Source: Pseudomonas sp. FP2309
GTDB lineage: Bacteria; Pseudomonadota; Gammaproteobacteria; Pseudomonadales; Pseudomonadaceae
NCBI RefSeq assembly: GCF_030687575.1
Contig: NZ_CP117439.1
Location: forward strand, 3,525,501-3,589,500
Direction: 5' to 3'
Length of the DNA stretch: 64,000 bases
Within the stretch, counting starts at the first letter, position 1. Every line of letters begins with the position of its first letter. Below are positions 1 through 64,000 of the stretch, one piece after another. The translations under genes and the position numbers were made by a program. Below the pieces are notes generated by a model, which worked only from the letters and a program-made list of their open reading frames with translations, ran no database searches and was not told the DNA's origin.

Positions 1-1168
1 CGTAGCGCAGGTTGTGCTCGCGCAGTTGCCGGGCCAGGCTCATGACCAGGCGCAGGCCCGTGGCGGCCAGCGGGTGGCCCAGTGCGAGAGAGCCGCCCTG
101 AACATTGAGCCGAGTGCGGTCCAGCTCCAGCTCGTGGGCCACCGCCAACACTTGGGCGGCCTGAGCTTCATTGATCTCAAAGCGGCCGATGTCGTCCAGC
201 GTAAGGCCGCTGCGCTGCAGCAACAGGCGAATCGCTGGTGCCGGGCCAATGCCCATGAACTCGGGAGCCACACCCACCACGGCACTGGCCAGCAGCCGGG
301 CCAGCGGCGGGCGTGTGCAGTCGGACGCACGCCCGACCAGGGCGGCGGCTGCGCCGTCGACCACCGCGCAACTGTTGCCGGCGGTTTGCACGCCGTCGGC
401 ATGCACCGCGCGCAAGCGTGCCAGGGCCGCCAGGTCGGTGGGCCGGGGGTGGCTGTCCTCACTCACGACACCGGCGTGGCGCGCCAGGGTGATACTCCGC
501 GATTGATAGCCCTCCAGCGCGAACACCTGGTTCTCCACCGGCACGATCTCTTCGACCCACGCCCCGGCGCCCTGGGCCTGCAACGCGCGCTGATGACTGT
601 CGCAGGCGTAGCGATCCACCGCCTCGCGGCTCAGACCATAACGCCGCGCGAGGTTATCGGCGGTAGCGATCATGTCCAGGCCAGGTGCCGGGTCATACAG
701 CGCCTCCCAGAGAAAGTCCTTGAATTGCACCTCGCCCCCGAGCCGAAACCCGCCCCGGTGGGTGTAGGCCGCTATCGGGTTGCGTGACATCGATTCAGCC
801 GCCACGCACAAGGCCAATTGCACCTCGCCGCGCAGTTGCTCAGCGGCCTGGCGCAACAGCTCGAAACCGGTGGCGCAGATGCGCTGCACCCCCAGCGCCG
901 GCACCGTTTGCGCCACACCGCTGTACAACCCGATATGCCGTGGCAATAAGTAAGCATCGAAACTGGCCTGGGCCATGGAGCCGGCCAACACGCTGTCCAC
1001 TGCTTGCGCCTGGAGGCCGGCGCGGGCCAGCACCTCACGCCCGACCTTGATCCCAAGATCAATAGGCGACACCTGGGCCAGCGCCCCGCCGAGGTCGATC
1101 CAGGGCGTGCGCACGGCCTCGATAATCGCGGCATCGGCAAACGCCGCGTACTGGCCGGCACCCCTCAC
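1..1168 (-). CDS. aat: thiolase / acetyl-CoA acyltransferase of the ferulate operon (3' end outside window)
   Basis: Read by translating the minus strand from a GTG that overlaps the fcs stop codon (GTGA). About 389 residues are visible before the window edge. The nucleophile region reads QRICATG with Cys98, followed later by FEINEAQAAQ and the signature-2 stretch QGGSLALGHPLAATG, so this is a thiolase-family protein. The Ala-Ala where most thiolases have Gly-Ala/Ser in that last motif is unusual. The final Cys motif would lie beyond the edge. The order ech-vdh-fcs-thiolase matches the ferulate clusters of Pseudomonas HR199 and P. putida, where the gene is called aat. Its role there is doubtful, because the main route is the non-beta-oxidative Ech cleavage. 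A handling role for acetyl-CoA or side-chain intermediates is inference. Confidence 0.85.
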   Translation of the reverse strand, partial: MRGAGQYAAFADAAIIEAVRTPWIDLGGALAQVSPIDLGIKVGREVLARAGLQAQAVDSVLAGSMAQASFDAYLLPRHIGLYSGVAQTVPALGVQRICATGFELLRQAAEQLRGEVQLALCVAAESMSRNPIAAYTHRGGFRLGGEVQFKDFLWEALYDPAPGLDMIATADNLARRYGLSREAVDRYACDSHQRALQAQGAGAWVEEIVPVENQVFALEGYQSRSITLARHAGVVSEDSHPRPTDLAALARLRAVHADGVQTAGNSCAVVDGAAAALVGRASDCTRPPLARLLASAVVGVAPEFMGIGPAPAIRLLLQRSGLTLDDIGRFEINEAQAAQVLAVAHELELDRTRLNVQGGSLALGHPLAATGLRLVMSLARQLREHNLRY

Positions 1169-3048
1169 GGCTTGGGCCCGGCGCGCAGAATAGTAGGGTC
1201 TTCGCCGCGATACAGCGCCTCGACCTTCGCCGCGCGCCATTGCAGCACCGCGCGTTGGTTGATCGAACCTTTATCGGTAATTTCACCCCGGTCGATGGAC
1301 GCCGGTTCGTCGAGGATCGCAATCCATTCCAGGCGACTGGCGTTGCCGGTGGCCTCACGATTGAGCCGTTGCAACCAGTCGCTGAACCATTGGCGCACCG
1401 GCGCGCTGTCCAACACCTCGGCGTCGCTGGCCTCGACGCTCAGGCCCGCCAGGCGGCGGCATTCATAGGCTCTAGGGAACACCAGCGCGCCCAGGCATTC
1501 GCGGTCCGGCGCGGCAATCACCAGGTCCTGCACATACGGCGAGCCCTCCAGCACCGCGCGATTGCGCAATGGTCCGACACTGACAAACACCCCGGAAGAC
1601 AGCTTGAAGTCTTCGGCGATGCGCCCATCGAACATCAACCCCCATTGCGGTTGCTGGGGGTCGGCGAGCTTGATCGCATCACCGGAGCAATAGTAGCCCT
1701 GCTCATCGAACACCTCGGCAGTTTGCTCGGGCGCACGCCAGTACCCCGGCATGATGTGCGGCCCGCGAAACCGCCCCTCAAGCTTGCCGTCCAGCGGCAC
1801 CAGGCGCACTTCGCAACCCGGCGCGGGCAAGCCGATGTAGCCGGCCATCGACAACGGCCCGGTGGTGAAGGTGCACGACGGTGCGGCTTCGGTCATACCC
1901 AGCCCGGCCATCATGCGGATGCGTTCGCCGCAGTGCCTCTCGGCCACGCGGTCGAGGCGGTCCCAGACGCTTTGCGAAAGCCCGGCGGCGGCAAAGAAGA
2001 ACAGCTTCATGCGCGCGAAAAACCGCTCACGCAACTCGCCGTCCTGTTCCAGCGCGTTGACCAGTTCCTCCCAACCTTTGGGCACGGTGAGGTAGGCCGT
2101 GGGCGAAATCTCCTTGAGGTTACGCAGGGTCTGGGCGAAACCCTGGGCCGTGGGCTTGCCTTCGTCCAGGTAAAAGGTGCCGCCGTTGTAGAGCACGATG
2201 CCGACGTTGTGGCTGCCGCCGAACGTGTGGTTCCACGGCAGCCAGTCCACCAGCACGGGCGGCTCCTCGCCGAACACCGGAAACGTCTGCAACAGCATTT
2301 GCTGGTTGGCGCACAGCATGCGCTGGGTGGTGATCACAGCTTTGGGCAGCTTGGTCGAGCCCGAGGTGAAGAGAAATTTGGCGATGCTGTCCGGGCCGGT
2401 GGCATTGAACGCAGCGTCGGCCTCGGTACCGCCGGGGGTTTGCAGCAGGCTGGCAAAGCTGACCTGAGTGCGCCCAGGCACTTCACCACGCACGCAGATC
2501 AGCGGCGTCTCGCCCGGCAATACCGCCTCGATCGCACGCCTGTAGGCCGCTGCATCGCTGACAAACACCAGGCCCGGTTGCAGCAGGTCGCAGACATGCC
2601 GCAACTTGGCGAAATCCTGGGACAGCAACGCGTACGCCGGCGACACCGGGCAGTAGGGAATGCCGGCGTACATGGCGCCGAGGGCCACCTGCAAATGTTC
2701 GATGTCATTGCCCGACAGCAGGGCCAGCGGTTTGTGTGCCGACAGCCCATAGCTCAGCAGGCTTTGGGCAATGGCGCGCACGCTGTCGAGCATTTCACGG
2801 TAGTTGACGCGGCGCCACTCGCCATCGGCCTGGCGGGCGGCGATAAAGGTCTGCTCGGGCCGCACCTGGGCCCAATGCACCAGGCGGTCGAGCAAGCGCA
2901 TGGGCAAGGCGCCCAAGGGTTCCAGCGAGCGCATATGCAGCACGCCCTGTTCTTCTGTGACCTCGACCGGCGCATGGCCGATGGACACCGCGCGGTATCG
3001 CGGCGGGTGCTGCTCGGGCTGGGGTTGCGGTCTGAATTCGGCACTCAC
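1165..3048 (-). CDS. fcs: feruloyl-CoA synthetase
   Basis: ATP-dependent ligase that activates ferulate (and probably other hydroxycinnamates) to the CoA thioester in the cytoplasm. The adenylate-forming signature FTSGSTKLPKAVITTQ and the later GLGMTEAAP motif are visible, and the length of 627 residues fits Pseudomonas Fcs. A GTG at 3048 is preferred over an upstream ATG at 3066 because GGAGG lies a few bases before the GTG, inside the longer reading. It is third in the ech-vdh-fcs-thiolase operon and overlaps the thiolase start by four bases. A perfect 8-bp stem-loop lies just upstream, between vdh and fcs. Identification rests on family motifs plus the diagnostic neighbours. Confidence 0.93.
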   Translation of the reverse strand: MSAEFRPQPQPEQHPPRYRAVSIGHAPVEVTEEQGVLHMRSLEPLGALPMRLLDRLVHWAQVRPEQTFIAARQADGEWRRVNYREMLDSVRAIAQSLLSYGLSAHKPLALLSGNDIEHLQVALGAMYAGIPYCPVSPAYALLSQDFAKLRHVCDLLQPGLVFVSDAAAYRRAIEAVLPGETPLICVRGEVPGRTQVSFASLLQTPGGTEADAAFNATGPDSIAKFLFTSGSTKLPKAVITTQRMLCANQQMLLQTFPVFGEEPPVLVDWLPWNHTFGGSHNVGIVLYNGGTFYLDEGKPTAQGFAQTLRNLKEISPTAYLTVPKGWEELVNALEQDGELRERFFARMKLFFFAAAGLSQSVWDRLDRVAERHCGERIRMMAGLGMTEAAPSCTFTTGPLSMAGYIGLPAPGCEVRLVPLDGKLEGRFRGPHIMPGYWRAPEQTAEVFDEQGYYCSGDAIKLADPQQPQWGLMFDGRIAEDFKLSSGVFVSVGPLRNRAVLEGSPYVQDLVIAAPDRECLGALVFPRAYECRRLAGLSVEASDAEVLDSAPVRQWFSDWLQRLNREATGNASRLEWIAILDEPASIDRGEITDKGSINQRAVLQWRAAKVEALYRGEDPTILRAGPKP

Positions 3049-3063
3049 AAGGATGTCCTCCAT

Positions 3064-3086
3064 CAAGGCGGTTCAACGCCGCCTTG
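3064..3086 (-). other. intercistronic stem-loop before fcs
   Basis: Perfect inverted repeat CAAGGCGG / CCGCCTTG around a 7-base loop, lying between the vdh stop and the fcs ribosome-binding site. There is no T-run, so it is not a terminator. It could stabilise or process the operon mRNA or limit fcs translation; that function is inference. Confidence 0.6.
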
Positions 3087-3110
3087 TGATTGTTATGTCG
3101 CAACGCCTGC

Positions 3111-4559
3111 TCAGATCGGGTAGTGCCGCGGCCCGTTCTGCAAGGTCACCCAGCGCAACTGCGTGAAGTGCTCGATGGCCGCTTTGCCACCGAAACTGCC
3201 GTAGCCGCTGGACTTGACGCCGCCGAAGGGCATTTGCGCCTCGTCGTGCACAGTGGGTCCGTTGATATGGCAAATACCCGATTCCACCCGTTGCGCCAGG
3301 GCCAGCGCGCGCCCGGTATCGCGGCTGAAAATCGCCGCCGACAGGCCGAATTCGGAATCGTTGGCCAGGCGCAGCAAAGCCTCGTCGCCGTCGCCGCGCA
3401 GCAACACCGCCACCGGGCCGAACGACTCTTCGCGGTACAAGCGCATGTGCTCGGTGACGCCATCGATCAGGGTCGGTTGCAGGATGCTGCCGTCCAGTTG
3501 GCCGCCGGCCACCAGCCGCGCGCCTTTGGCCAATGCGTCGTCGATCAGCGCCTTGATGCGCGTACCGGCACTGGCGTCCACCAGCGAACCCAGCACCGAT
3601 TCCGGCGCAGCCGGGTCGCCGGCGCGCAGGGTGGCGACCTTGGCCGCCAGCTTGGCAACAAAGGCATCGGCGACTTTGGCATCGACGATCAGGCGCTCGG
3701 TGGACATGCAGATCTGGCCCTGATTGAAATAGGCACCAAAGGCTGCTGCCGCGACCGCCGCGTCCAAATCCGCGTCGTCGAGCACCAGCAACGGTGCTTT
3801 GCCGCCCAGTTCCAGCAGTGCAGGCTTGAGGTGGCGCGCCGACAGTTCACCGACGATCCGCCCCACATGGGTCGAGCCAGTGAAGTTGACTCGCCGCACC
3901 GCCGGGTTGGCGATCAGCCGCTCGACTATCACGGCGGCATCGGCTGGGGCGTTGCTGATGACATTGACCACGCCATCGCCCAGGCCGGCGTCCTGCAGCA
4001 CCTGGCCGATCAGGCGGTGCACCGCCGGGCTCAGCTCGGAGGCCTTGAGCACCACGGTGTTGCCGCAGGCCAGCGGCATGGCAATAGCGCGAGTGGCGAG
4101 GATCACCGGCGCATTCCACGGCGCGATGCCCAGCACCACGCCGCATGGCTGACGCAGGGCCATGGCGAAACTGCCGGGCACATCGGAAGGAATGACGTCG
4201 CCAGTGATCTGGGTGGTCATCGACGCGGCTTCACGCAGGATATTGGCCGCCAGACGCACGTTAAAGCCATACCAGTTGGCCATGGCGCCGGTCTCGCCAG
4301 CGGCCGCGATAAATTCGGCGCTGCGCGCCTGCAATTGCTCGGCTGCCTTGAGCAACCGGGTGCGACGTTCGTTGGGCGCAAGCGCCGCCCACGCGGGGAA
4401 CGCGGCGTGCGCGGCGGCCACGGCGGCGTCGGCATCTTCAGGGGTGGCGGCGGCAACACGCGAGACCACTTCACCGGTCACCGGGTTGCGACGTTCGAAG
4501 GTACGACCGTCGCGGGCGGGGCACGACTGGCCGCCGATCAACAGGGGCACGTCCAGCAT
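3111..4559 (-). CDS. vdh: vanillin dehydrogenase
   Basis: NAD(P)-dependent aldehyde dehydrogenase, 482 residues, oxidising vanillin to vanillate. The Glu motif LELGGKAPLLVLDDAD and the catalytic-Cys motif NQGQICMSTERL are both intact, and the C-terminus has the usual FGGVKSSGYGSFGG stretch. The ATG at 4559 has a GAGGA ribosome-binding site. It follows ech by about 75 bases in the same operon. Substrate is assigned from context (ech upstream, fcs downstream) and family resemblance; related enzymes also oxidise benzaldehydes. Confidence 0.92.
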   Translation of the reverse strand: MLDVPLLIGGQSCPARDGRTFERRNPVTGEVVSRVAAATPEDADAAVAAAHAAFPAWAALAPNERRTRLLKAAEQLQARSAEFIAAAGETGAMANWYGFNVRLAANILREAASMTTQITGDVIPSDVPGSFAMALRQPCGVVLGIAPWNAPVILATRAIAMPLACGNTVVLKASELSPAVHRLIGQVLQDAGLGDGVVNVISNAPADAAVIVERLIANPAVRRVNFTGSTHVGRIVGELSARHLKPALLELGGKAPLLVLDDADLDAAVAAAAFGAYFNQGQICMSTERLIVDAKVADAFVAKLAAKVATLRAGDPAAPESVLGSLVDASAGTRIKALIDDALAKGARLVAGGQLDGSILQPTLIDGVTEHMRLYREESFGPVAVLLRGDGDEALLRLANDSEFGLSAAIFSRDTGRALALAQRVESGICHINGPTVHDEAQMPFGGVKSSGYGSFGGKAAIEHFTQLRWVTLQNGPRHYPI

Positions 4560-4636
4560 GGTGATTCCTCTTTATTTTCTTTATAGGGAATACGTTCAAG
4601 CAGGGTTACGGCAGTGCGGCCCGAAGGCCGCTGACT

Positions 4637-5467
4637 TCAGCGTTTATACGCCTGCAGGCCAGGCTTGATGCTCTTGTCGTCGAGGAATTGTTTCATGCCC
4701 TGCTCGCGGCCGCCTTCGGTGTCGAGCAAGCGCGACTGATCGAGCTTGGCGTAGAGGTAATCTTCGTTCTGCTCCCAGGTCAGTTCGCGGCAACGTTTGA
4801 AGCCATGCTTGGCCGCACGCAGCACCACCGGGTTTTTCTCCAGCAGGTTACGCGCCAGGTCCACCGTGACTTCGCGCAACTGCGCCAGCGGCACGCTCTC
4901 GTTGACCAGGCCCATCTCGGCAGCTTTCTGCCCGCCGAAGGTCTTGCCGGTCATGATGTAGTACAGCGATTGGCGATGGCCCACGGTGTCGGCCATGGCC
5001 TTGCTGACCAGGTTGCCCGGCGGGATGCCCCAGTTGATTTCCGAGAGGCCGAAGGTCGCCTCATCGGCGCAGATGGCGAGGTCGCATGCCACCAGCGGGC
5101 TGAAACCGCCGCCGAAGCACCAGCCGTTGACCATGGCGATGGTGGGCTTGGTGTACATGCGCAGCAGTTTCCATTGCCATTGCGAGGCTTCGCGACGGAT
5201 TTTTTCCTGGAGAATTTCCGGGCCGGCATCCACTTCGCGAAAGTATTCCTTGAGGTCCATGCCCGCAGTCCAGGCCTCACCGGCACCGGTCAGCACCAGC
5301 ACGCCGGCGTCCGGATCCTGTTCCAGGGTTTCCAGTACGTCGATCATTTCCCGGTTAAGGGTGGGGCTCATGGCGTTGCGTTTTTCCGGACGATTGAGAA
5401 TGACCCAGGCGATGCCTTCCTCGATCTCGACTTTGACGGTGGACCAACGACCTTCGTAATTGCTCAT
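4637..5467 (-). CDS. ech: hydroxycinnamoyl-CoA hydratase-lyase (feruloyl-CoA hydratase/aldolase)
   Basis: Crotonase-fold enzyme of 276 residues that hydrates feruloyl-CoA and then splits it to vanillin and acetyl-CoA. The residues known to matter in the P. fluorescens AN103 enzyme fall at the same numbers here: Ser123 in GGGFSPL, Glu143 in FGLSEINWGIPPG, and Tyr239 near DYLYA. First gene of the leftward ferulate operon. It starts 37 bases downstream of a strong -10/-35 pair that overlaps a palindromic operator, across from the divergent MarR gene. Confidence 0.96.
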   Translation of the reverse strand: MSNYEGRWSTVKVEIEEGIAWVILNRPEKRNAMSPTLNREMIDVLETLEQDPDAGVLVLTGAGEAWTAGMDLKEYFREVDAGPEILQEKIRREASQWQWKLLRMYTKPTIAMVNGWCFGGGFSPLVACDLAICADEATFGLSEINWGIPPGNLVSKAMADTVGHRQSLYYIMTGKTFGGQKAAEMGLVNESVPLAQLREVTVDLARNLLEKNPVVLRAAKHGFKRCRELTWEQNEDYLYAKLDQSRLLDTEGGREQGMKQFLDDKSIKPGLQAYKR

Positions 5468-5503
5468 GGCGGTACGCTCTTGTTCTGGTGTGAAGATGAT
5501 TCG

Positions 5504-5540
5504 AAATTAAACCGCAAATATAGTTATGTCAATTAACTAT
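5504..5540 (-). promoter_or_regulatory. ech operon promoter with palindromic operator
   Basis: On the minus strand TTGACA (5532-5527) and TAATTT (5509-5504) are separated by exactly 17 bases, a good sigma-70 promoter. A perfect inverted repeat ATAGTTA-N7-TAACTAT (5520-5540) is centred on the -35 box. Its placement in the ech/MarR divergent region makes it the likely MarR operator, with feruloyl-CoA or ferulate as probable effector by analogy with other hydroxycinnamate MarR regulators. Confidence 0.75.
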
Positions 5541-5680
5541 TAATCATCGTAACCAATATTTTCACTCATTAAAGAACGGCGATGCCGAAGCGCCGTGAAA
5601 ACCCGGCATAGCCACGGCGCGTTAACCCCGGCAAACTAGATAGCCTTCTTAACCGCTACCTTATGAGGATTGCACTGCCA

Positions 5681-6172
5681 ATGGCCAAGCCTTCTACCCT
5701 CGCCGCCGCCAGCCAGGCCCTGCCCGATAATGACGAGGCACGGCCACCGCTGGATTCAGCCCTGGACGATCTGATCGGTTATGCCATGCGCCGTGCCCAG
5801 CTCAAACTGTTCCAGAACCTGATCGGCCGGCTGTCGGAGCACGACCTGCGCCCCGCCCAGTTCTCGGCCCTGGCGATCATCGAGCAGAACCCGGGGCTGA
5901 TGCAGGCCGACCTGGCTCGCGCCCTGGCCATCGAGCCGCCCCAGGTGGTGCCCTTGCTGAACAAACTGGAAAGCCGTGCGCTCGCGGTGCGTGTGCGCTG
6001 CAAACCGGACAAGCGCTCTTACGGGATCTTCCTGAGCAAGACCGGCGAAACCCTGCTCAAGCAGCTCAAGGACATCGCCGCACAAAGCGACCTCGACGCC
6101 ACGGCAGCTCTGGACGCGCAAGAACGCGCAGAGCTGCTGCGCCTGCTCAAGAAGGTCTATCAGAACGGATGA
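5681..6172 (+). CDS. MarR-family regulator of the ferulate operon
   Basis: Winged-helix repressor of 163 residues. The HTH region reads MQADLARALAIEPPQVVPLLNKLESRALAVRVRCKPDKRS, the typical MarR recognition helix and wing. The ATG at 5681 has a GAGGA sequence upstream; an ATG at 5663 would add six residues but has no ribosome-binding site. It is divergent from ech with a palindrome between them, the layout known for hydroxycinnamate-responsive MarR repressors (FerC/HcaR type). Target and ligand are inferred from position. Confidence 0.85.
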   Translation: MAKPSTLAAASQALPDNDEARPPLDSALDDLIGYAMRRAQLKLFQNLIGRLSEHDLRPAQFSALAIIEQNPGLMQADLARALAIEPPQVVPLLNKLESRALAVRVRCKPDKRSYGIFLSKTGETLLKQLKDIAAQSDLDATAALDAQERAELLRLLKKVYQNG

Positions 6173-6173
6173 C

Positions 6174-7490
6174 TTACCACAGCGCCACGGTGTAGAGCAC
6201 CAGAAAGCGCGTCTGGTTTTCATCGCGAAACGCAGCGCCGCCGGGGAAGTCGTTGCGGTAGATCGACTTGCGCGCCATCAGCCCGACGTTCTTCAGCGGG
6301 CCGCTCTGAATCACGTAGCCCAGTTCCATCTGGAACTCGCGCTCTTTGCGATCCTCGGCGTTGAAGGCGGCCAGCTCGATGTTGTCGCCACGCACGTAAC
6401 GCAGGCGACTTTTGAGGCCCGGCACGCCCGACGCGGCAAAGTCATAGTCGTAGATGGCCTGCCAGGTGCGCTCCTTGGCATTGAGAAAATCCGAACTCAT
6501 GGTCAGCTCGCTCATGCCCATCAGCTCGGTGCCGGAGATATACGGCGTGGCGGTATCGCCGCTCGAATGCATATAACCCAGGCTCACTCGGTGCCCGCCC
6601 AGGCGATAGCCGAACAGCGCCGAAAGGTTGCGGTTATCCACGTTACCGGCCTTGGCGCTGCCGTCCTCACGACTGAAGAAACTGCGCAGGTCACTGGTGA
6701 GCACGCCCTCGCCCAGCGGCAGGTTGTGCAGTAACGCCAGGGTGTCCTGCTGGTAAAGGTCGGCGACCTCGGCATGATAGGCGCGCAGGCTCAGGTCTTT
6801 ATTGACCTGATAATCGCCGCCGACGTAAGCCAGGTGCGAGGTGCTGGCGGTCGCGTTGAAACGTCGGTTGGGCGAGGCGATGGTCATGGGCTGGTAGTCG
6901 GTGGAATCGCGCTTGTTGATGCGGTCGATATAGCCGGTATTGAGGGTCAGCCCGTCGATGTCCTTGGAGCTCAAGGTGGTACCGCGAAAGGTCTGCGGCA
7001 GCAGGCGCGATGGGCTGGCAAAGGCGAATGGCAGGAAGATCGACACGTCCCCGGCCTTCACCGTGGTTTGCGCAAACCGCAGTTTAGCGGTCGGCGCCAG
7101 GCGTGAATATTCGTCGGCGGCACGCTTGTCGCTGGCCGACACCGGCAGCAACTCGGTGCCGCTGCGGTCCGGCGAGGAGTCAAGCTTGACCCCCATCAAG
7201 CCGCGCACATCCAGGCCAAAACCCAGCGGGCCAGGCGTATACCCCGACTCCAGATTGAGGATGAACGCCTGGGCCCATTCCCGTGCAGCGGTTTTGGCGC
7301 CGTCGTCCTTGTAGTCACGATCCAGGTAGTAATTGCGCAACGTCAGGTTGCCATGGCTGTCGTCGATAAACCCCGCCGCCCACAGCGGGGTGGGCAGCAC
7401 GCCGAGCATCAGCAGTGTGCTGATCAGACGTGGTGTGCTTTTCGACACACAGCAGGCCGCCGCGACGGCGCCCGTAGGGAGTTTTGGCAT
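6174..7490 (-). CDS. OprD-family outer-membrane porin
   Basis: 438 residues with an N-terminal signal (hydrophobic LISTLLMLGVLPTPLWA, then AAGFIDDSHGNLTLRNYY), the characteristic start of mature OprD/Occ porins, ending in a C-terminal aromatic (VALW). It probably admits an aromatic acid such as vanillate or ferulate, given its place between the ferulate regulator and the MFS carrier. The start is placed at the ATG before the signal peptide. The messenger leader contains a long AACAACAACAAAAAA tract, a Crc-type motif. It converges with the MarR gene, the stops being two bases apart. Confidence 0.85.
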   Translation of the reverse strand: MPKLPTGAVAAACCVSKSTPRLISTLLMLGVLPTPLWAAGFIDDSHGNLTLRNYYLDRDYKDDGAKTAAREWAQAFILNLESGYTPGPLGFGLDVRGLMGVKLDSSPDRSGTELLPVSASDKRAADEYSRLAPTAKLRFAQTTVKAGDVSIFLPFAFASPSRLLPQTFRGTTLSSKDIDGLTLNTGYIDRINKRDSTDYQPMTIASPNRRFNATASTSHLAYVGGDYQVNKDLSLRAYHAEVADLYQQDTLALLHNLPLGEGVLTSDLRSFFSREDGSAKAGNVDNRNLSALFGYRLGGHRVSLGYMHSSGDTATPYISGTELMGMSELTMSSDFLNAKERTWQAIYDYDFAASGVPGLKSRLRYVRGDNIELAAFNAEDRKEREFQMELGYVIQSGPLKNVGLMARKSIYRNDFPGGAAFRDENQTRFLVLYTVALW

Positions 7491-7502
7491 GTTCGATGTC
7501 CA

Positions 7503-7520
7503 TTTTTTGTTGTTGTTTTT
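7503..7520 (-). promoter_or_regulatory. AAnAAnAA (Hfq/Crc-type) tract ahead of the porin
   Basis: The minus strand reads A5-CAACAAC-A6, containing several overlapping perfect AAnAAnAA matches about 13 bases before the porin start codon. This is the binding motif known for Hfq/Crc catabolite repression in Pseudomonas. Function here is inferred from motif and position. Confidence 0.6.
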
Positions 7521-7772
7521 GGGGGTGACACACACTTGGCCCAATCGGCTTCGCGAACAGAGAATGGAAACGCTCACGACGCTCGTCAACCGCGACTGAC
7601 CGATAATCGAACGTTAATAAGCCTATCTATTTCCACTTTTCCTGCCACTGCCAATCTCAAATAGCCGGCCTAGGCGGCTTGCGGGATGATTTTTGGCGCG
7701 GCCCAGGCGCCCTTCTTTTTATAGTTATATTTGTTATCTTAATTGCCAGCCGCCCAGCAGGCTCGCTACCAC

Positions 7773-7786
7773 AACAAAAACAACAA
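7773..7786 (+). promoter_or_regulatory. AAnAAnAA (Hfq/Crc-type) tract ahead of the MFS gene
   Basis: AACAAAAACAACAA ends just before the GAGG ribosome-binding site of the MFS transporter, giving two perfect AAnAAnAA matches. The position over the translation start region is typical of Crc targets. Confidence 0.6.
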
Positions 7787-7798
7787 TGAGGTTTGCCC

Positions 7799-9016
7799 AT
7801 GAACACTCCCGCGCGTCGTTCGACGTTGACGATCGCTTTGTGCTTTATCGTTGCCCTGATCGAAGGGTTCGATCTACAGGCCGCCGGCACCACTGCCGCA
7901 GGGTTGCGCCAGACGTTTGCCCTCGACCCGAAAATGCTCGGCTGGGTATTCAGCGTCGGGATCATTGGCCTGCTGCCCGGTGCCTTCTTCGGCGGATGGA
8001 TCGCCGACCGCATCGGCCGCAAGAAAATCCTGGTGAGCGCGGTGCTGCTGTTCGGGCTGTTCTCCCTGAGCACGGCATTTGTGAACAGCTATTCGAGCCT
8101 GTTGCTGGTGCGCTTCCTGACCGGCCTGGGCCTGGGCGCCGCGCTGCCGAACCTGATCGCGTTGTGTGCCGAAGCGGTGAGCGAACGCAACCGTGGCACC
8201 GCCATCAGCGTGATGTATTGCGGAGTGCCATTGGGTGGCGCACTGGCTGCGGTGGTGGCGATGTTTTCCAGTGAACACTGGCAGACCACCTTTATCATCG
8301 GCGGTTTGGCACCGCTGCTGGCTGTGCCGTTGATGATCCTGCTGCTGCCCGAATCCACCGCCTTTCGCCAACAGGCCGAAGACACCCCCGGCGCCCGCCC
8401 CTCCACCGGCCAGGCACTGTTCGGCGAAGGCCGCGCACGCACCACACTGGCGTTGTGGCTCAGTTACTTCTTCACCCTGACCGTGATGTACATGCTGCTC
8501 AACTGGCTGCCTTCGCTGTTGCTGGAACAAGGCTTCAGCAAGCCCCAGGCCGGCATGGTGCAGATGCTCTTCAATATCGGCGGTGCCCTCGGTTCGCTGC
8601 TCGGCGGCGTGTTGCTGGACCGTTGCAACGCACTCAAGGTGGTGCTGTTCGTGTATGCCGGCCTGCTGGCAGCGCTGGCGGGCGTGGGCCTGTCGGTGGG
8701 CATAGTGCCCATGGCCATCGCAGGCTTTGCCGCGGGGTTGTTCGTGATGGCCGCGCAATTGGTGCTGTATGCCAGCGCGCCACCGGCCTACCCCACCGCC
8801 GTGCGCGCCACTGGCGTGGGCGCGGCCGTGGCCATCGGCCGACTGGGCTCGGTGGCCGGGCCGCTGGCCGCCGGGCAACTGCTGGCAGCCGGAGCCGGCA
8901 CCGCCGGCGTGCTGCTGGCAACCTCTCCAGGTGTGGTGATCGCCGCACTCACCATCATCAGCGTGATGGTGCGTGCGGCGCCACTGAACCTGCCTAGAAC
9001 TGGTGCAGCCAATTAA
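7799..9016 (+). CDS. MFS transporter, aromatic acid:H+ symporter type (probable hydroxycinnamate uptake)
   Basis: 405 residues with about twelve hydrophobic segments. The loop 2-3 motif GGWIADRIGRKKIL and the TM1 acidic motif LIEGFDLQAAG are both typical of the AAHS family (MhpT/PcaK relatives). The ATG at 7799 has GAGG seven bases upstream; a TTG at 7793 is the only alternative. Substrate is inferred from position inside the ferulate/coniferyl module. Its 3' end overlaps the 3' end of the convergent outer-membrane protein gene by 23 bases. An A-rich Crc-type tract precedes the start. Confidence 0.85.
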   Translation: MNTPARRSTLTIALCFIVALIEGFDLQAAGTTAAGLRQTFALDPKMLGWVFSVGIIGLLPGAFFGGWIADRIGRKKILVSAVLLFGLFSLSTAFVNSYSSLLLVRFLTGLGLGAALPNLIALCAEAVSERNRGTAISVMYCGVPLGGALAAVVAMFSSEHWQTTFIIGGLAPLLAVPLMILLLPESTAFRQQAEDTPGARPSTGQALFGEGRARTTLALWLSYFFTLTVMYMLLNWLPSLLLEQGFSKPQAGMVQMLFNIGGALGSLLGGVLLDRCNALKVVLFVYAGLLAALAGVGLSVGIVPMAIAGFAAGLFVMAAQLVLYASAPPAYPTAVRATGVGAAVAIGRLGSVAGPLAAGQLLAAGAGTAGVLLATSPGVVIAALTIISVMVRAAPLNLPRTGAAN

Positions 9017-9941
9017 GCACCAGCTTGTTGCCCTGGGTGCGATTCTGCGCCTGCTGTTCGAAGTACGTGTTCACTGACAACACATTCTCCTTGTTGAACG
9101 CGTAGACCAGGCCTGGGCCGATGGCCCAGACCTTTTCTCGGCGCCCACTCACCGCATGCCCCTGCACCTCGGTATCGGTGATCTGCTTCAACCAATACCC
9201 GTTCAGCCCCACGCTCAACTGCTGGTCGATGGCGTACTGCAACGTCAGGTTGGCATGCAGCGCCTGCCCGGCCTGGGTGTCGGAGACATCACCGAAGCCC
9301 GCCTGCGGCTTGTCATTCTTGCCGTTCCACAGGTACATGAAGCGACCGCTCGCCGACCACTTGGGGTTGAACCAGTACGTCGCCGCGTAATACGGGTTGA
9401 AGGACCAGAAATTGCTTCCTGGGTTGATCGAACGCTTGCGGTCATAGGCGCCCACCGGGATCGACACGTCGAATTCGACCCGCTGGGTCAACAGCGGGCT
9501 GCCATCGGCGCGGCTCAGGGTCGGCAACTGCAGGAACGGGCCGACGACCACATCGCCAAAGCCGGCGCGGGAACTCAAGGCCGCGTTATTCAACCCATCG
9601 TCGACGTCCACATGGGCCAGGGAAGTGTTGATCAGGGTGAAGCCAGGCATTGCGCCGTTGGCCAGGGGTTGGCCGACGTAAATGATTTGCGTGGTCGGCG
9701 CCACCACCTCCACGTCCTGCCTGGGCAGTGCCAGCTTGTTGCCGTGGGCATCGTTGAAGCGGCTGGCGCGCGAATAGGTCAGGTATTCCTCCAGGTACCA
9801 ACCCGGTCCGGCAGGCGCTGGCGAACCGTCATAGAAACTGGTGCTGCCCAGGTTGAGGCCGGGCAAGTCATAGGCGTGAACAGTGGATGACAGTGCGACA
9901 AAAGTCGTGGCCGCAACTGTCCGCAAGCAAGGCTTGAGCAT
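8994..9941 (-). CDS. MetA-pathway-type outer-membrane protein (transporter)
   Basis: 315 residues with a clear signal peptide (TVAATTFVALSSTVHA, then YDLPGLNLGS). The beta-rich body resembles the family named for the phenol meta-pathway outer-membrane protein (Phenol_MetA_deg). It ends in Phe (LNWLHQF), as outer-membrane barrels do. The ATG at 9941 has AGGA upstream. Likely a channel for hydrophobic aromatics such as coniferyl alcohol. It probably follows calB-calA in the same leftward unit, about 80 bases downstream. A related protein lies in the nitrile operon at 22363. Confidence 0.75.
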   Translation of the reverse strand: MLKPCLRTVAATTFVALSSTVHAYDLPGLNLGSTSFYDGSPAPAGPGWYLEEYLTYSRASRFNDAHGNKLALPRQDVEVVAPTTQIIYVGQPLANGAMPGFTLINTSLAHVDVDDGLNNAALSSRAGFGDVVVGPFLQLPTLSRADGSPLLTQRVEFDVSIPVGAYDRKRSINPGSNFWSFNPYYAATYWFNPKWSASGRFMYLWNGKNDKPQAGFGDVSDTQAGQALHANLTLQYAIDQQLSVGLNGYWLKQITDTEVQGHAVSGRREKVWAIGPGLVYAFNKENVLSVNTYFEQQAQNRTQGNKLVLNWLHQF

Positions 9942-9956
9942 GATGTATGTCCTGTA

Positions 9957-9970
9957 TTTTTGTTGTTGTT
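9957..9970 (-). promoter_or_regulatory. AAnAAnAA (Hfq/Crc-type) tract ahead of the MetA-type gene
   Basis: The minus strand reads AACAACAACAAAAA, 15 bases before the start codon, with several perfect AAnAAnAA registers. Inferred Crc/Hfq site. Confidence 0.6.
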
Positions 9971-10022
9971 CAAGACCCCCGGCACACTGGCTGCGCACCG
10001 GGGTGTGACGCGCTTGCGCGGC

Positions 10023-10790
10023 CTACACGTAGGTGGCGGCCAACCCGCCATCCACCGGCAGATTGACCCCATTGACCCAGCGCGCCGCGTCCGAGCACAA
10101 AAAGGCAATCACCGACGCCACTTCATCGGCCAACGCGGGGCGGGTCATGCGCTGGCTGTCCTCGGCCACCCGCTGCGGCCCGAGCATGCTGACGAAATCT
10201 CCCAGAATCGGGGTGAACACCGGCCCCGGCGCGACGCAGTTGATACGCACCGCGTGATCGCGAAACCAGCCTTGGGCTTGCTGCAAGGTCCAGACGATCA
10301 GCGCTTCCTTGAAGTACTGATAACAGGTGGCCTGCTCGACCGGGTTTGCCGCCAGCCACTGCTGCCCGGCCTGGTAGCTTTGCGTCGCGGCCAGGGCCTT
10401 GTGCAGCTCCAGGCGTTGGGGCCATTGCGCACCCAACACCGAGGCGACATTGACGATGCTGCCGCCAGCCGACAGGCGCGGCAGCAACGCTTGTGTGAGG
10501 TGGCGCAAGCCCAGGTAATTGACCTCGGCCACCGTTTGCGCCGGGGCCGTGCCGGGTACGCCGGCGATGTTGCACAGCGCGTCGACCCGCGCCGGCAGAC
10601 GCGCCACCAGTGCATCGATGCTGGTCGGATCGCTCAGGTCGGCATGGAAAAAACCGTCCAGCGTCAACTGCGGTTCATGGCGGTCTACCCCGATGACCGT
10701 GGCGCCCTGGAAGCGCGCCAACCGCGCGACTTCCGCACCAATGCCCGACGCGACACCGGTGACGATCAAGGTTTTGTTGTACAGGTTCAT
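10023..10790 (-). CDS. calA: coniferyl-alcohol dehydrogenase (SDR family)
   Basis: 255 residues, the same length as CalA of Pseudomonas sp. HR199, with closely similar stretches (CNIAGVPGTA, FKEALIVW, APGPVFTPIL and the C-terminus PVDGGLA.TYV). Oxidises coniferyl alcohol to coniferaldehyde with NAD. The TGVASGIGAE glycine motif binds cofactor and YQYFK supplies the YxxxK catalytic pair (Tyr157, Lys161). The ATG at 10790 has AGAGGG upstream; a TTG two codons earlier is less likely. It follows the aldehyde dehydrogenase by 45 bases and is likely co-transcribed from the sigma-54 promoter at 12.38 kb. Confidence 0.9.
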   Translation of the reverse strand: MNLYNKTLIVTGVASGIGAEVARLARFQGATVIGVDRHEPQLTLDGFFHADLSDPTSIDALVARLPARVDALCNIAGVPGTAPAQTVAEVNYLGLRHLTQALLPRLSAGGSIVNVASVLGAQWPQRLELHKALAATQSYQAGQQWLAANPVEQATCYQYFKEALIVWTLQQAQGWFRDHAVRINCVAPGPVFTPILGDFVSMLGPQRVAEDSQRMTRPALADEVASVIAFLCSDAARWVNGVNLPVDGGLAATYV

Positions 10791-10800
10791 GGTCAAGCCC

Positions 10801-10810
10801 TCTTATTGTT
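10801..10810 (-). promoter_or_regulatory. AAnAAnAA (Hfq/Crc-type) site ahead of calA
   Basis: The minus strand reads AACAATAAGA immediately before the GAGGG ribosome-binding site of calA; AACAATAA is a perfect match to AAnAAnAA. Inferred. Confidence 0.5.
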
Positions 10811-10835
10811 GTATAGGCATTGCGTGAGCCAGGGC

Positions 10836-12311
10836 TCAGTAGGGATAGGTCGGCGGCGTATTTTTTACGGTGACCCATTGCCATTGGGTGTACTCGTCCC
10901 AGTCGGCTGGCCCGCCCACGCTGCCGCCGTTGCCCGAGGCGCCGCGTCCGCCGAAGGGGTTGATGCACTCGTCCGCCACGGTCTGGTCGTTGATGTGCAG
11001 CATGCCGCAGTTCAGGCGTTCGCCCATGGCCATGGCACGCCCCACCGACGGTGAAATGATCGCGGCCGAGAGGCCGTACTCGGTGCGATTGGCCAACTCG
11101 ATGGCCTCCTCGTCCGTGTCAAAGCTGACCACCGTGGCCACCGGCCCGAAGACTTCATCGTCGAATGCGCGCATACCCGGCCGCACCCCGCTGAGCACGG
11201 TCGGTTGGTAAAACAGCTGGTCATATTCGCCCCCCGCCTCCAGCCGTGCGCCGGCCTGCAGGCTGTCGCTGACGATCGCGTGCACGCGCTGCAATTGGCG
11301 CGGGTTGATCAACGGGCCAAGCGCGGCCTCGCCTCGGGCGGCGTTGCCGACGCTGAGCGCACGGGCCTTGGCCACCAGCTTGCGGGTGAAACTGGCGGCG
11401 ACGGAGGCATGCACCAGAATCAACCCGGTCGCCATGCAGATCTGCCCCTGGTGCAGCCAGGCGCCCCAGGCCGCGTTGTTCGCGGCCTGCTCGAGGTCGG
11501 CGTCCTCCAGGATGATCAACGGGTTCTTGCCGCCCAATTCCAGCGCGACTTTTTTCAGGTGTCGCCCGGCCACTTCGGCGACTTTGCGTCCTGCCTCCGT
11601 GGAGCCGGTGAAGGCGATCATGCGTACGTTGGGGTCGCGGCACAGCGCCTCACCGGCCGGCGCGGCGCCGGGTAATACCTGCAACAGACCTTTGGGCAGC
11701 CCGGCTTCTTCGAACAGACGGGCGATGAGGAAACCGCCGCTGACCGGGGTTTGCGGGTCAGGCTTGAGCACCACCGCGTTCCCTGCCGCCAGAGCCGGCG
11801 CCACCGAGCGCATCGACAACACCAGGGGGAAGTTGAACGGTGAAATCACCCCGACCACCCCATGGGGCTGACGCCGGGCATAGGACAGCCGTCCGGCTTC
11901 GCTGGGCAGCACCACCCCGTGAGGTTGGGACAACAGACCCGCCGCCTGATGCAGCAGCACAATCGCCTCGCGCACTTCGTGTTCGCCCTTGAACAACGCG
12001 CCGCCGGTTTCCCGGGCGACATACAACGCCAGTTCCTCAAAAGACTGCTGGGCCACGAGGGCCGCCTTGCGAAACACCTCGGCGCGCTCACGCGGGCCGA
12101 GTGCGGCCCACGCCGGTTGGGCCAGCGCCGCGCTGCGGCTGGCAATGGCGATATCCGCCGGGCTGGCCATGGCGCAACGCATCAGCGGTTCGCCGGTGGC
12201 GGGTTCGATCACGGGCGTCACGGAACCCGAGGCGGGTACCCAGTCACCGTTGAACAGGCATTCGGACTCAATGGCTCGCTGCAGCAGCGAGGTGGTTTCA
12301 GACACTGACAT
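10836..12311 (-). CDS. aryl-aldehyde dehydrogenase, benzaldehyde/coniferaldehyde dehydrogenase type
   Basis: 491 residues of the NAD-dependent aldehyde dehydrogenase family, with the Glu motif ALELGGKNPLIIL and the Cys motif HQGQICMATGL. The overall sequence is closer to benzaldehyde dehydrogenases (XylC/AreC type) than to HR199 CalB, yet the immediate neighbour is CalA, so coniferaldehyde to ferulate is the likely physiological step. The ATG at 12311 has GGAG upstream. It is the first gene after a sigma-54 promoter and lies divergent to the XylR-type activator. The xylC label would be misleading, so no symbol is given. Confidence 0.88.
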   Translation of the reverse strand: MSVSETTSLLQRAIESECLFNGDWVPASGSVTPVIEPATGEPLMRCAMASPADIAIASRSAALAQPAWAALGPRERAEVFRKAALVAQQSFEELALYVARETGGALFKGEHEVREAIVLLHQAAGLLSQPHGVVLPSEAGRLSYARRQPHGVVGVISPFNFPLVLSMRSVAPALAAGNAVVLKPDPQTPVSGGFLIARLFEEAGLPKGLLQVLPGAAPAGEALCRDPNVRMIAFTGSTEAGRKVAEVAGRHLKKVALELGGKNPLIILEDADLEQAANNAAWGAWLHQGQICMATGLILVHASVAASFTRKLVAKARALSVGNAARGEAALGPLINPRQLQRVHAIVSDSLQAGARLEAGGEYDQLFYQPTVLSGVRPGMRAFDDEVFGPVATVVSFDTDEEAIELANRTEYGLSAAIISPSVGRAMAMGERLNCGMLHINDQTVADECINPFGGRGASGNGGSVGGPADWDEYTQWQWVTVKNTPPTYPY

Positions 12312-12374
12312 GGCAACTCCGGTTTTTTGTATTTGTCATCGCCTGCACGAGGGCAGGCGCCGCATCAGGTGTTG

Positions 12375-12390
12375 AGCAAAGGCTGTGCCG
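12375..12390 (-). promoter_or_regulatory. sigma-54 (-24/-12) promoter of the aldehyde dehydrogenase-calA operon
   Basis: The minus strand reads CGGCACAGCCTTTGCT, against the consensus TGGCACG-N4-TTGCT. The essential GG and GC doublets are correctly spaced, ending 63 bases before the gene start. This fits the adjacent sigma-54-dependent activator gene. Confidence 0.8.
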
Positions 12391-12499
12391 TCTGCGCGTC
12401 GCAGCACGCACATACGCCTTTGAACGCTCTGCAACGGTCCTTTCAACGGACCGCGCATACCTCCGCGCCGGTCGCGGACAAAAAATCGGGGCGTGCCAC

Positions 12500-12515
12500 T
12501 TGTTCAATTGATAAG
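12500..12515. promoter_or_regulatory. XylR/DmpR-type upstream activating site
   Basis: TTGTTCAATTGATAAG is near-palindromic and close to the TTGATCAATTGATCAA element bound by XylR/DmpR regulators. It lies about 125 bases upstream of the -12 element, a normal distance. A second inverted repeat, CGGTCC-N7-GGACCG, is at 12435-12453. Confidence 0.6.
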
Positions 12516-12579
12516 GTTATGTTTAATAACTATCTCAGCTGTTACTCATATCGTTCACTCGCTTTGCAGGGGCATAACA

Positions 12580-14337
12580 ATGACTCATCCCCCCAGCACG
12601 CTGCCCGACGACCCGGCAGTGACTGCGCCGTATCATCCGCGTGGCGACAGCCGCCAACTCAGCGACACCAGCTCGCCCACGACAGCGGAGCTGACGGACT
12701 GTTTGTTCTTTTCTCCCGAAGACGGGCGGATCTGGCTCAACGACCAGCGCATGTTGCTGCTGCACAGTTCCTCCTTCGGCGCGCTGCGCCGGGAGGTCAT
12801 CGAACGCCTGGGGCTGGAGCAGGCGCGCGGGCTTTTCACCCGTACCGGCTATGCCTCGGGCGCGCGGGACGCTCGTTTAATTCGCGAACGCTGGCCCCAG
12901 GCCGATGCCGCCGCCGTGTTCCGGGCCGGGACGCACCTGCACACGCTGGAGGGCATGACCAAAGTCGAACCGCTGCACTTCAAGTTCGACGCCGACTCGG
13001 GGTTCTATGAAGGCGAGTTTCTCTGGCACCACTCCTGCGAGGCCGACGAACACGTGGGGGCTTACGGCACCGGCCAGGACCCGGTGTGCTGGACGGAAAC
13101 CGGCTACGCCATCGGCTTCGTCAGCGGCCTGTTCGGGCAATTGGTGATTTTCCGCGAAGTGGAATGCCGTGGCATGGGCCACAGCCGTTGCCGGGTGATC
13201 GGCAAGACCGCCGAGCAATGGGGAGACGTCGAGCAGGACCTGCGTTACCTGAATGTGTCCCAGACCGTCAGCGGCCCCGCGCCCGTCCCCACGCACCCAA
13301 GCCCGCCAGGCCCCCGGACAGGCGCCAGCGCACCACTGCCGTTGGTGGGCGCCAGTGCGGCGTTCAACACGGCGATGCAGGCCCTGCAACGGGTTGCGCT
13401 GACACCCGCCACGGTGCTGATCAGCGGTGAGTCCGGCGTGGGCAAGGAGATGTTCGCGCGCCAGTTGCACCAGCTCAGCGCGCGCCATCAGCAGCCATTC
13501 GTGGCGCTCAACTGCGCGGCCATCCCGGACACCCTGATCGAGGCCGAACTGTTCGGTGTCGAACGCGGCGCATACACCGGCGCCACCCATTCACGCCCCG
13601 GTCGCTTCGAGCGGGCCCAGGGCGGCACCTTGTTCCTGGATGAAATCACCAGCCTCAGCCTGACCGGGCAAAGCAAACTGCTGCGGGCCTTGCAGGAGCG
13701 TGAGATCGAACGGGTCGGTGGCGTGCGCGGGATCACGGTGGATGTGCGCGTGGTGGCCGCGACCAATATCGACCTGCGCAAAGCCGTGGCCGACGGCACG
13801 TTTCGCGAAGACTTGTTCTACCGCCTCAATGTCTACCCCATCGCCCTGCCCCCCCTGCGTGAGCGCCGGGATGACATCCCGCTGTTGATCAATGCGTTTC
13901 TCACGCGCTTCTGCCAGGAATACGCGCGCACGCCCGCGGGCCTGACCATGCGTGCGTTGAAGGTACTGCTGCGCTATGACTTCGCGGGGAACGTGCGCGA
14001 GCTGCAAAATCTGATCGAGCGCGGCTTGATCGCCAGTGACGAAGGCCAGGCCATTGACCTGGTGCATCTGTTTCGCAACGAGCCGATGCCGACGGACCCG
14101 TACGGCCTGGACGATCACGGCAGCCTGTCCACTGCGGTGTCCACGGTCCGCCCACCCTTGCTGGAGACCCTCGGCCAACTGGACCAGGGGTTTTCCATCG
14201 AAGGCCTCGAGTCGCGCCTGATCCATGAGGCGCTGCAACAGAACGCCGGCAACCTGGCCGCTGCGGCCAGGCTGGTAGGGCTCAGCCGGGCGCAATTTGC
14301 CTACCGCTTGAAGAAGCATCAGCGACACACCCCTTGA
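12580..14337 (+). CDS. XylR/DmpR-family sigma-54-dependent activator
   Basis: 585 residues. The N-terminal ligand-sensing XylR_N domain (about 35-125) is followed by a V4R domain (about 140-215) ending [16 protein letters not shown] Pro-rich linker leads to the AAA+ domain with Walker A GESGVGKE, the sigma-54 loop GAYTGA and Walker [10 protein letters not shown] Fis-type HTH ([22 protein letters not shown]) closes the protein. The ATG at 12580 has AGGGG upstream. Divergent from the aldehyde dehydrogenase-calA operon, which carries a -24/-12 promoter and a matching activating site, so it probably senses coniferyl alcohol or a related aromatic. AreR of Acinetobacter is a close functional analogue. 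Confidence 0.9.
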
Positions 14338-14455
14338 ACGAGAACGCCCTGGGACACGGCTTGATAATTAGCGCTTTAAAAGTTTTATCCAGTTAAGTAT
14401 TTTGCACGGGTAAGGGGCGACAAGCGCCCTCTTCTTCTCGTAACAAGGACCTTCT

Positions 14456-15067
14456 GTGAGCGGACTGCGTGAACGTCAGAAAGCCGAACGGCGCCAGGCC
14501 ATCAGCCAGGCGGCCATCGAGCTGTTTGAACGCCAGGGTTTCCAGGCCACCACCATCGAACAAATCGCCGGCCAGGCGGGTGTGTCGGCGCCGACGGTGT
14601 TCAAGTATTTCGGCAACAAACAGGAAATCATCCTGGAAATCCTGCACCAGGCCGATCAACGCGCCATCACTGACACCCGCAGCCTGATCCAGGACATCGA
14701 AGACCCGGTCGACGCGATGTGCCACTTGGAGCGGTTGCTGACCGGTTACGCCCTGGAGGTGATGCATCCCAGCCTGTGGCGCGAGCTGCTGCCGCTGATC
14801 CTGTTCGGCGGCAGTAACGAATTGCCCGAGGGCTACCGCGCCATGAACGATGCGCTCAGGGCCGAAATCAGCCAACTGCTGCGTGAACTGCAACAGGCCG
14901 GCAAACTGCGTCCCCAGCTGGACGTGGAGTTGGCGGCGTTTCTGTTGAACGACTACTCACACTTGCAGCTGTTCAGGCTGGTGAACCAGGAGCACCCGGA
15001 TATCGACGCGCATTCGCTGCAGGTCAGGCGCATCACCGAATTGGTGTTCTATGGGATGCAGGCCTGA
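14456..15067 (+). CDS. TetR-family regulator
   Basis: 203 residues with an N-terminal TetR HTH (ATTIEQIAGQAGVSAPTVFKYFGNKQEIILEIL). The GTG start has AAGGA seven bases upstream. It follows the sigma-54 activator by about 120 bases and converges on the DUF3237 gene. The ligand domain gives no clue to the inducer. It may govern the leftward hydrolase-porin-binding protein operon at 15.1-19.5 kb or belong to the coniferyl module; I cannot tell which. Confidence 0.85.
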   Translation: MSGLRERQKAERRQAISQAAIELFERQGFQATTIEQIAGQAGVSAPTVFKYFGNKQEIILEILHQADQRAITDTRSLIQDIEDPVDAMCHLERLLTGYALEVMHPSLWRELLPLILFGGSNELPEGYRAMNDALRAEISQLLRELQQAGKLRPQLDVELAAFLLNDYSHLQLFRLVNQEHPDIDAHSLQVRRITELVFYGMQA

Positions 15068-15097
15068 ACTGTTCCCAGGCCTGCCGGGCAACCCCCT

Positions 15098-15586
15098 TTA
15101 GTAAAACCGATAACAGCGGATCACCACCTGCTCGGCGCTGGGGTACTGCACCAGGCCGATAAAACTTGAGCGCGTGAGCCAGTCCAGCCGCCCCTTGGGC
15201 ACCTGGAACACCGGGGTACACGTGCAGCGGTATTCCGTCTCCGGAATCGGCCACTGCCCGTTGCGCTCCAGTTGGCGCCCGTATTCGGTCATGGCCAGCA
15301 CGCCGCGGTTGCGCAGGTTGATCAGCTCACCCTGATCGGTCCTGAGGCTGTAGCGCGCATCGAGTTGCCCCACGCCGTCGGCACGCAACACAAACACGTC
15401 CTCGCCACCGGCCAGCACCTGACCACTGACGCCGACGCCGTCGAAATCACCGCCCACGATCGGGTAATTGCAGCGCCAGCCGTCGACGCTGTCACCCAGC
15501 ATTACGCCCGGCCCTATGGCAACGCGCAACGTCAGTACGCGCTGCAGGTTGGGTGCCAGGGCCATCAAATCCAGGGGTTCAGTCAT
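15098..15586 (-). CDS. DUF3237 family protein
   Basis: 162 residues, no signal peptide, starting MTEPLDLMALAPNL with a GGAG-like sequence upstream. The repeated Gly-rich beta pattern (GVMLGDSVDGWRCNYPIVGGDFDGVGVSG) matches DUF3237, a small barrel family of unknown function often found in aromatic-compound operons. Last gene of the leftward operon that begins with the serine hydrolase. No catalytic assignment is possible from sequence. Confidence 0.75.
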   Translation of the reverse strand: MTEPLDLMALAPNLQRVLTLRVAIGPGVMLGDSVDGWRCNYPIVGGDFDGVGVSGQVLAGGEDVFVLRADGVGQLDARYSLRTDQGELINLRNRGVLAMTEYGRQLERNGQWPIPETEYRCTCTPVFQVPKGRLDWLTRSSFIGLVQYPSAEQVVIRCYRFY

Positions 15587-15630
15587 CACACAGCTCCGGA
15601 CCCGGCACACACGTACCGGGCCATGTTGGG

Positions 15631-16734
15631 TCAGCGATTGGTCTTGATAGCAGTCCAGGTGCGGGTGCGGATCCGCTCGACAGCGGCCGGAACCGGCTCC
15701 AGCGCGAACAGAGTCTTGCGCGCTTGCTCCGGCACATACATGTTTGGATCGTTGCGGATACTCGCGTCGACCAGCGCGGTGGCGTCCTTGTTCGGGTTGG
15801 GGTAGCCGATCTTGTTGCTGATGAGTGCAATGACGTCCGGGCGCAGGATGTAGTTGATGAAAGCATGGGCCTCAGCGAGGTCCGGCGCCTTGGCCGGGAT
15901 CATCATCACGTCCGACCACATCGGCGCGCCTTCCCTGGGCAACGCCATCTCGACCTTGACGCCCTTGCCGGCGGCATCGGCCAAACGCTTGGCCAGCGCC
16001 ACACCGCCAGACCAACCCACACCCACGCAGATATCACCGTTGGCCAGGTCCATGCCGTAGCGCGAGGAGTTGAAGTAGGTGATGTAAGGGCGGATCTTCA
16101 TCATGGCCGCCTGGGCCTGCGAATAGTCCTCGCGCTTCTGGCTGTTGGGGGCCAGGCCCTTGTAGTGCAAGGCGATCGGCACGATTTCATTGGCCGCATC
16201 GAGAAAGCCCACGCCGCAACTGGCGAGTTTGGCGAGATTTTCTTCCTTGAAGATGATGTCCCAGGTGTTCATTTGCACGTCGGGCCCGAGGGCGTTGCGC
16301 ACCTTGTCGACGTTGTAACCGATTAACGTGGTGCCCCACAGATAAGGCACGGCGTAGCGATTACCGGTGTCACCCACCGCTTCCAGCGATTGCATGAACT
16401 GCGGGTCCAGGTGCTGCCAGTTCGGCAGTTGGCTGCGGTCCAGCGGTTGCACGGCACCGGCCGTGATCAGGTGCCCCAGGTTGGCCGAACCGGGGAACAC
16501 CACGTCATACCCGGAGTTGCCCGTCAGCAGCTTGGACTCCATGGTTTCGGAGCTGTCGAACACGTCATAGATCGGGCGAATGCCGGTTTCTTCCTGGAAG
16601 CCTTTGAGCACTTCCGGCGGCAGGTATTCGATCCAGTTGTAGATCCGCACGGTCCGTTCTTCGGCCAGGCAAACGCCACTGATCAGCAGTGATGCAAAGG
16701 TGCCCAGCAAGGTATTACGCAAAAACCTGTTCAT
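15631..16734 (-). CDS. periplasmic polyamine-type substrate-binding protein (PotF/SpuD family), orphan
   Basis: 367 residues with a signal peptide (LLGTFASLLISGVCLAEE). The mature start TVRIYNWIEYLPPEVLKGF and the DVFDSSETMESKLL segment are typical of PotD/PotF/SpuD putrescine-spermidine binders, and WSGGVALAKRLAD plus the hinge region are conserved. The ATG at 16734 has GGAG upstream. No ABC permease or ATPase genes accompany it, so it must use a transporter encoded elsewhere or act in sensing. It sits between an outer-membrane channel and a DUF3237 gene. Confidence 0.85.
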   Translation of the reverse strand: MNRFLRNTLLGTFASLLISGVCLAEERTVRIYNWIEYLPPEVLKGFQEETGIRPIYDVFDSSETMESKLLTGNSGYDVVFPGSANLGHLITAGAVQPLDRSQLPNWQHLDPQFMQSLEAVGDTGNRYAVPYLWGTTLIGYNVDKVRNALGPDVQMNTWDIIFKEENLAKLASCGVGFLDAANEIVPIALHYKGLAPNSQKREDYSQAQAAMMKIRPYITYFNSSRYGMDLANGDICVGVGWSGGVALAKRLADAAGKGVKVEMALPREGAPMWSDVMMIPAKAPDLAEAHAFINYILRPDVIALISNKIGYPNPNKDATALVDASIRNDPNMYVPEQARKTLFALEPVPAAVERIRTRTWTAIKTNR

Positions 16735-16774
16735 GATCAAAACACTCCAGCGCGGCCACGATGGCTCGCAGCAC

Positions 16775-18112
16775 TTAATAGCGATAGGTGAAATACAGTT
16801 CCAGCGCACTGAACTTCTGGTCGTTGCCGAACACTTGCTTGGCGGCGGCCAGTGGTTTGACCCAGTTATAAGACAGCGACGTATAGAACGACGGCGTAGG
16901 CGTCCAGTCGAGGAAAACCACACTCTCATCGGCAAAACGCCGGTCACTGACCGCCGCGCCCATGTAGTTTTTCTCATCCAGCCAGAACTGGTAGTGGATG
17001 GCGCCGAGGGTCAGGGTCTCGCTGAGGTGGGTCTTGAGCGAGAACTGCTGGACGTTTTCGTTGCTGTTGAACAGCAGGTAGTTACCGACCACGTCCCCGA
17101 CCAGCCATGTGCTCCAGTCGACGAAGCCTTTGCTCAACGGGTCCCAGGCTTTCTGGCGGTTGTCGCCCAGGTTGTCATCACCGGAAAAGCTCGCGTAGCG
17201 ATAGCCGATGATCGGCGTCAACGGCAACGTGCTGAAGGCATAGTCGGCCTGGCCGTACCAGGCGTTCGCCGCGTAATCCACCCCCTCGCCGCTGCCGCGC
17301 TCCACGGCGTACTCGGCGTTCAACGTCAGGTCCTGCACACCGGGAAGCTTGGCGTTGAGGGCCCGCAGGTTGTACACCTGCATCCCGTCCCGACGGCGCG
17401 GCAGGGTGCTGCCTTTGGGGCCCAGGGCATTGACCTTCATGGCCATGGCGCCCAGCGTCACTCTGTTATCGAGGTTGTAATCGAAGTTGACGCCGGTCAT
17501 GCGAAAATCGCCCAGGTCGTCGTCGGTGCGCAAAGTGAAAGCCTGGGACTTCAACGCGCCGTGATCCCACGCCAGGACGGCTGAATCCTTGAAAGCGGTG
17601 CGCGGGCCGAGCCAGTACGCGCCGTCCTTGAATTGGTCGAGGTTGCCGTCCATGACGATGAAACCGGTGCCGATCATGTAGTTCTGGCGGCCGGCGGTGA
17701 GCGTCCATTCGCCGCTGCGAAAACCCGCGTAGAGCTCTTCGGCGGCGACCTTGCCGTCGGAGCTGCGGGTCAAGCCGCCGGGATCGCCATCGCCGAACGT
17801 ACTGGCCGCCACCAAGGAACCGCCAGCCAGCAGGCTGAAGACCGGTTGCAGCGCGTAGTCGAGCTTGACGCCCGGTTTGACGTAGACCTCCTGCCAGTTG
17901 ATCCGGCTTCCGCCATTTTTGCCGCTGCGAGCGTCAACCTGGCCGCTGCCGAAGTTAACGCCGCGGCTGAACAGCGTCGCGCCACCGGCGGTGAGGTTGA
18001 CTTCGCCTTTGAGGTTACCGTCCTCAAAGGTGTAGCCCGCCAGCGCGGCCTGGGTGGTCAGGGGTAAGCCGAGCATTAACAGCGCTCGAGAAAAACGCGT
18101 GGTGAAAACCAT
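16775..18112 (-). CDS. outer-membrane beta-barrel channel (alginate-export/AlgE-like family)
   Basis: 445 residues: signal peptide RALLMLGLPLTTQAALA, then YTFEDGNLKGEVNLTAGGATLFSRGVNFGSG. It consists of alternating amphipathic strands and ends LELYFTYRY with a terminal aromatic. It resembles the Alginate_exp barrel family used by many Pseudomonas for uptake of unusual substrates rather than alginate. The ATG at 18112 has AGGAG upstream. Second gene after the serine hydrolase. Crc-type A-rich motifs lie at 18129-18140 and 18211-18220 in its leader. Confidence 0.75.
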   Translation of the reverse strand: MVFTTRFSRALLMLGLPLTTQAALAGYTFEDGNLKGEVNLTAGGATLFSRGVNFGSGQVDARSGKNGGSRINWQEVYVKPGVKLDYALQPVFSLLAGGSLVAASTFGDGDPGGLTRSSDGKVAAEELYAGFRSGEWTLTAGRQNYMIGTGFIVMDGNLDQFKDGAYWLGPRTAFKDSAVLAWDHGALKSQAFTLRTDDDLGDFRMTGVNFDYNLDNRVTLGAMAMKVNALGPKGSTLPRRRDGMQVYNLRALNAKLPGVQDLTLNAEYAVERGSGEGVDYAANAWYGQADYAFSTLPLTPIIGYRYASFSGDDNLGDNRQKAWDPLSKGFVDWSTWLVGDVVGNYLLFNSNENVQQFSLKTHLSETLTLGAIHYQFWLDEKNYMGAAVSDRRFADESVVFLDWTPTPSFYTSLSYNWVKPLAAAKQVFGNDQKFSALELYFTYRY

Positions 18113-18128
18113 AAGAAGCTCCTGTGGA

Positions 18129-18140
18129 ATTATTGTTGTT
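18129..18140 (-). promoter_or_regulatory. AAnAAnAA (Hfq/Crc-type) tract ahead of the barrel gene
   Basis: The minus strand reads AACAACAATAAT just before the AGGAG ribosome-binding site, with two perfect AAnAAnAA registers. A second site (AAACAATAAG) is at 18211-18220 in the same intergenic gap. Inferred. Confidence 0.55.
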
Positions 18141-18228
18141 ACAGGGCAGTCAATGGCGACGCAGCGCGCCGCCAACACCTGGCCAGGCCAGGTGAATAGA
18201 ACGCAAGACTCTTATTGTTTGGCGTGTG

Positions 18229-19491
18229 TCAGTGGCTCAGGTGAGCGGCGATGGCGCGCAACATGCGCACGCTGTCGGCATCGAACGGGCCGACCGCATC
18301 GGCCAGCGACGATTGCTTGACGATCACCACGCCCGACGGCTTGTCGACGAACAGGTACTGGCCGTGAATCCCACCGGCCAACAGCGCCTGACTGTGGTCG
18401 TTGAACACGTACCACTGGCTTCGATAGGACGCACCCGGCGTCCATTGGGAGAATTCGGCATTCTGCGCATAGATCGCAGGGTCCGCCCCGGCGGCGATAC
18501 GGTCGACGGTCTCGGGTGACAGCAGCTCGACCCCGTCGTGACGGCCATCGTTAGCCAGTAACCGACCGAAACGAGCCATGTCTCTCAACGTGGCGCTGAA
18601 GCCTGCGCCGGCCACATTGCGCCCCCAGGGATCGGCCATGAAATAGCCGTCGCGCTCGCACCCCAGGCGCCCCCAGATCGACGCCAGCATCTGGCTGCAC
18701 GCCTCTCCCGAGGCGCGCTCCATGACCCACGCCAAGGCTTCGGTGGTGGCCGTTACGTAATGGAAAAAACCACCGTGGCCGCCGCGTTTTTTCAGGGATG
18801 GCAGGTACTGGTACAGCGACTCGAACTGGGCGTACTGCGCCGGTGCCGGTTGAAAACCGCAGGCATAACCGTATTGCGAACTCTCGGAGTTGGGGTCGTC
18901 ATACACCTCGCTGTAGTCGATGCCCACGGCCATGTCGAACAACTGGCGCACGGTGGCATCACCAAATGCGCTGCCGGCCAATTCAGGTACGTAGTACGCC
19001 GCAGGCAACTCGGGCTTGAGCACACCTTGGGTGACCAGTTGTTCGCCCAGGGTACCGATCAGTGACTTGGTCACCGAAAACATGATGTGGCGGTCCGCGG
19101 CGCACTGGCCATTGAAGTAACGTTCGAACAACACCGTGTCGCCCTGCATCACTAAAAAAGCATCGGTCTGACTGGCGACAAGGTGATCCATGACGCTGAT
19201 GCTCAGCCCGCATTCACTGTCGAAATACAGCGAATCCAGCGCTGCCGGAGCCGTCTTGAGCAGCCCCGCAGCCCCTGCGCCCGCCGGCACGTCGATGGTG
19301 GGACGCAGCCGCGCCAAATTGCGAAACCCCCATTGACTGAACGGAGGAAGCATCCAATTGCTCCACGTAACCCGGTGTTTCGGCGCTGCCGGAAAGCCCT
19401 GCATCAATACGGGAGCCAAGCCCGGCGCGGGCGAGGATTCGGCCGCCTGCACATACAGGCTGGCCAATGAAGGCGTGATTTTCTGACCCAT
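18229..19491 (-). CDS. serine hydrolase of the beta-lactamase/NylB fold
   Basis: 420 residues, no obvious signal peptide. The SxxK nucleophile motif is FSVTKSLIG, a Tyr motif is offered by HYVTATTEAL, and the third motif is GGIHGQYLFVD. This combination recalls 6-aminohexanoate-dimer hydrolase (NylB) and related carboxylesterases or amidases rather than true beta-lactamases. First gene of the leftward operon with an outer-membrane channel, a polyamine-type binding protein and DUF3237. A linear amide or ester with an amino group is a plausible substrate; that is inference. Confidence 0.8.
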   Translation of the reverse strand: MGQKITPSLASLYVQAAESSPAPGLAPVLMQGFPAAPKHRVTWSNWMLPPFSQWGFRNLARLRPTIDVPAGAGAAGLLKTAPAALDSLYFDSECGLSISVMDHLVASQTDAFLVMQGDTVLFERYFNGQCAADRHIMFSVTKSLIGTLGEQLVTQGVLKPELPAAYYVPELAGSAFGDATVRQLFDMAVGIDYSEVYDDPNSESSQYGYACGFQPAPAQYAQFESLYQYLPSLKKRGGHGGFFHYVTATTEALAWVMERASGEACSQMLASIWGRLGCERDGYFMADPWGRNVAGAGFSATLRDMARFGRLLANDGRHDGVELLSPETVDRIAAGADPAIYAQNAEFSQWTPGASYRSQWYVFNDHSQALLAGGIHGQYLFVDKPSGVVIVKQSSLADAVGPFDADSVRMLRAIAAHLSH

Positions 19492-19820
19492 GGTGACAAC
19501 CCTGGAAATGACTCTGCATGTGAGCAGATGCGCAGTAATAATTAACCGGCAAATATTCTTTAGTCAATAAATGTTTTTATCCAAAAAAAGAAAACCCTTT
19601 GCCTACGCCAGAATTCACTTCACTCATTAAAAAGTTGGCGATGGGGAGATCAGCGACGCTTGCGGCGGTCGCTTCAATGCGATGCCGTTGAGGGAGGCAA
19701 TGAGGGGACGTTGCGCCTATGAGGCAAGGAGGTGCGCAGGAGCACGGTGGCTTGATCGATTCGAGTTGGCGTCAATCGGGCCGGCGGCAGCCGAGTGTCG
19801 CCGCCCGCCATCCGCAGGCC
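19492..19820. other. 329-bp intergenic region between serine hydrolase and AraC gene
   Basis: Holds the AT-rich promoter region of the leftward serine-hydrolase operon (around 19540-19630) and then GC-rich sequence downstream of the AraC gene. I see no convincing gene, terminator or repeat in it. Confidence 0.5.
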
Positions 19821-20756
19821 TCAATCGCGCCGCAATAACGTGTTGGGCGCCACGCCAAACGCTTTGCGAAACGCATGGCTGAAATGGGAGAAATCAGAGA
19901 ACCCGAAGTCCAGCGCGGCCTGGGACACACTGCGTACCTGGCCACGCTCAATCGCTTCGCGGCTGGCATTCAGGCGCTCTTTCCAGATCTCGGCAACGGG
20001 GGTTTTCTGGTAGCGCGCGAAGGCGCGTGTAACGGTGCGGGTCGACACGTTGTGGGCCTGGGCGATGACTTCAATCGACAGGTCCGGCTCGGTCAGGTGC
20101 CGTTGGATGTACTGCATGATGCGGCCGTAAAGGTCCAATTCCTGGTGGGTGGTTTTCAGGTCCTGGAGTTCCAGGCTGATCACCAGCAGGTCGAGCAAGG
20201 CTGCTGAATAGCGCGTTGCGATGCGCTCGTCCTGCAACGACGCCGGGGTGCTGGCGGCCTGGCGCAGCATCTCACGCAGGGGGATGACCCCAGGCCGGCG
20301 GTCGTCGAGGACCATCGCGGTGCACTCCGCGATACGCGGCAGGCGGTCGGTCAGTAACGCTCGCGGAATCCGCACCAGGTGGTTTTCGGTACCACCGAAG
20401 CTGAAGCGAAACGCTTGAGTTGCGTCATAAAGAAACAAATTTCCGGCGGCCAGGCTGGCTTTTCGTCCGCCCTGCTCTATCTGGCCATGGCCATTTCGGG
20501 CGAAACCCAACCATAAATCTTCAGCCGGACCGCTGCGCAGATGCCGCTCGGCGCGCTCCCAATAATGCAGCGGCGATGCCAGCGAACAGAGGTCCAGATC
20601 GCCGACGGTATTGATCGCGAGCGCGCCGTCGAAACTGCTCTGGGACAAGGGTTTGCTATCGGCCGCCAGACAATGGCGACAGACCACTTCTTTCCAATAA
20701 TCAAAGCGGCGCGGTGCGGGAACGGCAAGGGTCGAATACTGGGTGCTTGGGTTCAT
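19821..20756 (-). CDS. AraC-family regulator (NitR/FeaR-like) of the aldoxime-nitrile operon
   Basis: 311 residues. The N-terminal ligand domain is of the AraC_binding_2 type found in NitR and FeaR. The C-terminal double HTH is complete (DLSIEVIAQAHNVSTRTVTRAFARYQKTP and SVSQAALDFGFSDFSHFSHAFRKAFGVAPNTL). The ATG at 20756 has GAGGT eight bases upstream; an in-frame ATG 30 codons earlier lacks this. It is divergent from the aldoxime dehydratase operon, the usual layout for nitrile-degradation activators. Confidence 0.85.
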   Translation of the reverse strand: MNPSTQYSTLAVPAPRRFDYWKEVVCRHCLAADSKPLSQSSFDGALAINTVGDLDLCSLASPLHYWERAERHLRSGPAEDLWLGFARNGHGQIEQGGRKASLAAGNLFLYDATQAFRFSFGGTENHLVRIPRALLTDRLPRIAECTAMVLDDRRPGVIPLREMLRQAASTPASLQDERIATRYSAALLDLLVISLELQDLKTTHQELDLYGRIMQYIQRHLTEPDLSIEVIAQAHNVSTRTVTRAFARYQKTPVAEIWKERLNASREAIERGQVRSVSQAALDFGFSDFSHFSHAFRKAFGVAPNTLLRRD

Positions 20757-21298
20757 GGCACGGACCTCGGTACAGCGATGTAGTAAGCGCTTGAAAAAGG
20801 TGTACGGGTTGTCACCGACAGCAATTAATAGGCCAAGCACACCCACGCCCCTCTTGAGCGCTCAAGGCCGCCACCCTCACAAAGACCGTCTCCACGGCGG
20901 GGTAACGGCAAGGCCCTCGCCCTACCCATTTCGAGGCACGAGCCCCAGCGTTTTCGCTATGGGCGCACCAACGCCGGTCATTGCCGCGCCTTGTCTTTTC
21001 CAACCAAACGGTTGTCCTGACGAACCAAGCGGCGCCTCGCCGTGACGCCTAATTTCCACCTCACAGCAGCTCTTACCCCGCTGACGAGGCGTGCCATGCA
21101 TCGACACTGTTCACCCCCCTTGACTGATTTCTCCTGGCTCCTGCAGAGGCGCGACCTGGTGCCGGAAGAGTCGGTTTATTGGTTGATTGAGTGGGGGGTC
21201 ATGAGGCTGCTGCACCGACGACAAATCGCCAAGCGCGGCCCGTCGCCCAAGCACTGATGCCCACCCGTAGGCCTGAACCAAATAACGAGGAACTCAAG
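20757..21298. other. divergent regulatory region upstream of the aldoxime dehydratase
   Basis: 542 bases between the AraC gene and oxdA. It must hold both promoters. A 71-codon open frame at 21042-21257 contains an internal MHRHCSPPLTDF start but no convincing ribosome-binding site, and I do not call it a gene. No clear operator repeat was found by eye. Confidence 0.5.
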
Positions 21299-22366
21299 AT
21301 GGAATCTGCAATCGACACACACCTCAAATGTCCACGCAGCCTGTCGCGCCGTGTGCCCGACGAGTACCAGCCGCCGTTCCCGATGTGGGTCGCGCGCGCC
21401 GACGAGACGTTGCAACAAGTGGTGATGGCCTACCTCGGCGTGCAGTATCGCGGCGAGGCACAGCGCGACGCCGCGCTCCAGGCGATGCGTCACATCGTCG
21501 GCAGTTTCAGCCTGGCCGATGGCCCGCAGACCCATGACTTGACCCACCACACCGACAGCAGCGGCTTCGATAATTTGATCGTGGTCGGCTACTGGAACGA
21601 CCCGGCCGCCTACTGCCGCTGGTTGCGCTCGGCGCCGGTGAACGACTGGTGGGTCTCACCGGATCGTCTCAACGACGGCCTGGGCTATTTCCGCGAAATC
21701 AGCGCCCCGCGCGCCGAGCAATTCGAGACGCTGTATGCCTTCCAGGACAACCTGCCTGGTGTCGGCGCGGTAATGGATGCAACCAGTGGCGAGATCGAGG
21801 AGCACGGTTACTGGGGCTCGATGCGCGACCGTTTCCCAATCTCCCAGACCGACTGGATGAAGCCCACCAGTGAGCTGCAAGTGGTCGCCGGTGATCCGGC
21901 AAAAGGCGGGCGCGTGGTGGTTTTGGGGCACGACAACCTCACGCTGATTCGCTCCGGCCAGGACTGGGCGGACGCCGAAGCGGACGAACGCTCGCTGTAC
22001 CTCGACGAGATCCTGCCGACCTTGCAGGACGGCATGGATTTTTTGCGTGACAACGGCCAGCCGTTGGGCTGCTACAGCAACCGGTTCGTACGCAATATCG
22101 ACCTGGACGGCAACTTCCTAGACATCAGTTACAACATCGGCCACTGGCGCTCGGTGGAAAAACTCGAACGCTGGGCCGAGTCCCACCCGACCCACCTGCG
22201 CATTTTCGTGACGTTCTTCCGCGTGGCCGCAGGGCTGAAAAAGCTGCGGCTGTACCACGAAGTGTCGGTGTCGGACGCCAAGAGCCAGATCTTTGAGTAC
22301 ATCAACTGCCACGCGCAGACCGGCATGTTGCGCGATGCCTCTGTCGCGCAAGGAGTGCAACCATGA
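21299..22366 (+). CDS. oxdA: heme aldoxime dehydratase
   Basis: 355 residues, nearly identical in many stretches to OxdA of P. chlororaphis B23. It dehydrates aldoximes to nitriles. The proximal heme ligand His299 (SHPTHLRIF) and the catalytic His320 (RLYHEVSVS) fall at exactly the published B23 numbers. The ATG at 21299 has GAGG upstream; a longer frame to 21191 is not needed. First gene of the operon, overlapping the next start (ATGA). Substrate range (alkyl or aryl) cannot be told from sequence. Confidence 0.96.
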   Translation: MESAIDTHLKCPRSLSRRVPDEYQPPFPMWVARADETLQQVVMAYLGVQYRGEAQRDAALQAMRHIVGSFSLADGPQTHDLTHHTDSSGFDNLIVVGYWNDPAAYCRWLRSAPVNDWWVSPDRLNDGLGYFREISAPRAEQFETLYAFQDNLPGVGAVMDATSGEIEEHGYWGSMRDRFPISQTDWMKPTSELQVVAGDPAKGGRVVVLGHDNLTLIRSGQDWADAEADERSLYLDEILPTLQDGMDFLRDNGQPLGCYSNRFVRNIDLDGNFLDISYNIGHWRSVEKLERWAESHPTHLRIFVTFFRVAAGLKKLRLYHEVSVSDAKSQIFEYINCHAQTGMLRDASVAQGVQP

Positions 22367-23232
22367 AATTGAGACCGATTGTTCTGGTGCTGGGGATGTT
22401 GCCGTTCGTCAAAAGCCAGGCCCTTGAAGTCGCCCCCGGAGATTTCGAGCCGCTGCCCGCCGGGGCCGATGCCGTGTTGTTTTACTACCAGCACGCGCAA
22501 CGGTCGGACCTCTATCAGAACGGCCATAAAACCTCGGACAACGCCAAGCTCAGCTCCGACGTGGGCATCCTGCGTTACATCCATGCCATAGGCCTGGCCG
22601 AGAACCTTTCATGGGAGCCGCAGATATTGCTGCCGTTCGGCTACATGAATGCTTCGGGGGATGTCGGCGCGCTGGGGGACACCCATGGCGTGGCCGACCC
22701 GATCATCACCGCGCCGCTCAAATGGACGTTACCGACCGCGAACAAGGACGTGTTCGCCCTCGCCCCCTACCTGTATATCCCCATCGGCAGCTACGACAAA
22801 AACGATGCCTTGAACCTCGGTGAAAACCGCTGGCGAGCCACCTTACAAGCGGCCTACATCCACCATTTTTCGGCGCAGTGGGCGTTGGACACCGTCGCGG
22901 ACGTGTCCTGGGTGTCGAGCAATAACGACTACGGCCCCACCGGCGCGAAACTCGAAGAGAACACGCGCTACGAATACCAGGCCGCCGTGCGCTACAACTG
23001 GACGCCCAGCACCACGTTCGCGCTCGGTGGCGGCTATGTGAGCGGGGCCGCCACCACGGTGGATGGCGTTGACCAGCACGACGGTCTGTCGACGTCCTAC
23101 GCGCGTTTCACGGTCACGCACTTCGTCGATCCCACGCTGCAGCTCCAGGCGCAGTTGGGCAAGGACATCGAGGTCGAGCAAGGCTTCAGGGAAGGCGCTC
23201 GCCTGAATCTGCGGATCTTGAAAGTGTTCTGA
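22363..23232 (+). CDS. MetA-type outer-membrane channel of the nitrile operon
   Basis: 289 residues with signal peptide IVLVLGMLPFVKSQA. The body is a beta barrel of the Phenol_MetA_deg family (ILLPFGYMNASGDVG, NLGENRWRATLQAAYIHHFS) ending RILKVF. It overlaps the oxdA stop by four bases, so the two are translationally coupled. Likely admits aldoximes or nitriles. A relative is at 8994-9941 in the coniferyl module. Confidence 0.75.
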   Translation: MKLRPIVLVLGMLPFVKSQALEVAPGDFEPLPAGADAVLFYYQHAQRSDLYQNGHKTSDNAKLSSDVGILRYIHAIGLAENLSWEPQILLPFGYMNASGDVGALGDTHGVADPIITAPLKWTLPTANKDVFALAPYLYIPIGSYDKNDALNLGENRWRATLQAAYIHHFSAQWALDTVADVSWVSSNNDYGPTGAKLEENTRYEYQAAVRYNWTPSTTFALGGGYVSGAATTVDGVDQHDGLSTSYARFTVTHFVDPTLQLQAQLGKDIEVEQGFREGARLNLRILKVF

Positions 23233-23350
23233 ATCCGGCTGTCCTTTTCAGCCAAGTGAGTGTCTTGCTCAACCATGCGCCTACGGCAGCAGAGGCCTAA
23301 TTTGGTCTTCAACGCTACCCGGACCGAATCGATAAAAAGACAGGAAAATC

Positions 23351-24865
23351 ATGGCCATTAATCGCCCCACGCTTGATCAGCTTTTAGCCATCGCGGCCCA
23401 GTTGAACATGCAACTGACCCACGAGCAGGCGGCGTCCTACCTTGAGCTCATGCAACCGAGTTTCGATGCCTACGATCTGGTCGACGAGCTGTGTGATTTC
23501 ATCCCGCCCATCCGCTACGAGCGCAGTGGCGGCTATCGCCCCGCAAACAAAGAAAACCCGTTCAACGCCTGGTACTACCGCGCTGAAGTGAAAGGTGCCC
23601 GTGAGGGCCTGCTGGCCGGTAAAACCGTCGCGCTCAAAGACAACGTCGCCCTGGCCGGCGTGCCGATGATGAACGGCGCGGCAACGCTGCAAGGCTTTGT
23701 GCCGAGCTTCGACGCCACCGTGGTCACACGCTTGCTCGATGCCGGCGCAACCATCCACGGCAAAGCCACCTGCGAGCACTACTGCCTGTCCGGGGGCAGC
23801 CACACCTCTGACCCCGCACCGGTGCATAACCCGCACCGTCACGGGTTTTCCGCCGGTGGCTCCTCATCGGGCAGTGCCGCGTTGGTGGCCGCCGGCGAGG
23901 TGGACATCGCCGTCGGCGGCGATCAGGGCGGGTCAATCCGTATTCCGTCGGCCTTCTGCGGGACCTACGGCATGAAGCCGACCCATGGACTGGTGCCCTA
24001 CACCGGCATCATGGCGATTGAAGCAACGATCGATCATGTCGGCCCCATCACCGCCACCGTGCGCGACAACGCATTGATGCTGCAGGCCATGGCCGGTGCG
24101 GACGGGCTCGATCCACGCCAGGCGGCGCCGCAGGTCGATGACTACTGCAGCTACCTGGCGCGGGGGGTGAGCGGGCTCAGAATCGGCGTCGTGCAGGAAG
24201 GGTTTGCGCTGGCCAACCAGGACCCGCGCGTGGCGGACAAAGTGCGCGAGGCCATCGCCCGCCTCGAGGCGTTGGGCGCGCAGGTGGAAGCGGTGTCCAT
24301 TCCCGAACACACCTTGGCGGGATCGCTGTGGCACCCCATCGGTTGCGAGGGGTTGACCATGCAGATGATGCACGGCAACGGCGCAGGCTTTAACTGGAAA
24401 GGCTTGTACGACGTCGGTCTGCTGGACAAACAGGCCGGCTGGCGCGAGCAGGCTGACCACTTATCGGCGTCGCTCAAACTGTGCATGTTCGTCGGCCAAT
24501 ACGGCCTCACGCGCTACAACGGGCGCTACTACGCCAAGGCCCAAAACCTCGCACGGTTTGCGCGGCAAGGCTATGACAAGGCGCTGCTCGCCTATGACCT
24601 GCTGGTGATGCCGACCACCCCCATCATCGCCCAGCCCCATCCGCCAGCAGACTGCTCGATCACCGAGTACGTGGCCCGCGCCCTGGAAATGATCGGCAAC
24701 ACCGCGCCTCAGGACATCACCGGGCACCCGGCCATGTCGATTCCCTGCGGCTTGGTGGACGGCCTTCCGGTCGGGCTGATGCTGGTCGCCCGACACCATG
24801 CCGAAGGCACGATCTACCAGGCCGCCGCAGCGTTTGAAGCCGCGGTGGACTGGCGCACGCTCTGA
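23351..24865 (+). CDS. amiA: amidase-signature amidase
   Basis: 504 residues, hydrolysing the amide made by the nitrile hydratase to acid and ammonia. The amidase-signature triad is present: Lys in VALKDNVAL, cis-Ser in [14 protein letters not shown] and the nucleophilic Ser in [16 protein letters not shown]. The ATG at 23351 has AGGA upstream. It lies directly ahead of nitrile hydratase, as in P. chlororaphis B23 and Rhodococcus. Confidence 0.93.
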
Positions 24866-24877
24866 GTTTATGACCTG

Positions 24878-24892
24878 AAAAACAATAAGAAA
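24878..24892 (+). promoter_or_regulatory. AAnAAnAA (Hfq/Crc-type) tract between amidase and nitrile hydratase
   Basis: AAAAACAATAAGAAA gives three overlapping perfect AAnAAnAA registers, about 50 bases ahead of the nitrile hydratase alpha start. It is further from the start than the other sites. Inferred Crc/Hfq site. Confidence 0.5.
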
Positions 24893-24945
24893 CACCGACA
24901 CGTTTGAATCACATCACAACCGCGTTGACTGACAGGAGAGACCCC

Positions 24946-25548
24946 ATGAGTTCATCGACTTCCACAACCGCGACGACTTCAACGCCCGGCGAGCGGGCGT
25001 GGGCATTGTTTCAAGTGCTCAAGGGCAAAGACCTCATCCCGGAGGGCTATGTCGAGCAACTCACACAACTGATGGAACACGGCTGGACCCCGGAAAACGG
25101 CGCCCGTGTGGTCGCCAAGGCCTGGGTCGACCCGCAGTTCCGGGCGCAGTTGCTCAAGGATGGCACCGCTGCGTGCGCACAGTTCGGCTACACCGGCCCG
25201 CAGGGCGAATACATCGTCGCGCTGGAGGATACGCCAACGGTCAAGAACGTGATCGTGTGCAGCCTGTGCTCCTGCACCAACTGGCCGGTGCTCGGGCTGC
25301 CACCGGAGTGGTACAAGGGCTTCGAGTTCCGTGCGCGCCTGGTCCGGGAGGGCCGCACCGTATTGCGCGAACTGGGCACCGAGCTACCGAGCGACGTGGC
25401 AGTCAAGGTCTGGGACACCAGCGCCGAAAGCCGCTACCTGGTGTTGCCGCTAAGGCCCGAAGGCACCGAGCACATGAGTGAAGAGCAGCTTCAGGCGCTG
25501 GTGACCAAAGACGTGCTGATCGGCGTCGCCCTGCCGCGTATCGGCTGA
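24946..25548 (+). CDS. nhpA: nitrile hydratase alpha subunit, iron type
   Basis: 200 residues. The claw motif is C105-S-L-C108-S-C110, the CSLCSC form of non-corrin iron enzymes (cobalt enzymes have CTLCSC), followed by TNWPVLGLPPEWYK. Cys108 and Cys110 would be oxidised to sulfinate and sulfenate. The ATG at 24946 has GGAG upstream; an in-frame upstream extension to 24904 is not preferred. Forms a heterotetramer with the next gene product and hydrates nitriles to amides. Confidence 0.95.
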   Translation: MSSSTSTTATTSTPGERAWALFQVLKGKDLIPEGYVEQLTQLMEHGWTPENGARVVAKAWVDPQFRAQLLKDGTAACAQFGYTGPQGEYIVALEDTPTVKNVIVCSLCSCTNWPVLGLPPEWYKGFEFRARLVREGRTVLRELGTELPSDVAVKVWDTSAESRYLVLPLRPEGTEHMSEEQLQALVTKDVLIGVALPRIG

Positions 25549-25588
25549 CACACCCCCACCTCATCGTTCAACTCCCGGAGTTTTTATT

Positions 25589-26233
25589 ATGGATGGCTTT
25601 CACGATCTCGGCGGTTTCCAGGGCTTTGGCAAAGTCCCACACACCATCAACAGCCTGAGCTACAAACAGGTGTTCAAGCAGGACTGGGAGCACCTGGCCT
25701 ACAGCCTGATGTTCCTCGGTGCCGATCACTTGAAAAAATTCAGCGTGGACGAAGTGCGTCACGCCGTCGAACGCCTGGACGTTCGCCAGCACGTCGACAC
25801 CCAGTACTACGAACGCTATGTCATCGCCACCGCGACCCTGCTGGTCGAAACCGGCGTCATCACCCAGGCCGAGCTCGATCAGGCCTTGGGTTCGCACTTC
25901 AAGCTGGCGAACCCCGCGCAGTCCAACGGACGCTCGGCGATCACCGATCGCGCGCCCTTTGAAGTGGGCGACCGGGTTGTGGTGCGCGATGAGTATGTGG
26001 CCGGGCATATCCGCATGCCGGCCTACGTGCGTGGCAAGCGCGGCGTGGTGTTGCATCGCACCTCGGAAAAATGGCCGTTCCCGGATGCCATTGGCCATGG
26101 CGATACGAGCGCGGCGCACCAGCCGACTTACCACGTCGAGTTTTGCACGAGAGATCTGTGGGGGGATGCCGCAGACGAAGGCTTCGTGGTGGTCGACCTG
26201 TTCGAAAGCTACCTGGACAAGGTGACCCCATGA
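25589..26233 (+). CDS. nhpB: nitrile hydratase beta subunit
   Basis: 214 residues starting [16 protein letters not shown], the hallmark N-terminus of NHase beta. The C-terminal SH3-like barrel ([29 protein letters not shown]) covers the alpha-subunit metal site. CCCGGAG precedes the start. It overlaps the P47K gene by four bases (ATGA). Confidence 0.95.
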
Positions 26234-27486
26234 TGAGCGGCGCCCAGGCGGGCCGATTGCCGGTGACGGTGCTTTCCGGCTTCCTCGGCGCCGGCAAGAC
26301 CACCCTGCTCAACCATATCCTGCGCAACCGCCAAGGCCTGAGAGTGGCGGTGATCGTCAATGACATGAGCGAGGTCAACATCGATGCCGCAGAGGTGCAG
26401 CGCGATGTATCGCTGCACCGGGGGCGCGATGAGCTGATCGAAATGAGCAATGGCTGTATCTGCTGCACGCTGCGCGCCGATTTGCTGGAGCAGATCAGCA
26501 CCCTGGCACGCCAGCAGCGTTTTGATTACCTGCTCATCGAATCCACGGGCATCTCGGAGCCGATGCCGGTCGCCGAGACGTTCGCCTTCCTTGATGCCGA
26601 CGGCTTCAGTCTCAGCGAACTGGCGCGGCTCGACACTTTGGTGACGGTGGTCGACGGCAGCCGCTTTCAGGTGTTGCTTGAGTCGCCGGACGCCGTGGCC
26701 CGCGACGATGCACAGGCGGATACGCCCCAACGCCCGCTGGCAGATCTTCTGATCGAGCAGGTGGAGTACGCCAACGTCATTCTCGTCAACAAACGGGACC
26801 TGCTGGATGACGCGGGCTACCAGGCGGTGCACGGGATCCTCGCCGGGCTTAACCCGACCGCGCTGATCATGCCGATGGCCCACGGTAACGTTGAGTTATC
26901 CGCCCTCCTCGGCACCCATCGGTTTGATTTACCGAGCCTTGCCGCGTCGCCAGGCTGGATGCGGCAGATGGACGCGACCGACACCCCGGCCTCCGAATCT
27001 GACACCTATGGCGTGACGTCCTGGGTGTACCGCGAGCGCGCGCCCTTCCACCCACAGCGCTTGCTCGATTTTCTCCAGCGGCCCTGGCGCAACGGGCGCC
27101 TGCTGCGCAGCAAAGGGTACTTCTGGCTCGCCAGCCGGCACCTGGAAACCGGCCTGCTGGCGCAAAGCGGCAGGCAGTTCCAGTGGGACTATGTGGGGCG
27201 CTGGTGGAGTTTTGTCGAGCAGTCGCAATGGCCACGGGATGAATATCGCTTGCAGAGCATCATGGCCAAGTGGGACAGCGTCGTCGGGGACTGCCGGCAG
27301 GAACTGGTGTTTATCGGCCAGGACCTGGACACCCAGGCCTTGCAGCGCGAACTCGACCACTGCCTGCTCAGCGCCGAGGAAATCGCCGCCGGCCCGCACG
27401 CCTGGCAAGCCCTGCCGGGGGCAGCAGCCTTTGATGCCTATGCCTTATCGGCGCCGACGCGCCGCTTGCAGGCTGAGCCCATTTGA
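26230..27486 (+). CDS. nhpC: P47K / COG0523 GTPase, nitrile hydratase activator
   Basis: 418 residues. Walker [14 protein letters not shown], the metal-binding CxCC motif [10 protein letters not shown], the guanine motif LVNKRDLL and a C-terminal CobW_C domain are all present. These proteins help insert iron into NHase of the P. chlororaphis and Rhodococcus type. The start overlaps the nhpB stop, which supports a joint role. The first ATG of the ATGATG pair is used. Confidence 0.92.
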
Positions 27487-27503
27487 CCGAGGTGAGGTGT
27501 TCC

Positions 27504-28796
27504 ATGCTTTTTTTCAGGCCAACCACGCGCTGGGTACTGGCGCCGCTCGCCGACAGACTGGAGCAGCCCGACCAGGCCTGCACGCCATTGTCTTCGAGCA
27601 ACCCGTTATTGCGCCGCATCCTGTGCGGTGTCGAGCAGGTGCTGCAAGAGCGGCGCGACCTCAAGACGCAGGCCCGCGCACTGAGCGTGCAAGTCAGCCA
27701 ATTGGACGAACACCTGGCCGACCGTGACCGCCTGTTGCAGCAAATGGAAGCCCGCCTGGCACTGATCACCCGAGGCGCAGGTGACCTGTTCTGGACGCTG
27801 ACACTGGATGGAACCGCCGCGTCGGCGCCGGACGGCGCGATGACGTGGACGGGGTCTGCGTCAGTCCAGGTGCCTGGTGGTGACCGGCTGGGCGATTGGC
27901 GCGAACAGTTGCACCCGGCCGATCAGCAAGCGCATCTGACGGCGCTCGCCAGGCACCTGGCCGACCGCAGCGGGCGTACCCCCTTCGCGCTGGATGTGCG
28001 GATGAAGGCGGCGGCCGGCGATGACTATCGCTGGTGCAGAGTCAGCGGGGTTTCACAGCGCGATGCGCAAGGGGTGGCGCAGGTCTTGGGGGGCAGCGTG
28101 CGCGACATTCACGCGCAGCACCTGCACAACGAAGCACTCGAACTGGCGGCCACCCGTTTCGACATTTCCCGGGAAATGCTGCACGACGGGCTGTGGGATA
28201 TCGAGGTGGTGGCCGGCGACCCGGCAAACCCGAAAAACACCATCTGGTGGTCATCGCAAATGCGCCGGCTGCTGGGCTGCAACACGGTCGAGGAGTTCCC
28301 CAATACCCTGGAAAGCTGGACCTCGCGCCTGCACCCGGACGACAGTGCGCGGGCCATCGCCGCGTTTGTCGCGCATGTCGACGACCGCAGCGGCAACACA
28401 CCGTTCGATGTGGACTATCGGCTCAAGCACAAGAGCGGCACTTACCGCTGGTTTCGCGGCCGTGGGCAAACGCGCCGCGCGCCGGACGGTTCCCCGCAAC
28501 GGGTGGTGGGCGCCATCACCGATATCCACGCCCACCATGAAGAAAGCACGATGCGCGAAGCCCAGGCGCAACAGCACCAGGTGATGCAGGAAACCCTCAA
28601 CAAGCTGACGCAGATTGTCGCCACCATCCAGGGCATCGCCAGCCAGACCAACCTTCTGGCGCTCAATGCCGCCATTGAGGCCGCGCGGGCCGGTGAAGCC
28701 GGGCGCGGGTTTGCGGTGGTCGCCGATGAAGTGCGCAAACTGGCCACGCGAACCAGCCAGGCGACCCAGCAAGCTGCCGAGATGATGGACCGCTAG
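27504..28796 (+). CDS. PAS-PAS methyl-accepting receptor, BdlA-like, soluble
   Basis: 430 residues with no transmembrane segment or HAMP. After an N-terminal coiled-coil stretch (about 55-85) come two PAS/PAC units (about 90-205 and 215-340). A short signalling tip ([37 protein letters not shown]) follows and stops soon after. This build and length recall BdlA of P. aeruginosa and short aerotaxis-type receptors. The ATG at 27504 is preceded by GAGGTGAGG; a TTG overlapping nhpC is a weaker choice. It is embedded in the nitrile operon between the NHase activator and the acyl-CoA synthetase. A role in chemotaxis toward or dispersal on nitriles is inference. Confidence 0.85.
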
Positions 28797-28834
28797 CACC
28801 GCCCCCCCTGCGCGGCAGGCCGGGGCACACTCAC

Positions 28835-28842
28835 AATAACAA
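28835..28842 (+). promoter_or_regulatory. AAnAAnAA (Hfq/Crc-type) site ahead of acyl-CoA synthetase
   Basis: AATAACAA directly abuts the GAGG ribosome-binding site of the synthetase gene, a perfect match to AAnAAnAA. Inferred. Confidence 0.5.
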
Positions 28843-28852
28843 GAGGTACGTT

Positions 28853-30493
28853 ATGCGCGATTACGACTCAGCCGTGGCATCGTTCGACTATCAACAACTG
28901 GCCGCCAGGGATTTGCAGGGTGAGCTGACAGCCCTGAACGCGTGCATCGAATGCTGCGACCGCCACGCCGACGGCAATGCCGTGGCGCTGTATTGCGAAA
29001 CCCGCGATGGCCGCTCCACGCACCATACCTTCAGCGAACTGCAGGCCCACGCCGCGCGCTTCGGCAACTTTCTGCGCGAACAAGGGGTTCAGCCGGGCGA
29101 TCGCGTCGCGGGCCTGATGCCGCGCACGGTCGAACTGTTGATTGCCATTCTGGGCACCTGGCGCATTGGCGCGGTCTATCAGCCGCTGTTTACCGCCTTC
29201 GGTCCCAAGGCGATCGAACAGCGACTGGGCTGCTCCAAGGCCCGCTGGATCGTGACCGATGCCAGCAATCGTCCCAAGCTCGACGACATCACGGACTGTC
29301 CCGCCATCATCGTCACCGACGCGCCCCTGCCGCATTCGGGCGATTACGATTTTTGGAGCGTGCTGGATCGCCAACAGGCGCAATGCGTACCGACGTTGTT
29401 GGACGCCAGTGCGCCTTTCCTGCTGATGTGCACCTCGGGAACCACCGGGCCGGCCAAGCCGCTGGAGGTGCCGTTAAGCGCCATTCTGGCCTTCAAGGGC
29501 TATATGCGTGACGCGATAGCGCTGCGCGCAGACGACCGTTTCTGGAACCTCGCCGACCCCGGCTGGGCGTATGGTTTGTACTACGCGGTGACCGGGCCCT
29601 TGGCCTGTGGTCACGCCACGTTGTTCTACGACGGGCCGTTCAGCGTCGAAAGCACCTGCCGGATCATCACCCAGTACGCCATCAGCAACCTGGCCGGGTC
29701 GCCAACGGCCTATCGCCTGCTGATTGCAGCGGGCGCCGAGTTCGCCGACGCCGTGCGCGGCCACTTGCGTGTCATCAGCAGCGCCGGCGAGCCGCTCAAC
29801 CCGCAAGTCATCCGTTGGTTTGCCGAACAACTCGGCGTGGTTATCCACGACCACTACGGCCAGACCGAAATCGGCATGGTGCTGTGCAATCACCATGGGC
29901 TGCACCACCCGATCCACGAAGGCTCGGCCGGGTATGCGGTTCCGGGTCACCGGATTGTGGTGCTGGATGACGCCGGTCGGGAATTACCCACCGGCCAGCC
30001 CGGCGTGTTGGCGGTGGATCGCGAGCGCTCGCCCCTGTGCTGGTTCAACGGCTACTTTGGCATGCCCACTAAGGCGTTTATCGGCCGCTACTACTTGAGC
30101 GGCGATATCGTAGAGCTCAATGCTGACGGCAGTATCAGCTTCGTCGGCCGTAACGACGACGTGATCACCACGTCCGGCTATCGCGTCGGGCCTTTTGATG
30201 TGGAGAGTGCGCTGATCGAACACGCGGCAGTGATCGAAGCGGCCGTCATAGGCAAACCCGACCCGCAACGCACCGAGTTGATCAAGGCATTCGTGGTGCT
30301 GAACCCCCGGTACGCGCCAGACGCCGAATTGGCTGAAGCCCTGCGCCTGCATGTCAAACAGCGTCTGGCGGCCCATGCGTACCCGCGGGAAATCGAGTTT
30401 GTCGAGCAACTGCCCAAGACCCCCAGCGGCAAGTTGCAGCGCTTCATTTTGCGCAACCAGGAAATAGCCAGACAGCAGGCACAGCCCACATGA
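28853..30493 (+). CDS. acsA: acyl-CoA synthetase of the aldoxime-nitrile pathway
   Basis: 546 residues of the adenylate-forming family. The P-loop-like motif LLMCTSGTTGPAKPLEV, the motif HDHYGQTEIGM and the C-terminal catalytic Lys in PKTPSGKLQRF are intact. It would convert the acid released by the amidase (probably a short or branched acid) to its CoA ester, the last step of the B23-type pathway, where the gene is acsA. Its stop overlaps the TetR start. Confidence 0.88.
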   Translation: MRDYDSAVASFDYQQLAARDLQGELTALNACIECCDRHADGNAVALYCETRDGRSTHHTFSELQAHAARFGNFLREQGVQPGDRVAGLMPRTVELLIAILGTWRIGAVYQPLFTAFGPKAIEQRLGCSKARWIVTDASNRPKLDDITDCPAIIVTDAPLPHSGDYDFWSVLDRQQAQCVPTLLDASAPFLLMCTSGTTGPAKPLEVPLSAILAFKGYMRDAIALRADDRFWNLADPGWAYGLYYAVTGPLACGHATLFYDGPFSVESTCRIITQYAISNLAGSPTAYRLLIAAGAEFADAVRGHLRVISSAGEPLNPQVIRWFAEQLGVVIHDHYGQTEIGMVLCNHHGLHHPIHEGSAGYAVPGHRIVVLDDAGRELPTGQPGVLAVDRERSPLCWFNGYFGMPTKAFIGRYYLSGDIVELNADGSISFVGRNDDVITTSGYRVGPFDVESALIEHAAVIEAAVIGKPDPQRTELIKAFVVLNPRYAPDAELAEALRLHVKQRLAAHAYPREIEFVEQLPKTPSGKLQRFILRNQEIARQQAQPT

Positions 30494-31080
30494 CTCCGGA
30501 ACGTGCCATGCCTGGCCTGAGCCGCTCAGAGTTCCAGCGCAGAGCCCTGGAACTGTTCAAGGAGCGCAGCTTCGGCCAGGTCAGCATGCGTGAATTGGCG
30601 GCACATGTGGGCATCAGTCCGGGAGCGATTTATCACCATGTCGAGAGCAAGGAGGCCTTGCTGGTTGAGTGGCTGATGGAGCTTTACCAGGCGTTGTTGT
30701 TGCGCGTTGACCTGATCAAAAAACGCCGGTTGACGCCCGCACAACGCCTGACAAAGCTGATCGAAGGCCACCTCCAACTGCATGAGCACATGACCGCGCA
30801 TTTCAAGCTGGCCGTCATGGACAGCGGATGCCTGAGCGCACCGATGCACGATCGCGTGCGGCGATTGAGGGAGGCTTACGAGTCAGAAATACTGAGTTTG
30901 GTCGGATCGCTGTGCCAGCAACCGGGCGGTCCCCTCCGCGAAGGCGCACTGAGGGCGCTGTTACCCATGCTCAACAGTCTGCCTGCCTGGCTGAGCCCGC
31001 AGATGGAGACGGCTCAGCGCCGCATCGTCGCCAAGACCCTCACCGATGCGGTGGTGCAGGCGATAAAGGCCCTGCCCTGA
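30490..31080 (+). CDS. TetR-family regulator closing the nitrile operon
   Basis: 196 residues. The HTH reads VSMRELAAHVGISPGAIYHHVESKEALLVEWL. The start overlaps the synthetase stop (ATGA), so it is co-translated with the pathway. A second regulator besides the AraC protein suggests two-input control; its ligand is unknown. Confidence 0.85.
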   Translation: MTPERAMPGLSRSEFQRRALELFKERSFGQVSMRELAAHVGISPGAIYHHVESKEALLVEWLMELYQALLLRVDLIKKRRLTPAQRLTKLIEGHLQLHEHMTAHFKLAVMDSGCLSAPMHDRVRRLREAYESEILSLVGSLCQQPGGPLREGALRALLPMLNSLPAWLSPQMETAQRRIVAKTLTDAVVQAIKALP

Positions 31081-31099
31081 ACCGCAAGCGTCTGTTCCG

Positions 31100-31141
31100 A
31101 AATCGCAGGCAGAAAAAAGCCACTCCATTGAGTGGCTTTTT
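31100..31141 (+). terminator. intrinsic terminator after the nitrile operon (repeat copy 1)
   Basis: A stem A5-GCCACTC / GAGTGGC-T5 with a 4-base loop follows the TetR stop. Together with 14 upstream bases it forms a 42-bp unit repeated almost exactly at 33114-33156 (24 of 26 bases identical on the left arm, identical right stem). Confidence 0.85.
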
Positions 31142-31191
31142 CATAATGCGCGGCGCGTGACGCTGACTTCCACGCGCCGGGTCGACGGGGC

Positions 31192-31647
31192 TCAGCGTAG
31201 CTTATACAGCACAGCAGCCCCGGGCTTGGGTTCGAAAGCCGGCACAGTGCGCTGCTCGAGCGGCAGGCCCTTGGCATCCCAAACCAGGGTGTCCGAGGGG
31301 TACTCGTCCTTGCGGGTCATGGCGCCAATCTGCTTGACGATCACCTCCGAGCTGGCAGGTACTTCGGGGTTCCATTCGAATACGCCGACCCTGCCGAAGA
31401 ATACAGCCGGCGCATCGGCATCGAGGCGTCGGTCAGGACACATCACCAAACCGCGGTCGAGCATAACCCGCAAGGCGCCGACCGGCACCGCCCGCACTGT
31501 GGGCGTGGTGCGCTCGGCGCTGTGGCCTGGGCAGACATTGGCCGAACGAGTCACCATGTCCTCGACCACTTGACGGTCGGATTGGGCCTGCGCCGAAAAG
31601 GCAACGGCAGACAGGGCGAGCACCACAAGATTTGACTTCCAGAGCAC
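31192..31647 (-). CDS. small exported protein of unknown function
   Basis: 151 residues from a GTG with a perfect AGGAGG six bases upstream. The N-terminus is a signal peptide (NLVVLALSAVAFSAQAQ). The mature part has two cysteines (NVCPGHS and VMCPDRR) that could pair. I do not recognise a family. It lies alone in the accessory patch next to tRNA-Gly. Confidence 0.7.
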   Translation of the reverse strand: MLWKSNLVVLALSAVAFSAQAQSDRQVVEDMVTRSANVCPGHSAERTTPTVRAVPVGALRVMLDRGLVMCPDRRLDADAPAVFFGRVGVFEWNPEVPASSEVIVKQIGAMTRKDEYPSDTLVWDAKGLPLEQRTVPAFEPKPGAAVLYKLR

Positions 31648-31766
31648 GCGAAACCTCCTGGGAAAAAAACGCCAACGTGACGGACCGCCCCATGCAAGAA
31701 CTGTCCGTTGCCAGGGCGCACTCTTGAAGACTGTCAAGACACGGGTTTGTTCCATCGGCTGATACG

Positions 31767-31880
31767 TCCCAGCGTGAATTGGGAGAGCTCGGCGGCGTGT
31801 AAGCCAATGCGCAGCGCCACTACGAAGACCCCAGCCGCGTCCCCAAGGCCAACTCTCTCGCAACCATCGTGCGTATGGAC
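31767..31880 (+). pseudogene. decayed phage-type XRE repressor
   Basis: Reading from 31767 gives SQRELGELGGV, a stop, then ANAQRHYEDPSRVPKANSLA. This lines up with SQKVFGEIGGVEANAQGKYESGGRAPKANYLS in the intact regulator at 36520-36876. The N-terminal helix-turn-helix start and the C-terminus no longer align. It is a relic, about 5 kb from its intact relative. Confidence 0.6.
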
Positions 31881-31939
31881 TGCACTGGCCTCTTTACGAT
31901 CGAAGCGCCTCACCAATTTCTTCAACAGCAAAACCGACG

Positions 31940-32770
31940 TCATGACCGGCGCGGATCAACTCCGCAAACCGCAGCATCACTTGCAGCGTCCCTGACAACC
32001 TTCCAGGCCACCGACCAGAGCTGTGAAACGCTGTAGGTATGCAATGCTGCGCGCATCGTACTTTTGATTTCTGCCAGTTCTTGTTCGCAAAGATCATGGT
32101 TATAAAGTTCGCACTCAGCGCACAAATAGCGCATGACATCAGCGACGGCGTAATCAAGCCACAGGTTGAACAGCCCGTCAGCATCGCTATACACCCTATC
32201 GGACAAACTACGGATGACTTCGTCCGCACTTCTTGATGCAGCATCTGGCGCCAAACGATAGACAACCTGATCCCTCAATACCCAAATCTCATCGCCCTCC
32301 CAATAGTAGGTACCCGGGCTTGCTTTACTGGGGTCATCAACAACAAGCCCTGCCTCTCGCAACTGCAGCATGAAGTCACCGACATACCGAGGCGCCAGCC
32401 TTCGACAGTCACCTACTCTGAAGCCGCCATTGGTCAATCTCGGGGTAACGGCCCTGTCCAACGCCAGCAGAAGCAACGCCTGACCATCCGACAGCGCTGA
32501 GTAATCCACCGTGCGGGTTAACTGCTTGCCGACGTATTCGACCAACTGCCGTTCAAGTTCTGCGGCTTTCGCCTTCTTAGCCGCTAGCGCAATCGCGTCC
32601 TGGTCGTTCTGACACAGCGTACAAAGCTTGGTGGAACGCTGAGGGATCTTTCTAGCCTCGGAGCGATTTTTGATTTCGATGAGTTCTGCGCACTTGGGGC
32701 AGACCTGATTGTCATCGAATGCTGTGCAACGTTGCCGTATGAAGCTGGCGAGTGTAACGCCTGGTGCCAT
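31940..32770 (-). CDS. hypothetical protein with N-terminal CxxC zinc-finger-like pair
   Basis: 276 residues if started at MAPGVTLASF (in-frame ATGs up to 32851 exist, none with a good ribosome-binding site). Two CxxC pairs (VCPKC and LCTLC, about 30 residues apart) look like a zinc ribbon. A charged helix (AIALAAKKAKAAELERQLVEYV) follows, then an all-alpha region. Base composition is visibly lower in GC and rarer codons are used than in neighbours, suggesting transfer. The C-terminus may be truncated. Function unknown. Confidence 0.6.
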   Translation of the reverse strand: MAPGVTLASFIRQRCTAFDDNQVCPKCAELIEIKNRSEARKIPQRSTKLCTLCQNDQDAIALAAKKAKAAELERQLVEYVGKQLTRTVDYSALSDGQALLLLALDRAVTPRLTNGGFRVGDCRRLAPRYVGDFMLQLREAGLVVDDPSKASPGTYYWEGDEIWVLRDQVVYRLAPDAASRSADEVIRSLSDRVYSDADGLFNLWLDYAVADVMRYLCAECELYNHDLCEQELAEIKSTMRAALHTYSVSQLWSVAWKVVRDAASDAAVCGVDPRRS

Positions 32771-32868
32771 GTCAATAACGTCCGTCAACCTCGCGCGCCG
32801 CATGGCGCCCAAAGTGCGATGGCCTGCGCAAATAGACCTGGAGTCGCGCACCGCGCCCTAAGTTGGCC

Positions 32869-33120
32869 CTACGTGGTCGCGGGCACCGAAGCCTCGAATG
32901 AAGCCGGCTTAATCGCCCTCATCCTTACCGACCGTGTCGGCGGCCTGGGCACCATCGGCACCCACACCGATTGCCCAGTGATCTACCAACCGCTGAGTGG
33001 CGGCGACGGTCTGGAACCGGCACTGACCCGCTTCCACTACAACACCGAGCAGGTGCAGCGCGACAACACCTTCACCCACCCCACGCCAAAACCAGCACTC
33101 GACCTCTTTCCCCAAATCGC
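32869..33120 (+). pseudogene. gene remnant with coding-like composition
   Basis: An open stretch of about 84 codons with very high third-position GC (VAGTEASNEAGLIALILTDR ... FHYNTEQVQRDNTFTHPTPK) has no start and reads on without a stop through the terminator and the tRNA gene. It looks like the internal or 3' part of a lost gene. I do not recognise the family. Confidence 0.35.
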
Positions 33121-33156
33121 AGACAAAAAAAAGCCACTCGTTAGAGTGGCTTTTTT
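33114..33156 (-). terminator. intrinsic terminator after tRNA-Gly (repeat copy 2)
   Basis: A6-GCCACTC / GAGTGGC-T6 stem with a 4-base loop, T-rich on both strands so potentially bidirectional, just downstream of the tRNA. Near-identical to the unit at 31100-31141; the two copies bracket the 2-kb accessory patch. Confidence 0.85.
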
Positions 33157-33163
33157 AAATGCT

Positions 33164-33239
<76 letters not shown>

Positions 33240-33299
33240 TTGGTGAGGCGCATTCTATAGAATCTTAAGCACCCGTCAAGCCTTTGATTCAAAAAAGTT

Positions 33300-33860
33300 T
33301 TATTTCTTTTCAACGGTGGTGCGCAGATGCGGCCAGGCGGCGCGCAGGTACTGGAGCATCGACCACAGTGTCAGGCCGGCGGCGATTAGCAGCAAAGCGT
33401 AGCCGAGCAGGACCCAGAAAGTGAAGTCCGACGGGTTGGCCAGCAGGATCACCAGCGCGAGCATTTGCGCGGCGGTTTTCCATTTGCCCATGTTGGACAC
33501 GGCGACGTGGGCACGGGCGCCGATTTCGGCCATCCATTCACGCAGGGCCGAGACGACGATTTCGCGGCCGATGATCACCGCGGCCGGCAGGGTCAGCCAC
33601 AGGTTACCGTGCTCCTGCACCAGCAGCACCAGGGCGACGGCCACCATGAGTTTGTCGGCGACCGGGTCCAGAAACGCGCCGAACGGCGTGCTCTGCTCCA
33701 GGCGGCGTGCCAGGTAGCCGTCGAGCCAGTCGGTGGCGGCCGCGAAGGCAAACACGGAGCTGGAGGCCAGGTAGCTCCATTCGTACGGCAAATAGAACAA
33801 CAAAATAAAAATCGGGATGAGCAGGACGCGTAGAACGGTGATCAGATTAGGGATATTCAT
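33300..33860 (-). CDS. pgsA: CDP-diacylglycerol-glycerol-3-phosphate 3-phosphatidyltransferase
   Basis: 186 residues, integral membrane. The CDP-alcohol phosphotransferase motif reads [27 protein letters not shown], containing the D-x2-D-G-x2-A-R-x8-G-x3-D-x3-D pattern in full. It makes phosphatidylglycerol phosphate. The ATG at 33860 is used; a GTG two codons upstream is possible. It follows uvrC, as in other Pseudomonas. Confidence 0.96.
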
Positions 33861-33892
33861 CGGCACAACTGGCTACGAGGTGGAAAGGCATT

Positions 33893-35716
33893 CTATTCGC
33901 TATGCAGATTCGCATAAATCAGCTCAGCGAGCTTTTTACTGATACCGGGTGCTTTGGCTATCTCGTCAATGCTGGCACGGGACAGCTCCTGCAAGCCACC
34001 AAAATGTTTAAGCAAGTCACGACGTCGCGTCGGCCCCACGCCTGCAACCCCTTCCAGGGTTGAGGTTCGCCGGGTTTTGCCACGGCGGGCGCGGTGGCCG
34101 GTAATGGCAAAACGGTGGGCTTCGTCGCGAATCTGTTGAATCAAATGCAGCGCCGGCGAGTCGCCTTTCAAAGTGAACTCATGGGCGGCATCATTCAAGT
34201 ACAACGTCTCGAAACCAGCCTTGCGCGTCGCGCCCTTGGCCACACCCAGGAGAATCAGGTCGGGCACGGCCAGTTCGTTGAGCACGTCACGGGCCATGGA
34301 CAGCTGGCCCTTGCCGCCGTCCACCAGCAGGATATCGGGCAGCTTGCCCTCCCCGTCCTTGAGCTTGCTGAAGCGCCGCGTCAGGGCCTGGTGCATGGCC
34401 GCGTAGTCATCGCCAGCGGTGACGCCTTCGATGTTATAGCGTCGGTAATCGGATTTGATCGGTCCTTCCGGCCCGAACACCACGCAGGACGCCACGGTAG
34501 CTTCGCCGCTGGAGTGACTGATGTCGTAGCACTCCAGGCGCTGGGGCGGCTCGTCCAGGTTGAGGACCTCGGCCAAGGCGTCAAAGCGTGCGGCCACGTG
34601 CTGTCGATTGGCCAGGCGCGCACTCAGGGCTTGCTCGGCATTAGTCACCGCCAGTTGCTGCCAGCGGGCGCGGGTGCCGCGCACACGGTGGCTGATGCCC
34701 AGTTCGCGGCCGCGCAGCTCGTGGATCGCCTCGATCAAGGTGGGGAAGTCTTCGTGCACCACGTTCACGATCAGCTCCGACGGCAGGTCGCGCTCGGGAC
34801 TGCTGACGTAGTACTGGCCAAGGAACGCGGCCATCACTTCGGCCACTTCCTCGTCGATGCCGGTCTGCGGGAAGAAGTTCTTGCTTCCCAGCACTCGGCC
34901 GCCGCGCACGCTGATCAAGTGCACACAGGCGCCCCCCGGGTTGACGAACGCAGCGATCACGTCGACGTCGCCGGTGCCGCCTTCCATGCTTTGCTGGTCC
35001 TGGACGCGGCGCAACAGAGAGATCTGGTCACGCAGTTCAGCGGCGCGTTCGAAATCCAGGGTACTGGCTGCCTGTTCCATCGCCGTGGAGAGTTCATCGG
35101 TGAGCGCATTGCTGCGTCCTTCGAGGAACATCACCGAATGGCGCACATCCTCGGCGTATTCCGCAGGCTCCACCAAGCCGACGCACGGCGCCTTGCAGCG
35201 TTTGATCTGGTATTGCAGGCAGGGCCGCGTACGGTTTTTGTAAAAGCTGTCTTCGCACTGACGCACAAAAAAGGTTTTTTGCAGCAGGCTCAGGCTCTCG
35301 CGGATCGCACCGGCGCTGGGATACGGCCCGAAATACTTGCCCTTCGCCTTCTTGGCGCCACGGTGAATGCTCAGGCGTGGGAAGTCGCCGTCGGATAAAT
35401 ACACATATGGGTAGGATTTATCGTCACGCAGCAGGATGTTATAGGGCGGTCGCCATTCCTTGATCAGCGTCTGCTCAAGCAGCAGCGCCTCGGTTTCATT
35501 GGCGGTGATGGTGGTTTCGACTTGGGCGATACGTGCCACCAAGGCGGCGGTTTTCGGCGCGAGACCGGTCTTGCGAAAATAGCTCGCCAGGCGGTTCTTC
35601 AGGTTCTTGGCTTTGCCGACGTACAGCAGGCGCGCCTCGCTGTCGAACATGCGATACACGCCGGGGCGGCCACTGCAGGTTGAAAGGAAGGCACTCGGAT
35701 CAAACGATGTGGTCAT
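33893..35716 (-). CDS. uvrC: excinuclease ABC subunit C
   Basis: 607 residues with the N-terminal GIY-YIG nuclease ([26 protein letters not shown]), a UVR helix pair near residue 205, a central RNase-H-like endonuclease domain and C-terminal HhH motifs ([19 protein letters not shown]). Makes both incisions in nucleotide-excision repair. It starts one base after the gacA stop, the conserved gacA-uvrC operon. Confidence 0.97.
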
Positions 35717-35717
35717 G

Positions 35718-36359
35718 TCAGGCGCTGGCGTCCACCATGCCGTGGCGCACCGCGAGCAGGGTCAATTCAACATCACTGCTGATGGCGAGCTTCTCGAAAA
35801 TGCGATAGCGATAGGTGTTGACGGTCTTGGGCGACAAGCACAGCTTGTCGGAAATGGCCTGAACCTTCTGGCAACCGACGATCATCAAGGCGATCTGGAT
35901 TTCCCGCTCCGACAGCGCATCGAACGGCGAGTCGCTGGTGGGCTGGAAGGACTTGATCGCCAACTGCTGGGCAATCTGCGGGCTGATATAGCGCTGGCCT
36001 GCAAACACCAGACGGATGGCTTGCACCATCTCGGCAAGGCCCGCGCCCTTGGTCAGGTAACCGGCGGCACCGGCCTGCAACAGGCGGGTGGGGAACGGAT
36101 CTTCCTCGCACACGGTCACCACCACGACTTTAATGTCCGGATGGCTGCGCAGCAATTTGGTCGTAGCGCCAAGACCGCCGATCCCGGGCATCTTGACGTC
36201 CATCAGTACCACGTCGGGCTTCAACTCCCGGGCCTTGATCAGGGATTCCTCACCTGATTCGGCCTGGCCGACTACTTGCAGGCCATCGATGTCAGCCAGC
36301 ATTCGTGTAATGCCTGTACGAACGAGATCATGGTCATCGACTACTAGCACCCTAATCAA
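35718..36359 (-). CDS. gacA: response regulator GacA
   Basis: 213 residues. The receiver domain starts [20 protein letters not shown], with the phosphoacceptor Asp in [11 protein letters not shown], and a LuxR-type HTH follows ([40 protein letters not shown]). The start is a TTG at 36359 with GAGGT eight bases upstream, as known for fluorescent-pseudomonad gacA. Partner of GacS; controls RsmY/RsmZ and secondary metabolism. Confidence 0.95.
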
Positions 36360-36519
36360 GCAGACACCTCGCGAAATGGTCTTATAGGTTGCCGAACACC
36401 TTAGCAAAAAACCAAGGCCCAGACCTAGTTGCAAGCGTCATATATATGGAGTTTGGATAAGCGCAAGCCGCCCGCAGCGCAGCGGACAGCCTGATTTGTT
36501 GGGCGAAGGGTCAGAAATC

Positions 36520-36876
36520 CTAAGGCTGGGCCTTGGATCTTCCATTCTGCAAAATGCAATGTTCAGCCAAGGTGGAAGTCAGGCGACGGATAGCATCCTG
36601 ATCTTCCTTGAACATCGCGCGGTAATCGCCCAGGACTTTTTCTTCTATCCGGCTCAGGTTTTCCAGTTGAAGCGGCGTGGCCGTGCCGGTCAACACGTAC
36701 AGTACATCAACACCTCTCTCGGCGACCCGAGACAAATAGTTGGCCTTGGGTGCACGCCCTCCACTTTCGTACTTGCCTTGCGCGTTGGCCTCAACGCCAC
36801 CGATCTCACCAAAGACTTTTTGCGACAGGCCAAGCCGCTCTCTTTCCTGCCTCAAACGCGAACCGATTCCACTCAT
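36520..36876 (-). CDS. phage-type XRE repressor
   Basis: 118 residues from MSGIGSRLRQERERLGLSQKVFGEIGGVEANAQGKYESGGR, a helix-turn-helix of the XRE class as in Pseudomonas temperate phages. The C-terminal helix (NLSRIEEKVLGDYRAMFKEDQDAIRRLTSTL) probably dimerises. It is divergent from a broken small gene at 36959. It may control a phage remnant now lost here; a decayed paralogue is at 31767. Confidence 0.85.
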   Translation of the reverse strand: MSGIGSRLRQERERLGLSQKVFGEIGGVEANAQGKYESGGRAPKANYLSRVAERGVDVLYVLTGTATPLQLENLSRIEEKVLGDYRAMFKEDQDAIRRLTSTLAEHCILQNGRSKAQP

Positions 36877-36958
36877 TTGGATGCATGATCCTATTTTGTA
36901 AACCTGCAGAGGTGACAGGCTCACCTCTTAGTTAAACAACCTTGAACGGCTTCGAGCT

Positions 36959-37130
36959 ATGCCCCGAACCCTGACTGCCGTAAAAGCCGAGGCCAGGCTG
37001 CAACATCAAGGAAAGTCAGTTCAAACGTTCGCCTGTGAACATGGCGTTGAGCCGGCAACCACCTACCAAGTGCTCGCCGGGGCGCAAAAAGAGGGGTCAT
37101 CCCTGAGGCTGACGGCCAAAAAACACTCAG
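36959..37130 (+). pseudogene. frameshifted small phage-associated HTH gene (gp16-like)
   Basis: The frame MPRTLTAVKAEARLQHQGKS ... VQTFACEHGVEPATTYQVLAG is a short DNA-binding-like protein that recalls the BcepMu gp16 family. At about 37079 an extra G shifts the frame; removing it would continue AGRKKRGHP before stops. The end is therefore broken. It is divergent from the XRE repressor, the normal phage layout. Confidence 0.5.
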
Positions 37131-37180
37131 GAACTCGGCTCCTGCAGCCAGTATGCGCCTATCAGGATGAGGCGCGTGGT

Positions 37181-37612
37181 TTAGCTTGAACGGCAGACCC
37201 GCTCCATACGCCAGAAGCAATCTTCTTCCCCAACGATATTGAACCCCGTGCGCTGATAAAGCTGCCAGGCCGGATTCGTCTTGAACACCGTCAAACGCAA
37301 CAGGCCCAGTGCCTGCGCCTTGAGCGCCATCTGCTCCAGCACCCAACTGCCCGCACCCTGCCCGCGACAGGCTTCGAGCATGTGCAGCTCGCGAATATAC
37401 AGCGCCCGGCTATCACGGCTCAGGCTGATAAAGCCCAGCACGCTGTCATCACGGCAAATCAACCAGTTTTCGCGCCCGGCCCAGGCCGTATCGAAGCCGT
37501 CGTTGGACCACCAGAGCCCGTACTGCCGGTAATACCCGTTCATCGCCTCGCGGGTCAACGTTCGTGCAAAGGGCAGGTCCTGGTCCGTCGCCGCGCGCAG
37601 ATGAAAGACCAT
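37181..37612 (-). CDS. GNAT-family N-acetyltransferase
   Basis: 143 residues. The acetyl-CoA binding motif A is ELHMLEACRGQGAGSWVLEQM (Q/R-x-x-G-x-G/A variant), followed by LTVFKTNPAWQLYQRTGF, the typical C-terminal strand. Substrate unknown. The start codon directly follows the stop of the upstream nitrilase-family gene, so the two form an operon. Confidence 0.88.
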   Translation of the reverse strand: MVFHLRAATDQDLPFARTLTREAMNGYYRQYGLWWSNDGFDTAWAGRENWLICRDDSVLGFISLSRDSRALYIRELHMLEACRGQGAGSWVLEQMALKAQALGLLRLTVFKTNPAWQLYQRTGFNIVGEEDCFWRMERVCRSS

Positions 37613-38362
37613 TTAGACAGCCACCACATGGCCAGCCCAACCGTCACTGTCCAGTCGGGCAACCACCAGTGCCTCCCCCAGACCCGGTGCCGCGGCAAGC
37701 AAACGGCCATCCGCCGCCCAGATCGCGCTGCGACCGGCACACGCCCCCCCCCCCGAAGGACCACCATGGTTGGCCATCACGACCAGCAGGCCATGTTCAA
37801 TGGCATAGCCTTGCAGCAGTGCAGCGTCCGTGGCGTAACCGTTCTCACTGATCAGCACCCCGGCGGCGTAAACCGAGGCGCCCGCGTGCGCCGCAGCACG
37901 CGGATGACTGGCATGGCAAAAATCTGCACACACCGCCAGAGCAATACGTTGCGCCTCAAGTTCAAGGAGCGCGCCCCCTTGCCCGGCAACAAACGCCACC
38001 TCTTCACCGGCATGCAAGTGCTGCTTGGTGTAGACCGCCAGGGAGCCATCCGCCCCCAGCACCAAGGCGCCAATTGCTACGCCGGCGTCAGGCGCCAATC
38101 GGATCGGCATGCCCACCACGGCAGTCATGCGCAGCGCCCGCGCCATTTCCCGCAGTGGCGTCAACAGGCCATCGCCGGGGGCAATCGCCAGTGCCGCCGC
38201 CAGCGACGGTTCATAGCCCGTCAAAGACAACTCCGGAAATACCAACAGTTGCACGCCCTGCTCCCGTGCAGCCCGCATAAATACAAGGTGCCGCTGGATA
38301 TTGGCCGGCACATCGCCCGCAATTGAAACGGATTGAGCAGCAGCAAGGGTCAAGGCGGTCAT
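37613..38362 (-). CDS. carbon-nitrogen hydrolase (nitrilase superfamily)
   Basis: 249 residues. The Glu-Lys-Cys triad is visible: Glu in LLVFPELSLTGYE, Lys in VYTKQHLHAGEE and Cys in IALAVCADFCHASHP. It probably hydrolyses an amide (omega-amidase or amidohydrolase type) rather than a nitrile. The ATG at 38362 starts MTALTLAAAQS, the usual N-terminus of the family. It is coupled to the GNAT gene. Confidence 0.87.
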   Translation of the reverse strand: MTALTLAAAQSVSIAGDVPANIQRHLVFMRAAREQGVQLLVFPELSLTGYEPSLAAALAIAPGDGLLTPLREMARALRMTAVVGMPIRLAPDAGVAIGALVLGADGSLAVYTKQHLHAGEEVAFVAGQGGALLELEAQRIALAVCADFCHASHPRAAAHAGASVYAAGVLISENGYATDAALLQGYAIEHGLLVVMANHGGPSGGGACAGRSAIWAADGRLLAAAPGLGEALVVARLDSDGWAGHVVAV

Positions 38363-38508
38363 GGTCGCGTCCAAGCAATCAGTATCAAAGAATGAACAGC
38401 ATATCGACACGTACCCTATAGCGGTAAGTCCCTTCACCCAATAGAAATTACTGATTGAATCTCTGCGCGTGCCTCTAGTAAGCTCCACCGATCATTTGGA
38501 GACACACC

Positions 38509-38643
38509 ATGTTGCAACTCGTCCACACTCAGGTTTGCCTTGCTGCCAGCGCCTCGCGCTCGGTGCCAGCTGCCTGTGTGAACGGTTCGAGCGCAGCTGT
38601 CAGCTTTTATTTTGGGTATTGGTTTAGCCACTGGCGCGCCTGA
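38509..38643 (+). CDS. aromatic-rich leader peptide of the DAHP synthase attenuator
   Basis: 44-codon ORF, ATG at 38509 with GGAG eight bases upstream, ending TGA at 38643. Near its end it reads FYFGYWFSHW: three Phe, two Tyr and two Trp codons within ten codons. A strong intrinsic terminator begins 50 bases after the stop and a DAHP synthase gene follows. This is the classic arrangement of ribosome-mediated attenuation, with starvation for aromatic amino acids stalling the ribosome. I infer the mechanism from layout and composition. Confidence 0.8.
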   Translation: MLQLVHTQVCLAASASRSVPAACVNGSSAAVSFYFGYWFSHWRA

Positions 38644-38693
38644 TACTTGAAATCGGCGCCCACTACTCAAGGGGTCGCCTACCAGAGAAATCT

Positions 38694-38730
38694 AACCCCC
38701 GGTCGGCTCCCCGACCGGGGGTTTTGTTTT
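38694..38730 (+). terminator. attenuator terminator upstream of DAHP synthase
   Basis: Stem AACCCCCGGTCGG / CCGACCGGGGGTT with a 4-base loop, then TTGTTTTT. A competing pairing of GGGGT (38671-38675) with ACCCC (38695-38699) would disrupt the base of the stem and may serve in the antiterminator. Confidence 0.85.
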
Positions 38731-38773
38731 TCAGGCCTCTTAACTTTTGCAGAACACTCAAAGGAATCACGAC

Positions 38774-38926
38774 ATGAACTACGCCACCTATTACCGCTAC
38801 GACACCTCCACCGCATGGCGATTTAGCAAGCTCCGTTCGGGACAGCCTGCCGCCTCCGATCGGTCACCTATTGGTGGCAAGCCAACACACGTAGCCAGTA
38901 CGGCCAATTGTCGAACACCCCAGTAG
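38774..38926 (+). CDS. second, Tyr-rich leader ORF before DAHP synthase
   Basis: 50-codon ORF, ATG at 38774 with AAGGA upstream, TAG at 38924. The first 16 residues read NYATYYRYDTSTAWRF, with four Tyr, one Trp and one Phe codons; the remainder is unremarkable. It ends 47 bases before the synthase start. A short GCGGG / CCCGC hairpin (38936-38950) follows. It may be a second translational sensor of tyrosine supply. Confidence 0.6.
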   Translation: MNYATYYRYDTSTAWRFSKLRSGQPAASDRSPIGGKPTHVASTANCRTPQ

Positions 38927-38973
38927 GCCAAGCGCGCGGGAACAACCCGCCGCTTGTCCAGGAAGCCTTGAAT

Positions 38974-40044
38974 ATGAACTCCTCCGTCGCCGCCCTGCCC
39001 GTTTCGAACCTCATCAGTACCAATGAAGCCCTGACCCAACGCCTGCCCAGTGCTCTTGAGCTCAAGCATCAACTACCGCTCAGCCCGTTCCTCAACGAAC
39101 AGATCCATGCCCATCGCCAAGCCGTGCGCGCCATTCTCAATGGCGAAGATTCACGCTTGCTGGTGATTGTCGGCCCGTGTTCGATCCACGATCCGGAATC
39201 GGCCATGGAGTACGCGCGCAACCTGAAGAAGCTGGCGCTGGACGTCAGCGACCAGATGCTGTTGGTGATCCGTGCCTACGTCGAAAAACCACGCACCACC
39301 ATCGGCTGGAAAGGCCTGGCCTACGACCCGCACCTGGATGGCAGCGATGACATGGCCGCCGGGTTGACCCTGTCCCGCGAGCTGATGCGTGAAATGCTGC
39401 GCCTGGGCCTGCCGGTCGCCACTGAACTGCTGCAACCCATGGCCGCCGGCTACTTTGATGACCTGCTCAGTTGGGTGGCGATTGGCGCACGCACCACCGA
39501 GTCGCAGATCCACCGCGAAATGGCCAGTGGACTAGGCATGCCGGTGGGCTTCAAGAACGGTACCGACGGCGGCGTTGCGATTGCCTGTGACGCAATGCGC
39601 TCGGCGTCCCACCCGCACCGCCACTTCGGCGTCGACAGCCAGGGCCACCCGGCGATCATCCAGACTGCCGGCAACCCCGACACCCACTTGGTACTGCGCG
39701 GCGGTCACCGTGGGCCGAACTACGATGCCCAAAGCGTGGCGCAGGTGAAGCACGACCTGACCAAATCCAAAGTCGCACCGCGCATCATGGTCGACTGCAG
39801 CCATGCCAACAGCGGCAAGGATCCGTTGCGTCAGCCGGCAGTGTTCAACGACGTGCTGGAACAACGCCTGCAAGGCGACACCTCGCTGATCGGCATGATG
39901 CTCGAGAGCCACCTGTTCGAAGGCTGCCAACCCCTGAGCCCGTCGATGAAGTACGGCGTGTCGGTGACCGATGGTTGCCTGGGCTGGGCAGGTACCGAGC
40001 ACCTGTTGCGCAACGCCACCGAGCGTTTGCGTGCGCAAGGTTGA
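38974..40044 (+). CDS. aroF: 3-deoxy-7-phosphoheptulonate (DAHP) synthase, class I
   Basis: 356 residues. The metal and substrate motifs VIVGPCSIHDPESAMEYA, RAYVEKPRTTIGWKG, GFKNGTDG, RGGHRGPNYD and VDCSHANSGKD are all intact. First step of the shikimate pathway. The ATG at 38974 begins MNSSVAALPVSN. It is controlled by an upstream leader-peptide/terminator region, which suggests feedback by Phe, Tyr or Trp at transcription; which isozyme (Tyr- or Phe-type) I cannot settle. Confidence 0.95.
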   Translation: MNSSVAALPVSNLISTNEALTQRLPSALELKHQLPLSPFLNEQIHAHRQAVRAILNGEDSRLLVIVGPCSIHDPESAMEYARNLKKLALDVSDQMLLVIRAYVEKPRTTIGWKGLAYDPHLDGSDDMAAGLTLSRELMREMLRLGLPVATELLQPMAAGYFDDLLSWVAIGARTTESQIHREMASGLGMPVGFKNGTDGGVAIACDAMRSASHPHRHFGVDSQGHPAIIQTAGNPDTHLVLRGGHRGPNYDAQSVAQVKHDLTKSKVAPRIMVDCSHANSGKDPLRQPAVFNDVLEQRLQGDTSLIGMMLESHLFEGCQPLSPSMKYGVSVTDGCLGWAGTEHLLRNATERLRAQG

Positions 40045-40079
40045 TCGTTCAAGGCGCCGCTACACAGGGGTACGGCGCC

Positions 40080-40181
40080 CCACCAGTGGGACTACGGCGA
40101 AGTGCTCAAGGACCCGGTGATCCAGCAGATCGCCGAACGCCACCGGGCGACCCCAAGGGCATTGCGCCAGAGTGGAACTAA
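40080..40181 (+). pseudogene. fragment of an aldo/keto reductase gene
   Basis: The frame reads YGEVLKDPVIQQIAERHRATP, matching the region near the C-terminus of aldo/keto reductases, then degenerates. No start or upstream domain remains. It lies between the DAHP synthase and the convergent receiver-like gene. Confidence 0.6.
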
Positions 40182-40600
40182 ACCCCGGCCACCGGCCTGC
40201 GGGATAATTCCCGCAGCCACGGCAGCACCCGCAGGCCCTTCGCGGCCTCGGGTGGGTCGATGATATCCATGAAGTGTTCAAGGTTGACGTTGTCCGGCAC
40301 GCCAGGCAGGCGCACCAGGACCGTCGGCATCGCACCGGCAGGCTTGCCCGCTTCCAGGTGGTCGTAGACCAGCACATGGCGAACCTGGGATTGCAGCTCG
40401 CAGGTATTGACCAGCAGGCCGGCGTTGATGATCAGCACATCAAAAGGCTCAGCGGGAATAGCGGTCAGGATTTGTACTTCTTCAGAGGTTTGCACCGGGA
40501 CAATCCGGTGGTACCCCAATTGGTTGAGCATTTTTTCAATGTACAGCCGTTGCAGGTGCTGTTCATCGGCAATCAGGATGGTCAGTGCTTTGTTCGGCAT
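40178..40600 (-). CDS. degenerate response-regulator receiver protein
   Basis: 140 residues beginning KALTILIADEQHLQRLYIEKMLNQLGYHRI, a CheY-like beta1-alpha1. The expected phosphoacceptor Asp is replaced: FDVLIINAGLL. The last 40 residues are unrelated to a normal receiver. It probably acts independently of phosphorylation. It lies downstream of, and in the same direction as, the BvgS-type system. Confidence 0.75.
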   Translation of the reverse strand: MPNKALTILIADEQHLQRLYIEKMLNQLGYHRIVPVQTSEEVQILTAIPAEPFDVLIINAGLLVNTCELQSQVRHVLVYDHLEAGKPAGAMPTVLVRLPGVPDNVNLEHFMDIIDPPEAAKGLRVLPWLRELSRRPVAGV

Positions 40601-40733
40601 GGCAAACCCCTGGGCTGGCAGCGCGCGTCAGTGAGGCCGCCCATTCTCCAGACATATCCCGCAGACTAAATCAGGCATATTCCCTCTTCGCGTAGGACCT
40701 ATCCCAAATCCACCGAAAGGGCATTGACTTCAG

Positions 40734-43700
40734 TCACGCCCGATTGCCGTAGCGGACCAGCGTGTGATGCACCTGCGTGATAGCCGCGCCCAAGGCCTCG
40801 ACCGTATCGCCCAATGCGGCCTCGTCCCGTCGTTCACACACTGCCTCCAAGGCCTCGCAGCACTCAATGAGCGCCCGTGCCTTGACCATGCGCGCGCCAC
40901 CTTTAATGCGATGGGCCACGTCATGCAGCTTGGCAAAGTTCACCTGATGTCGAAGCGCTGGCAGCAACGCACGGTCCTCCTCCAGGCTGACGGACAACGG
41001 CGTCAGCAATTCGTCGAGCGCAGCCTTGTCACCCCCGGTGAGCGTGGTCAGCAAGCTCAAATCAACCAACGCCTCCTCCATCGCCGCAGCGCCACCGGCT
41101 GCATGCGAGGCCAAGGCCTGCCGCAAATCCTCAAGCCCGGTCGGCTTGAACAGGCAGCCGTCCATGCCAGCCTGGCGGCAGCGTTCAGCCTCTTCTGCCT
41201 GGGCGTTGGCGGTGAAGCCCAGCAACAGGCAGGGTTTCAAGCCGCGCTCGCGTTCTTGTACGCGGATCTCACGCGCCAACGCGTAACCGTCCTTAAGGGG
41301 CATGTTGCAATCGGTGATCACCCCATCAAAGTGCTCGGCCCGCCAAAGCGCAAGCCCTTGGACACCGTCGTCGGCAGTGACGATGCGATGCCCAAGGAAG
41401 CTCAGTTGTCGCGCCAGCAGCAGGCGGTTGGCGGGGTAATCATCGACCACCAGGATCTTCAGCGCGCGTGTCGAAGGGCTCGGCAGCGCAGCCGAAGCCG
41501 TCGGCACCGCTGCGGCCAACGCCAGCATCAGTGTCACATCCACCCGCGTGCCTTTGCCCAGCACGCTGCTCAGGTGCAGTTGGCCGCCCATCATCTGGCA
41601 CAGGTTGCGGCTGATCACCAGTCCAAGGCCAGAACCGCTGCGCGCCGATTGTTCGTGGTTGCTGCCTTGGATAAACGGATTGAACAACCGCTGTTGATCT
41701 TCGGCACTGATGCCGATACCCGTGTCCTCCACCCATACCCGCAGGCTCAGAGGGTCACCGGCCAAAGCCGGCATGGCCTGGGCGCCAAGGCAGATACGGC
41801 CGGCGGCGGTGAACTTGATGGCATTGCCCAGCACATTGGAGATCACCTGTTTGAAACGCATGGGGTCGATCAACACCGGGCGGTCGATCAAGGGATCCAG
41901 CGCCACTTGCAGAACCAGGCCCTTGTCCCGCGCCAGCCCCTCGAATACCCGCGCCACCGAGACCAGCAGCTCATGCACGTTGGACGTTTCCAGGCTCAGG
42001 GACAGATGGCCGGACTCAATTCGCGCAATATCGAGAATATCGCCGATCAACTCCAGCATGCTCCGCGAAGCCACCGATGCCACTTCCAGCGCATCGCGGT
42101 CGGCACGGCCCTGTTCGGCGTTTTTAAGCGCCAGCTCGATCATGCCGATCACTGCATTCATGGGAGTACGGATCTCATGGCTCATGGTCGCCAGGAACGT
42201 CGTCTTGGCGCGGTTCGCAGCGTCGGCCTCTTCCTTGGCCTCCTGCAGCTGGCCCAATAAACGCTGGCGCTCGCTCACGTCCACCCAACCGGCGATCATG
42301 CCCACCACCTTATCGTCGCCATCACGGTAGGGCAGCATCCATTGGTAGATGGTCAATACGTCACCGTTGGGCAGTTTGAGTACGCGGTCGAGAATGTGCG
42401 GCTCACCCTGCTCCATCAACCGTAAGTAATCGGCATGGAACGACTGGGCCTGGGGCGGGTTGCCGGTATCGGTTTGCATCACGGTCTTGCCGATCACGTC
42501 TTCGAGCTTGAAGCCAAACACATCCAGGTAAGCGTTATTGCACGCCATCAAGCGGCCCTGACGATCACGCACGTAAATAGGATGGGGGGTGCCGTCAATC
42601 AGCACGCTCATAAAACGCATCTGGTCACTCAAAGCACGCTCGGCCTGGGCACGCTTGCGAATAAGACTACGCAGGTAGAACACCCAACCGAGGGTAACCA
42701 GCAGCAACAACGCAGCCAAACCGAACCCCTGGAGAATGACGTTGCGGTGACGCAGCCAGTAATTGTCATCAATCAGGATCTCGCTGCGCCAATGGTTGGT
42801 CAGCTCGTCTATCTCTTCAGGCGTAATGCTCAGCAAGGCCTTGTCGAGGATCGAATACAACTCCAAATGACTGCGGTTGACGCCAAACGTCAAACGCGCA
42901 GGCTCCGTGCCCACGGTGCTGGTGATGCGCAGGCGTTCGGGATAGTGACGCGCAATGAGGTAGCGCGCGGAAATCAGCGACAGCACCGTTGCATCGACAC
43001 TGCCTTTGGCGACCGACTCCATGGCCTGCTCAGGGTTCTCCACATCGACCAACTCGATGCTGGGGTAGTGCTGGATAATCTGCGCGGCAAGGCTGTCGCC
43101 GCGAATAAACGACAGACGTTTACCGGCCATGTCCTCAAGGGTCACCAGGCGATCGTTCTCAGCAGGCACCACCAACACATAGGGGCTGGATAAGTAAGGC
43201 CGGGTAAAACGCATTTTCTCGGAGCGTTCGACACTCGGGCTGATCGCCGCCACCATGTCCACCTTGCCGGCATTGACCTGATCCGCTTGCCGTGGCAGCG
43301 AACTGCCCCGCACCACATCGAATTTCAACCCCGTGCGCAGGCTGATCCGCGACAGCACCTCGGCGCTTAATCCTTCAAATTGCTCCTGTTTATTGAAGTA
43401 GGACAACGGCACGAACTTGTCGAGCACCGCCACCTTCACCCGGGGATGCTTCTCCAGCCAGCGCTGCTCACTGCCGCTCAAACGCAGCCGCTCGGCTTCG
43501 AAGAAGCCGCCGCCGCCGGCACTCCAGCGGCGCAGGATTTCCAGTTGCTGGTTGGCGGGCACGGTCGCCAGTGCAGCGTTGAAGATGTTCAATAAACGCG
43601 TATTACCCTTGACGAACGCGAAGCCGAAAGGGTTGGTCTCCAGCGCGGAAAAATCCGCCATGCGCACATTGTTCAGATGGTTCTTGTTGATCAGGTAGCG

Positions 43701-44351
43701 GGTACTGATGGCGTCGCCCAGGTACACATCCGCTTGCCCGAATGCAACGGCGCCGATGGCTTCGAAGGTCGAACCGAACAGCAGCAACCGGGCATTCGGA
43801 TAAAAGGCCTGGACGACGTCGGGTTGCATGTAGTGATAGAGCATCGCGACGCGCTTACCCGAAAGATCAGGCTTGAGTGCATGGCTCTCGCCCGTACGCG
43901 TGACCAGCGTGGGTTGATCGTTGGCATAGGATCGGGACAGCACCAGCTGCGAATCGGCCGCTTCATAGCCGTTGGCCGACCCGACCAAGTCAACCTCACC
44001 GGTCTTGAGCGCCTCGATCACCTCATCGCGAGTGTCATACCGTCGCACGTTAATACTGATGTTCAGTATCTGCGCAATCATTTGCGCGTAATCGGCGGTG
44101 ATGCCTTCGAGTTCGTCGTTGTTATTGCTCAGGTCAAAGGGGGCGTAATCGGGTGCCGATACCCCCATCGACAGCGTGCGCCGCTCCCGCAGCCAGCGCC
44201 AGTCCGCCTCGCTCAACACCAGCGTCGGGTTTTCAAGCGTGGAGTGGCCCAGCAGGCGCAGATTGTGTGGGTCATCAGAGGCCATCGCCGCCAAGGGCAA
44301 CAGCCCCATCAGCAGGATGGCCGCGCGCTTGAGCAACCTTGAGGCGACCAT
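40734..44351 (-). CDS. BvgS/EvgS-type hybrid sensor kinase with two periplasmic binding domains
   Basis: 1205 residues. Signal segment (about 1-24), two SBP_bac_3 Venus-flytrap domains (about 50-275 and 305-530), TM (about 545-565), PAS (about 590-700), HisKA with His724 in MSHEIRTPMNAVIGM, HATPase (DTGIGISAEDQQRLFNPF, GSGLGLVISR), receiver with Asp in DGVITDCNMPLKDGY and a C-terminal Hpt with HDVAHRIKGGARM. This is a complete four-step phosphorelay. Such proteins (BvgS, RocS1) bind small solutes in the periplasm; the ligand is unknown. It starts one base after the stop of its regulator gene. Confidence 0.92.
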   Translation of the reverse strand: MVASRLLKRAAILLMGLLPLAAMASDDPHNLRLLGHSTLENPTLVLSEADWRWLRERRTLSMGVSAPDYAPFDLSNNNDELEGITADYAQMIAQILNISINVRRYDTRDEVIEALKTGEVDLVGSANGYEAADSQLVLSRSYANDQPTLVTRTGESHALKPDLSGKRVAMLYHYMQPDVVQAFYPNARLLLFGSTFEAIGAVAFGQADVYLGDAISTRYLINKNHLNNVRMADFSALETNPFGFAFVKGNTRLLNIFNAALATVPANQQLEILRRWSAGGGGFFEAERLRLSGSEQRWLEKHPRVKVAVLDKFVPLSYFNKQEQFEGLSAEVLSRISLRTGLKFDVVRGSSLPRQADQVNAGKVDMVAAISPSVERSEKMRFTRPYLSSPYVLVVPAENDRLVTLEDMAGKRLSFIRGDSLAAQIIQHYPSIELVDVENPEQAMESVAKGSVDATVLSLISARYLIARHYPERLRITSTVGTEPARLTFGVNRSHLELYSILDKALLSITPEEIDELTNHWRSEILIDDNYWLRHRNVILQGFGLAALLLLVTLGWVFYLRSLIRKRAQAERALSDQMRFMSVLIDGTPHPIYVRDRQGRLMACNNAYLDVFGFKLEDVIGKTVMQTDTGNPPQAQSFHADYLRLMEQGEPHILDRVLKLPNGDVLTIYQWMLPYRDGDDKVVGMIAGWVDVSERQRLLGQLQEAKEEADAANRAKTTFLATMSHEIRTPMNAVIGMIELALKNAEQGRADRDALEVASVASRSMLELIGDILDIARIESGHLSLSLETSNVHELLVSVARVFEGLARDKGLVLQVALDPLIDRPVLIDPMRFKQVISNVLGNAIKFTAAGRICLGAQAMPALAGDPLSLRVWVEDTGIGISAEDQQRLFNPFIQGSNHEQSARSGSGLGLVISRNLCQMMGGQLHLSSVLGKGTRVDVTLMLALAAAVPTASAALPSPSTRALKILVVDDYPANRLLLARQLSFLGHRIVTADDGVQGLALWRAEHFDGVITDCNMPLKDGYALAREIRVQERERGLKPCLLLGFTANAQAEEAERCRQAGMDGCLFKPTGLEDLRQALASHAAGGAAAMEEALVDLSLLTTLTGGDKAALDELLTPLSVSLEEDRALLPALRHQVNFAKLHDVAHRIKGGARMVKARALIECCEALEAVCERRDEAALGDTVEALGAAITQVHHTLVRYGNRA

Positions 44352-44352
44352 T

Positions 44353-44982
44353 TCAGATCAGATGATTACGCTGAGCAAACTTGGACAGGTGCACCACCGA
44401 GGACATCCGCAACTTCTCCTTGAGCCGCGTTTTGTAGGTACTGATGGTCTTGTGACTGAGCAGCATGTCCTCGGCGATTTCCTTGTTACCCAGGCCTATG
44501 GCGAGCTTTTGCAGCACGGTCAACTCACGGTCGGAAAGCGCCTCTACCAACTCCTGCTCAGTGGACTGCAGATCGTCGCGGCGCACCGAACTGGTAGGCA
44601 GGCTGGGGAAACAGCTGTAACCGGAGCGGATCGCCCTGATTGCCTTTTGCAGTTCATCCAGCTCTCCCGTCTTGGCCACGAACCCCATCGCACCGGCGCG
44701 CATACAGCGGGTGGAAAAAAACACGGCCAGATAAGAAGTCAGCACCAGGATTCTGCAGGGCAGCTCCAGTGACTTGATCCGGCTGATCACCTCCAGCCCG
44801 CCAAGTTTGGGCATCGCCAGGTCCAGAATGACCAGATCCGGACGCACCTCGCGGGCAATCTGCATGGCGTCGGCACCGTTGCCCGCCTCAAGGATGGTGT
44901 CGAAACCTTCCTGTTTGAGCAGAAACTTGACGGTGGCGCGTATAAAAGGATGATCATCCACAATTAAAGCTTTGTTGCTCAT
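44353..44982 (-). CDS. LuxR-type response regulator (BvgA/EvgA-like)
   Basis: 209 residues. The receiver is intact (ALIVDDHPFIRATVKFLL, phosphoacceptor Asp in DLVILDLAMPKLGG) and the output domain is a LuxR HTH (LSDRELTVLQKLAIGLGNKEIAEDMLLSHKTISTYKTRLKEKL). First gene of the pair with the hybrid kinase. Likely related to RocA1 of P. aeruginosa, which controls fimbriae, but targets cannot be read here. Confidence 0.9.
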   Translation of the reverse strand: MSNKALIVDDHPFIRATVKFLLKQEGFDTILEAGNGADAMQIAREVRPDLVILDLAMPKLGGLEVISRIKSLELPCRILVLTSYLAVFFSTRCMRAGAMGFVAKTGELDELQKAIRAIRSGYSCFPSLPTSSVRRDDLQSTEQELVEALSDRELTVLQKLAIGLGNKEIAEDMLLSHKTISTYKTRLKEKLRMSSVVHLSKFAQRNHLI

Positions 44983-45252
44983 AAGACTCCCCTGAGAAGA
45001 TCAATACGCTCACATATCAAGCGAGTCCCATCTACCTGTTAGAAGTAACAGTTCCGACAAGCGGTGCTGATGCCTCTGCGCAACACGTCAGGCAGTACGG
45101 GTCCCTCCTTTTGAAAAACACGGTAAACACGCGCCTTGATTCCTGAACAGGCGCAAGCGCGCAACCTTAACAACGACGTGTCTTTTCAATTGAAGGGATA
45201 GTCTTGATTGCTCGTAGGATTTTCCTTCACCAGGACAGAGCCGCGCCCAGGG
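44983..45252. other. intergenic region upstream of the BvgA-like gene
   Basis: 270 bases separating mgtC (ends 45253) from the regulator. AT-rich near 45180-45230, so it may hold the leftward promoter. No terminator hairpin or operator was obvious. Confidence 0.4.
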
Positions 45253-45969
45253 TTACTCCGTCGTACTGGGGCTCCAGAACGCCTGAACCACCAGCGTCGA
45301 TCTGGAAATTCGCGCGACCAGTGCGTCCAACTCGTCACCGTCCACCGAGGTCACCGCCAGGGTCGCCTCGATTTCCACTTCCTCACTGCCGAACGGGCGC
45401 ACATCGACATCACTGGCCGGGTAGTTGCAGCGCGCCAACTCAGCTTCCAGCAACGCCAGCACCGCGGTTTGCTGGGTGCGCCGGGCGATGACATAGAGGA
45501 TGTTGGTGACCTCCGCCGACACCACATCCAACGGCTGGCGGTTGATGTTATTGACGATCGGTCGCAGCAAGGTGTTGGCCGCCAGCACAAACAGCGTACC
45601 CAGCAACGCTTCAAGCACCAGATCGGCACCGGCGCACGCCCCCACCGCGGCCGATGCCCATAGCGTGGCGGCGGTGTTGAGCCCGCGCACGTTACCTTCT
45701 TCGCGCATGATCACGCCGGCGCCGAGAAAGCCGATGCCCGACACCACATACGCGACCACCCGCACCGCCCCTTCCGCACCGCCCAGGCGGTTAGCCATAT
45801 CCACGAAAATCGCCGCCCCTACCGCCACCAGCACATTGGTGCGCAGCCCCGCCGTGCGCTGACGGTACTGACGTTCCAAGCCAATCAAGCCACCGAGGAT
45901 AAACGCGGCGGTGAGACTCACCGACGTGTCGATCAGGGAATCGAGGTTGATGTTGTTGATTGCTTGCAT
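45253..45969 (-). CDS. mgtC: MgtC/SapB family membrane protein
   Basis: 238 residues. Five hydrophobic segments carry the MgtC hallmarks [22 protein letters not shown] and [32 protein letters not shown] soluble ACT-like C-terminal domain follows. In other bacteria MgtC is needed for growth at low magnesium and restrains ATP synthase. It starts 16 bases after the mgtA stop. Confidence 0.93.
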
Positions 45970-45985
45970 AGGAAATCGTCCCTGT

Positions 45986-48691
45986 TCATTGCCAGCCAAA
46001 CTTACGGATGTAGTAGCCCTTCACCGCCTGGGTCAGCGCCATGTACGCCAGCAGAATCACCGGCAAAAACACAAAATACAGCGACGGCAACGCCTGCAAT
46101 TTGAAGTAGTGCGCCAGTGGCCCCATCGGCAGAAAAACCCCCACGGCCATGATCACGCCCGTCATCACCATCAACGGCATCGCGGCACGACTTTGCAGGA
46201 ACGGGATTTTCGGCGTGCGGATCATGTGCACAATCAGCGTCTGGGTCAGCAGCCCCACCACGAACCAGCCCGATTGGAACAGCGTCTGGTGGTCCGGCGT
46301 GTTGGCGTCGAATACGTACCACATGAGCGCGAACGTGGTGATGTCAAAGATCGAACTGATCGGTCCGAAAAACAGCATGAAGCGTCCCACATCGCCCGGT
46401 TGCCAGCGCTGGGGTTTGGCCAGCATTTCTTCGTCGACGTTGTCGAACGGAATCGCAATCTGCGAAATGTCGTACAGCAGGTTTTGCACCAGCAAGTGCA
46501 TCGGCAGCATCGGCAAAAACGGGATAAACGCACTGGCCACCAACACCGAGAACACGTTGCCGAAGTTGGAACTGGCCGTCATCTTGATGTACTTGAGCAT
46601 GTTGGCGAAGGTGCGCCGACCTTCCAGCACGCCCTCCTCTAAAATCATCAGGCTTTTTTCCAACAGGATGATGTCGGCCGCCTCCTTGGCGATGTCCACC
46701 GCGCTGTCCACCGAAATACCGATATCCGCCGTGCGCAGCGCCGGCGCGTCGTTGATGCCGTCGCCCATAAAGCCCACCACATGCCCATTGGCCTTGAGCA
46801 GGCGCACGATGCGTTCTTTGTGGCTCGGCGTCAGTTTGGCGAACACGTTGGTGGTTTCCACGGCCTTGGCCAGCTCGGCGTCGGTCATGTCCTCGATGTC
46901 GTTGCCCATGAGCAGGCCTTGTTGTTCCAGGCCCACTTCGCGGCAGATTTTGGCGGTGACCAGCTCGTTGTCGCCCGTCAGCACTTTGACCGCCACACCG
47001 TGGGCCTTGAGGGCTTTGAGCGCCGGCGCGGTGCTTTCCTTGGGCGGATCGAGAAAGGCCACGTAGCCGATCAACGTCAGGTTGTTTTCGTCCGCCAGGC
47101 TGTAGGTATCCCGCCCGGGCGCCATCGGTTGCGCCGCTACGGCGACCACGCGCAGGCCTTCTTCGTTGAACGCGGCAGTGACCTGGCGGATGCGCGCCAG
47201 CAGGTCGTCGGTCAAGGCTTCGTTGGTATCGCCATGGCGCACGTTGTTGCACACCGAGAGGATCTCCTCCACCGCGCCCTTGCAAATCAACAGGTGCGGC
47301 TGGCCGCGCTCGGCCACGACGACCGACATGCGCCGACGGTTGAAGTCAAACGGGATCTCGTCGATTTTCTGGAACGCCGTGCCGACCTTCAGCTCGCGAT
47401 GCACCTCCACATGTTCCAGCACGGCCACGTCCAACAGGTTTTTCAGGCCGGTCTGGTAGTAGCTGTTGAGGTAGGCCATTTCCAATACGTCGTCGGACTC
47501 TTGACCCCACACGTCCACATGCCGTGCCAGAAAAATCCTGTCCTGGGTCAGGGTGCCGGTCTTGTCGGTGCACAGCACGTCCATGGCGCCGAAGTTCTGG
47601 ATCGCGTCCAGGCGCTTGACAATGACTTTCTTGCGCGACAAAAACACCGCGCCCTTGGCCAGCGTCGAGGTGACGATCATCGGCAGCATTTCCGGGGTCA
47701 GGCCCACGGCAATCGACAGCGCGAACAGCAACGCCTCGGTCCAGTCGCCCTTGGTGAACCCATTGATGAACAGCACCAGCGGCGCCATCACAAACATGAA
47801 ACGGATCAGCAACCAGCTGACTTTGTTCACGCCCTGCTGGAACGACGTGGTGGCGCGGTCAGTGGCGGTCACGCGCTGGGCCAGTGCCCCGAAATAGGTG
47901 CTGTTACCGGTGGTCAGGATCACCGCCGTCGCCGCGCCAGACACCACGTTGGTGCCCATGAACAGGATGTTTTCCAAGTCCAGCGGGTTACGGGTGCTGG
48001 CGTCCTGCTGCTGGGCAAACTTCTCCACCGGCATTGATTCGCCAGTCATCGCCGCCTGGCTGACAAACAGGTCCTTGGCACTGATCACGCGGCAATCGGC
48101 GGGGATCATGTCGCCGGCCGACAGCACGATCACGTCGCCCGGCACCAGTTGTTTGATCGGCAGCTCAAGGCGCTTGGCCGCATCGCGGCGCAGCACCGTA
48201 GCGGTGTTGCTGACCATGGCTTTCAACGCATCGGCAGCCTTGTTCGACTTGGACTCCTGCCAGAAACGCAGCAGTGTGGAGAGCACCACCATCGAGAAAA
48301 TCACCGTGGCGGCCTTCATGTCTTCGGTCAGCCAGGAGATCACCGCCAGCAAGGTCAGCAGCAGGTTGAAGGGGTTTTTGTAGCAGTGCCACAGGTGCAC
48401 CCACCACGGCAGCGGCTGCTCGTGCTCGACTTCATTGAGGCCGTATTGCACCCGGAGGGCATCGGCCTCCTGGGTAGTGAGGCCTTCGACGTGGCTGCCC
48501 AACGTGCCGAGCAATTGCACGCTGCTGCTGTTGGCCGCCACCACCAGGGTTTGCGCCAGCGTTGGCGGTACTTCGCGGCTGACGCTGGCGTCGGTCACGG
48601 TCTCGAGCATGGCCAGGCGACGGAAATGCCGGGCGATGTGCCGGGTCCGCAGGAAGCCGGCAAAGAACTCTTTCAACAGAGTCAGGTTCAT
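45986..48691 (-). CDS. mgtA: magnesium-translocating P-type ATPase
   Basis: 901 residues, P-type ATPase class IIIB. The phosphorylation motif [18 protein letters not shown] in the actuator domain ([12 protein letters not shown]), KGAVEE in the nucleotide domain and [10 protein letters not shown] are present, with about ten TM segments. The ATG at 48691 has AGGAGT upstream. It imports Mg2+. Co-transcribed with mgtC. The leader of several hundred bases is unusually long, which fits riboregulation. Confidence 0.95.
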
Positions 48692-49250
48692 GGTGTTACT
48701 CCTGCGCGAGGAAAGACCGTCGTGCAGGTACCGCCCGGCCGCACCGCACCTGTCAGACAGGCACAGCCGGCTTGGCCCGCCCACCCAAAAGGCAGGCGCG
48801 TCCGTAGCATCCCGAGGTGACCCGGGTGCCGATCAGCGTCGATGAGAGAGGATCGAAACAGAGCCAGGACTGGCCGCTGTCTTGATGCCGCTTCTCGCGT
48901 TTAGTGGCGAGACAACGGCATCGGAAAAATGCGCGTTATCTTGCCAAGTCTGTGCCGGTTACCGAAACCGGCCGACGACTGTCACTTGAACAAGTACCCA
49001 CTGAGGGTCTCCGCTATTGATGAAAACGCGCGAAGCTTACGCCGCGGTTTCTGGAGAGTAAACCCTAGGAAAGTTCTCCCACGCTGAATAAGAAAGTTCT
49101 TCAGGATGGGTTCAGGAAAGACATTTTGTGATCGTCATTCGACGCAACAGCCGAAACGGCTGTCATACCCACCTTTTCAGCTTTCCCGGCTGAGCCGACC
49201 CCGAGTTTCAGCCGGGATTCACCCGTTGCAACGCACAAAATAGCACCACA
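48692..49250 (-). promoter_or_regulatory. long mgtA leader with strong stem-loop
   Basis: No gene was found in this stretch of about 560 bases. On the mgtA sense strand a two-step hairpin pairs GATGCCG/CGGCATC and CTCGC/GCGAG (48884-48922). A GGTTT-N9-AAACC inverted repeat lies near 49045-49065. mgtA genes elsewhere are controlled by Mg-sensing leaders or leader peptides; I cannot show which applies here. Confidence 0.45.
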
Positions 49251-49259
49251 GTTCACCCC

Positions 49260-49425
49260 CCATGGATTCGTGCCCCCGTGCAAACCATCCACACTGTCTT
49301 GACGATTCGCCTGCCATTGCGGGTGCCAGTGGTGGTGAACATCGACCCCCTCGAACGCATCGGCGGCGCCAATGCCCGCTGCATGCTGGCGCACGTGCAT
49401 CTGCCCGCCCGCCCCTCATTTTAAT
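49260..49425 (+). pseudogene. 3' fragment of an amidinotransferase/arginine-deiminase-type gene (CtlX-like)
   Basis: The frame starting about 49278 reads VPVVVNIDPLERIGGANARCMLAHVHLPARP then stops. This matches the C-terminal end of the guanidino-modifying (amidinotransferase/ctlX) family, where a GG-x-RCM-L-A motif carries the catalytic Cys. The rest of the gene is missing. In other pseudomonads such genes stand next to ornithine cyclodeaminase, so this is the remnant of a citrulline/arginine utilisation pair. Confidence 0.6.
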
Positions 49426-49438
49426 AAGGAGTCTTGCC

Positions 49439-50485
49439 ATGACCCGCTATATCGACGTCAACGACCTCAGCTATCTGGTTTCGCAAAAAGGTCTGCAAAC
49501 CTGCATCACCGAGATGGCCGAGTACATCCGCGCCGACTACCTGCGCTGGCAGGATTTCGAAAAGTGCGCACGCCTGGCCAACCATTCAGCGGACGGTGTG
49601 ATCGAGTTGATGCCGGTGTCCGATGCCTCGCTGTACGCCTTCAAATACGTCAATGGCCACCCGAAAAACACCCAGGCCGGCATGCTCACGGTGATGGCCT
49701 TTGGCGCCCTGGGCGATGTGGACACTGGCAAGCCGGTGCTGCTGGCGGAAATGACCCTGACCACCGCCATCCGCACCGCAGCCACCTCGGCGCTGGTGGC
49801 GCGCTACCTGGCGCGCGACAACAGCCGCAGCATGGCGCTGATCGGCAACGGTTCCCAGAGCGAGTTCCAGGCCCTGGCCTTCCACGCGATGCTGGGTATC
49901 ACTGAGATCCGCCTGTTCGATATCGACGCCAAGGCCACCGCCAAGCTGGCGGCCAACCTCAGGGCCTTCCCGGCCATCAAGGTGATTCTGGCCGACAGCG
50001 TGGCCGAAGCGGTCAAGGGCGCGGATATTGTCACCACCGTGACCGCCGACAAGGCCTACGCCACCATCCTCACGGACGAGATGATCGAACCGGGCATGCA
50101 CCTCAACGCCGTGGGCGGCGACTGCCCCGGCAAGACCGAGCTGGATCGACGGATCGTCGAGCGCGCCCGGGTGATTGTCGAGTACGAACCGCAAAGCCGC
50201 ATTGAAGGTGAGATCCAGCACATGCCGGAAGACTCGCCAGTGACCGAACTGTGGCAAGTGATCAACGGCCAACAGCCCGGCCGTGAGAACGCGCACCAGA
50301 TCACCCTGTTCGACTCGGTGGGTTTTGCCATCGAAGACTACTCGGGTCTGCGCTATGTACTGGACGTGGCCAAGGCCCTGGATATCGGCAGCGAACTGGA
50401 GTTGGTTCCGGACCTGGCCGATCCGAAGGACCTGTTCGCGCGCCTGGCCCAACAACCGCGCGCGCAGCAGAAAAAGCGCGCCTGA
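49439..50485 (+). CDS. ornithine cyclodeaminase family protein
   Basis: 348 residues of the OCD/mu-crystallin family. The NAD-binding motif ALIGNGSQSEFQALAF, the ornithine-binding segment AEMTLTTAIRTAATSALVARYL and the conserved MHLNAVGGDCPGKTEL are intact. Converts L-ornithine to L-proline and ammonia. The ATG at 49439 has AAGGAG upstream. It is flanked by gene fragments on both sides and by an Lrp-family gene downstream, so it may be the surviving member of a larger ornithine/citrulline locus. Confidence 0.92.
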   Translation: MTRYIDVNDLSYLVSQKGLQTCITEMAEYIRADYLRWQDFEKCARLANHSADGVIELMPVSDASLYAFKYVNGHPKNTQAGMLTVMAFGALGDVDTGKPVLLAEMTLTTAIRTAATSALVARYLARDNSRSMALIGNGSQSEFQALAFHAMLGITEIRLFDIDAKATAKLAANLRAFPAIKVILADSVAEAVKGADIVTTVTADKAYATILTDEMIEPGMHLNAVGGDCPGKTELDRRIVERARVIVEYEPQSRIEGEIQHMPEDSPVTELWQVINGQQPGRENAHQITLFDSVGFAIEDYSGLRYVLDVAKALDIGSELELVPDLADPKDLFARLAQQPRAQQKKRA

Positions 50486-50565
50486 GACCGCTCTGGCCTG
50501 CCGGTTTACGCACTGGACGGGCCAGATTCTCGCGAGCCAAAGCCGATTCACTGGGTGGGACAGCC

Positions 50566-50796
50566 GATTCCGCTGCACTGGACCCGGCACTTGTAGGAGA
50601 AGTCCTCAAAGCCATACAGACGTTGGCCGAGGAAGGCCGTACCATGCTGATGGTCACCCACGAAATGGGCTTTGCCCGCCAGATGTACAGCCAGGTGCTG
50701 TTGCTGCATCAGGGCCGGGTCGAAGAAGGAGGCGGTATCCTCGACCACCCCAACAGCGAGCGATTGCAGCAATTTCTTTCCAACCGATTGAAGTGA
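50566..50796 (+). pseudogene. 3' fragment of a polar-amino-acid ABC ATPase
   Basis: In frame to the TGA at 50796 the reading is ALDPALVGEVLKAIQTLAEE, then EGRTMLMVTHEMGFARQMYS, which is Walker B through the switch His of HisP/AotP-type ATPases. The Walker A half and all permease genes are missing. It is probably the tail of an amino-acid transporter once linked to the cyclodeaminase. Confidence 0.75.
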
Positions 50797-50801
50797 AACC
50801 C

Positions 50802-51299
50802 ATGGACACCAAGGCCAACGCCCCCCATACCTCCCCCGCACTGGACCGCATCGACGAGGCGATCATCGAAGTGCTGCGCCATCAAGGACGCATCACCTAC
50901 GAAAAGCTCTCGTCGCTGGTGCACCTCACCCCAAGGCCCTGCCTGGAACGGGTGCGCAAGCTGGAACGACGTGGGGTCATCCGTGGGTACGGCGCGATCA
51001 TCGATCTGCAGATGGTGTCGCCAGGCCTCTCGCTGCTGGTGCTGGTGGCTTTGTCCAACCAAAGCGGGCGCTCGGCGCAAAAGGCCTTTGAGGCCTGCAT
51101 CAAAGCCTGCCCGCAGGTGTTCGAATGCCAACTGATCAGTGGGCCGTTCGACTACAGCCTGCGCATGCGCTGCCGGGACATGGAGCACTACCGGGTGCTG
51201 ACCGAAACCTGGTTGAACAACGACGAGTTGCACATCGATAAGTTGGTGGCGCATCCGGAGTTGGCGGTGGTCAAAAACACCGCCGCTGCGTTGGGCTGA
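50802..51299 (+). CDS. Lrp/AsnC-family regulator
   Basis: 165 residues. The N-terminal HTH reads ALDRIDEAIIEVLRHQGRITYEKLSSLVHLTPRPCLERVRKLERRG and a RAM (ACT-like) domain follows. It is likely to respond to an amino acid such as ornithine or arginine and to control the upstream cyclodeaminase. The ATG lies five bases after the ABC fragment stop, with only a weak ribosome-binding site, a sign that it was once coupled to that lost gene. Confidence 0.9.
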   Translation: MDTKANAPHTSPALDRIDEAIIEVLRHQGRITYEKLSSLVHLTPRPCLERVRKLERRGVIRGYGAIIDLQMVSPGLSLLVLVALSNQSGRSAQKAFEACIKACPQVFECQLISGPFDYSLRMRCRDMEHYRVLTETWLNNDELHIDKLVAHPELAVVKNTAAALG

Positions 51300-51302
51300 G
51301 CC

Positions 51303-52187
51303 TTACGAATGCCCATGTTCAATCGGGGGCGTTGATTTTTCGGCGACCCCATTGACCAGCACCGGGTGCACAATTCGCTTTCCTTGCCTTTCCCCTATCC
51401 GCCTGGCCTGCCCGTCCTTCTGCTTGCCCGTACGCGCCTCGCTGATCAACCCCGGTATCAACTTGCCCTCCGGCAGGTTTTTCCAGAACCGGCTCGGCAA
51501 GTGGCCTTCCATCACCTTAGGGTTCAGCCGTGCCGGATTGAAGATGTGGCTGTAGTAGGTCAGCCACATGGCACTGTGCGGGTCTTCAATATTCTGCGCC
51601 AACTGGCGCCAGGCTTCAGGACACTCGCGCTGATGGATCAGTTGCTCACCGTCGTAATACACCCCGTCCAATGGCGTGGCGATCATCCAGCGATGACGCC
51701 CCATGCGCCCGACAAAATGCTGGCTGGCTGATTTGAGGATGTCGTGGGCCGGCTCGTGCCACGCCACATACTCTGGCAACTCAGGCCCCGCCTCGGCGGG
51801 TAACGCAATAAACCGCACAAATGCATGCAAATGATGGGCTTCACGGCTGACCTGTTTGATGCGGCGCTGCAACTCGCTGCCCAGCTTGTCTCCCGCAAGC
51901 ATTGCCGTGCGGTCGCCATGGCTGACCCGCCACAATACTTCATACAACAGGCTCCACCGTTGGTCGCCGTGGAAACAGGCGGCCGACTCCAGCAATTGGA
52001 GCAGGGCCTTGGGAATGCGCGCCTGGAAAGGGCCCTGCCCTGGCGGGATCGGCTGATCGGTGGCAAACAGGTCCGCCACCTCAGCCTCGCCCCAGCTCAC
52101 CTGGCTGGGGTCGATCTGGTGGCTGAGCAACCAGCGCGCCTGTTCGCGCCAGGTATCGAACACGTTGTCGCACTCCAGACTGATCAT
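51303..52187 (-). CDS. TIGR03915-type DNA-metabolism protein
   Basis: 294 residues beginning MISLECDNVFDTWREQARWLL, with WHEPAHDILKSASQHFVGRMGRHRWMIATPLDG and MPLPSRFWKNLPE-like segments (here LPSRFWKNLPEGKLIPGL). This is the partner family of the radical SAM protein upstream. In many bacteria the domain is fused to a uracil-DNA glycosylase-like (UdgX) domain; here the glycosylase part is absent and a basic tail of about 45 residues replaces it. It overlaps the radical SAM stop by four bases. Confidence 0.8.
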   Translation of the reverse strand: MISLECDNVFDTWREQARWLLSHQIDPSQVSWGEAEVADLFATDQPIPPGQGPFQARIPKALLQLLESAACFHGDQRWSLLYEVLWRVSHGDRTAMLAGDKLGSELQRRIKQVSREAHHLHAFVRFIALPAEAGPELPEYVAWHEPAHDILKSASQHFVGRMGRHRWMIATPLDGVYYDGEQLIHQRECPEAWRQLAQNIEDPHSAMWLTYYSHIFNPARLNPKVMEGHLPSRFWKNLPEGKLIPGLISEARTGKQKDGQARRIGERQGKRIVHPVLVNGVAEKSTPPIEHGHS

Positions 52188-53404
52188 CCCCACAACCCCA
52201 TCTGCTGCGGCTGCGGGCGGTCGCGTAACTGCTCGCGCAGCAACACGCTCGTACTTTCGGCCTGCTGTGGGTGGTAATCGCTGGTGATAAAAAACGGCTT
52301 GGCCTTGGCCAGCACGCAACGCATGCGCGCCAGGTCTTCAAAGCGGATCTTGCGTTCGCGGCGCAGGTCGACCAGACGCTGGGTGGTGCGCAGGCCGATA
52401 CCCGGAATGCGCGCGATCAGCGTGGGCTCTGCGCGGTTCAGGTCCAACGGGAACACCTCGCGATGTTCCAGGGCCCAGGCCAGCTTGGGGTCGATATCCA
52501 GGGCAAGGTGACCGGGCCCCTGAAACAGTTCGCCCGCGCTGAAGCCATAGCTGCGCAACAGAAAGTCGGCCTGGTACAAACGGTGCTCGCGCATCAATGG
52601 CGGCGCGGCCAGGGGCACGCTTTTCGGGCTGTTGGGAATGGGGCTGAACGCCGAGTAATACACGCGGCGCAGCTTGAAGTTGCCGTACAGGGACTCGGCC
52701 CCGTGAAGGATGGTGCTGTCGTCGGTGTCATCGGCACCGACGATCATCTGGGTACTCTGCCCGGCCGGCGCGAAACGCGGTGCACGGGGTTCGTTGAATA
52801 CAGTCTGTTCACCCGTGTAGATGGTCTGCATGGCCTGTTTGATCGAGCCGATCTGCTTCTCCGGCGCCAGGGTTTGCAGGCTGGCATCGGTGGGCAGCTC
52901 GATGTTCACACTCAAGCGATCGGCATACCGCCCGGCCTCGGCGATGAGGGCCGGGTCGGCTTCGGGAATGGTCTTGAGGTGGATGTAGCCGCGAAAGTCG
53001 TGTTCTTCACGCAACAGTTTGGCCACCCGCACGAGCTGCTCCATGGTGTAGTCGGCCGAACGGATGATGCCTGAGCTGAGGAACAGCCCGCTGACGCAAT
53101 TGCGTCGGTAGAAATCCAGGGTCAGCGTCACCACTTCCTCCGGAGTGAAGCGTGCACGGGGCACGTCGCTGGAGCGGCGGTTGACGCAGTATTGGCAGTC
53201 GTAGAGACAGAAGTTGGTGAGCAACACCTTAAGCAGTGATACGCAGCGCCCGTCTGGCGTGTAGCTGTGGCAGATGCCCATGCCGTCGGTAGAGCCCAGC
53301 CCCGCTTTGCCCTCGGAGCTGCGTTTGGGCGCGCCACTGCTGGCGCAGGAGGCGTCGTACTTGGCGGCGTCGGCGAGGATGCTGAGTTTTTCGATCAATT
53401 GCAT
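52184..53404 (-). CDS. putative DNA modification/repair radical SAM protein (TIGR03916 type)
   Basis: 406 residues. The [4Fe-4S] cluster motif is C66-x3-C70-x2-C73 (NFCLYDCQYC), and a C-terminal helix-hairpin-helix (IARIPGIGLRTTQRLVDLRR) suggests DNA contact. It is related to spore-photoproduct-lyase-like enzymes of unknown reaction. A perfect LexA-type box lies 16 bases upstream of the start, so the pair is probably part of the SOS regulon. Confidence 0.88.
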   Translation of the reverse strand: MQLIEKLSILADAAKYDASCASSGAPKRSSEGKAGLGSTDGMGICHSYTPDGRCVSLLKVLLTNFCLYDCQYCVNRRSSDVPRARFTPEEVVTLTLDFYRRNCVSGLFLSSGIIRSADYTMEQLVRVAKLLREEHDFRGYIHLKTIPEADPALIAEAGRYADRLSVNIELPTDASLQTLAPEKQIGSIKQAMQTIYTGEQTVFNEPRAPRFAPAGQSTQMIVGADDTDDSTILHGAESLYGNFKLRRVYYSAFSPIPNSPKSVPLAAPPLMREHRLYQADFLLRSYGFSAGELFQGPGHLALDIDPKLAWALEHREVFPLDLNRAEPTLIARIPGIGLRTTQRLVDLRRERKIRFEDLARMRCVLAKAKPFFITSDYHPQQAESTSVLLREQLRDRPQPQQMGLWG

Positions 53405-53417
53405 GGAGGGCTGCCAA

Positions 53418-53437
53418 TACTGGTTTTTTGTACAGTA
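53418..53437 (-). promoter_or_regulatory. LexA box of the radical SAM operon
   Basis: CTG-N10-CAG at 53420-53435 (CTGGTTTTTTGTACAG), flanked by TA on both sides, matches the gamma-proteobacterial SOS box. It lies immediately upstream of the radical SAM start. Confidence 0.85.
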
Positions 53438-53470
53438 TCAGTCAGCCCTCTGCGTCACAAGTGCACCCTG

Positions 53471-54808
53471 TCAGCTGGCGGTGGCCAGCAGCAGGTCGCG
53501 AACCGAATGAGCCGAGCCCCGGTGACGATGGTTTTCGTACAGCGACGCGGCAATTTCATCGGCGCGAATCGGCAAAATCGACAACAACGTGTCGCTCAAG
53601 CCATGACTGGCCTGACTGAAACCCTGGATATAGATGCCCGCCTTGCAGCGTTCGTCGGTGACGATGCGGTAGTCACGGGCCACTTCGAAGTCGCCCATGT
53701 AGGCTTCCAGCGGCGCCAGCAGTTCGCGGTGCATCTGGCGCTCGTAGCCGGTGGCGAGCACGACGGCATCGTAGTGATTGACGCTGACGGCGCCGGTGGC
53801 ATTGTTGCGCAGCGTCAGTGCCACGCCCAGCGGGCCGGCCTCGGCCCTCTCGACCACGGTCATGGTGCTGAACGCATGGCGGGCGATACCGGAGACTTTC
53901 TGACGGTAGAAAATCCCGTAAATACGCTCGATCAGGTCCAGGTCGACCACCGAATAGTTGGTGTTCTGGTACTCGGCCACCAACCGCTCGCGCTCAGCGC
54001 CCACCTGCTGGAACACCAGGTCGGTAAAGGCCGGCGAGAACACTTCATTGACGAATGGGCTGTCATCCGCCGGTTTAAGCGCCGAACCGCGCAGGATCAT
54101 GTCGACCTGCACCGACGGGTAGCTGTCATTGAGGTCGATAAAGGCTTCGGCCGCACTCTGGCCACCGCCGATGATGGCGATGCGCATCGCCTTGCCGTCC
54201 ACACACGGCTGCTGCGCCATGCGGGCCAGGTACTGGGAGTGGTGGAACACGCGGCTATCGTCCTTGAGCGCCTTGAACGCGTCCGGTACCCGTGGCGTGC
54301 CGCCGGCGCTGACCACCACCGAACGTGTGGTGCGCACATGCTGTTCGCCCAGCGCATCGCGGGAGATCACGCGCAGCGCCTCGACCTGCTGCTGGTGCAG
54401 GATCGGTTCGATCGCCAGCACTTCCTCGCCATACCGGCCCTGGCTCTGGAACTGCGCCGCCACCCAGCGCAGGTAGTCGTTGTACTCCATGCGGCACGGG
54501 TAAAAGGTGCCCAGGTTAATGAAATCAACCAGGCGGTCATGGGCCTTCAGGTAATTGACGAAGGAGTAAGGGCTGGTGGGGTTGCGCAGGGTCACCAGAT
54601 CCTTGAGGAACGAAATCTGCAGCTCGCTCTGGGTGACCAGGGTATTGCCGTGCCAGCGGTAGTCGGCCTGCTTGTCGAGAAACAGCGCATCCAGTTTGCC
54701 TTGGGTTTTCTCTCGTTCCTGCAGGGCGATGGCCAGCGCCAGGTTCGATGGGCCGAAACCGATACCGATAAGGTCGTGAACCGCGGGCGAAGCAATTGCC
54801 TGTGTCAT
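53471..54808 (-). CDS. pvdA: L-ornithine N5-monooxygenase (pyoverdine biosynthesis)
   Basis: 445 residues. The FAD motif is HDLIGIGFGPSNLALAIAL, the NADPH motif IIGGGQSAAEAF, and the late VLATGYERQMH motif is of the ATGY type. Hydroxylates ornithine to supply the hydroxamate of pyoverdine. The start at MTQAIAS (54808) fits known PvdA N-termini. A PvdS-type promoter lies 84-107 bases upstream. The FecI-type sigma gene is next upstream, as at the P. aeruginosa locus. Confidence 0.95.
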   Translation of the reverse strand: MTQAIASPAVHDLIGIGFGPSNLALAIALQEREKTQGKLDALFLDKQADYRWHGNTLVTQSELQISFLKDLVTLRNPTSPYSFVNYLKAHDRLVDFINLGTFYPCRMEYNDYLRWVAAQFQSQGRYGEEVLAIEPILHQQQVEALRVISRDALGEQHVRTTRSVVVSAGGTPRVPDAFKALKDDSRVFHHSQYLARMAQQPCVDGKAMRIAIIGGGQSAAEAFIDLNDSYPSVQVDMILRGSALKPADDSPFVNEVFSPAFTDLVFQQVGAERERLVAEYQNTNYSVVDLDLIERIYGIFYRQKVSGIARHAFSTMTVVERAEAGPLGVALTLRNNATGAVSVNHYDAVVLATGYERQMHRELLAPLEAYMGDFEVARDYRIVTDERCKAGIYIQGFSQASHGLSDTLLSILPIRADEIAASLYENHRHRGSAHSVRDLLLATAS

Positions 54809-54891
54809 TCCAGTGTCCTCTGGATAAGCCCCTTGGCGATGGGGCAGAAATACCTTCAAGACCTGCACAACAGGTCATGTGTTGATAGGAA

Positions 54892-54915
54892 ACGAGGACA
54901 ATGAAATAAAATTTA
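54892..54915 (-). promoter_or_regulatory. PvdS (iron-starvation) box of pvdA
   Basis: The minus strand reads TAAAT-N16-CGT (54915-54911 and 54894-54892), an exact match to the known PvdS-dependent promoter pattern, with correct direction and distance to pvdA. Confidence 0.85.
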
Positions 54916-54926
54916 ACCGATCAGCA

Positions 54927-55409
54927 TCAGTGAGCGTCCCACTCGCGCATTCGCACCCGGCAATGCTTCATGGCGTTGACGATGTGTTTTTCCACCAGGG
55001 CCCGGGAAATGTTCAGGCGCCCGGCGATTTGCAGGTGCGTCAGGCCTTCCAGCTTGCGTAGCTTGAAGCTGTCGCGACAGGCCGCCGGCAACTCCGCCAG
55101 GGCGCGCTCAAGCAGCGCCAGTCGTTGGCTCTGGTCATGGCTGGCGTGGGGCGTGCTTTGGGAGAAACGCTCTTCGCTGTCGAGGGCTTCCAGGGGCTCA
55201 TGCTGGCGCAGAGCATTGCGCCGATGGCCGTCGATCACCAGGTTCAGCGCCGTACGGTATAAAAACGCGCGAGGCTGCTCGATGGGTGCCGCGCTGGAGC
55301 GCTCCAGCACCCGGACGTAAGCGTCATGCACCACATCTTCGGCCACCTGACGGTTGCCCAGCTTGGCGTTGAGAAAACACACCAGCTCGCGATAGTAGCT
55401 ATCCAACAT
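54927..55409 (-). CDS. fpvI: FecI-family ECF sigma factor (FpvI-like)
   Basis: 160 residues. Region 2 reads VAEDVVHDAYVRVLERSSAAP ... RAFLYRTALNLVIDGHRR and region 4 LPAACRDSFKLRKLEGLTHLQIAGRLNISRALVEKHIVNAMKHCR, typical of FecI rather than PvdS. The ATG at 55409 starts MLDSYYREL. It is located between pvdA and pvdR as fpvI is in P. aeruginosa, so it likely drives the pyoverdine receptor gene. No anti-sigma gene (fpvR) adjoins it. A Fur-like A/T-rich element is near 55497-55517. Confidence 0.8.
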   Translation of the reverse strand: MLDSYYRELVCFLNAKLGNRQVAEDVVHDAYVRVLERSSAAPIEQPRAFLYRTALNLVIDGHRRNALRQHEPLEALDSEERFSQSTPHASHDQSQRLALLERALAELPAACRDSFKLRKLEGLTHLQIAGRLNISRALVEKHIVNAMKHCRVRMREWDAH

Positions 55410-55589
55410 GACTCCCGACCGCCGTAGAGGGCGGTATCCGTTCCTTGAGTGCCTGAAAATGTCAGCCAAATGCATAATGGCAGTTTGGGTGCGTGCAATT
55501 TATAGTAATTCTCACTTACTTTTAAAGAAGTCTTGCGCCAACCGTCGATTTTTTTACTCCTAAGAGCTATTACACGGCGTGTAACAGCC

Positions 55590-55613
55590 TAAATTGACGA
55601 GCATTTCTCTCGT
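55590..55613 (+). promoter_or_regulatory. PvdS (iron-starvation) box of pvdRT-opmQ
   Basis: TAAAT at 55590-55594, exactly 16 bases, then CGT at 55611-55613, pointing to pvdR 56 bases downstream. Same pattern as the pvdA box. Confidence 0.85.
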
Positions 55614-55668
55614 TTAACTGTCAGCTCTGCGCAACTGCGCTCCGAACTTTCCTGGCTGGAACCTAAGC

Positions 55669-56838
55669 ATGAAACGCCCTCGACCTGCCCGACGCGCCCT
55701 GCTAGTTGTTGCGTGCCTGATCCCCCTGCTCGCCCTGGCCGCCTGGCAGGTGCTGCCGCCGGGCCGCGACACGCTCACCACCGTAACGGTCACCCGCGCC
55801 GATATCGAAAGCAGCGTGACCGCTCTGGGCACTCTGCAACCACGGCGTTATGTCGACGTGGGCGCCCAGGCATCGGGGCAAATTCGCAAGATCCATGTCG
55901 AAGCCGGGGACCAGGTCCAGGAAGGTCAGTTACTGGTGGAAATCGACCCCTCGACGCAAAAAGCCAAACTCGACGCCAGTCGCTATGCCATCGAAAACCT
56001 CAAGGCTCAATTGCAGGAACAGAAGGCCCTGCACGCGCTGGCGCGCCAGAAATACCAGCGCCAGCAGCGCCTCGTCGCCGGCAACGCCACCCGTGAAGAG
56101 GATGTGCAAACCGCCAAGGCCGAACTCAGTGCCACCCAGGCCCGCGTCGACATGTTCCAGGCCCAGATACTCCAGGCCCAGGCCAGCCTGCGCAGCGATG
56201 AAGCCGAACTGGGCTACACGCGCATCTATGCGCCGATGAGCGGCACCGTGGTCGCGGTGGACGCGCGAGTCGGCCAGACCCTCAACGCCCAACAGCAGAC
56301 GCCGCTGATCCTGCGCATCGCCAAGTTGTCGCCGATGACCGTATGGGCTGAGGTCTCAGAGGCCGACATCGGTCACGTCAAACCCGGCATGACCGCCTAC
56401 TTCACCACCCTCAGCGGCGGCAACCGGCGCTGGTCCAGCACCGTGCGACAGATCCTGCCGATACCGCCCAAGCCATTGAACGAAACCCAGGGCAGCGGCA
56501 GCCCCAACAGCTCCGGCAAAAGCGGTACCGGCCGCGTGGTGCTCTACACCGTGTTGCTGGATGTGGACAACGGCGACAACGCCTTGATGGCCGAAATGAC
56601 CACCCAGGTGTTTTTTGTCGCCGGCCAAGCCAAGGACACCCTGACCGCGCCGGTTGCCGCCCTGACCGGCACCAGCAGCGCCGACCGGCAGATCGCCCGC
56701 GTGGTGCTGGAGAACGGCCGCATCGAAGAACGCGAAGTACGCCTTGGCATCAGTGATCGTCTGCGGGTGCAGGTGCTCAGCGGTTTGAGTGAAGGCGATC
56801 ACCTGCTGATCGGCCCGGCCACCGGCACCGGGGGTTGA
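55669..56838 (+). CDS. pvdR: pyoverdine efflux periplasmic adaptor
   Basis: 389 residues of the MacA-like membrane fusion family. N-terminal membrane anchor ([16 protein letters not shown]), lipoyl halves ([29 protein letters not shown] and [19 protein letters not shown]) around a coiled coil, then beta-barrel domains. Works with PvdT and OpmQ to recycle and export pyoverdine from the periplasm. First gene after a PvdS box. Confidence 0.93.
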
Positions 56839-56839
56839 G

Positions 56840-58810
56840 TTGACCACGCCTCTGATCGAACTCAAGAACATCCGCAAATCCTACGGCGGCGGTGACAGCC
56901 CCCAGGTCGACGTGTTGCGTGGCATCGACCTGTCGATCCATGCCGGGGAGTTTGTCGCCATTGTCGGCGCGTCCGGCTCCGGTAAGTCCACGCTGATGAA
57001 CATCCTCGGCTGTCTCGACCGCCCAAGCGTCGGCGACTACCTGTTCGCCGGCGAAAACGTCGCCCACCTGGACAGTGACGCACTGGCCTGGCTGCGCCGC
57101 GAAGCCTTTGGCTTCGTGTTCCAGGGCTACCACCTGATCCCCTCGGGTTCGGCCCTGGAAAACGTCGAGATGCCGGCGATCTATGCCGGTGTCAGCGCCG
57201 CCGAGCGCCATGCCCGCGCCCACGCCCTGCTCAGCCGCCTGGGCCTGGCAGAGCGCACCGGCAACCGTCCGCACCAGTTGTCCGGCGGGCAGCAGCAACG
57301 CGTATCGATTGCCCGTGCGCTGATGAATGGCGGCCACATCATCCTCGCCGACGAACCCACCGGTGCCCTCGACAGCCACAGCGGCGCCGAGGTGATGACC
57401 CTGCTGGACGAACTGGCCAGCCAGGGCCACGTGGTGATCCTGATCACCCACGACCGCGAAGTGGCGGCGCGGGCCAACCGCGTTATCGAAATTCGCGACG
57501 GCCTGATCATCAGCGATTCCGCCGACGCCGACAGCGGCGCGCCAACCGTCAACAGCGGCGCACTGCAAGCCGTGGACCTGCGCCAACGGCTGGCCGACGG
57601 TGCCGAGCACAACGGCGCCTGGAAAGCCGAACTGATGGACGCGGTGCAAGCGGCCTGGCGCGTGATGTGGATCAACCGTTTCCGCACCGCGCTGACCCTG
57701 CTGGGGATCATCATCGGCGTGGCCTCGGTGGTGGTGATGCTGGCGGTGGGTGAAGGCAGCAAGCGCCAGGTCATGGCGCAGATGGGCGCCTTCGGCTCCA
57801 ACATCCTCTACCTCGGCGGCTCAGCGCCCAACCCGCGCACGCCGCCGGGGGTGGTCACACTCAATGATGTCGCGGCGCTGGCAGCCTTGCCCCAGGTCAA
57901 GCGCATCATGCCGGTCAACGGCAGCGAGGCCGGGGTGCGTTTCGGCAATGTCGATTACGTGGCCTATGTGGGCGGCAACGACACCAACTTTCCGGACATT
58001 TTCAACTGGCCGGTGGTCGAGGGCAGCTACTTCACGGCAGCCGACGAGCGCGCGGGCGCCACGGTGGCAGTGATCGGCCATCGTGTGCGCGACAAATTGT
58101 TCAAAGGCCTGGTGGACCCCATCGGCCAATACATCCTGATCGAGAACGTGCCATTCCAGGTGATCGGCGTGCTCGCGGAAAAAGGCGCCGCCTCCGGCGA
58201 CAAGGACAGCGACGACCGTATCGCCATCCCCTACACCGCCGCCAGCGTGCGCCTATTCGGCAGTTACGACCCCGAATATGTGGTGATCGCCGCCGCCGAT
58301 GCGCGCAAGGTCCACGAGGCCGAATTGGCCATCGACCAGTTGATGCAACGCCTGCACAACGGCAAACGCGACTACGAGCTGACCAACAACGCCGCGATGA
58401 TCCAGGCCGAGGCGCACACCCAGAACACCCTGTCGCTGATGCTCGGCTCGATTGCCGCCATCTCGTTGCTGGTGGGCGGGATCGGCGTGATGAACATCAT
58501 GCTGATGACCGTGCGTGAACGGACCCGCGAAATCGGCATCCGCATGGCCACCGGGGCCCGGCAGCGCGACATCCTGCGCCAGTTCCTCACCGAAGCGGTG
58601 ATGCTCTCGGTGGTCGGCGGCCTGTGCGGTATCGCGCTGGCCCTGCTGGTGGGGGGTGTGTTGGTACTGGCCAAAGTGGCTGTGCAGTTTTCCCTGGTGG
58701 CGGTGCTCGGCGCATTTGGTTGCGCGTTGGTCACCGGCGTCGTATTCGGCTTTATGCCGGCCCGTAAAGCTGCCCGGCTCGATCCGGTTAAGGCATTGAC
58801 CAGTGAATAA
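56840..58810 (+). CDS. pvdT: pyoverdine efflux ABC transporter (MacB-type)
   Basis: 656 residues. ATPase half with Walker [10 protein letters not shown], signature LSGGQQQR, Walker [14 protein letters not shown]. After TM1 comes the MacB periplasmic domain, then three C-terminal TMs ([30 protein letters not shown]). The start is a TTG one base after the pvdR stop, the only good choice before the ATPase core; it fits known PvdT N-termini. Confidence 0.93.
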
Positions 58811-60218
58811 ACGATGCATCCCTGCGCACCTGTCCCTCATCAGCCTGTGCCTGCTGCTCAACGCCTGCGCCGGCGACCCGCCCGTCGTCGACAGCGGCGT
58901 CGCGCCGCCGACCGCCTGGCAATTCGCCGAGCGCGACGCGGCCCAGGCCAGCAACAGCCAGTGGTGGACGCAGTTTGGCAGCCCGCAACTGAACCGTCTG
59001 ATCGACCAGGCCAGACGTGACAGTTTCGACGTCGCCGCCGCCATGGCCAGAGTGCGCCAGGCACAGGCCACGGCAGTGATCGCCGGCGCGCCGTTGTTGC
59101 CCGAAGTAAAGTTCAACCTCACCGCCAGCCGCCAGAAGCTGCTGCGCGGCGAAGGTGGACCGAACCTGGACGTGTCGAAAAGTGATGACACCGAGGACGG
59201 CTTTGGCGCCAACTTTGCCGCCAGTTACGAAGTGGACTTCTGGGGCGGTCGCGCCGCCGCGCGCGACAGCGCCCTGCACAGCCTGCGAGCCAGCGCGTTC
59301 GACCAAGCCACCGTGGAGCTGACCCTGCTGAGCAACGTGGCCGACCGCTACGCACAAACCCTGGCCGCGCACCAACGCCAACAGATCGCCGAGCTGAACC
59401 TGGCCAATGCGCGCAACGTGCTCGACCTGGTGCAAACCCGCTATGACGCCGGCGCAGCCACCGCGCTGGAACTGGCCCGGCAGAAAAGCCTGGTGGCCAG
59501 CCAGCAGCGCCAGTTGCCATTGATTGCACAGCTTGCCGAAGAATCACGGATAACCCTCGCCGCCCTCCTCGGCCAACCGGTGCAAGCCCTGGACCTGGCC
59601 GCCGAGCCCTTTGAGGCCCTGACCTGGCCGACCATCGGCAGCGGCATGCCCAGCCAATTGCTCAGCCGCCGGCCGGACCTTGCCAAGGCCGAAGCCGAAC
59701 TGGCAGCGGCGCAGGCCAACGTCACCGTGGCGCGCGCGGCCATGCTGCCGGCGGTCACCCTCGGCGCCACCGTGGGCTCCGACGCTTACAAGGCGCTGGA
59801 TATCCTGCGCAGCCCCTACTACACCCTGACGGCCGGGCTGGTGGGACCGATCTTCAACAATGGCCGTTTAAGCGCCGAACGCGACAAAGCCCGCGCGCGC
59901 CAGGATGAACTGCTGCAAAGCTACCGCGGCGCAATCATCAATGGGTTTGCCGATGTGGAAAAAGCCCTCAGCAGCGTTACGCGCCTGGACCAGCAGCGCC
60001 ACTGGCAGACAAAAGAACTGCAACAGGCTCAGACCGCCTTCCGGATCGCCGAAAGCCGCTATCAGGCGGGCGCCGAGGACCTGCTCAGCGTCCTGGAAAC
60101 CCAGCGCACGTTGTACGCCGCCCAGGACCTGAACGTGCAGTTGCGCTTGTCACGCCTGCAGGCCAGCATCACGTTGTACAAAGCATTGGGCGGCGGCTGG
60201 CAAAGCGATATCCGATAA
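58803..60218 (+). CDS. opmQ: outer-membrane efflux lipoprotein of the pyoverdine exporter
   Basis: 471 residues of the OprM/NodT family. Signal peptide with lipobox LLNAC ([12 protein letters not shown]), two OEP repeats with long helices ([37 protein letters not shown]) and the NodT-type C-terminal end KALGGGWQ. The GTG start overlaps the pvdT stop by eight bases. It completes the PvdRT-OpmQ system. Confidence 0.93.
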
Positions 60219-60321
60219 ACGAAACTCAAATTTCCTACAGCGTCCGTCTTTTAACCCTACATTCTTCAGCCCCAGGTCCTTGGTAAAAAGCCGTTCTCAC
60301 ACGGCAGCCCTGGACCTCCTG

Positions 60322-61071
60322 ATGACCGTTGCAAAACACCTGGTGTGGGGCTGCCTATGTTTGGCGGCGAGCCTTGGCCATGCCGAGCCGCTGATCAAAC
60401 CCACCGCCATTGACTGGCTGTTGGACTGCCCCCTCCCCGCCGCGGAACGCCTGGACCCTGACGTACTGGCGCGCACCCAATGCGGCATCGTGAGCGTACC
60501 GCGCGATCATACGGCCCCCGGCCAAGGCAATCGGCGTCTCTACGTGACCCGAGTGGGTGCCCGCGACCCCTTGAGTCGCGAGGGCGTAGTCTTCGCCCAG
60601 GCTGGCGACCCGCCACAACGAAACGCAGTGGGCACCTTCGCCATTCAACTGGCCAGCCACTGGGGCGCGTCTTCGGCACAGGCCTATCGCACATTGCTCA
60701 ACCGCTACGACGTAATTGAGCTCAGCTCGCACGACCTGAGCCAGGACAAGGGCGTTGAACAGGCCGCTCGCGACATGGAGTTCGTCCGCGTCCAACTGGG
60801 CGACCCACAACTGCATTACCTGGGCAACGCAGCAGCGACACGCCTGGGTGACCATTACGCCGCGCTGTTTCCCGAGCGCATCGCGCGCATGGTGCTGGTC
60901 AACGGCGAGGGCAACAGCCTCAGCGCGCCTCAGGTCGAACAATTGCACCTCAAGGAGCCAACCAGCCCAGGGACCAGCGGCTGTGCAGCCCGATGGATCG
61001 GGGTTTTTCTGGCGTACGGCAAACGGCCTCCTGCGTCCATCCGCTGCGTGGATTCAGGTGTGGGGCGATAG
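60322..61071 (+). CDS. alpha/beta-hydrolase-like exported protein lacking the nucleophilic Ser
   Basis: 249 residues with a signal peptide (VWGCLCLAASLGHA). The layout (CGIVSVPRDHTAPGQGNRRLYVTRVGA, then LHYLGNAAATRLGDHYAALFPERIARMVLVNGEG, then CAARWIGVFLAYGKRPP) follows tripeptidyl-aminopeptidase-type hydrolases. Where these have G-x-S-x-G the protein has GNAAA, so no Ser nucleophile. It is about half the usual length; the Asp-His part also seems deleted. It may be a pseudo-enzyme or a decaying gene. The ATG at 60322 is used; a TTG at 60280 is possible. Confidence 0.6.
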   Translation: MTVAKHLVWGCLCLAASLGHAEPLIKPTAIDWLLDCPLPAAERLDPDVLARTQCGIVSVPRDHTAPGQGNRRLYVTRVGARDPLSREGVVFAQAGDPPQRNAVGTFAIQLASHWGASSAQAYRTLLNRYDVIELSSHDLSQDKGVEQAARDMEFVRVQLGDPQLHYLGNAAATRLGDHYAALFPERIARMVLVNGEGNSLSAPQVEQLHLKEPTSPGTSGCAARWIGVFLAYGKRPPASIRCVDSGVGR

Positions 61072-61218
61072 ATAGAACATCGTTTACGACGCAACCTCAC
61101 TCAACAGCTGGCAGCCTGCGTGATCTGTGGGTTGGCCGTCCGGGGATAGCGCGGTGCATCCCCCTTCGCTATCGGCCTATAATTCGCGCTTCATTTTTTG
61201 TGGTACGGATTGTTTTAG

Positions 61219-61494
61219 ATGGCATTCACAAGGACCGTTGTGGCGAGTGCACTGCTCGCCATCCTGCCAGCCATGGCCTGCAGCGCCGCGCTGGATCTGA
61301 CTTACACCGCGCCCGCGACTGAGCCCCTGACGACCGAACCGGCGGCGCAGTCCAGCTCGCTGTTCGCGATTCAACCTCCGCCCTCGCTCACGCTCGAATA
61401 CAGTTGCGAGGGCCCGCAGTGCCAATACGAAACCGATATCGACAAACGCCACGAAGACCAGACGACCCGACGCTGGTCCATCGGTATTCAATAG
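61219..61494 (+). CDS. small secreted protein, unknown
   Basis: 91 residues with a signal peptide (VVASALLAILPAMACSAA) and a mature region with one Cys pair (YSCEGPQCQYE). A TATAAT-like element (CTATAATTCGCG) lies about 45 bases upstream. It is not recognised as a family. It precedes the membrane-bound nuclease gene by 24 bases and is probably co-transcribed with it. Confidence 0.7.
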   Translation: MAFTRTVVASALLAILPAMACSAALDLTYTAPATEPLTTEPAAQSSSLFAIQPPPSLTLEYSCEGPQCQYETDIDKRHEDQTTRRWSIGIQ

Positions 61495-61518
61495 CCCGTC
61501 GCGCGAGAACACCGCTTT

Positions 61519-62559
61519 ATGATCAGTTGGTTCAAGTCGATCCGGCGCAAGCCGTCGCCGCAATCCCTCGCCCAGGTCATCCTGAGTACCCGCCTTTACA
61601 AGCGCAGGACGCGGCTGCTGTTGGTGCTGATCATGGTGAGCATCGCCATCAACTACCTGTTGCTGATCTATGAGGTGTTTCAGCCCGCCGACCAGACTAA
61701 CCCGGCGGTGTATCACCTGATGATCTCCGAGGAGTTCCGCCAGAACACCGACCCGCTGTTCGACAAACTCAAGGCCTACAACCGCGAGCCGAGCCAGGAG
61801 CGCCTGGATGCACTGTCCAGTTTTATCGTGCCGGACCGTGGGCATTTATGGATATACGTCAGCCTGAAGTTCCAGCTCGTTCCCCAGGGCGAAAAAGCCG
61901 ACGGCACACTGCCGCGCTATCGTTACGAACCGCAGATCACCCTGCGACCGGCCTTGTCGGGCCTGTTGCTGTTTGTCCTGCTCGAAATCATTTTGCTGCT
62001 GTTGTTGATCTACGCCAGCCTCAAGGAGCCGACGGCCATCGTGGATTTCGAAGAGCGCCAGCTGGCCCGCTTTTTTGACGATGAACCCGACGCCCCCGCG
62101 CCTTCGCCGCTCGATACCGTCCGGCATCTGCTCCAGCATTTTCATCGCTTCTGCCTGGCGCTGACCCATCGTCACGATGGCCGCACGGGCCTGTCGGTGC
62201 ATAACGAATACGATGTGCAGGACCTGTTGCGCGCACTTCTGAGCCTGCATATCGCCGACCTGCGTGCCGAGGAGCCCGTGCCCAGTTGCGCAGGCGCCTC
62301 ATCGCGCATGGATTTTCTGCTGCACGATCTGCAAGTCGGGGTCGAAGTGAAAATGACCCGCGCGGGGTTGAAGGACAAGCAACTGGGCGAACAGTTGATC
62401 ATCGACATCGCACGCTATGCCGCACACCCGCGGTGCCGACGGTTGATTTGCTTCGTCTATGATCCCGGCTACTTGATCCGCAATCGCCAGGGTTTAAGCG
62501 AGTATGTGCTGCGCCAGGGGCATCAGATCGATGTGGAGCTGATTTTTTCGCCGGCCTGA
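61519..62559 (+). CDS. membrane-anchored PD-(D/E)XK nuclease-like protein
   Basis: 346 residues. Two TM segments (about 34-52 and 148-170) leave a C-terminal cytoplasmic domain. There D265 in SRMDFLLHDL and E276-V-K278 in VGVEVKMTR form the PD-(D/E)XK metal site, with the conserved NEYDVQDLLRALLSL helix before and LICFVYDPGYLIRN after, as in the DpnII/MboI-like REase family. Membrane-tethered forms of this fold occur in some defence loci, but no partner gene is evident here. Function unproven. Confidence 0.75.
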   Translation: MISWFKSIRRKPSPQSLAQVILSTRLYKRRTRLLLVLIMVSIAINYLLLIYEVFQPADQTNPAVYHLMISEEFRQNTDPLFDKLKAYNREPSQERLDALSSFIVPDRGHLWIYVSLKFQLVPQGEKADGTLPRYRYEPQITLRPALSGLLLFVLLEIILLLLLIYASLKEPTAIVDFEERQLARFFDDEPDAPAPSPLDTVRHLLQHFHRFCLALTHRHDGRTGLSVHNEYDVQDLLRALLSLHIADLRAEEPVPSCAGASSRMDFLLHDLQVGVEVKMTRAGLKDKQLGEQLIIDIARYAAHPRCRRLICFVYDPGYLIRNRQGLSEYVLRQGHQIDVELIFSPA

Positions 62560-62597
62560 AGGCTACACTGCGTGGCTGAGCCACTTGCGAGAGATGT

Positions 62598-63461
62598 ATG
62601 GATATCGAACTTGCACGCACTTTCCTCGAAATCACCCGCTGCGGCAGCCTTGCCGCCGCGGCCGAGAAATTGCACGTCACCCAGACCGCGATCACCGCAC
62701 GAGTCAAAAACCTCGAAACCCAGTTGGGCTGCACGCTGTTTGTGCGCAACCGCGCAGGTGCGCGGCTGACCGCCGACGGCGAGGCGTTCGTGGTTTACGC
62801 CAATCAGTTGCTGCAAACCTGGGAGGCCGCGCGCCGCGATCTGCCGTTGCCCGACGGCTATTGCAATGTGCTGCACATCGGCGGCGAGGTCAGCCTGTGC
62901 AACCCGTTGATGCTCGGTTGGGCCCAGGCCCTGCGCGAACAGATTCCCGGGCACGCCCTGCGCACAGTCGTGCGCGAAGGCGAATACCTGCTGCGCCAAC
63001 TGGAGCTGGGTGTGCTTGATGCGGCACTGGTGTTCCAGCCGCAATACTGGCCGGGCTTGCAGGTGGAGCAAGTGCTGGAAGAAAAACTGATCCTGGTGCA
63101 ACTGGTGAGTAACCCGGCCCCATACGTGTACATCGACTGGGGCCCGGGCTTTCGCCAGCAGCACGATGCCGCCCTGCCCGACAAAGCCCGTGCCGCCGTG
63201 AGTTTCAATCTGGGGCCGCTGGCCTTGCAGTACATCCTGGAAAACGGCGGCGCCGGTTACTTCCGCACACGGGTGGTCCAGAGCTATCTGGACAGCGGCG
63301 TGATGGAGCGTGTAGCCAAGGCGCCGGAATTCAGCTTTCCAACCTACCTGGTGTATTCGCGTGCACGGGACTCAGCGGTGTTGCAACAGGCGTTGGAACT
63401 GCTGCGCGGCGTGGTCAAGGCCGACAGTGATTGGTCGCAACGTTGGGACCCGCTGATTTAA
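62598..63461 (+). CDS. LysR-family regulator
   Basis: 287 residues. The N-terminal winged helix (IELARTFLEITRCGSLAAAAEKLHVTQTAITARVKNLETQLG) is standard. The effector domain is short at its C-terminus, and its WGPGFRQQHDAALPDK and GAGYFRTRVV features recall the group near BenM-distant regulators of unknown ligand. It faces the broken SMP-30 gene downstream; targets cannot be inferred. Confidence 0.88.
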   Translation: MDIELARTFLEITRCGSLAAAAEKLHVTQTAITARVKNLETQLGCTLFVRNRAGARLTADGEAFVVYANQLLQTWEAARRDLPLPDGYCNVLHIGGEVSLCNPLMLGWAQALREQIPGHALRTVVREGEYLLRQLELGVLDAALVFQPQYWPGLQVEQVLEEKLILVQLVSNPAPYVYIDWGPGFRQQHDAALPDKARAAVSFNLGPLALQYILENGGAGYFRTRVVQSYLDSGVMERVAKAPEFSFPTYLVYSRARDSAVLQQALELLRGVVKADSDWSQRWDPLI

Positions 63462-63621
63462 GGCGCAACACATCAGGTCACGTTCAAGCACTCGCAGATT
63501 CCCGGTTGCCCACTAAGCTCAGCCTCCGGCAACAGCACGCTGAGCTTCTCGCCATGCGCCGCGAAGTGCGGCAGGAAAACAATTTCAAACGCCCCAACCC
63601 CCACGATAACCAGGAACCGCC

Positions 63622-64000
63622 ATGAGCACTCGCCCAAAGAAACCGCGCCTGTGCTGTTTGTGTTGCTGCTGGCGGTGGTCGCCTTTCTGCTGCTGATGCC
63701 CACCCACGTGCAGCCGGTGAACTGGACACCGCCCAGGGCATGCTGATCAGCGGCCTGCATGACGGGCGCATCATTCGCACCGCGCCCGACAGCCAAACCC
63801 TCGACGTACTGGCCAACACCGGCGGACGCCCGCTAGGGCTGGCGCCCAAGCCCATCAAGCGCAAAGGCTTTGTGTTGGAGCTCGATACCGAGGGGAAAGT
63901 CATCGCCAATTTGCAGGATGGCAGCGCCGGTAATTATTCGCCGGTCACCACCGCGTGCGAGTATGGCGACCGGCTGTACCTGGGCTCCTTGAAGAACACC
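63622..64000 (+). pseudogene. broken SMP-30/strictosidine-synthase-type gene, incomplete at window end
   Basis: After an ATG at 63622 the frame MSTRPKKPR breaks. The signal-like VLFVLLLAVVAFLLLMPTHV lies in another frame, and LISGLHDGRIIRTAPDSQTL plus the later LELDTEGKVIANLQDGSAGN in a third. GRPLGLA is joined directly to a C-terminal-like segment, so there is an internal deletion in addition to frameshifts. Intact relatives are about 350-residue six-bladed propeller proteins (lactonase or strictosidine synthase fold). Confidence 0.75.

Follow-up and report, generated by a model that had tools for sequence, protein, structure and literature searches.

Attenuators of the trp, phe and his type consist of a short ORF with a Shine–Dalgarno (SD) sequence and a cluster of end-product codons, together with mutually exclusive pairings and an intrinsic terminator. 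Leaders with two short ORFs have also been described, including the tandem attenuators mgtM/mgtP of the Salmonella mgtCBR operon, which is not biosynthetic and whose signals are ATP and proline (PMC3641672), and the tandem leader ORFs of ermB (PMC8274638). A leader ORF is combined with a pseudoknot in the LEU element before leuA of Actinobacteria, for which a protein has been put forward as the ligand (PMC1262725). Leader-peptide control of DAHP synthase has been proposed for the uORFC-13-1 motif before aroF in Acholeplasma (PMC8632094) and for a putative aroF leader in Corynebacterium glutamicum (PMC4046766). In the matching passages of PMC2527527, the RNA P15 is treated as a previously confirmed sRNA of P. 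aeruginosa that shares synteny with a TPP riboswitch, and a riboswitch is suggested.

The window analyzed here is the whole 64,000-nucleotide stretch of DNA from Pseudomonas sp. FP2309. In it, as in other Pseudomonas genomes, two short conserved leader ORFs lie upstream of the gene whose product catalyzes the first step of aromatic amino acid synthesis (Table 1). We propose, with a probability of about 0.7, that they form two gates in series before aroF: ORF1, whose 3′ end and terminator match P15, as a classical attenuator, and ORF2 as a Tyr-rich leader. The downstream product belongs to the aroFGH class (NCBIfam TIGR00034, 440.9 bits against a cut-off of 173.2), and its nearest solved relative is the Tyr-sensitive enzyme of E. 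coli (6agm, E 5.4e-115). One transcript would start from a putative promoter near 38455-38484 and run through the two leader ORFs in series into aroF. At the promoter-like position, AGTAAGCT is present in 15 of 21 loci compared (window included); a strict sigma-70 scan of the region gave 0 sites. Terminator-like sites on both strands of 38000-39300 number four, versus a mean of 1.3 in shuffles. The loci compared below are not independent, since some of them come from the same genomes.

Table 1. Features of the aroF leader region in the window.
Feature	Position	Strand	Remarks
Promoter-like TTGAAT + TAAGCT, 18 nt between	38455-38460, 38479-38484 (span 38455..38484)	+	read directly
ORF1, first leader peptide, MLQLVHTQVCLAASASRSVPAACVNGSSAAVSFYFGYWFSHWRA	38509..38643	+	44 codons; GGAG at 38498-38501
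Rfam RF00627 (P15) match	38601..38721	+	109.5 bits, gathering 70, E 1.7e-21
Aromatic codon cluster FYFGYWFSHW, ORF1 residues 33-42	38605..38634	+	seven aromatics of ten
TATTGGTTTAGC within the aromatic cluster	38617-38628	+	exact 12-mer upstream of aroF in 189/211 loci
Segment 1, GGCGCGCC	38633..38640	+	folding of stalled-state RNA
Segment 2, GGCGCCC	38655..38661	+	partner of segment 1 or 3
Segment 3, GGGGTCGCC	38671..38679	+	partner of segment 2; alternatively antiterminator
Intrinsic terminator	38694..38732	+	5′ arm 38694-38706, 3′ arm 38711-38723, U tract
ORF2, second leader peptide, MNYATYYRYDTSTAWRFSKLRSGQPAASDRSPIGGKPTHVASTANCRTPQ	38774..38926	+	50 codons, behind AAGGAA
Near-invariant motif TGGCGATTTA(GC), codons TGG CGA TTT A..	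38816..38827	+	
H-type pseudoknot within ORF2	38833..38878	+	predicted; S1 38833-38840/38856-38863, S2 38849-38854/38873-38878
Conserved ORF2 end CGA ACA CCC CAG TAG	38912..38926	+	
GC hairpin between ORF2 stop and aroF SD, without T tract	38930..38955	+	fold of window
aroF SD AGGA	38960-38963	+	
DAHP synthase, aroF/G/H class, 356 aa	38974..40044	+	NCBIfam; start ATG 38974

The ORF1 peptide ends in ...FYFGYWFSHWRA, and the P15 match corresponds to the 3′ end of ORF1 plus the terminator, whose 13 pairs (38694-38723) are followed by TTTTGTTTTT. When the leader (38400-39000) was compared with Rfam, P15 alone reached its gathering score, and no other family did so, T-box included. Rfam RF00627 is thus the same element, yet it is filed as 'Gene', 'Pseudomonas sRNA P15', whereas here it is read as the attenuator of a DAHP synthase gene. 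P15 is found in 136 of 149 congeneric genomes, in 135 of them over the cut-off. The 13 genomes without it have no ortholog of the window's DAHP synthase, only matches of 51-54% identity that resemble the DAHP synthase paralog in the window's own genome (52%). In the 600 nt before the paralogs (15 loci, one of which is a gene fragment), neither the motif nor an aromatic-rich ORF was detected, while the identical test before aroF recovers both ORFs. ORF1 lies before an AroF homologue in all 130 fetched P15 loci (of 136), and ORF1-like ORFs extend to Halomonas, Salinicola, and Chromohalobacter. Its ATG and an SD-like sequence are in frame in 203/211 loci, by a lenient SD pattern; its frame holds 5.8 aromatics in 8 codons versus 1.2 in the other frames (145 loci); and the terminator is present in 206/211 loci (median dG -27.2 kcal/mol, median of 9 T within the following 10 nt). 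In four Salinicola loci, ORF1 occurs without ORF2. Relatives carry both ORFs, in frame, ahead of the same gene, and aromatic codons are limited to the proposed frames; the arrangement therefore reflects more than chance, and both leader ORFs are probably translated.

Folding predictions agree with classical attenuation at ORF1. When charged Phe-, Tyr- or Trp-tRNA is scarce, a ribosome would stall on FYFGYWF, leaving segment 1 (GGCGCGCC) free to pair with segment 2; with segment 2 occupied, the end of segment 3 and the bases after it could serve as the alternative partner of the terminator 5′ arm (antiterminator), and polymerase would read through. The GGGGT at 38671-38675 is able to pair with the ACCCC at 38695-38699. 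When amino acids are plentiful, a ribosome at the stop codon would cover segment 1, allowing the 2:3 hairpin, which Rfam's P15 structure also contains, and the terminator to form. With a ribosome positioned at the final Tyr or Trp of the cluster, the 1:2 pairing was predicted in 12/12 usable loci. Sequestration of the terminator 5′ arm in the window was 0.63 in the stalled state versus 0.16 at the stop codon, and the means of 155 distinct leaders were 0.52 and 0.25. The stalled value was the higher in 139 of these leaders and not higher in 16 (e.g., L072). This difference partly reflects RNA length alone, since a control with the exposed segment shuffled gave 0.45 and unoccupied RNA 0.44; the stalled value exceeded the shuffled control in 111/155 leaders. 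If the ribosome is placed further upstream, at the third Phe/Tyr of the cluster, 4/12 loci, window included, form the 2:3 hairpin instead, although some sequestration of the 5′ arm persists. When the 3′ arm is part of the folded RNA, the minimum-energy structure contains the terminator whatever the ribosome state, so any antitermination must be kinetic.

Collectively, its conservation, the conserved terminator and the predicted stall-dependent folds give good support for reading P15 as a Phe/Tyr/Trp leader-peptide attenuator, whose read-through would respond to aromatic starvation in vivo. An earlier note on this DNA had proposed such an attenuator, with a 44-codon ORF behind a good ribosome-binding site, the FYFGYWFSHW ending and a strong terminator with a competing GGGGT/ACCCC pairing. 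All of these elements were recovered, and the folding that it had suggested for antiterminator pairings gave the values above. It had also allowed for the leader codons being unconserved across relatives; the aromatic codons proved to be conserved in frame. P15 might otherwise be a trans-acting sRNA or a riboswitch with incidental ORFs (PMC2527527). Rfam's description as an sRNA and the suggestion of a riboswitch from synteny with the TPP riboswitch, in the matching passages of that paper, speak for this explanation, but it is highly improbable, because an aromatic frame with SD and ATG is conserved with the same enzyme downstream in 130/130 fetched loci, P15 is absent from the 13 genomes without the window's DAHP synthase, and the predicted alternative folds track ribosome position. 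Under attenuation, the name sRNA P15 would refer to the short terminated leader RNA, and the confirmed P. aeruginosa sRNA, as treated in PMC2527527, fits such an RNA.

ORF2 is a real reading frame. Neither its product nor that of ORF1 has an NCBIfam match at E <= 0.001, and ORF2 has 78 database homologues at E <= 0.001. The distance from the near-invariant motif to CGAACA is a multiple of 3 in 187/191 loci, so that the frame is kept through 12 spacings, whereas the flanking distances are spread over all phases (76/72/43 and 78/69/55). An SD-like sequence and an ATG are in frame in 206/206 loci, with a stop before aroF in 205/206. Among 147 distinct heads, this frame holds 3.5 Tyr per 12 codons versus 0.02 and 0.12 in the alternative frames and 0.43 after shuffling; the Tyr-rich head ahead of the near-invariant TGG CGA TTT A extends from Pseudomonas to Halomonas, and the enrichment persists across lineages with different head lengths; one locus (L234) keeps ORF2 with a single Tyr. 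At the 3′ end, CGAACA follows the motif in 191/206 loci and the stop is TAG in 187/206; the Thr codon ACA near this end has a frequency of 0.98, against a usage of 0.04 in four window genes. The second leader ORF that the earlier note had placed before the synthase, including the NYATYYRYDTSTAWRF it quoted, is therefore present, in a frame kept in 187/191 loci and shared with Halomonas relatives.

The exact motif TGGCGATTTA is found in 205/211 loci, which is the fair count; the ORF2 codon columns were built from loci found via TGGCGATTTA, so CGA and TTT stand at 100% in them by construction. Elsewhere in the window's genome, the pattern TGGCGATTTASC has one other match, within a long ORF (L212), and the pattern TAYTGGTTTAGC one, in a short inter-ORF gap (L214). 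The predicted pseudoknot 3′ of the motif can form in fixed columns in 169/206 loci, versus 0/1030 shifted placements. In a set of 102 sequences (101 distinct loci plus the window, whose row was cut 12 nt late and hence is without the motif), 92.6% of cells are paired and 19 cells changed on both sides (0/500 shuffles), a count in which three S1 pairs are favored because members were selected for an S1 3′ strand beginning with a CCG-like sequence. Covariation is seen in S1, where the window's helix has one T.T mismatch, and S2 is near-completely paired. Sliding the 3′ partners by +3 gave a covariation score of 0.082 versus 0.061, yet only 53% of cells pair. A fixed downstream partner of TGGCGATTTA was discarded, as it gave two weak optima, at 26-34 and 126-134 nt, both in GC-rich stretches, and so was an RNAalifold pairing GGCGAUU/GGUGGC, which leaves a compensatory change in L077 unexplained. 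The spacing between motif and pseudoknot would suit a programmed frameshift; such a frameshift at the motif was rejected by reasoning alone, since CGA TTT A does not make a slippery heptamer and is followed by a variable codon.

The conserved RNA within ORF2 (motif, pseudoknot, and CGAACAC) could also be a binding site for a protein or ligand, with translation secondary, as the matching passages of PMC1262725 propose for the LEU element with its protein ligand. The conserved synonymous sites (ACA, 0.98 versus a usage of 0.04 in four window genes) and the covarying pseudoknot would be accounted for in this way; however, the frame is kept and Tyr-rich, and 36/206 loci retain ORF2 with its motif but lack the pseudoknot, which makes a binding site of this kind quite unlikely.

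No intrinsic terminator lies between ORF2 and aroF, where the GC hairpin is without a T tract (median dG -18.5, median z -2.0 and z<-2 in 50% of 135 distinct loci, 12 further loci having been left out as their gap is too short for testing). Sequestration of the aroF SD by ORF2 gained no support from pseudoknot-free folding, in which predicted SD access shows no consistent change with ribosome position (164 loci; means of 0.38, 0.36, 0.35, 0.33, and 0.30 at five positions). A LEU-type interaction between the Tyr codons and the aroF SD was rejected: with the motif excluded, mean z was +0.86, with z<-2 in 0/146, while the Tyr head plus motif gave a mean z of -0.97, with z<-2 in 22/153. Because there is neither an intrinsic terminator nor a consistent change at the aroF ribosome-binding site, we infer the mechanism of ORF2. 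Gate 2 would be ORF2 itself, a second translated, Tyr-rich leader directly before aroF; its regulatory role, the direction of its effect and its action after terminator read-through are conjectural. A ribosome slowing on its Tyr/Trp/Phe codons would stand right before the pseudoknot, whereas one running through would melt the pseudoknot and finish at a stop adjoining the hairpin just ahead of the aroF ribosome-binding site. Of the earlier claim of a mainly Tyr-sensing second leader, the Tyr-rich frame (3.5 per 12 codons) holds, and attenuation by ORF2 stays conjectural, given the missing terminator and the lack of a consistent SD effect.

In an explanation that we consider rather unlikely, ORF1/P15 is the sole amino acid sensor, and ORF2 is a translated upstream ORF that, once read-through has occurred, holds ribosomes on the leader to stabilize the mRNA, shield it from Rho or couple its translation to that of aroF, its Tyr codons sensing nothing. 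The lack of a terminator and of a consistent SD switch would fit this, as would the single Tyr of L234 and the Halomonas loci L098, L100, and L107, in which the ORF2 stop lies 7 nt before the aroF ATG, as for coupling. Yet the strong Tyr enrichment across lineages of differing head length argues otherwise, and the near-invariant TGGCGATTTA and the pseudoknot imply that ORF2 is more than any open frame. Two gates in series is the reading that we retain, with ORF2 as a putative second, Tyr-responsive one. More specifically, though with the odds somewhat against it, ORF2 may be an amino-acid-sensing gate of an undescribed type, a translated, Tyr-rich leader that would relay its output through a near-invariant TGG-CGA-TTT-A site about 8 nt before an H-type pseudoknot rather than through a terminator, in series with a classical Phe/Tyr/Trp attenuator; synthesis of the first enzyme would then depend on two separate readings of aromatic aminoacyl-tRNA.

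Sequence comparison and folding predictions together support the anatomy and conservation of the leader, the ORF2 frame, the alternative folds of gate 1, the S1 covariation, and the S2 pairing. If the proposal is right, an orphan Rfam 'sRNA' spread across Pseudomonas gains a function, and entry into the aromatic pathway could be adjusted by all three end products through RNA. ORF2, with a pseudoknot and no terminator, would be a clean test case of a leader ORF controlling a gene without a terminator hairpin. The earlier note took the doubled layout to be undescribed. Precedents exist separately for tandem leaders (mgtCBR, PMC3641672; ermB, PMC8274638) and for a leader ORF combined with a pseudoknot (LEU element), so the claim narrows: among the literature matches listed, there are no tandem leaders before DAHP synthase and no tandem leader pair before an amino acid biosynthesis gene, and P15 is nowhere treated as an attenuator. 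The matching passages of the premature-terminator paper PMC2965389 leave P15 unmentioned, and Table 7 of PMC1173090, which covers attenuators upstream of tyrA operons, contains no Pseudomonas.

The locus would accordingly be a further natural case of tandem leaders, here with both ORFs for one pathway. ORF1 shares with trp/phe/his-type attenuators the short ORF, SD, codon cluster, exclusive pairings, and intrinsic terminator, but here a single peptide combines Phe, Tyr, and Trp codons ahead of the shared first enzyme, and a second leader ORF comes after. As far as the excerpted descriptions go, the uORFC-13-1 and C. glutamicum aroF leaders, compared by description only, have one leader ORF each, with Phe codon(s) or Phe-Tyr-Phe. 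The LEU element, in the matching passages of PMC1262725, resembles ORF2 in its end-product-codon-rich leader ORF, its pseudoknot, and the biosynthesis gene downstream; it differs in that its codon run base-pairs with the gene's own SD, a pairing unsupported here, and no upstream attenuator is described for it. The mgtCBR leader, as its matching passages present it, likewise has two short ORFs, the second rich in codons for one amino acid, and structures unlike intrinsic terminators, as with ORF2; at aroF, in contrast, aromatic amino acids are the apparent signals for both leaders, and an intrinsic terminator follows the first.

Two short leader ORFs, ORF1 and ORF2, lie in tandem upstream of aroF, the DAHP synthase gene. 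The layout described in the earlier note, two tandem leader ORFs with a terminator, is confirmed by sequence reading and by relatives, and the first leader matches the Rfam family P15 (RF00627). Neither ORF matches any NCBIfam family. A strict scan for sigma-70 promoters found 0 sites around the leader; AGTAAGCT occupies the promoter-like position in 15 of the 21 loci whose upstream regions were compared. A divergent ORF for a nitrilase-family carbon-nitrogen hydrolase (37613–38488, minus strand) adjoins the leader, and its real start is probably at about 38361 rather than at the listed GTG.

Features of the aroF leader region and of the paralog upstream stretch
Feature	Position	Strand	Evidence
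Promoter-like TTGAAT-18-TAAGCT	38455–38484	+	Sequence reading
ORF1, first leader (C-terminal end SFYFGYWFSHWRA)	38509–38643	+	Sequence reading
Terminator between ORF1 and ORF2	38694–38723	+	Sequence reading
ORF2, second leader	38774–38926	+	Sequence reading
DAHP synthase gene	ATG 38974, SD AGGA upstream	+	NCBIfam aroFGH, 440.9 bits (cut-off 173.2)
Paralog upstream stretch	L230 (own genome, C1:1843099–1844148) and L215–L227 (other loci)	minus (L230)	Conserved sequence

A cmscan search of the entire window placed P15 at 38601–38721 (109.5 bits). Rfam describes this family as a Pseudomonas sRNA, and the available text of PMC2527527 counts P. aeruginosa P15 among previously confirmed sRNA loci and suggests from shared synteny that it is possibly a riboswitch. 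Unlike these published readings, we propose that P15 arises when transcription stops at a peptide attenuator, as its terminated leader RNA; on this view the first leader belongs to a known kind of element and carries a misleading name. P15 was detected at E ≤ 0.001 in 136 of 149 genomes of the genus (over the cut-off in 135) and in 0 of 14 control genomes. All 13 P15-negative genomes, searched with the window's enzyme, gave only matches of 51–54% identity, like the window genome's own paralog, a second DAHP synthase (52%). ORF1 lies upstream of an AroF homologue in all 130 P15 loci examined (of 136, window not counted). Class-wide, five of 274 genomes matched at E ≤ 0.001, the window's own included: L232 and L234 have the two leaders, L233 has ORF1 without the ORF2 motif, and L235, in which neither an AroF homologue nor the motif was seen, is taken for a chance hit.

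The script's search pattern picked up a short ORF rich in aromatic codons (GYWFS kind) ahead of aroF in 206 of 211 sets, made up of 210 loci and the window; Halomonas, Salinicola and Chromohalobacter are represented, and no such ORF turned up in L100, L106, L108, L109 or L110. For ORF1, 203/211 have an ATG in frame and an SD-like sequence by a lenient pattern. A comparison across relatives, of the sort that the earlier note had called for, bears out conservation of the leader codons: the exact 12-mer TATTGGTTTAGC is present in 189/211, and TGGCGATTTA, read TGG CGA TTT A in ORF2, stands upstream of aroF in 205/211. Database homologues of ORF1 (18) and ORF2 (78) are unnamed or hypothetical.

Folding, also suggested there, gave predicted pairings that change with ribosome position in ORF1 (14 loci folded, 12 usable; RNA cut before the terminator 3′ arm). 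With the ribosome on Trp or the preceding Tyr, every one of the 12 pairs GGCGCGCC with GGCGCC, and the bases around and after GGGGTCGCC are free to pair with the terminator 5′ arm; a ribosome at the stop codon covers the first segment, leaving the second to pair with the third. Three codons earlier, the second fold appeared in 4/12 (window, L041, L010 and L137), with the 5′ arm still partly sequestered. When the 3′ arm was included, the terminator was in the minimum-energy fold in all ribosome states; read-through would therefore have to be decided during RNA synthesis. Across 155 distinct leaders, the probability of 5′ arm sequestration was 0.52 stalled vs 0.25 at stop (0.63 and 0.16 in the window), and it was higher when stalled in 139. 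Much of this contrast is RNA length alone: the arm was sequestered at 0.45 with the newly exposed segment shuffled and at 0.44 in RNA free of ribosomes. The stalled leader itself scored above its shuffled form in 111/155 and above the unoccupied RNA in 103/155, and the predicted folding difference has the direction of starvation-induced read-through. An aromatic stall would permit first:second pairing, an antiterminator on the 5′ arm and read-through, while at the stop codon second:third pairing would form instead.

The six loci without TGGCGATTTA comprise four of Salinicola (L087–L089, L094), L095, which carries TGGCGCTTTA, and L108, whose sequence has no upstream DNA. In the Salinicola loci ORF1 lies nearer aroF; these are a natural single-leader version. 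Each of the 206 loci with TGGCG(A/C)TTTA also carries an SD-like sequence and an ATG in frame, and the ORF2 stop precedes the aroF start in 205, the sole exception being L140, where the frame extends 50 nt beyond it. CGAACA occurs in 191 of these loci, and in 187 of them its spacing from the motif is divisible by three, covering 12 different in-phase values between 39 and 99 nt. The spacings from CGAACA to the aroF start (76/72/43) and from terminator to ORF2 ATG (78/69/55) are spread over three phases. Since spacing is in phase inside ORF2 and in all phases in its flanks, these comparisons indicate that the frame is translated and ORF2 real. Tyr averages 3.5 in the 12 codons preceding Trp (147 distinct heads); the other two frames average 0.02 and 0.12, and shuffled sequences 0.43.

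The ORF2 body is conserved at synonymous sites too, in most loci, and two crossing helices fit it as an H-type pseudoknot: S1, CCGYUCGG with CCGANCGG, and S2, in which GCCGCC pairs with GGUGGC. Tested in fixed columns, 169/206 loci could form it, a minimum of 6 of 8 pairs being required in S1 and 5 of 6 in S2, and five shifted placements gave 0/1030. Among the 37 failing loci, L106 retains all of S1 with an S2 strand displaced; in the remaining 36 (P. citronellolis, Stutzerimonas, Halopseudomonas and others), ORF2 is kept but the pseudoknot is absent. In a 102-sequence set, selected partly on S1, 92.6% of cells were paired and 19 were altered on both sides; 0/500 shuffles reached the observed pairing or double-change figure. 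Five versions of the outer S1 pair are seen (CG, GU, UA, AU and GC), and S2 changes are mainly one-sided (GU to AU in 11), with a single double change, in L077 (GCCATC/GATGGC). Counting against the pseudoknot are the partial selection of this set on S1, a +3 slide that raised the covariation score, with only 53% of cells paired, and the nested RNAalifold fold, which retained most of S1 but gave GGUGGC another, weak partner. A pseudoknot in ORF2 is rated likely, S1 more firmly than S2.

The earlier note's Tyr-sensing second leader stands in part: its Tyr richness and frame hold, whereas a terminator scan of the region found none between ORF2 and aroF, and aroF SD access did not track ribosome position in 164 loci in folds predicted without pseudoknots. 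On the likeliest view, the ribosome reads ORF2 as a second gate, whose effect, once the terminator has been passed, would fall on polymerase, Rho or aroF translation. A ribosome slowed on a Tyr, Trp or CGA codon would, as the geometry suggests, stand against the pseudoknot, 8 nt being left to S1 with TTT in the A site. CGA is a slow codon, and makes up 7% of Arg codons in four window genes; ORF2 has two conserved CGA Arg codons (38819–38821 and 38912–38914).

The nearest solved relative of the aroF product is the E. coli Tyr-sensitive DAHP synthase (6agm). The Gly at a position linked to Tyr inhibition is the same in the paralog; therefore, it does not discriminate between the two enzymes as to Tyr inhibition. 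Upper-gamma Proteobacteria characteristically have one Trp-inhibited and one Tyr-inhibited enzyme of this class (PMC1173090, available text). The 600 nt before the paralogs (15 loci, including a gene fragment, L228) contained neither TGGCGATTTA nor TATTGGTTTA, nor any aromatic-rich or Tyr-rich ORF; the same test before aroF detected both ORFs. The paralog 5′ region is itself conserved in many genomes (TTACGCGCTAAGGTTC ... CCGCCACACGGGGA.CGCTGGCGGCCGGCACCCGTGACCTGA ... ATG), with no aromatic-rich ORF, and may be another RNA element. In the same stretch (L230:535–677, minus strand), Rfam P14, also a Pseudomonas 'sRNA', directly precedes a small lipoprotein-like ORF (246–497), so that it too may act as a 5′ leader and not as a free sRNA.

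In literature searches from which many subscription papers were absent, none of the listed papers dealt with two leaders in series ahead of a gene for amino acid synthesis, or read P15 as an attenuator. The tandem arrangement, in which the conserved second leader has a likely pseudoknot and lacks a terminator, extends leader-peptide control by a variant not met in the literature found, P15 itself being of a known kind. As far as the available texts go, C. glutamicum has a putative aroF leader with Phe-Tyr-Phe (PMC4046766), odc1 has a uORF with a pseudoknot, and Acholeplasma has a single uORF before aroF (both PMC8632094), whereas two leaders are present here. Actinobacteria leuA has a leader ORF with a pseudoknot, and in this LEU element the codon run pairs with the SD (PMC1262725); in contrast, such pairing of the Tyr codon run with the aroF SD was not supported by a pairing test. 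Two leader peptides act at ermB (PMC8274638), and tandem attenuators are established in mgtCBR, termed a singular example by the authors of that study (PMC3641672).
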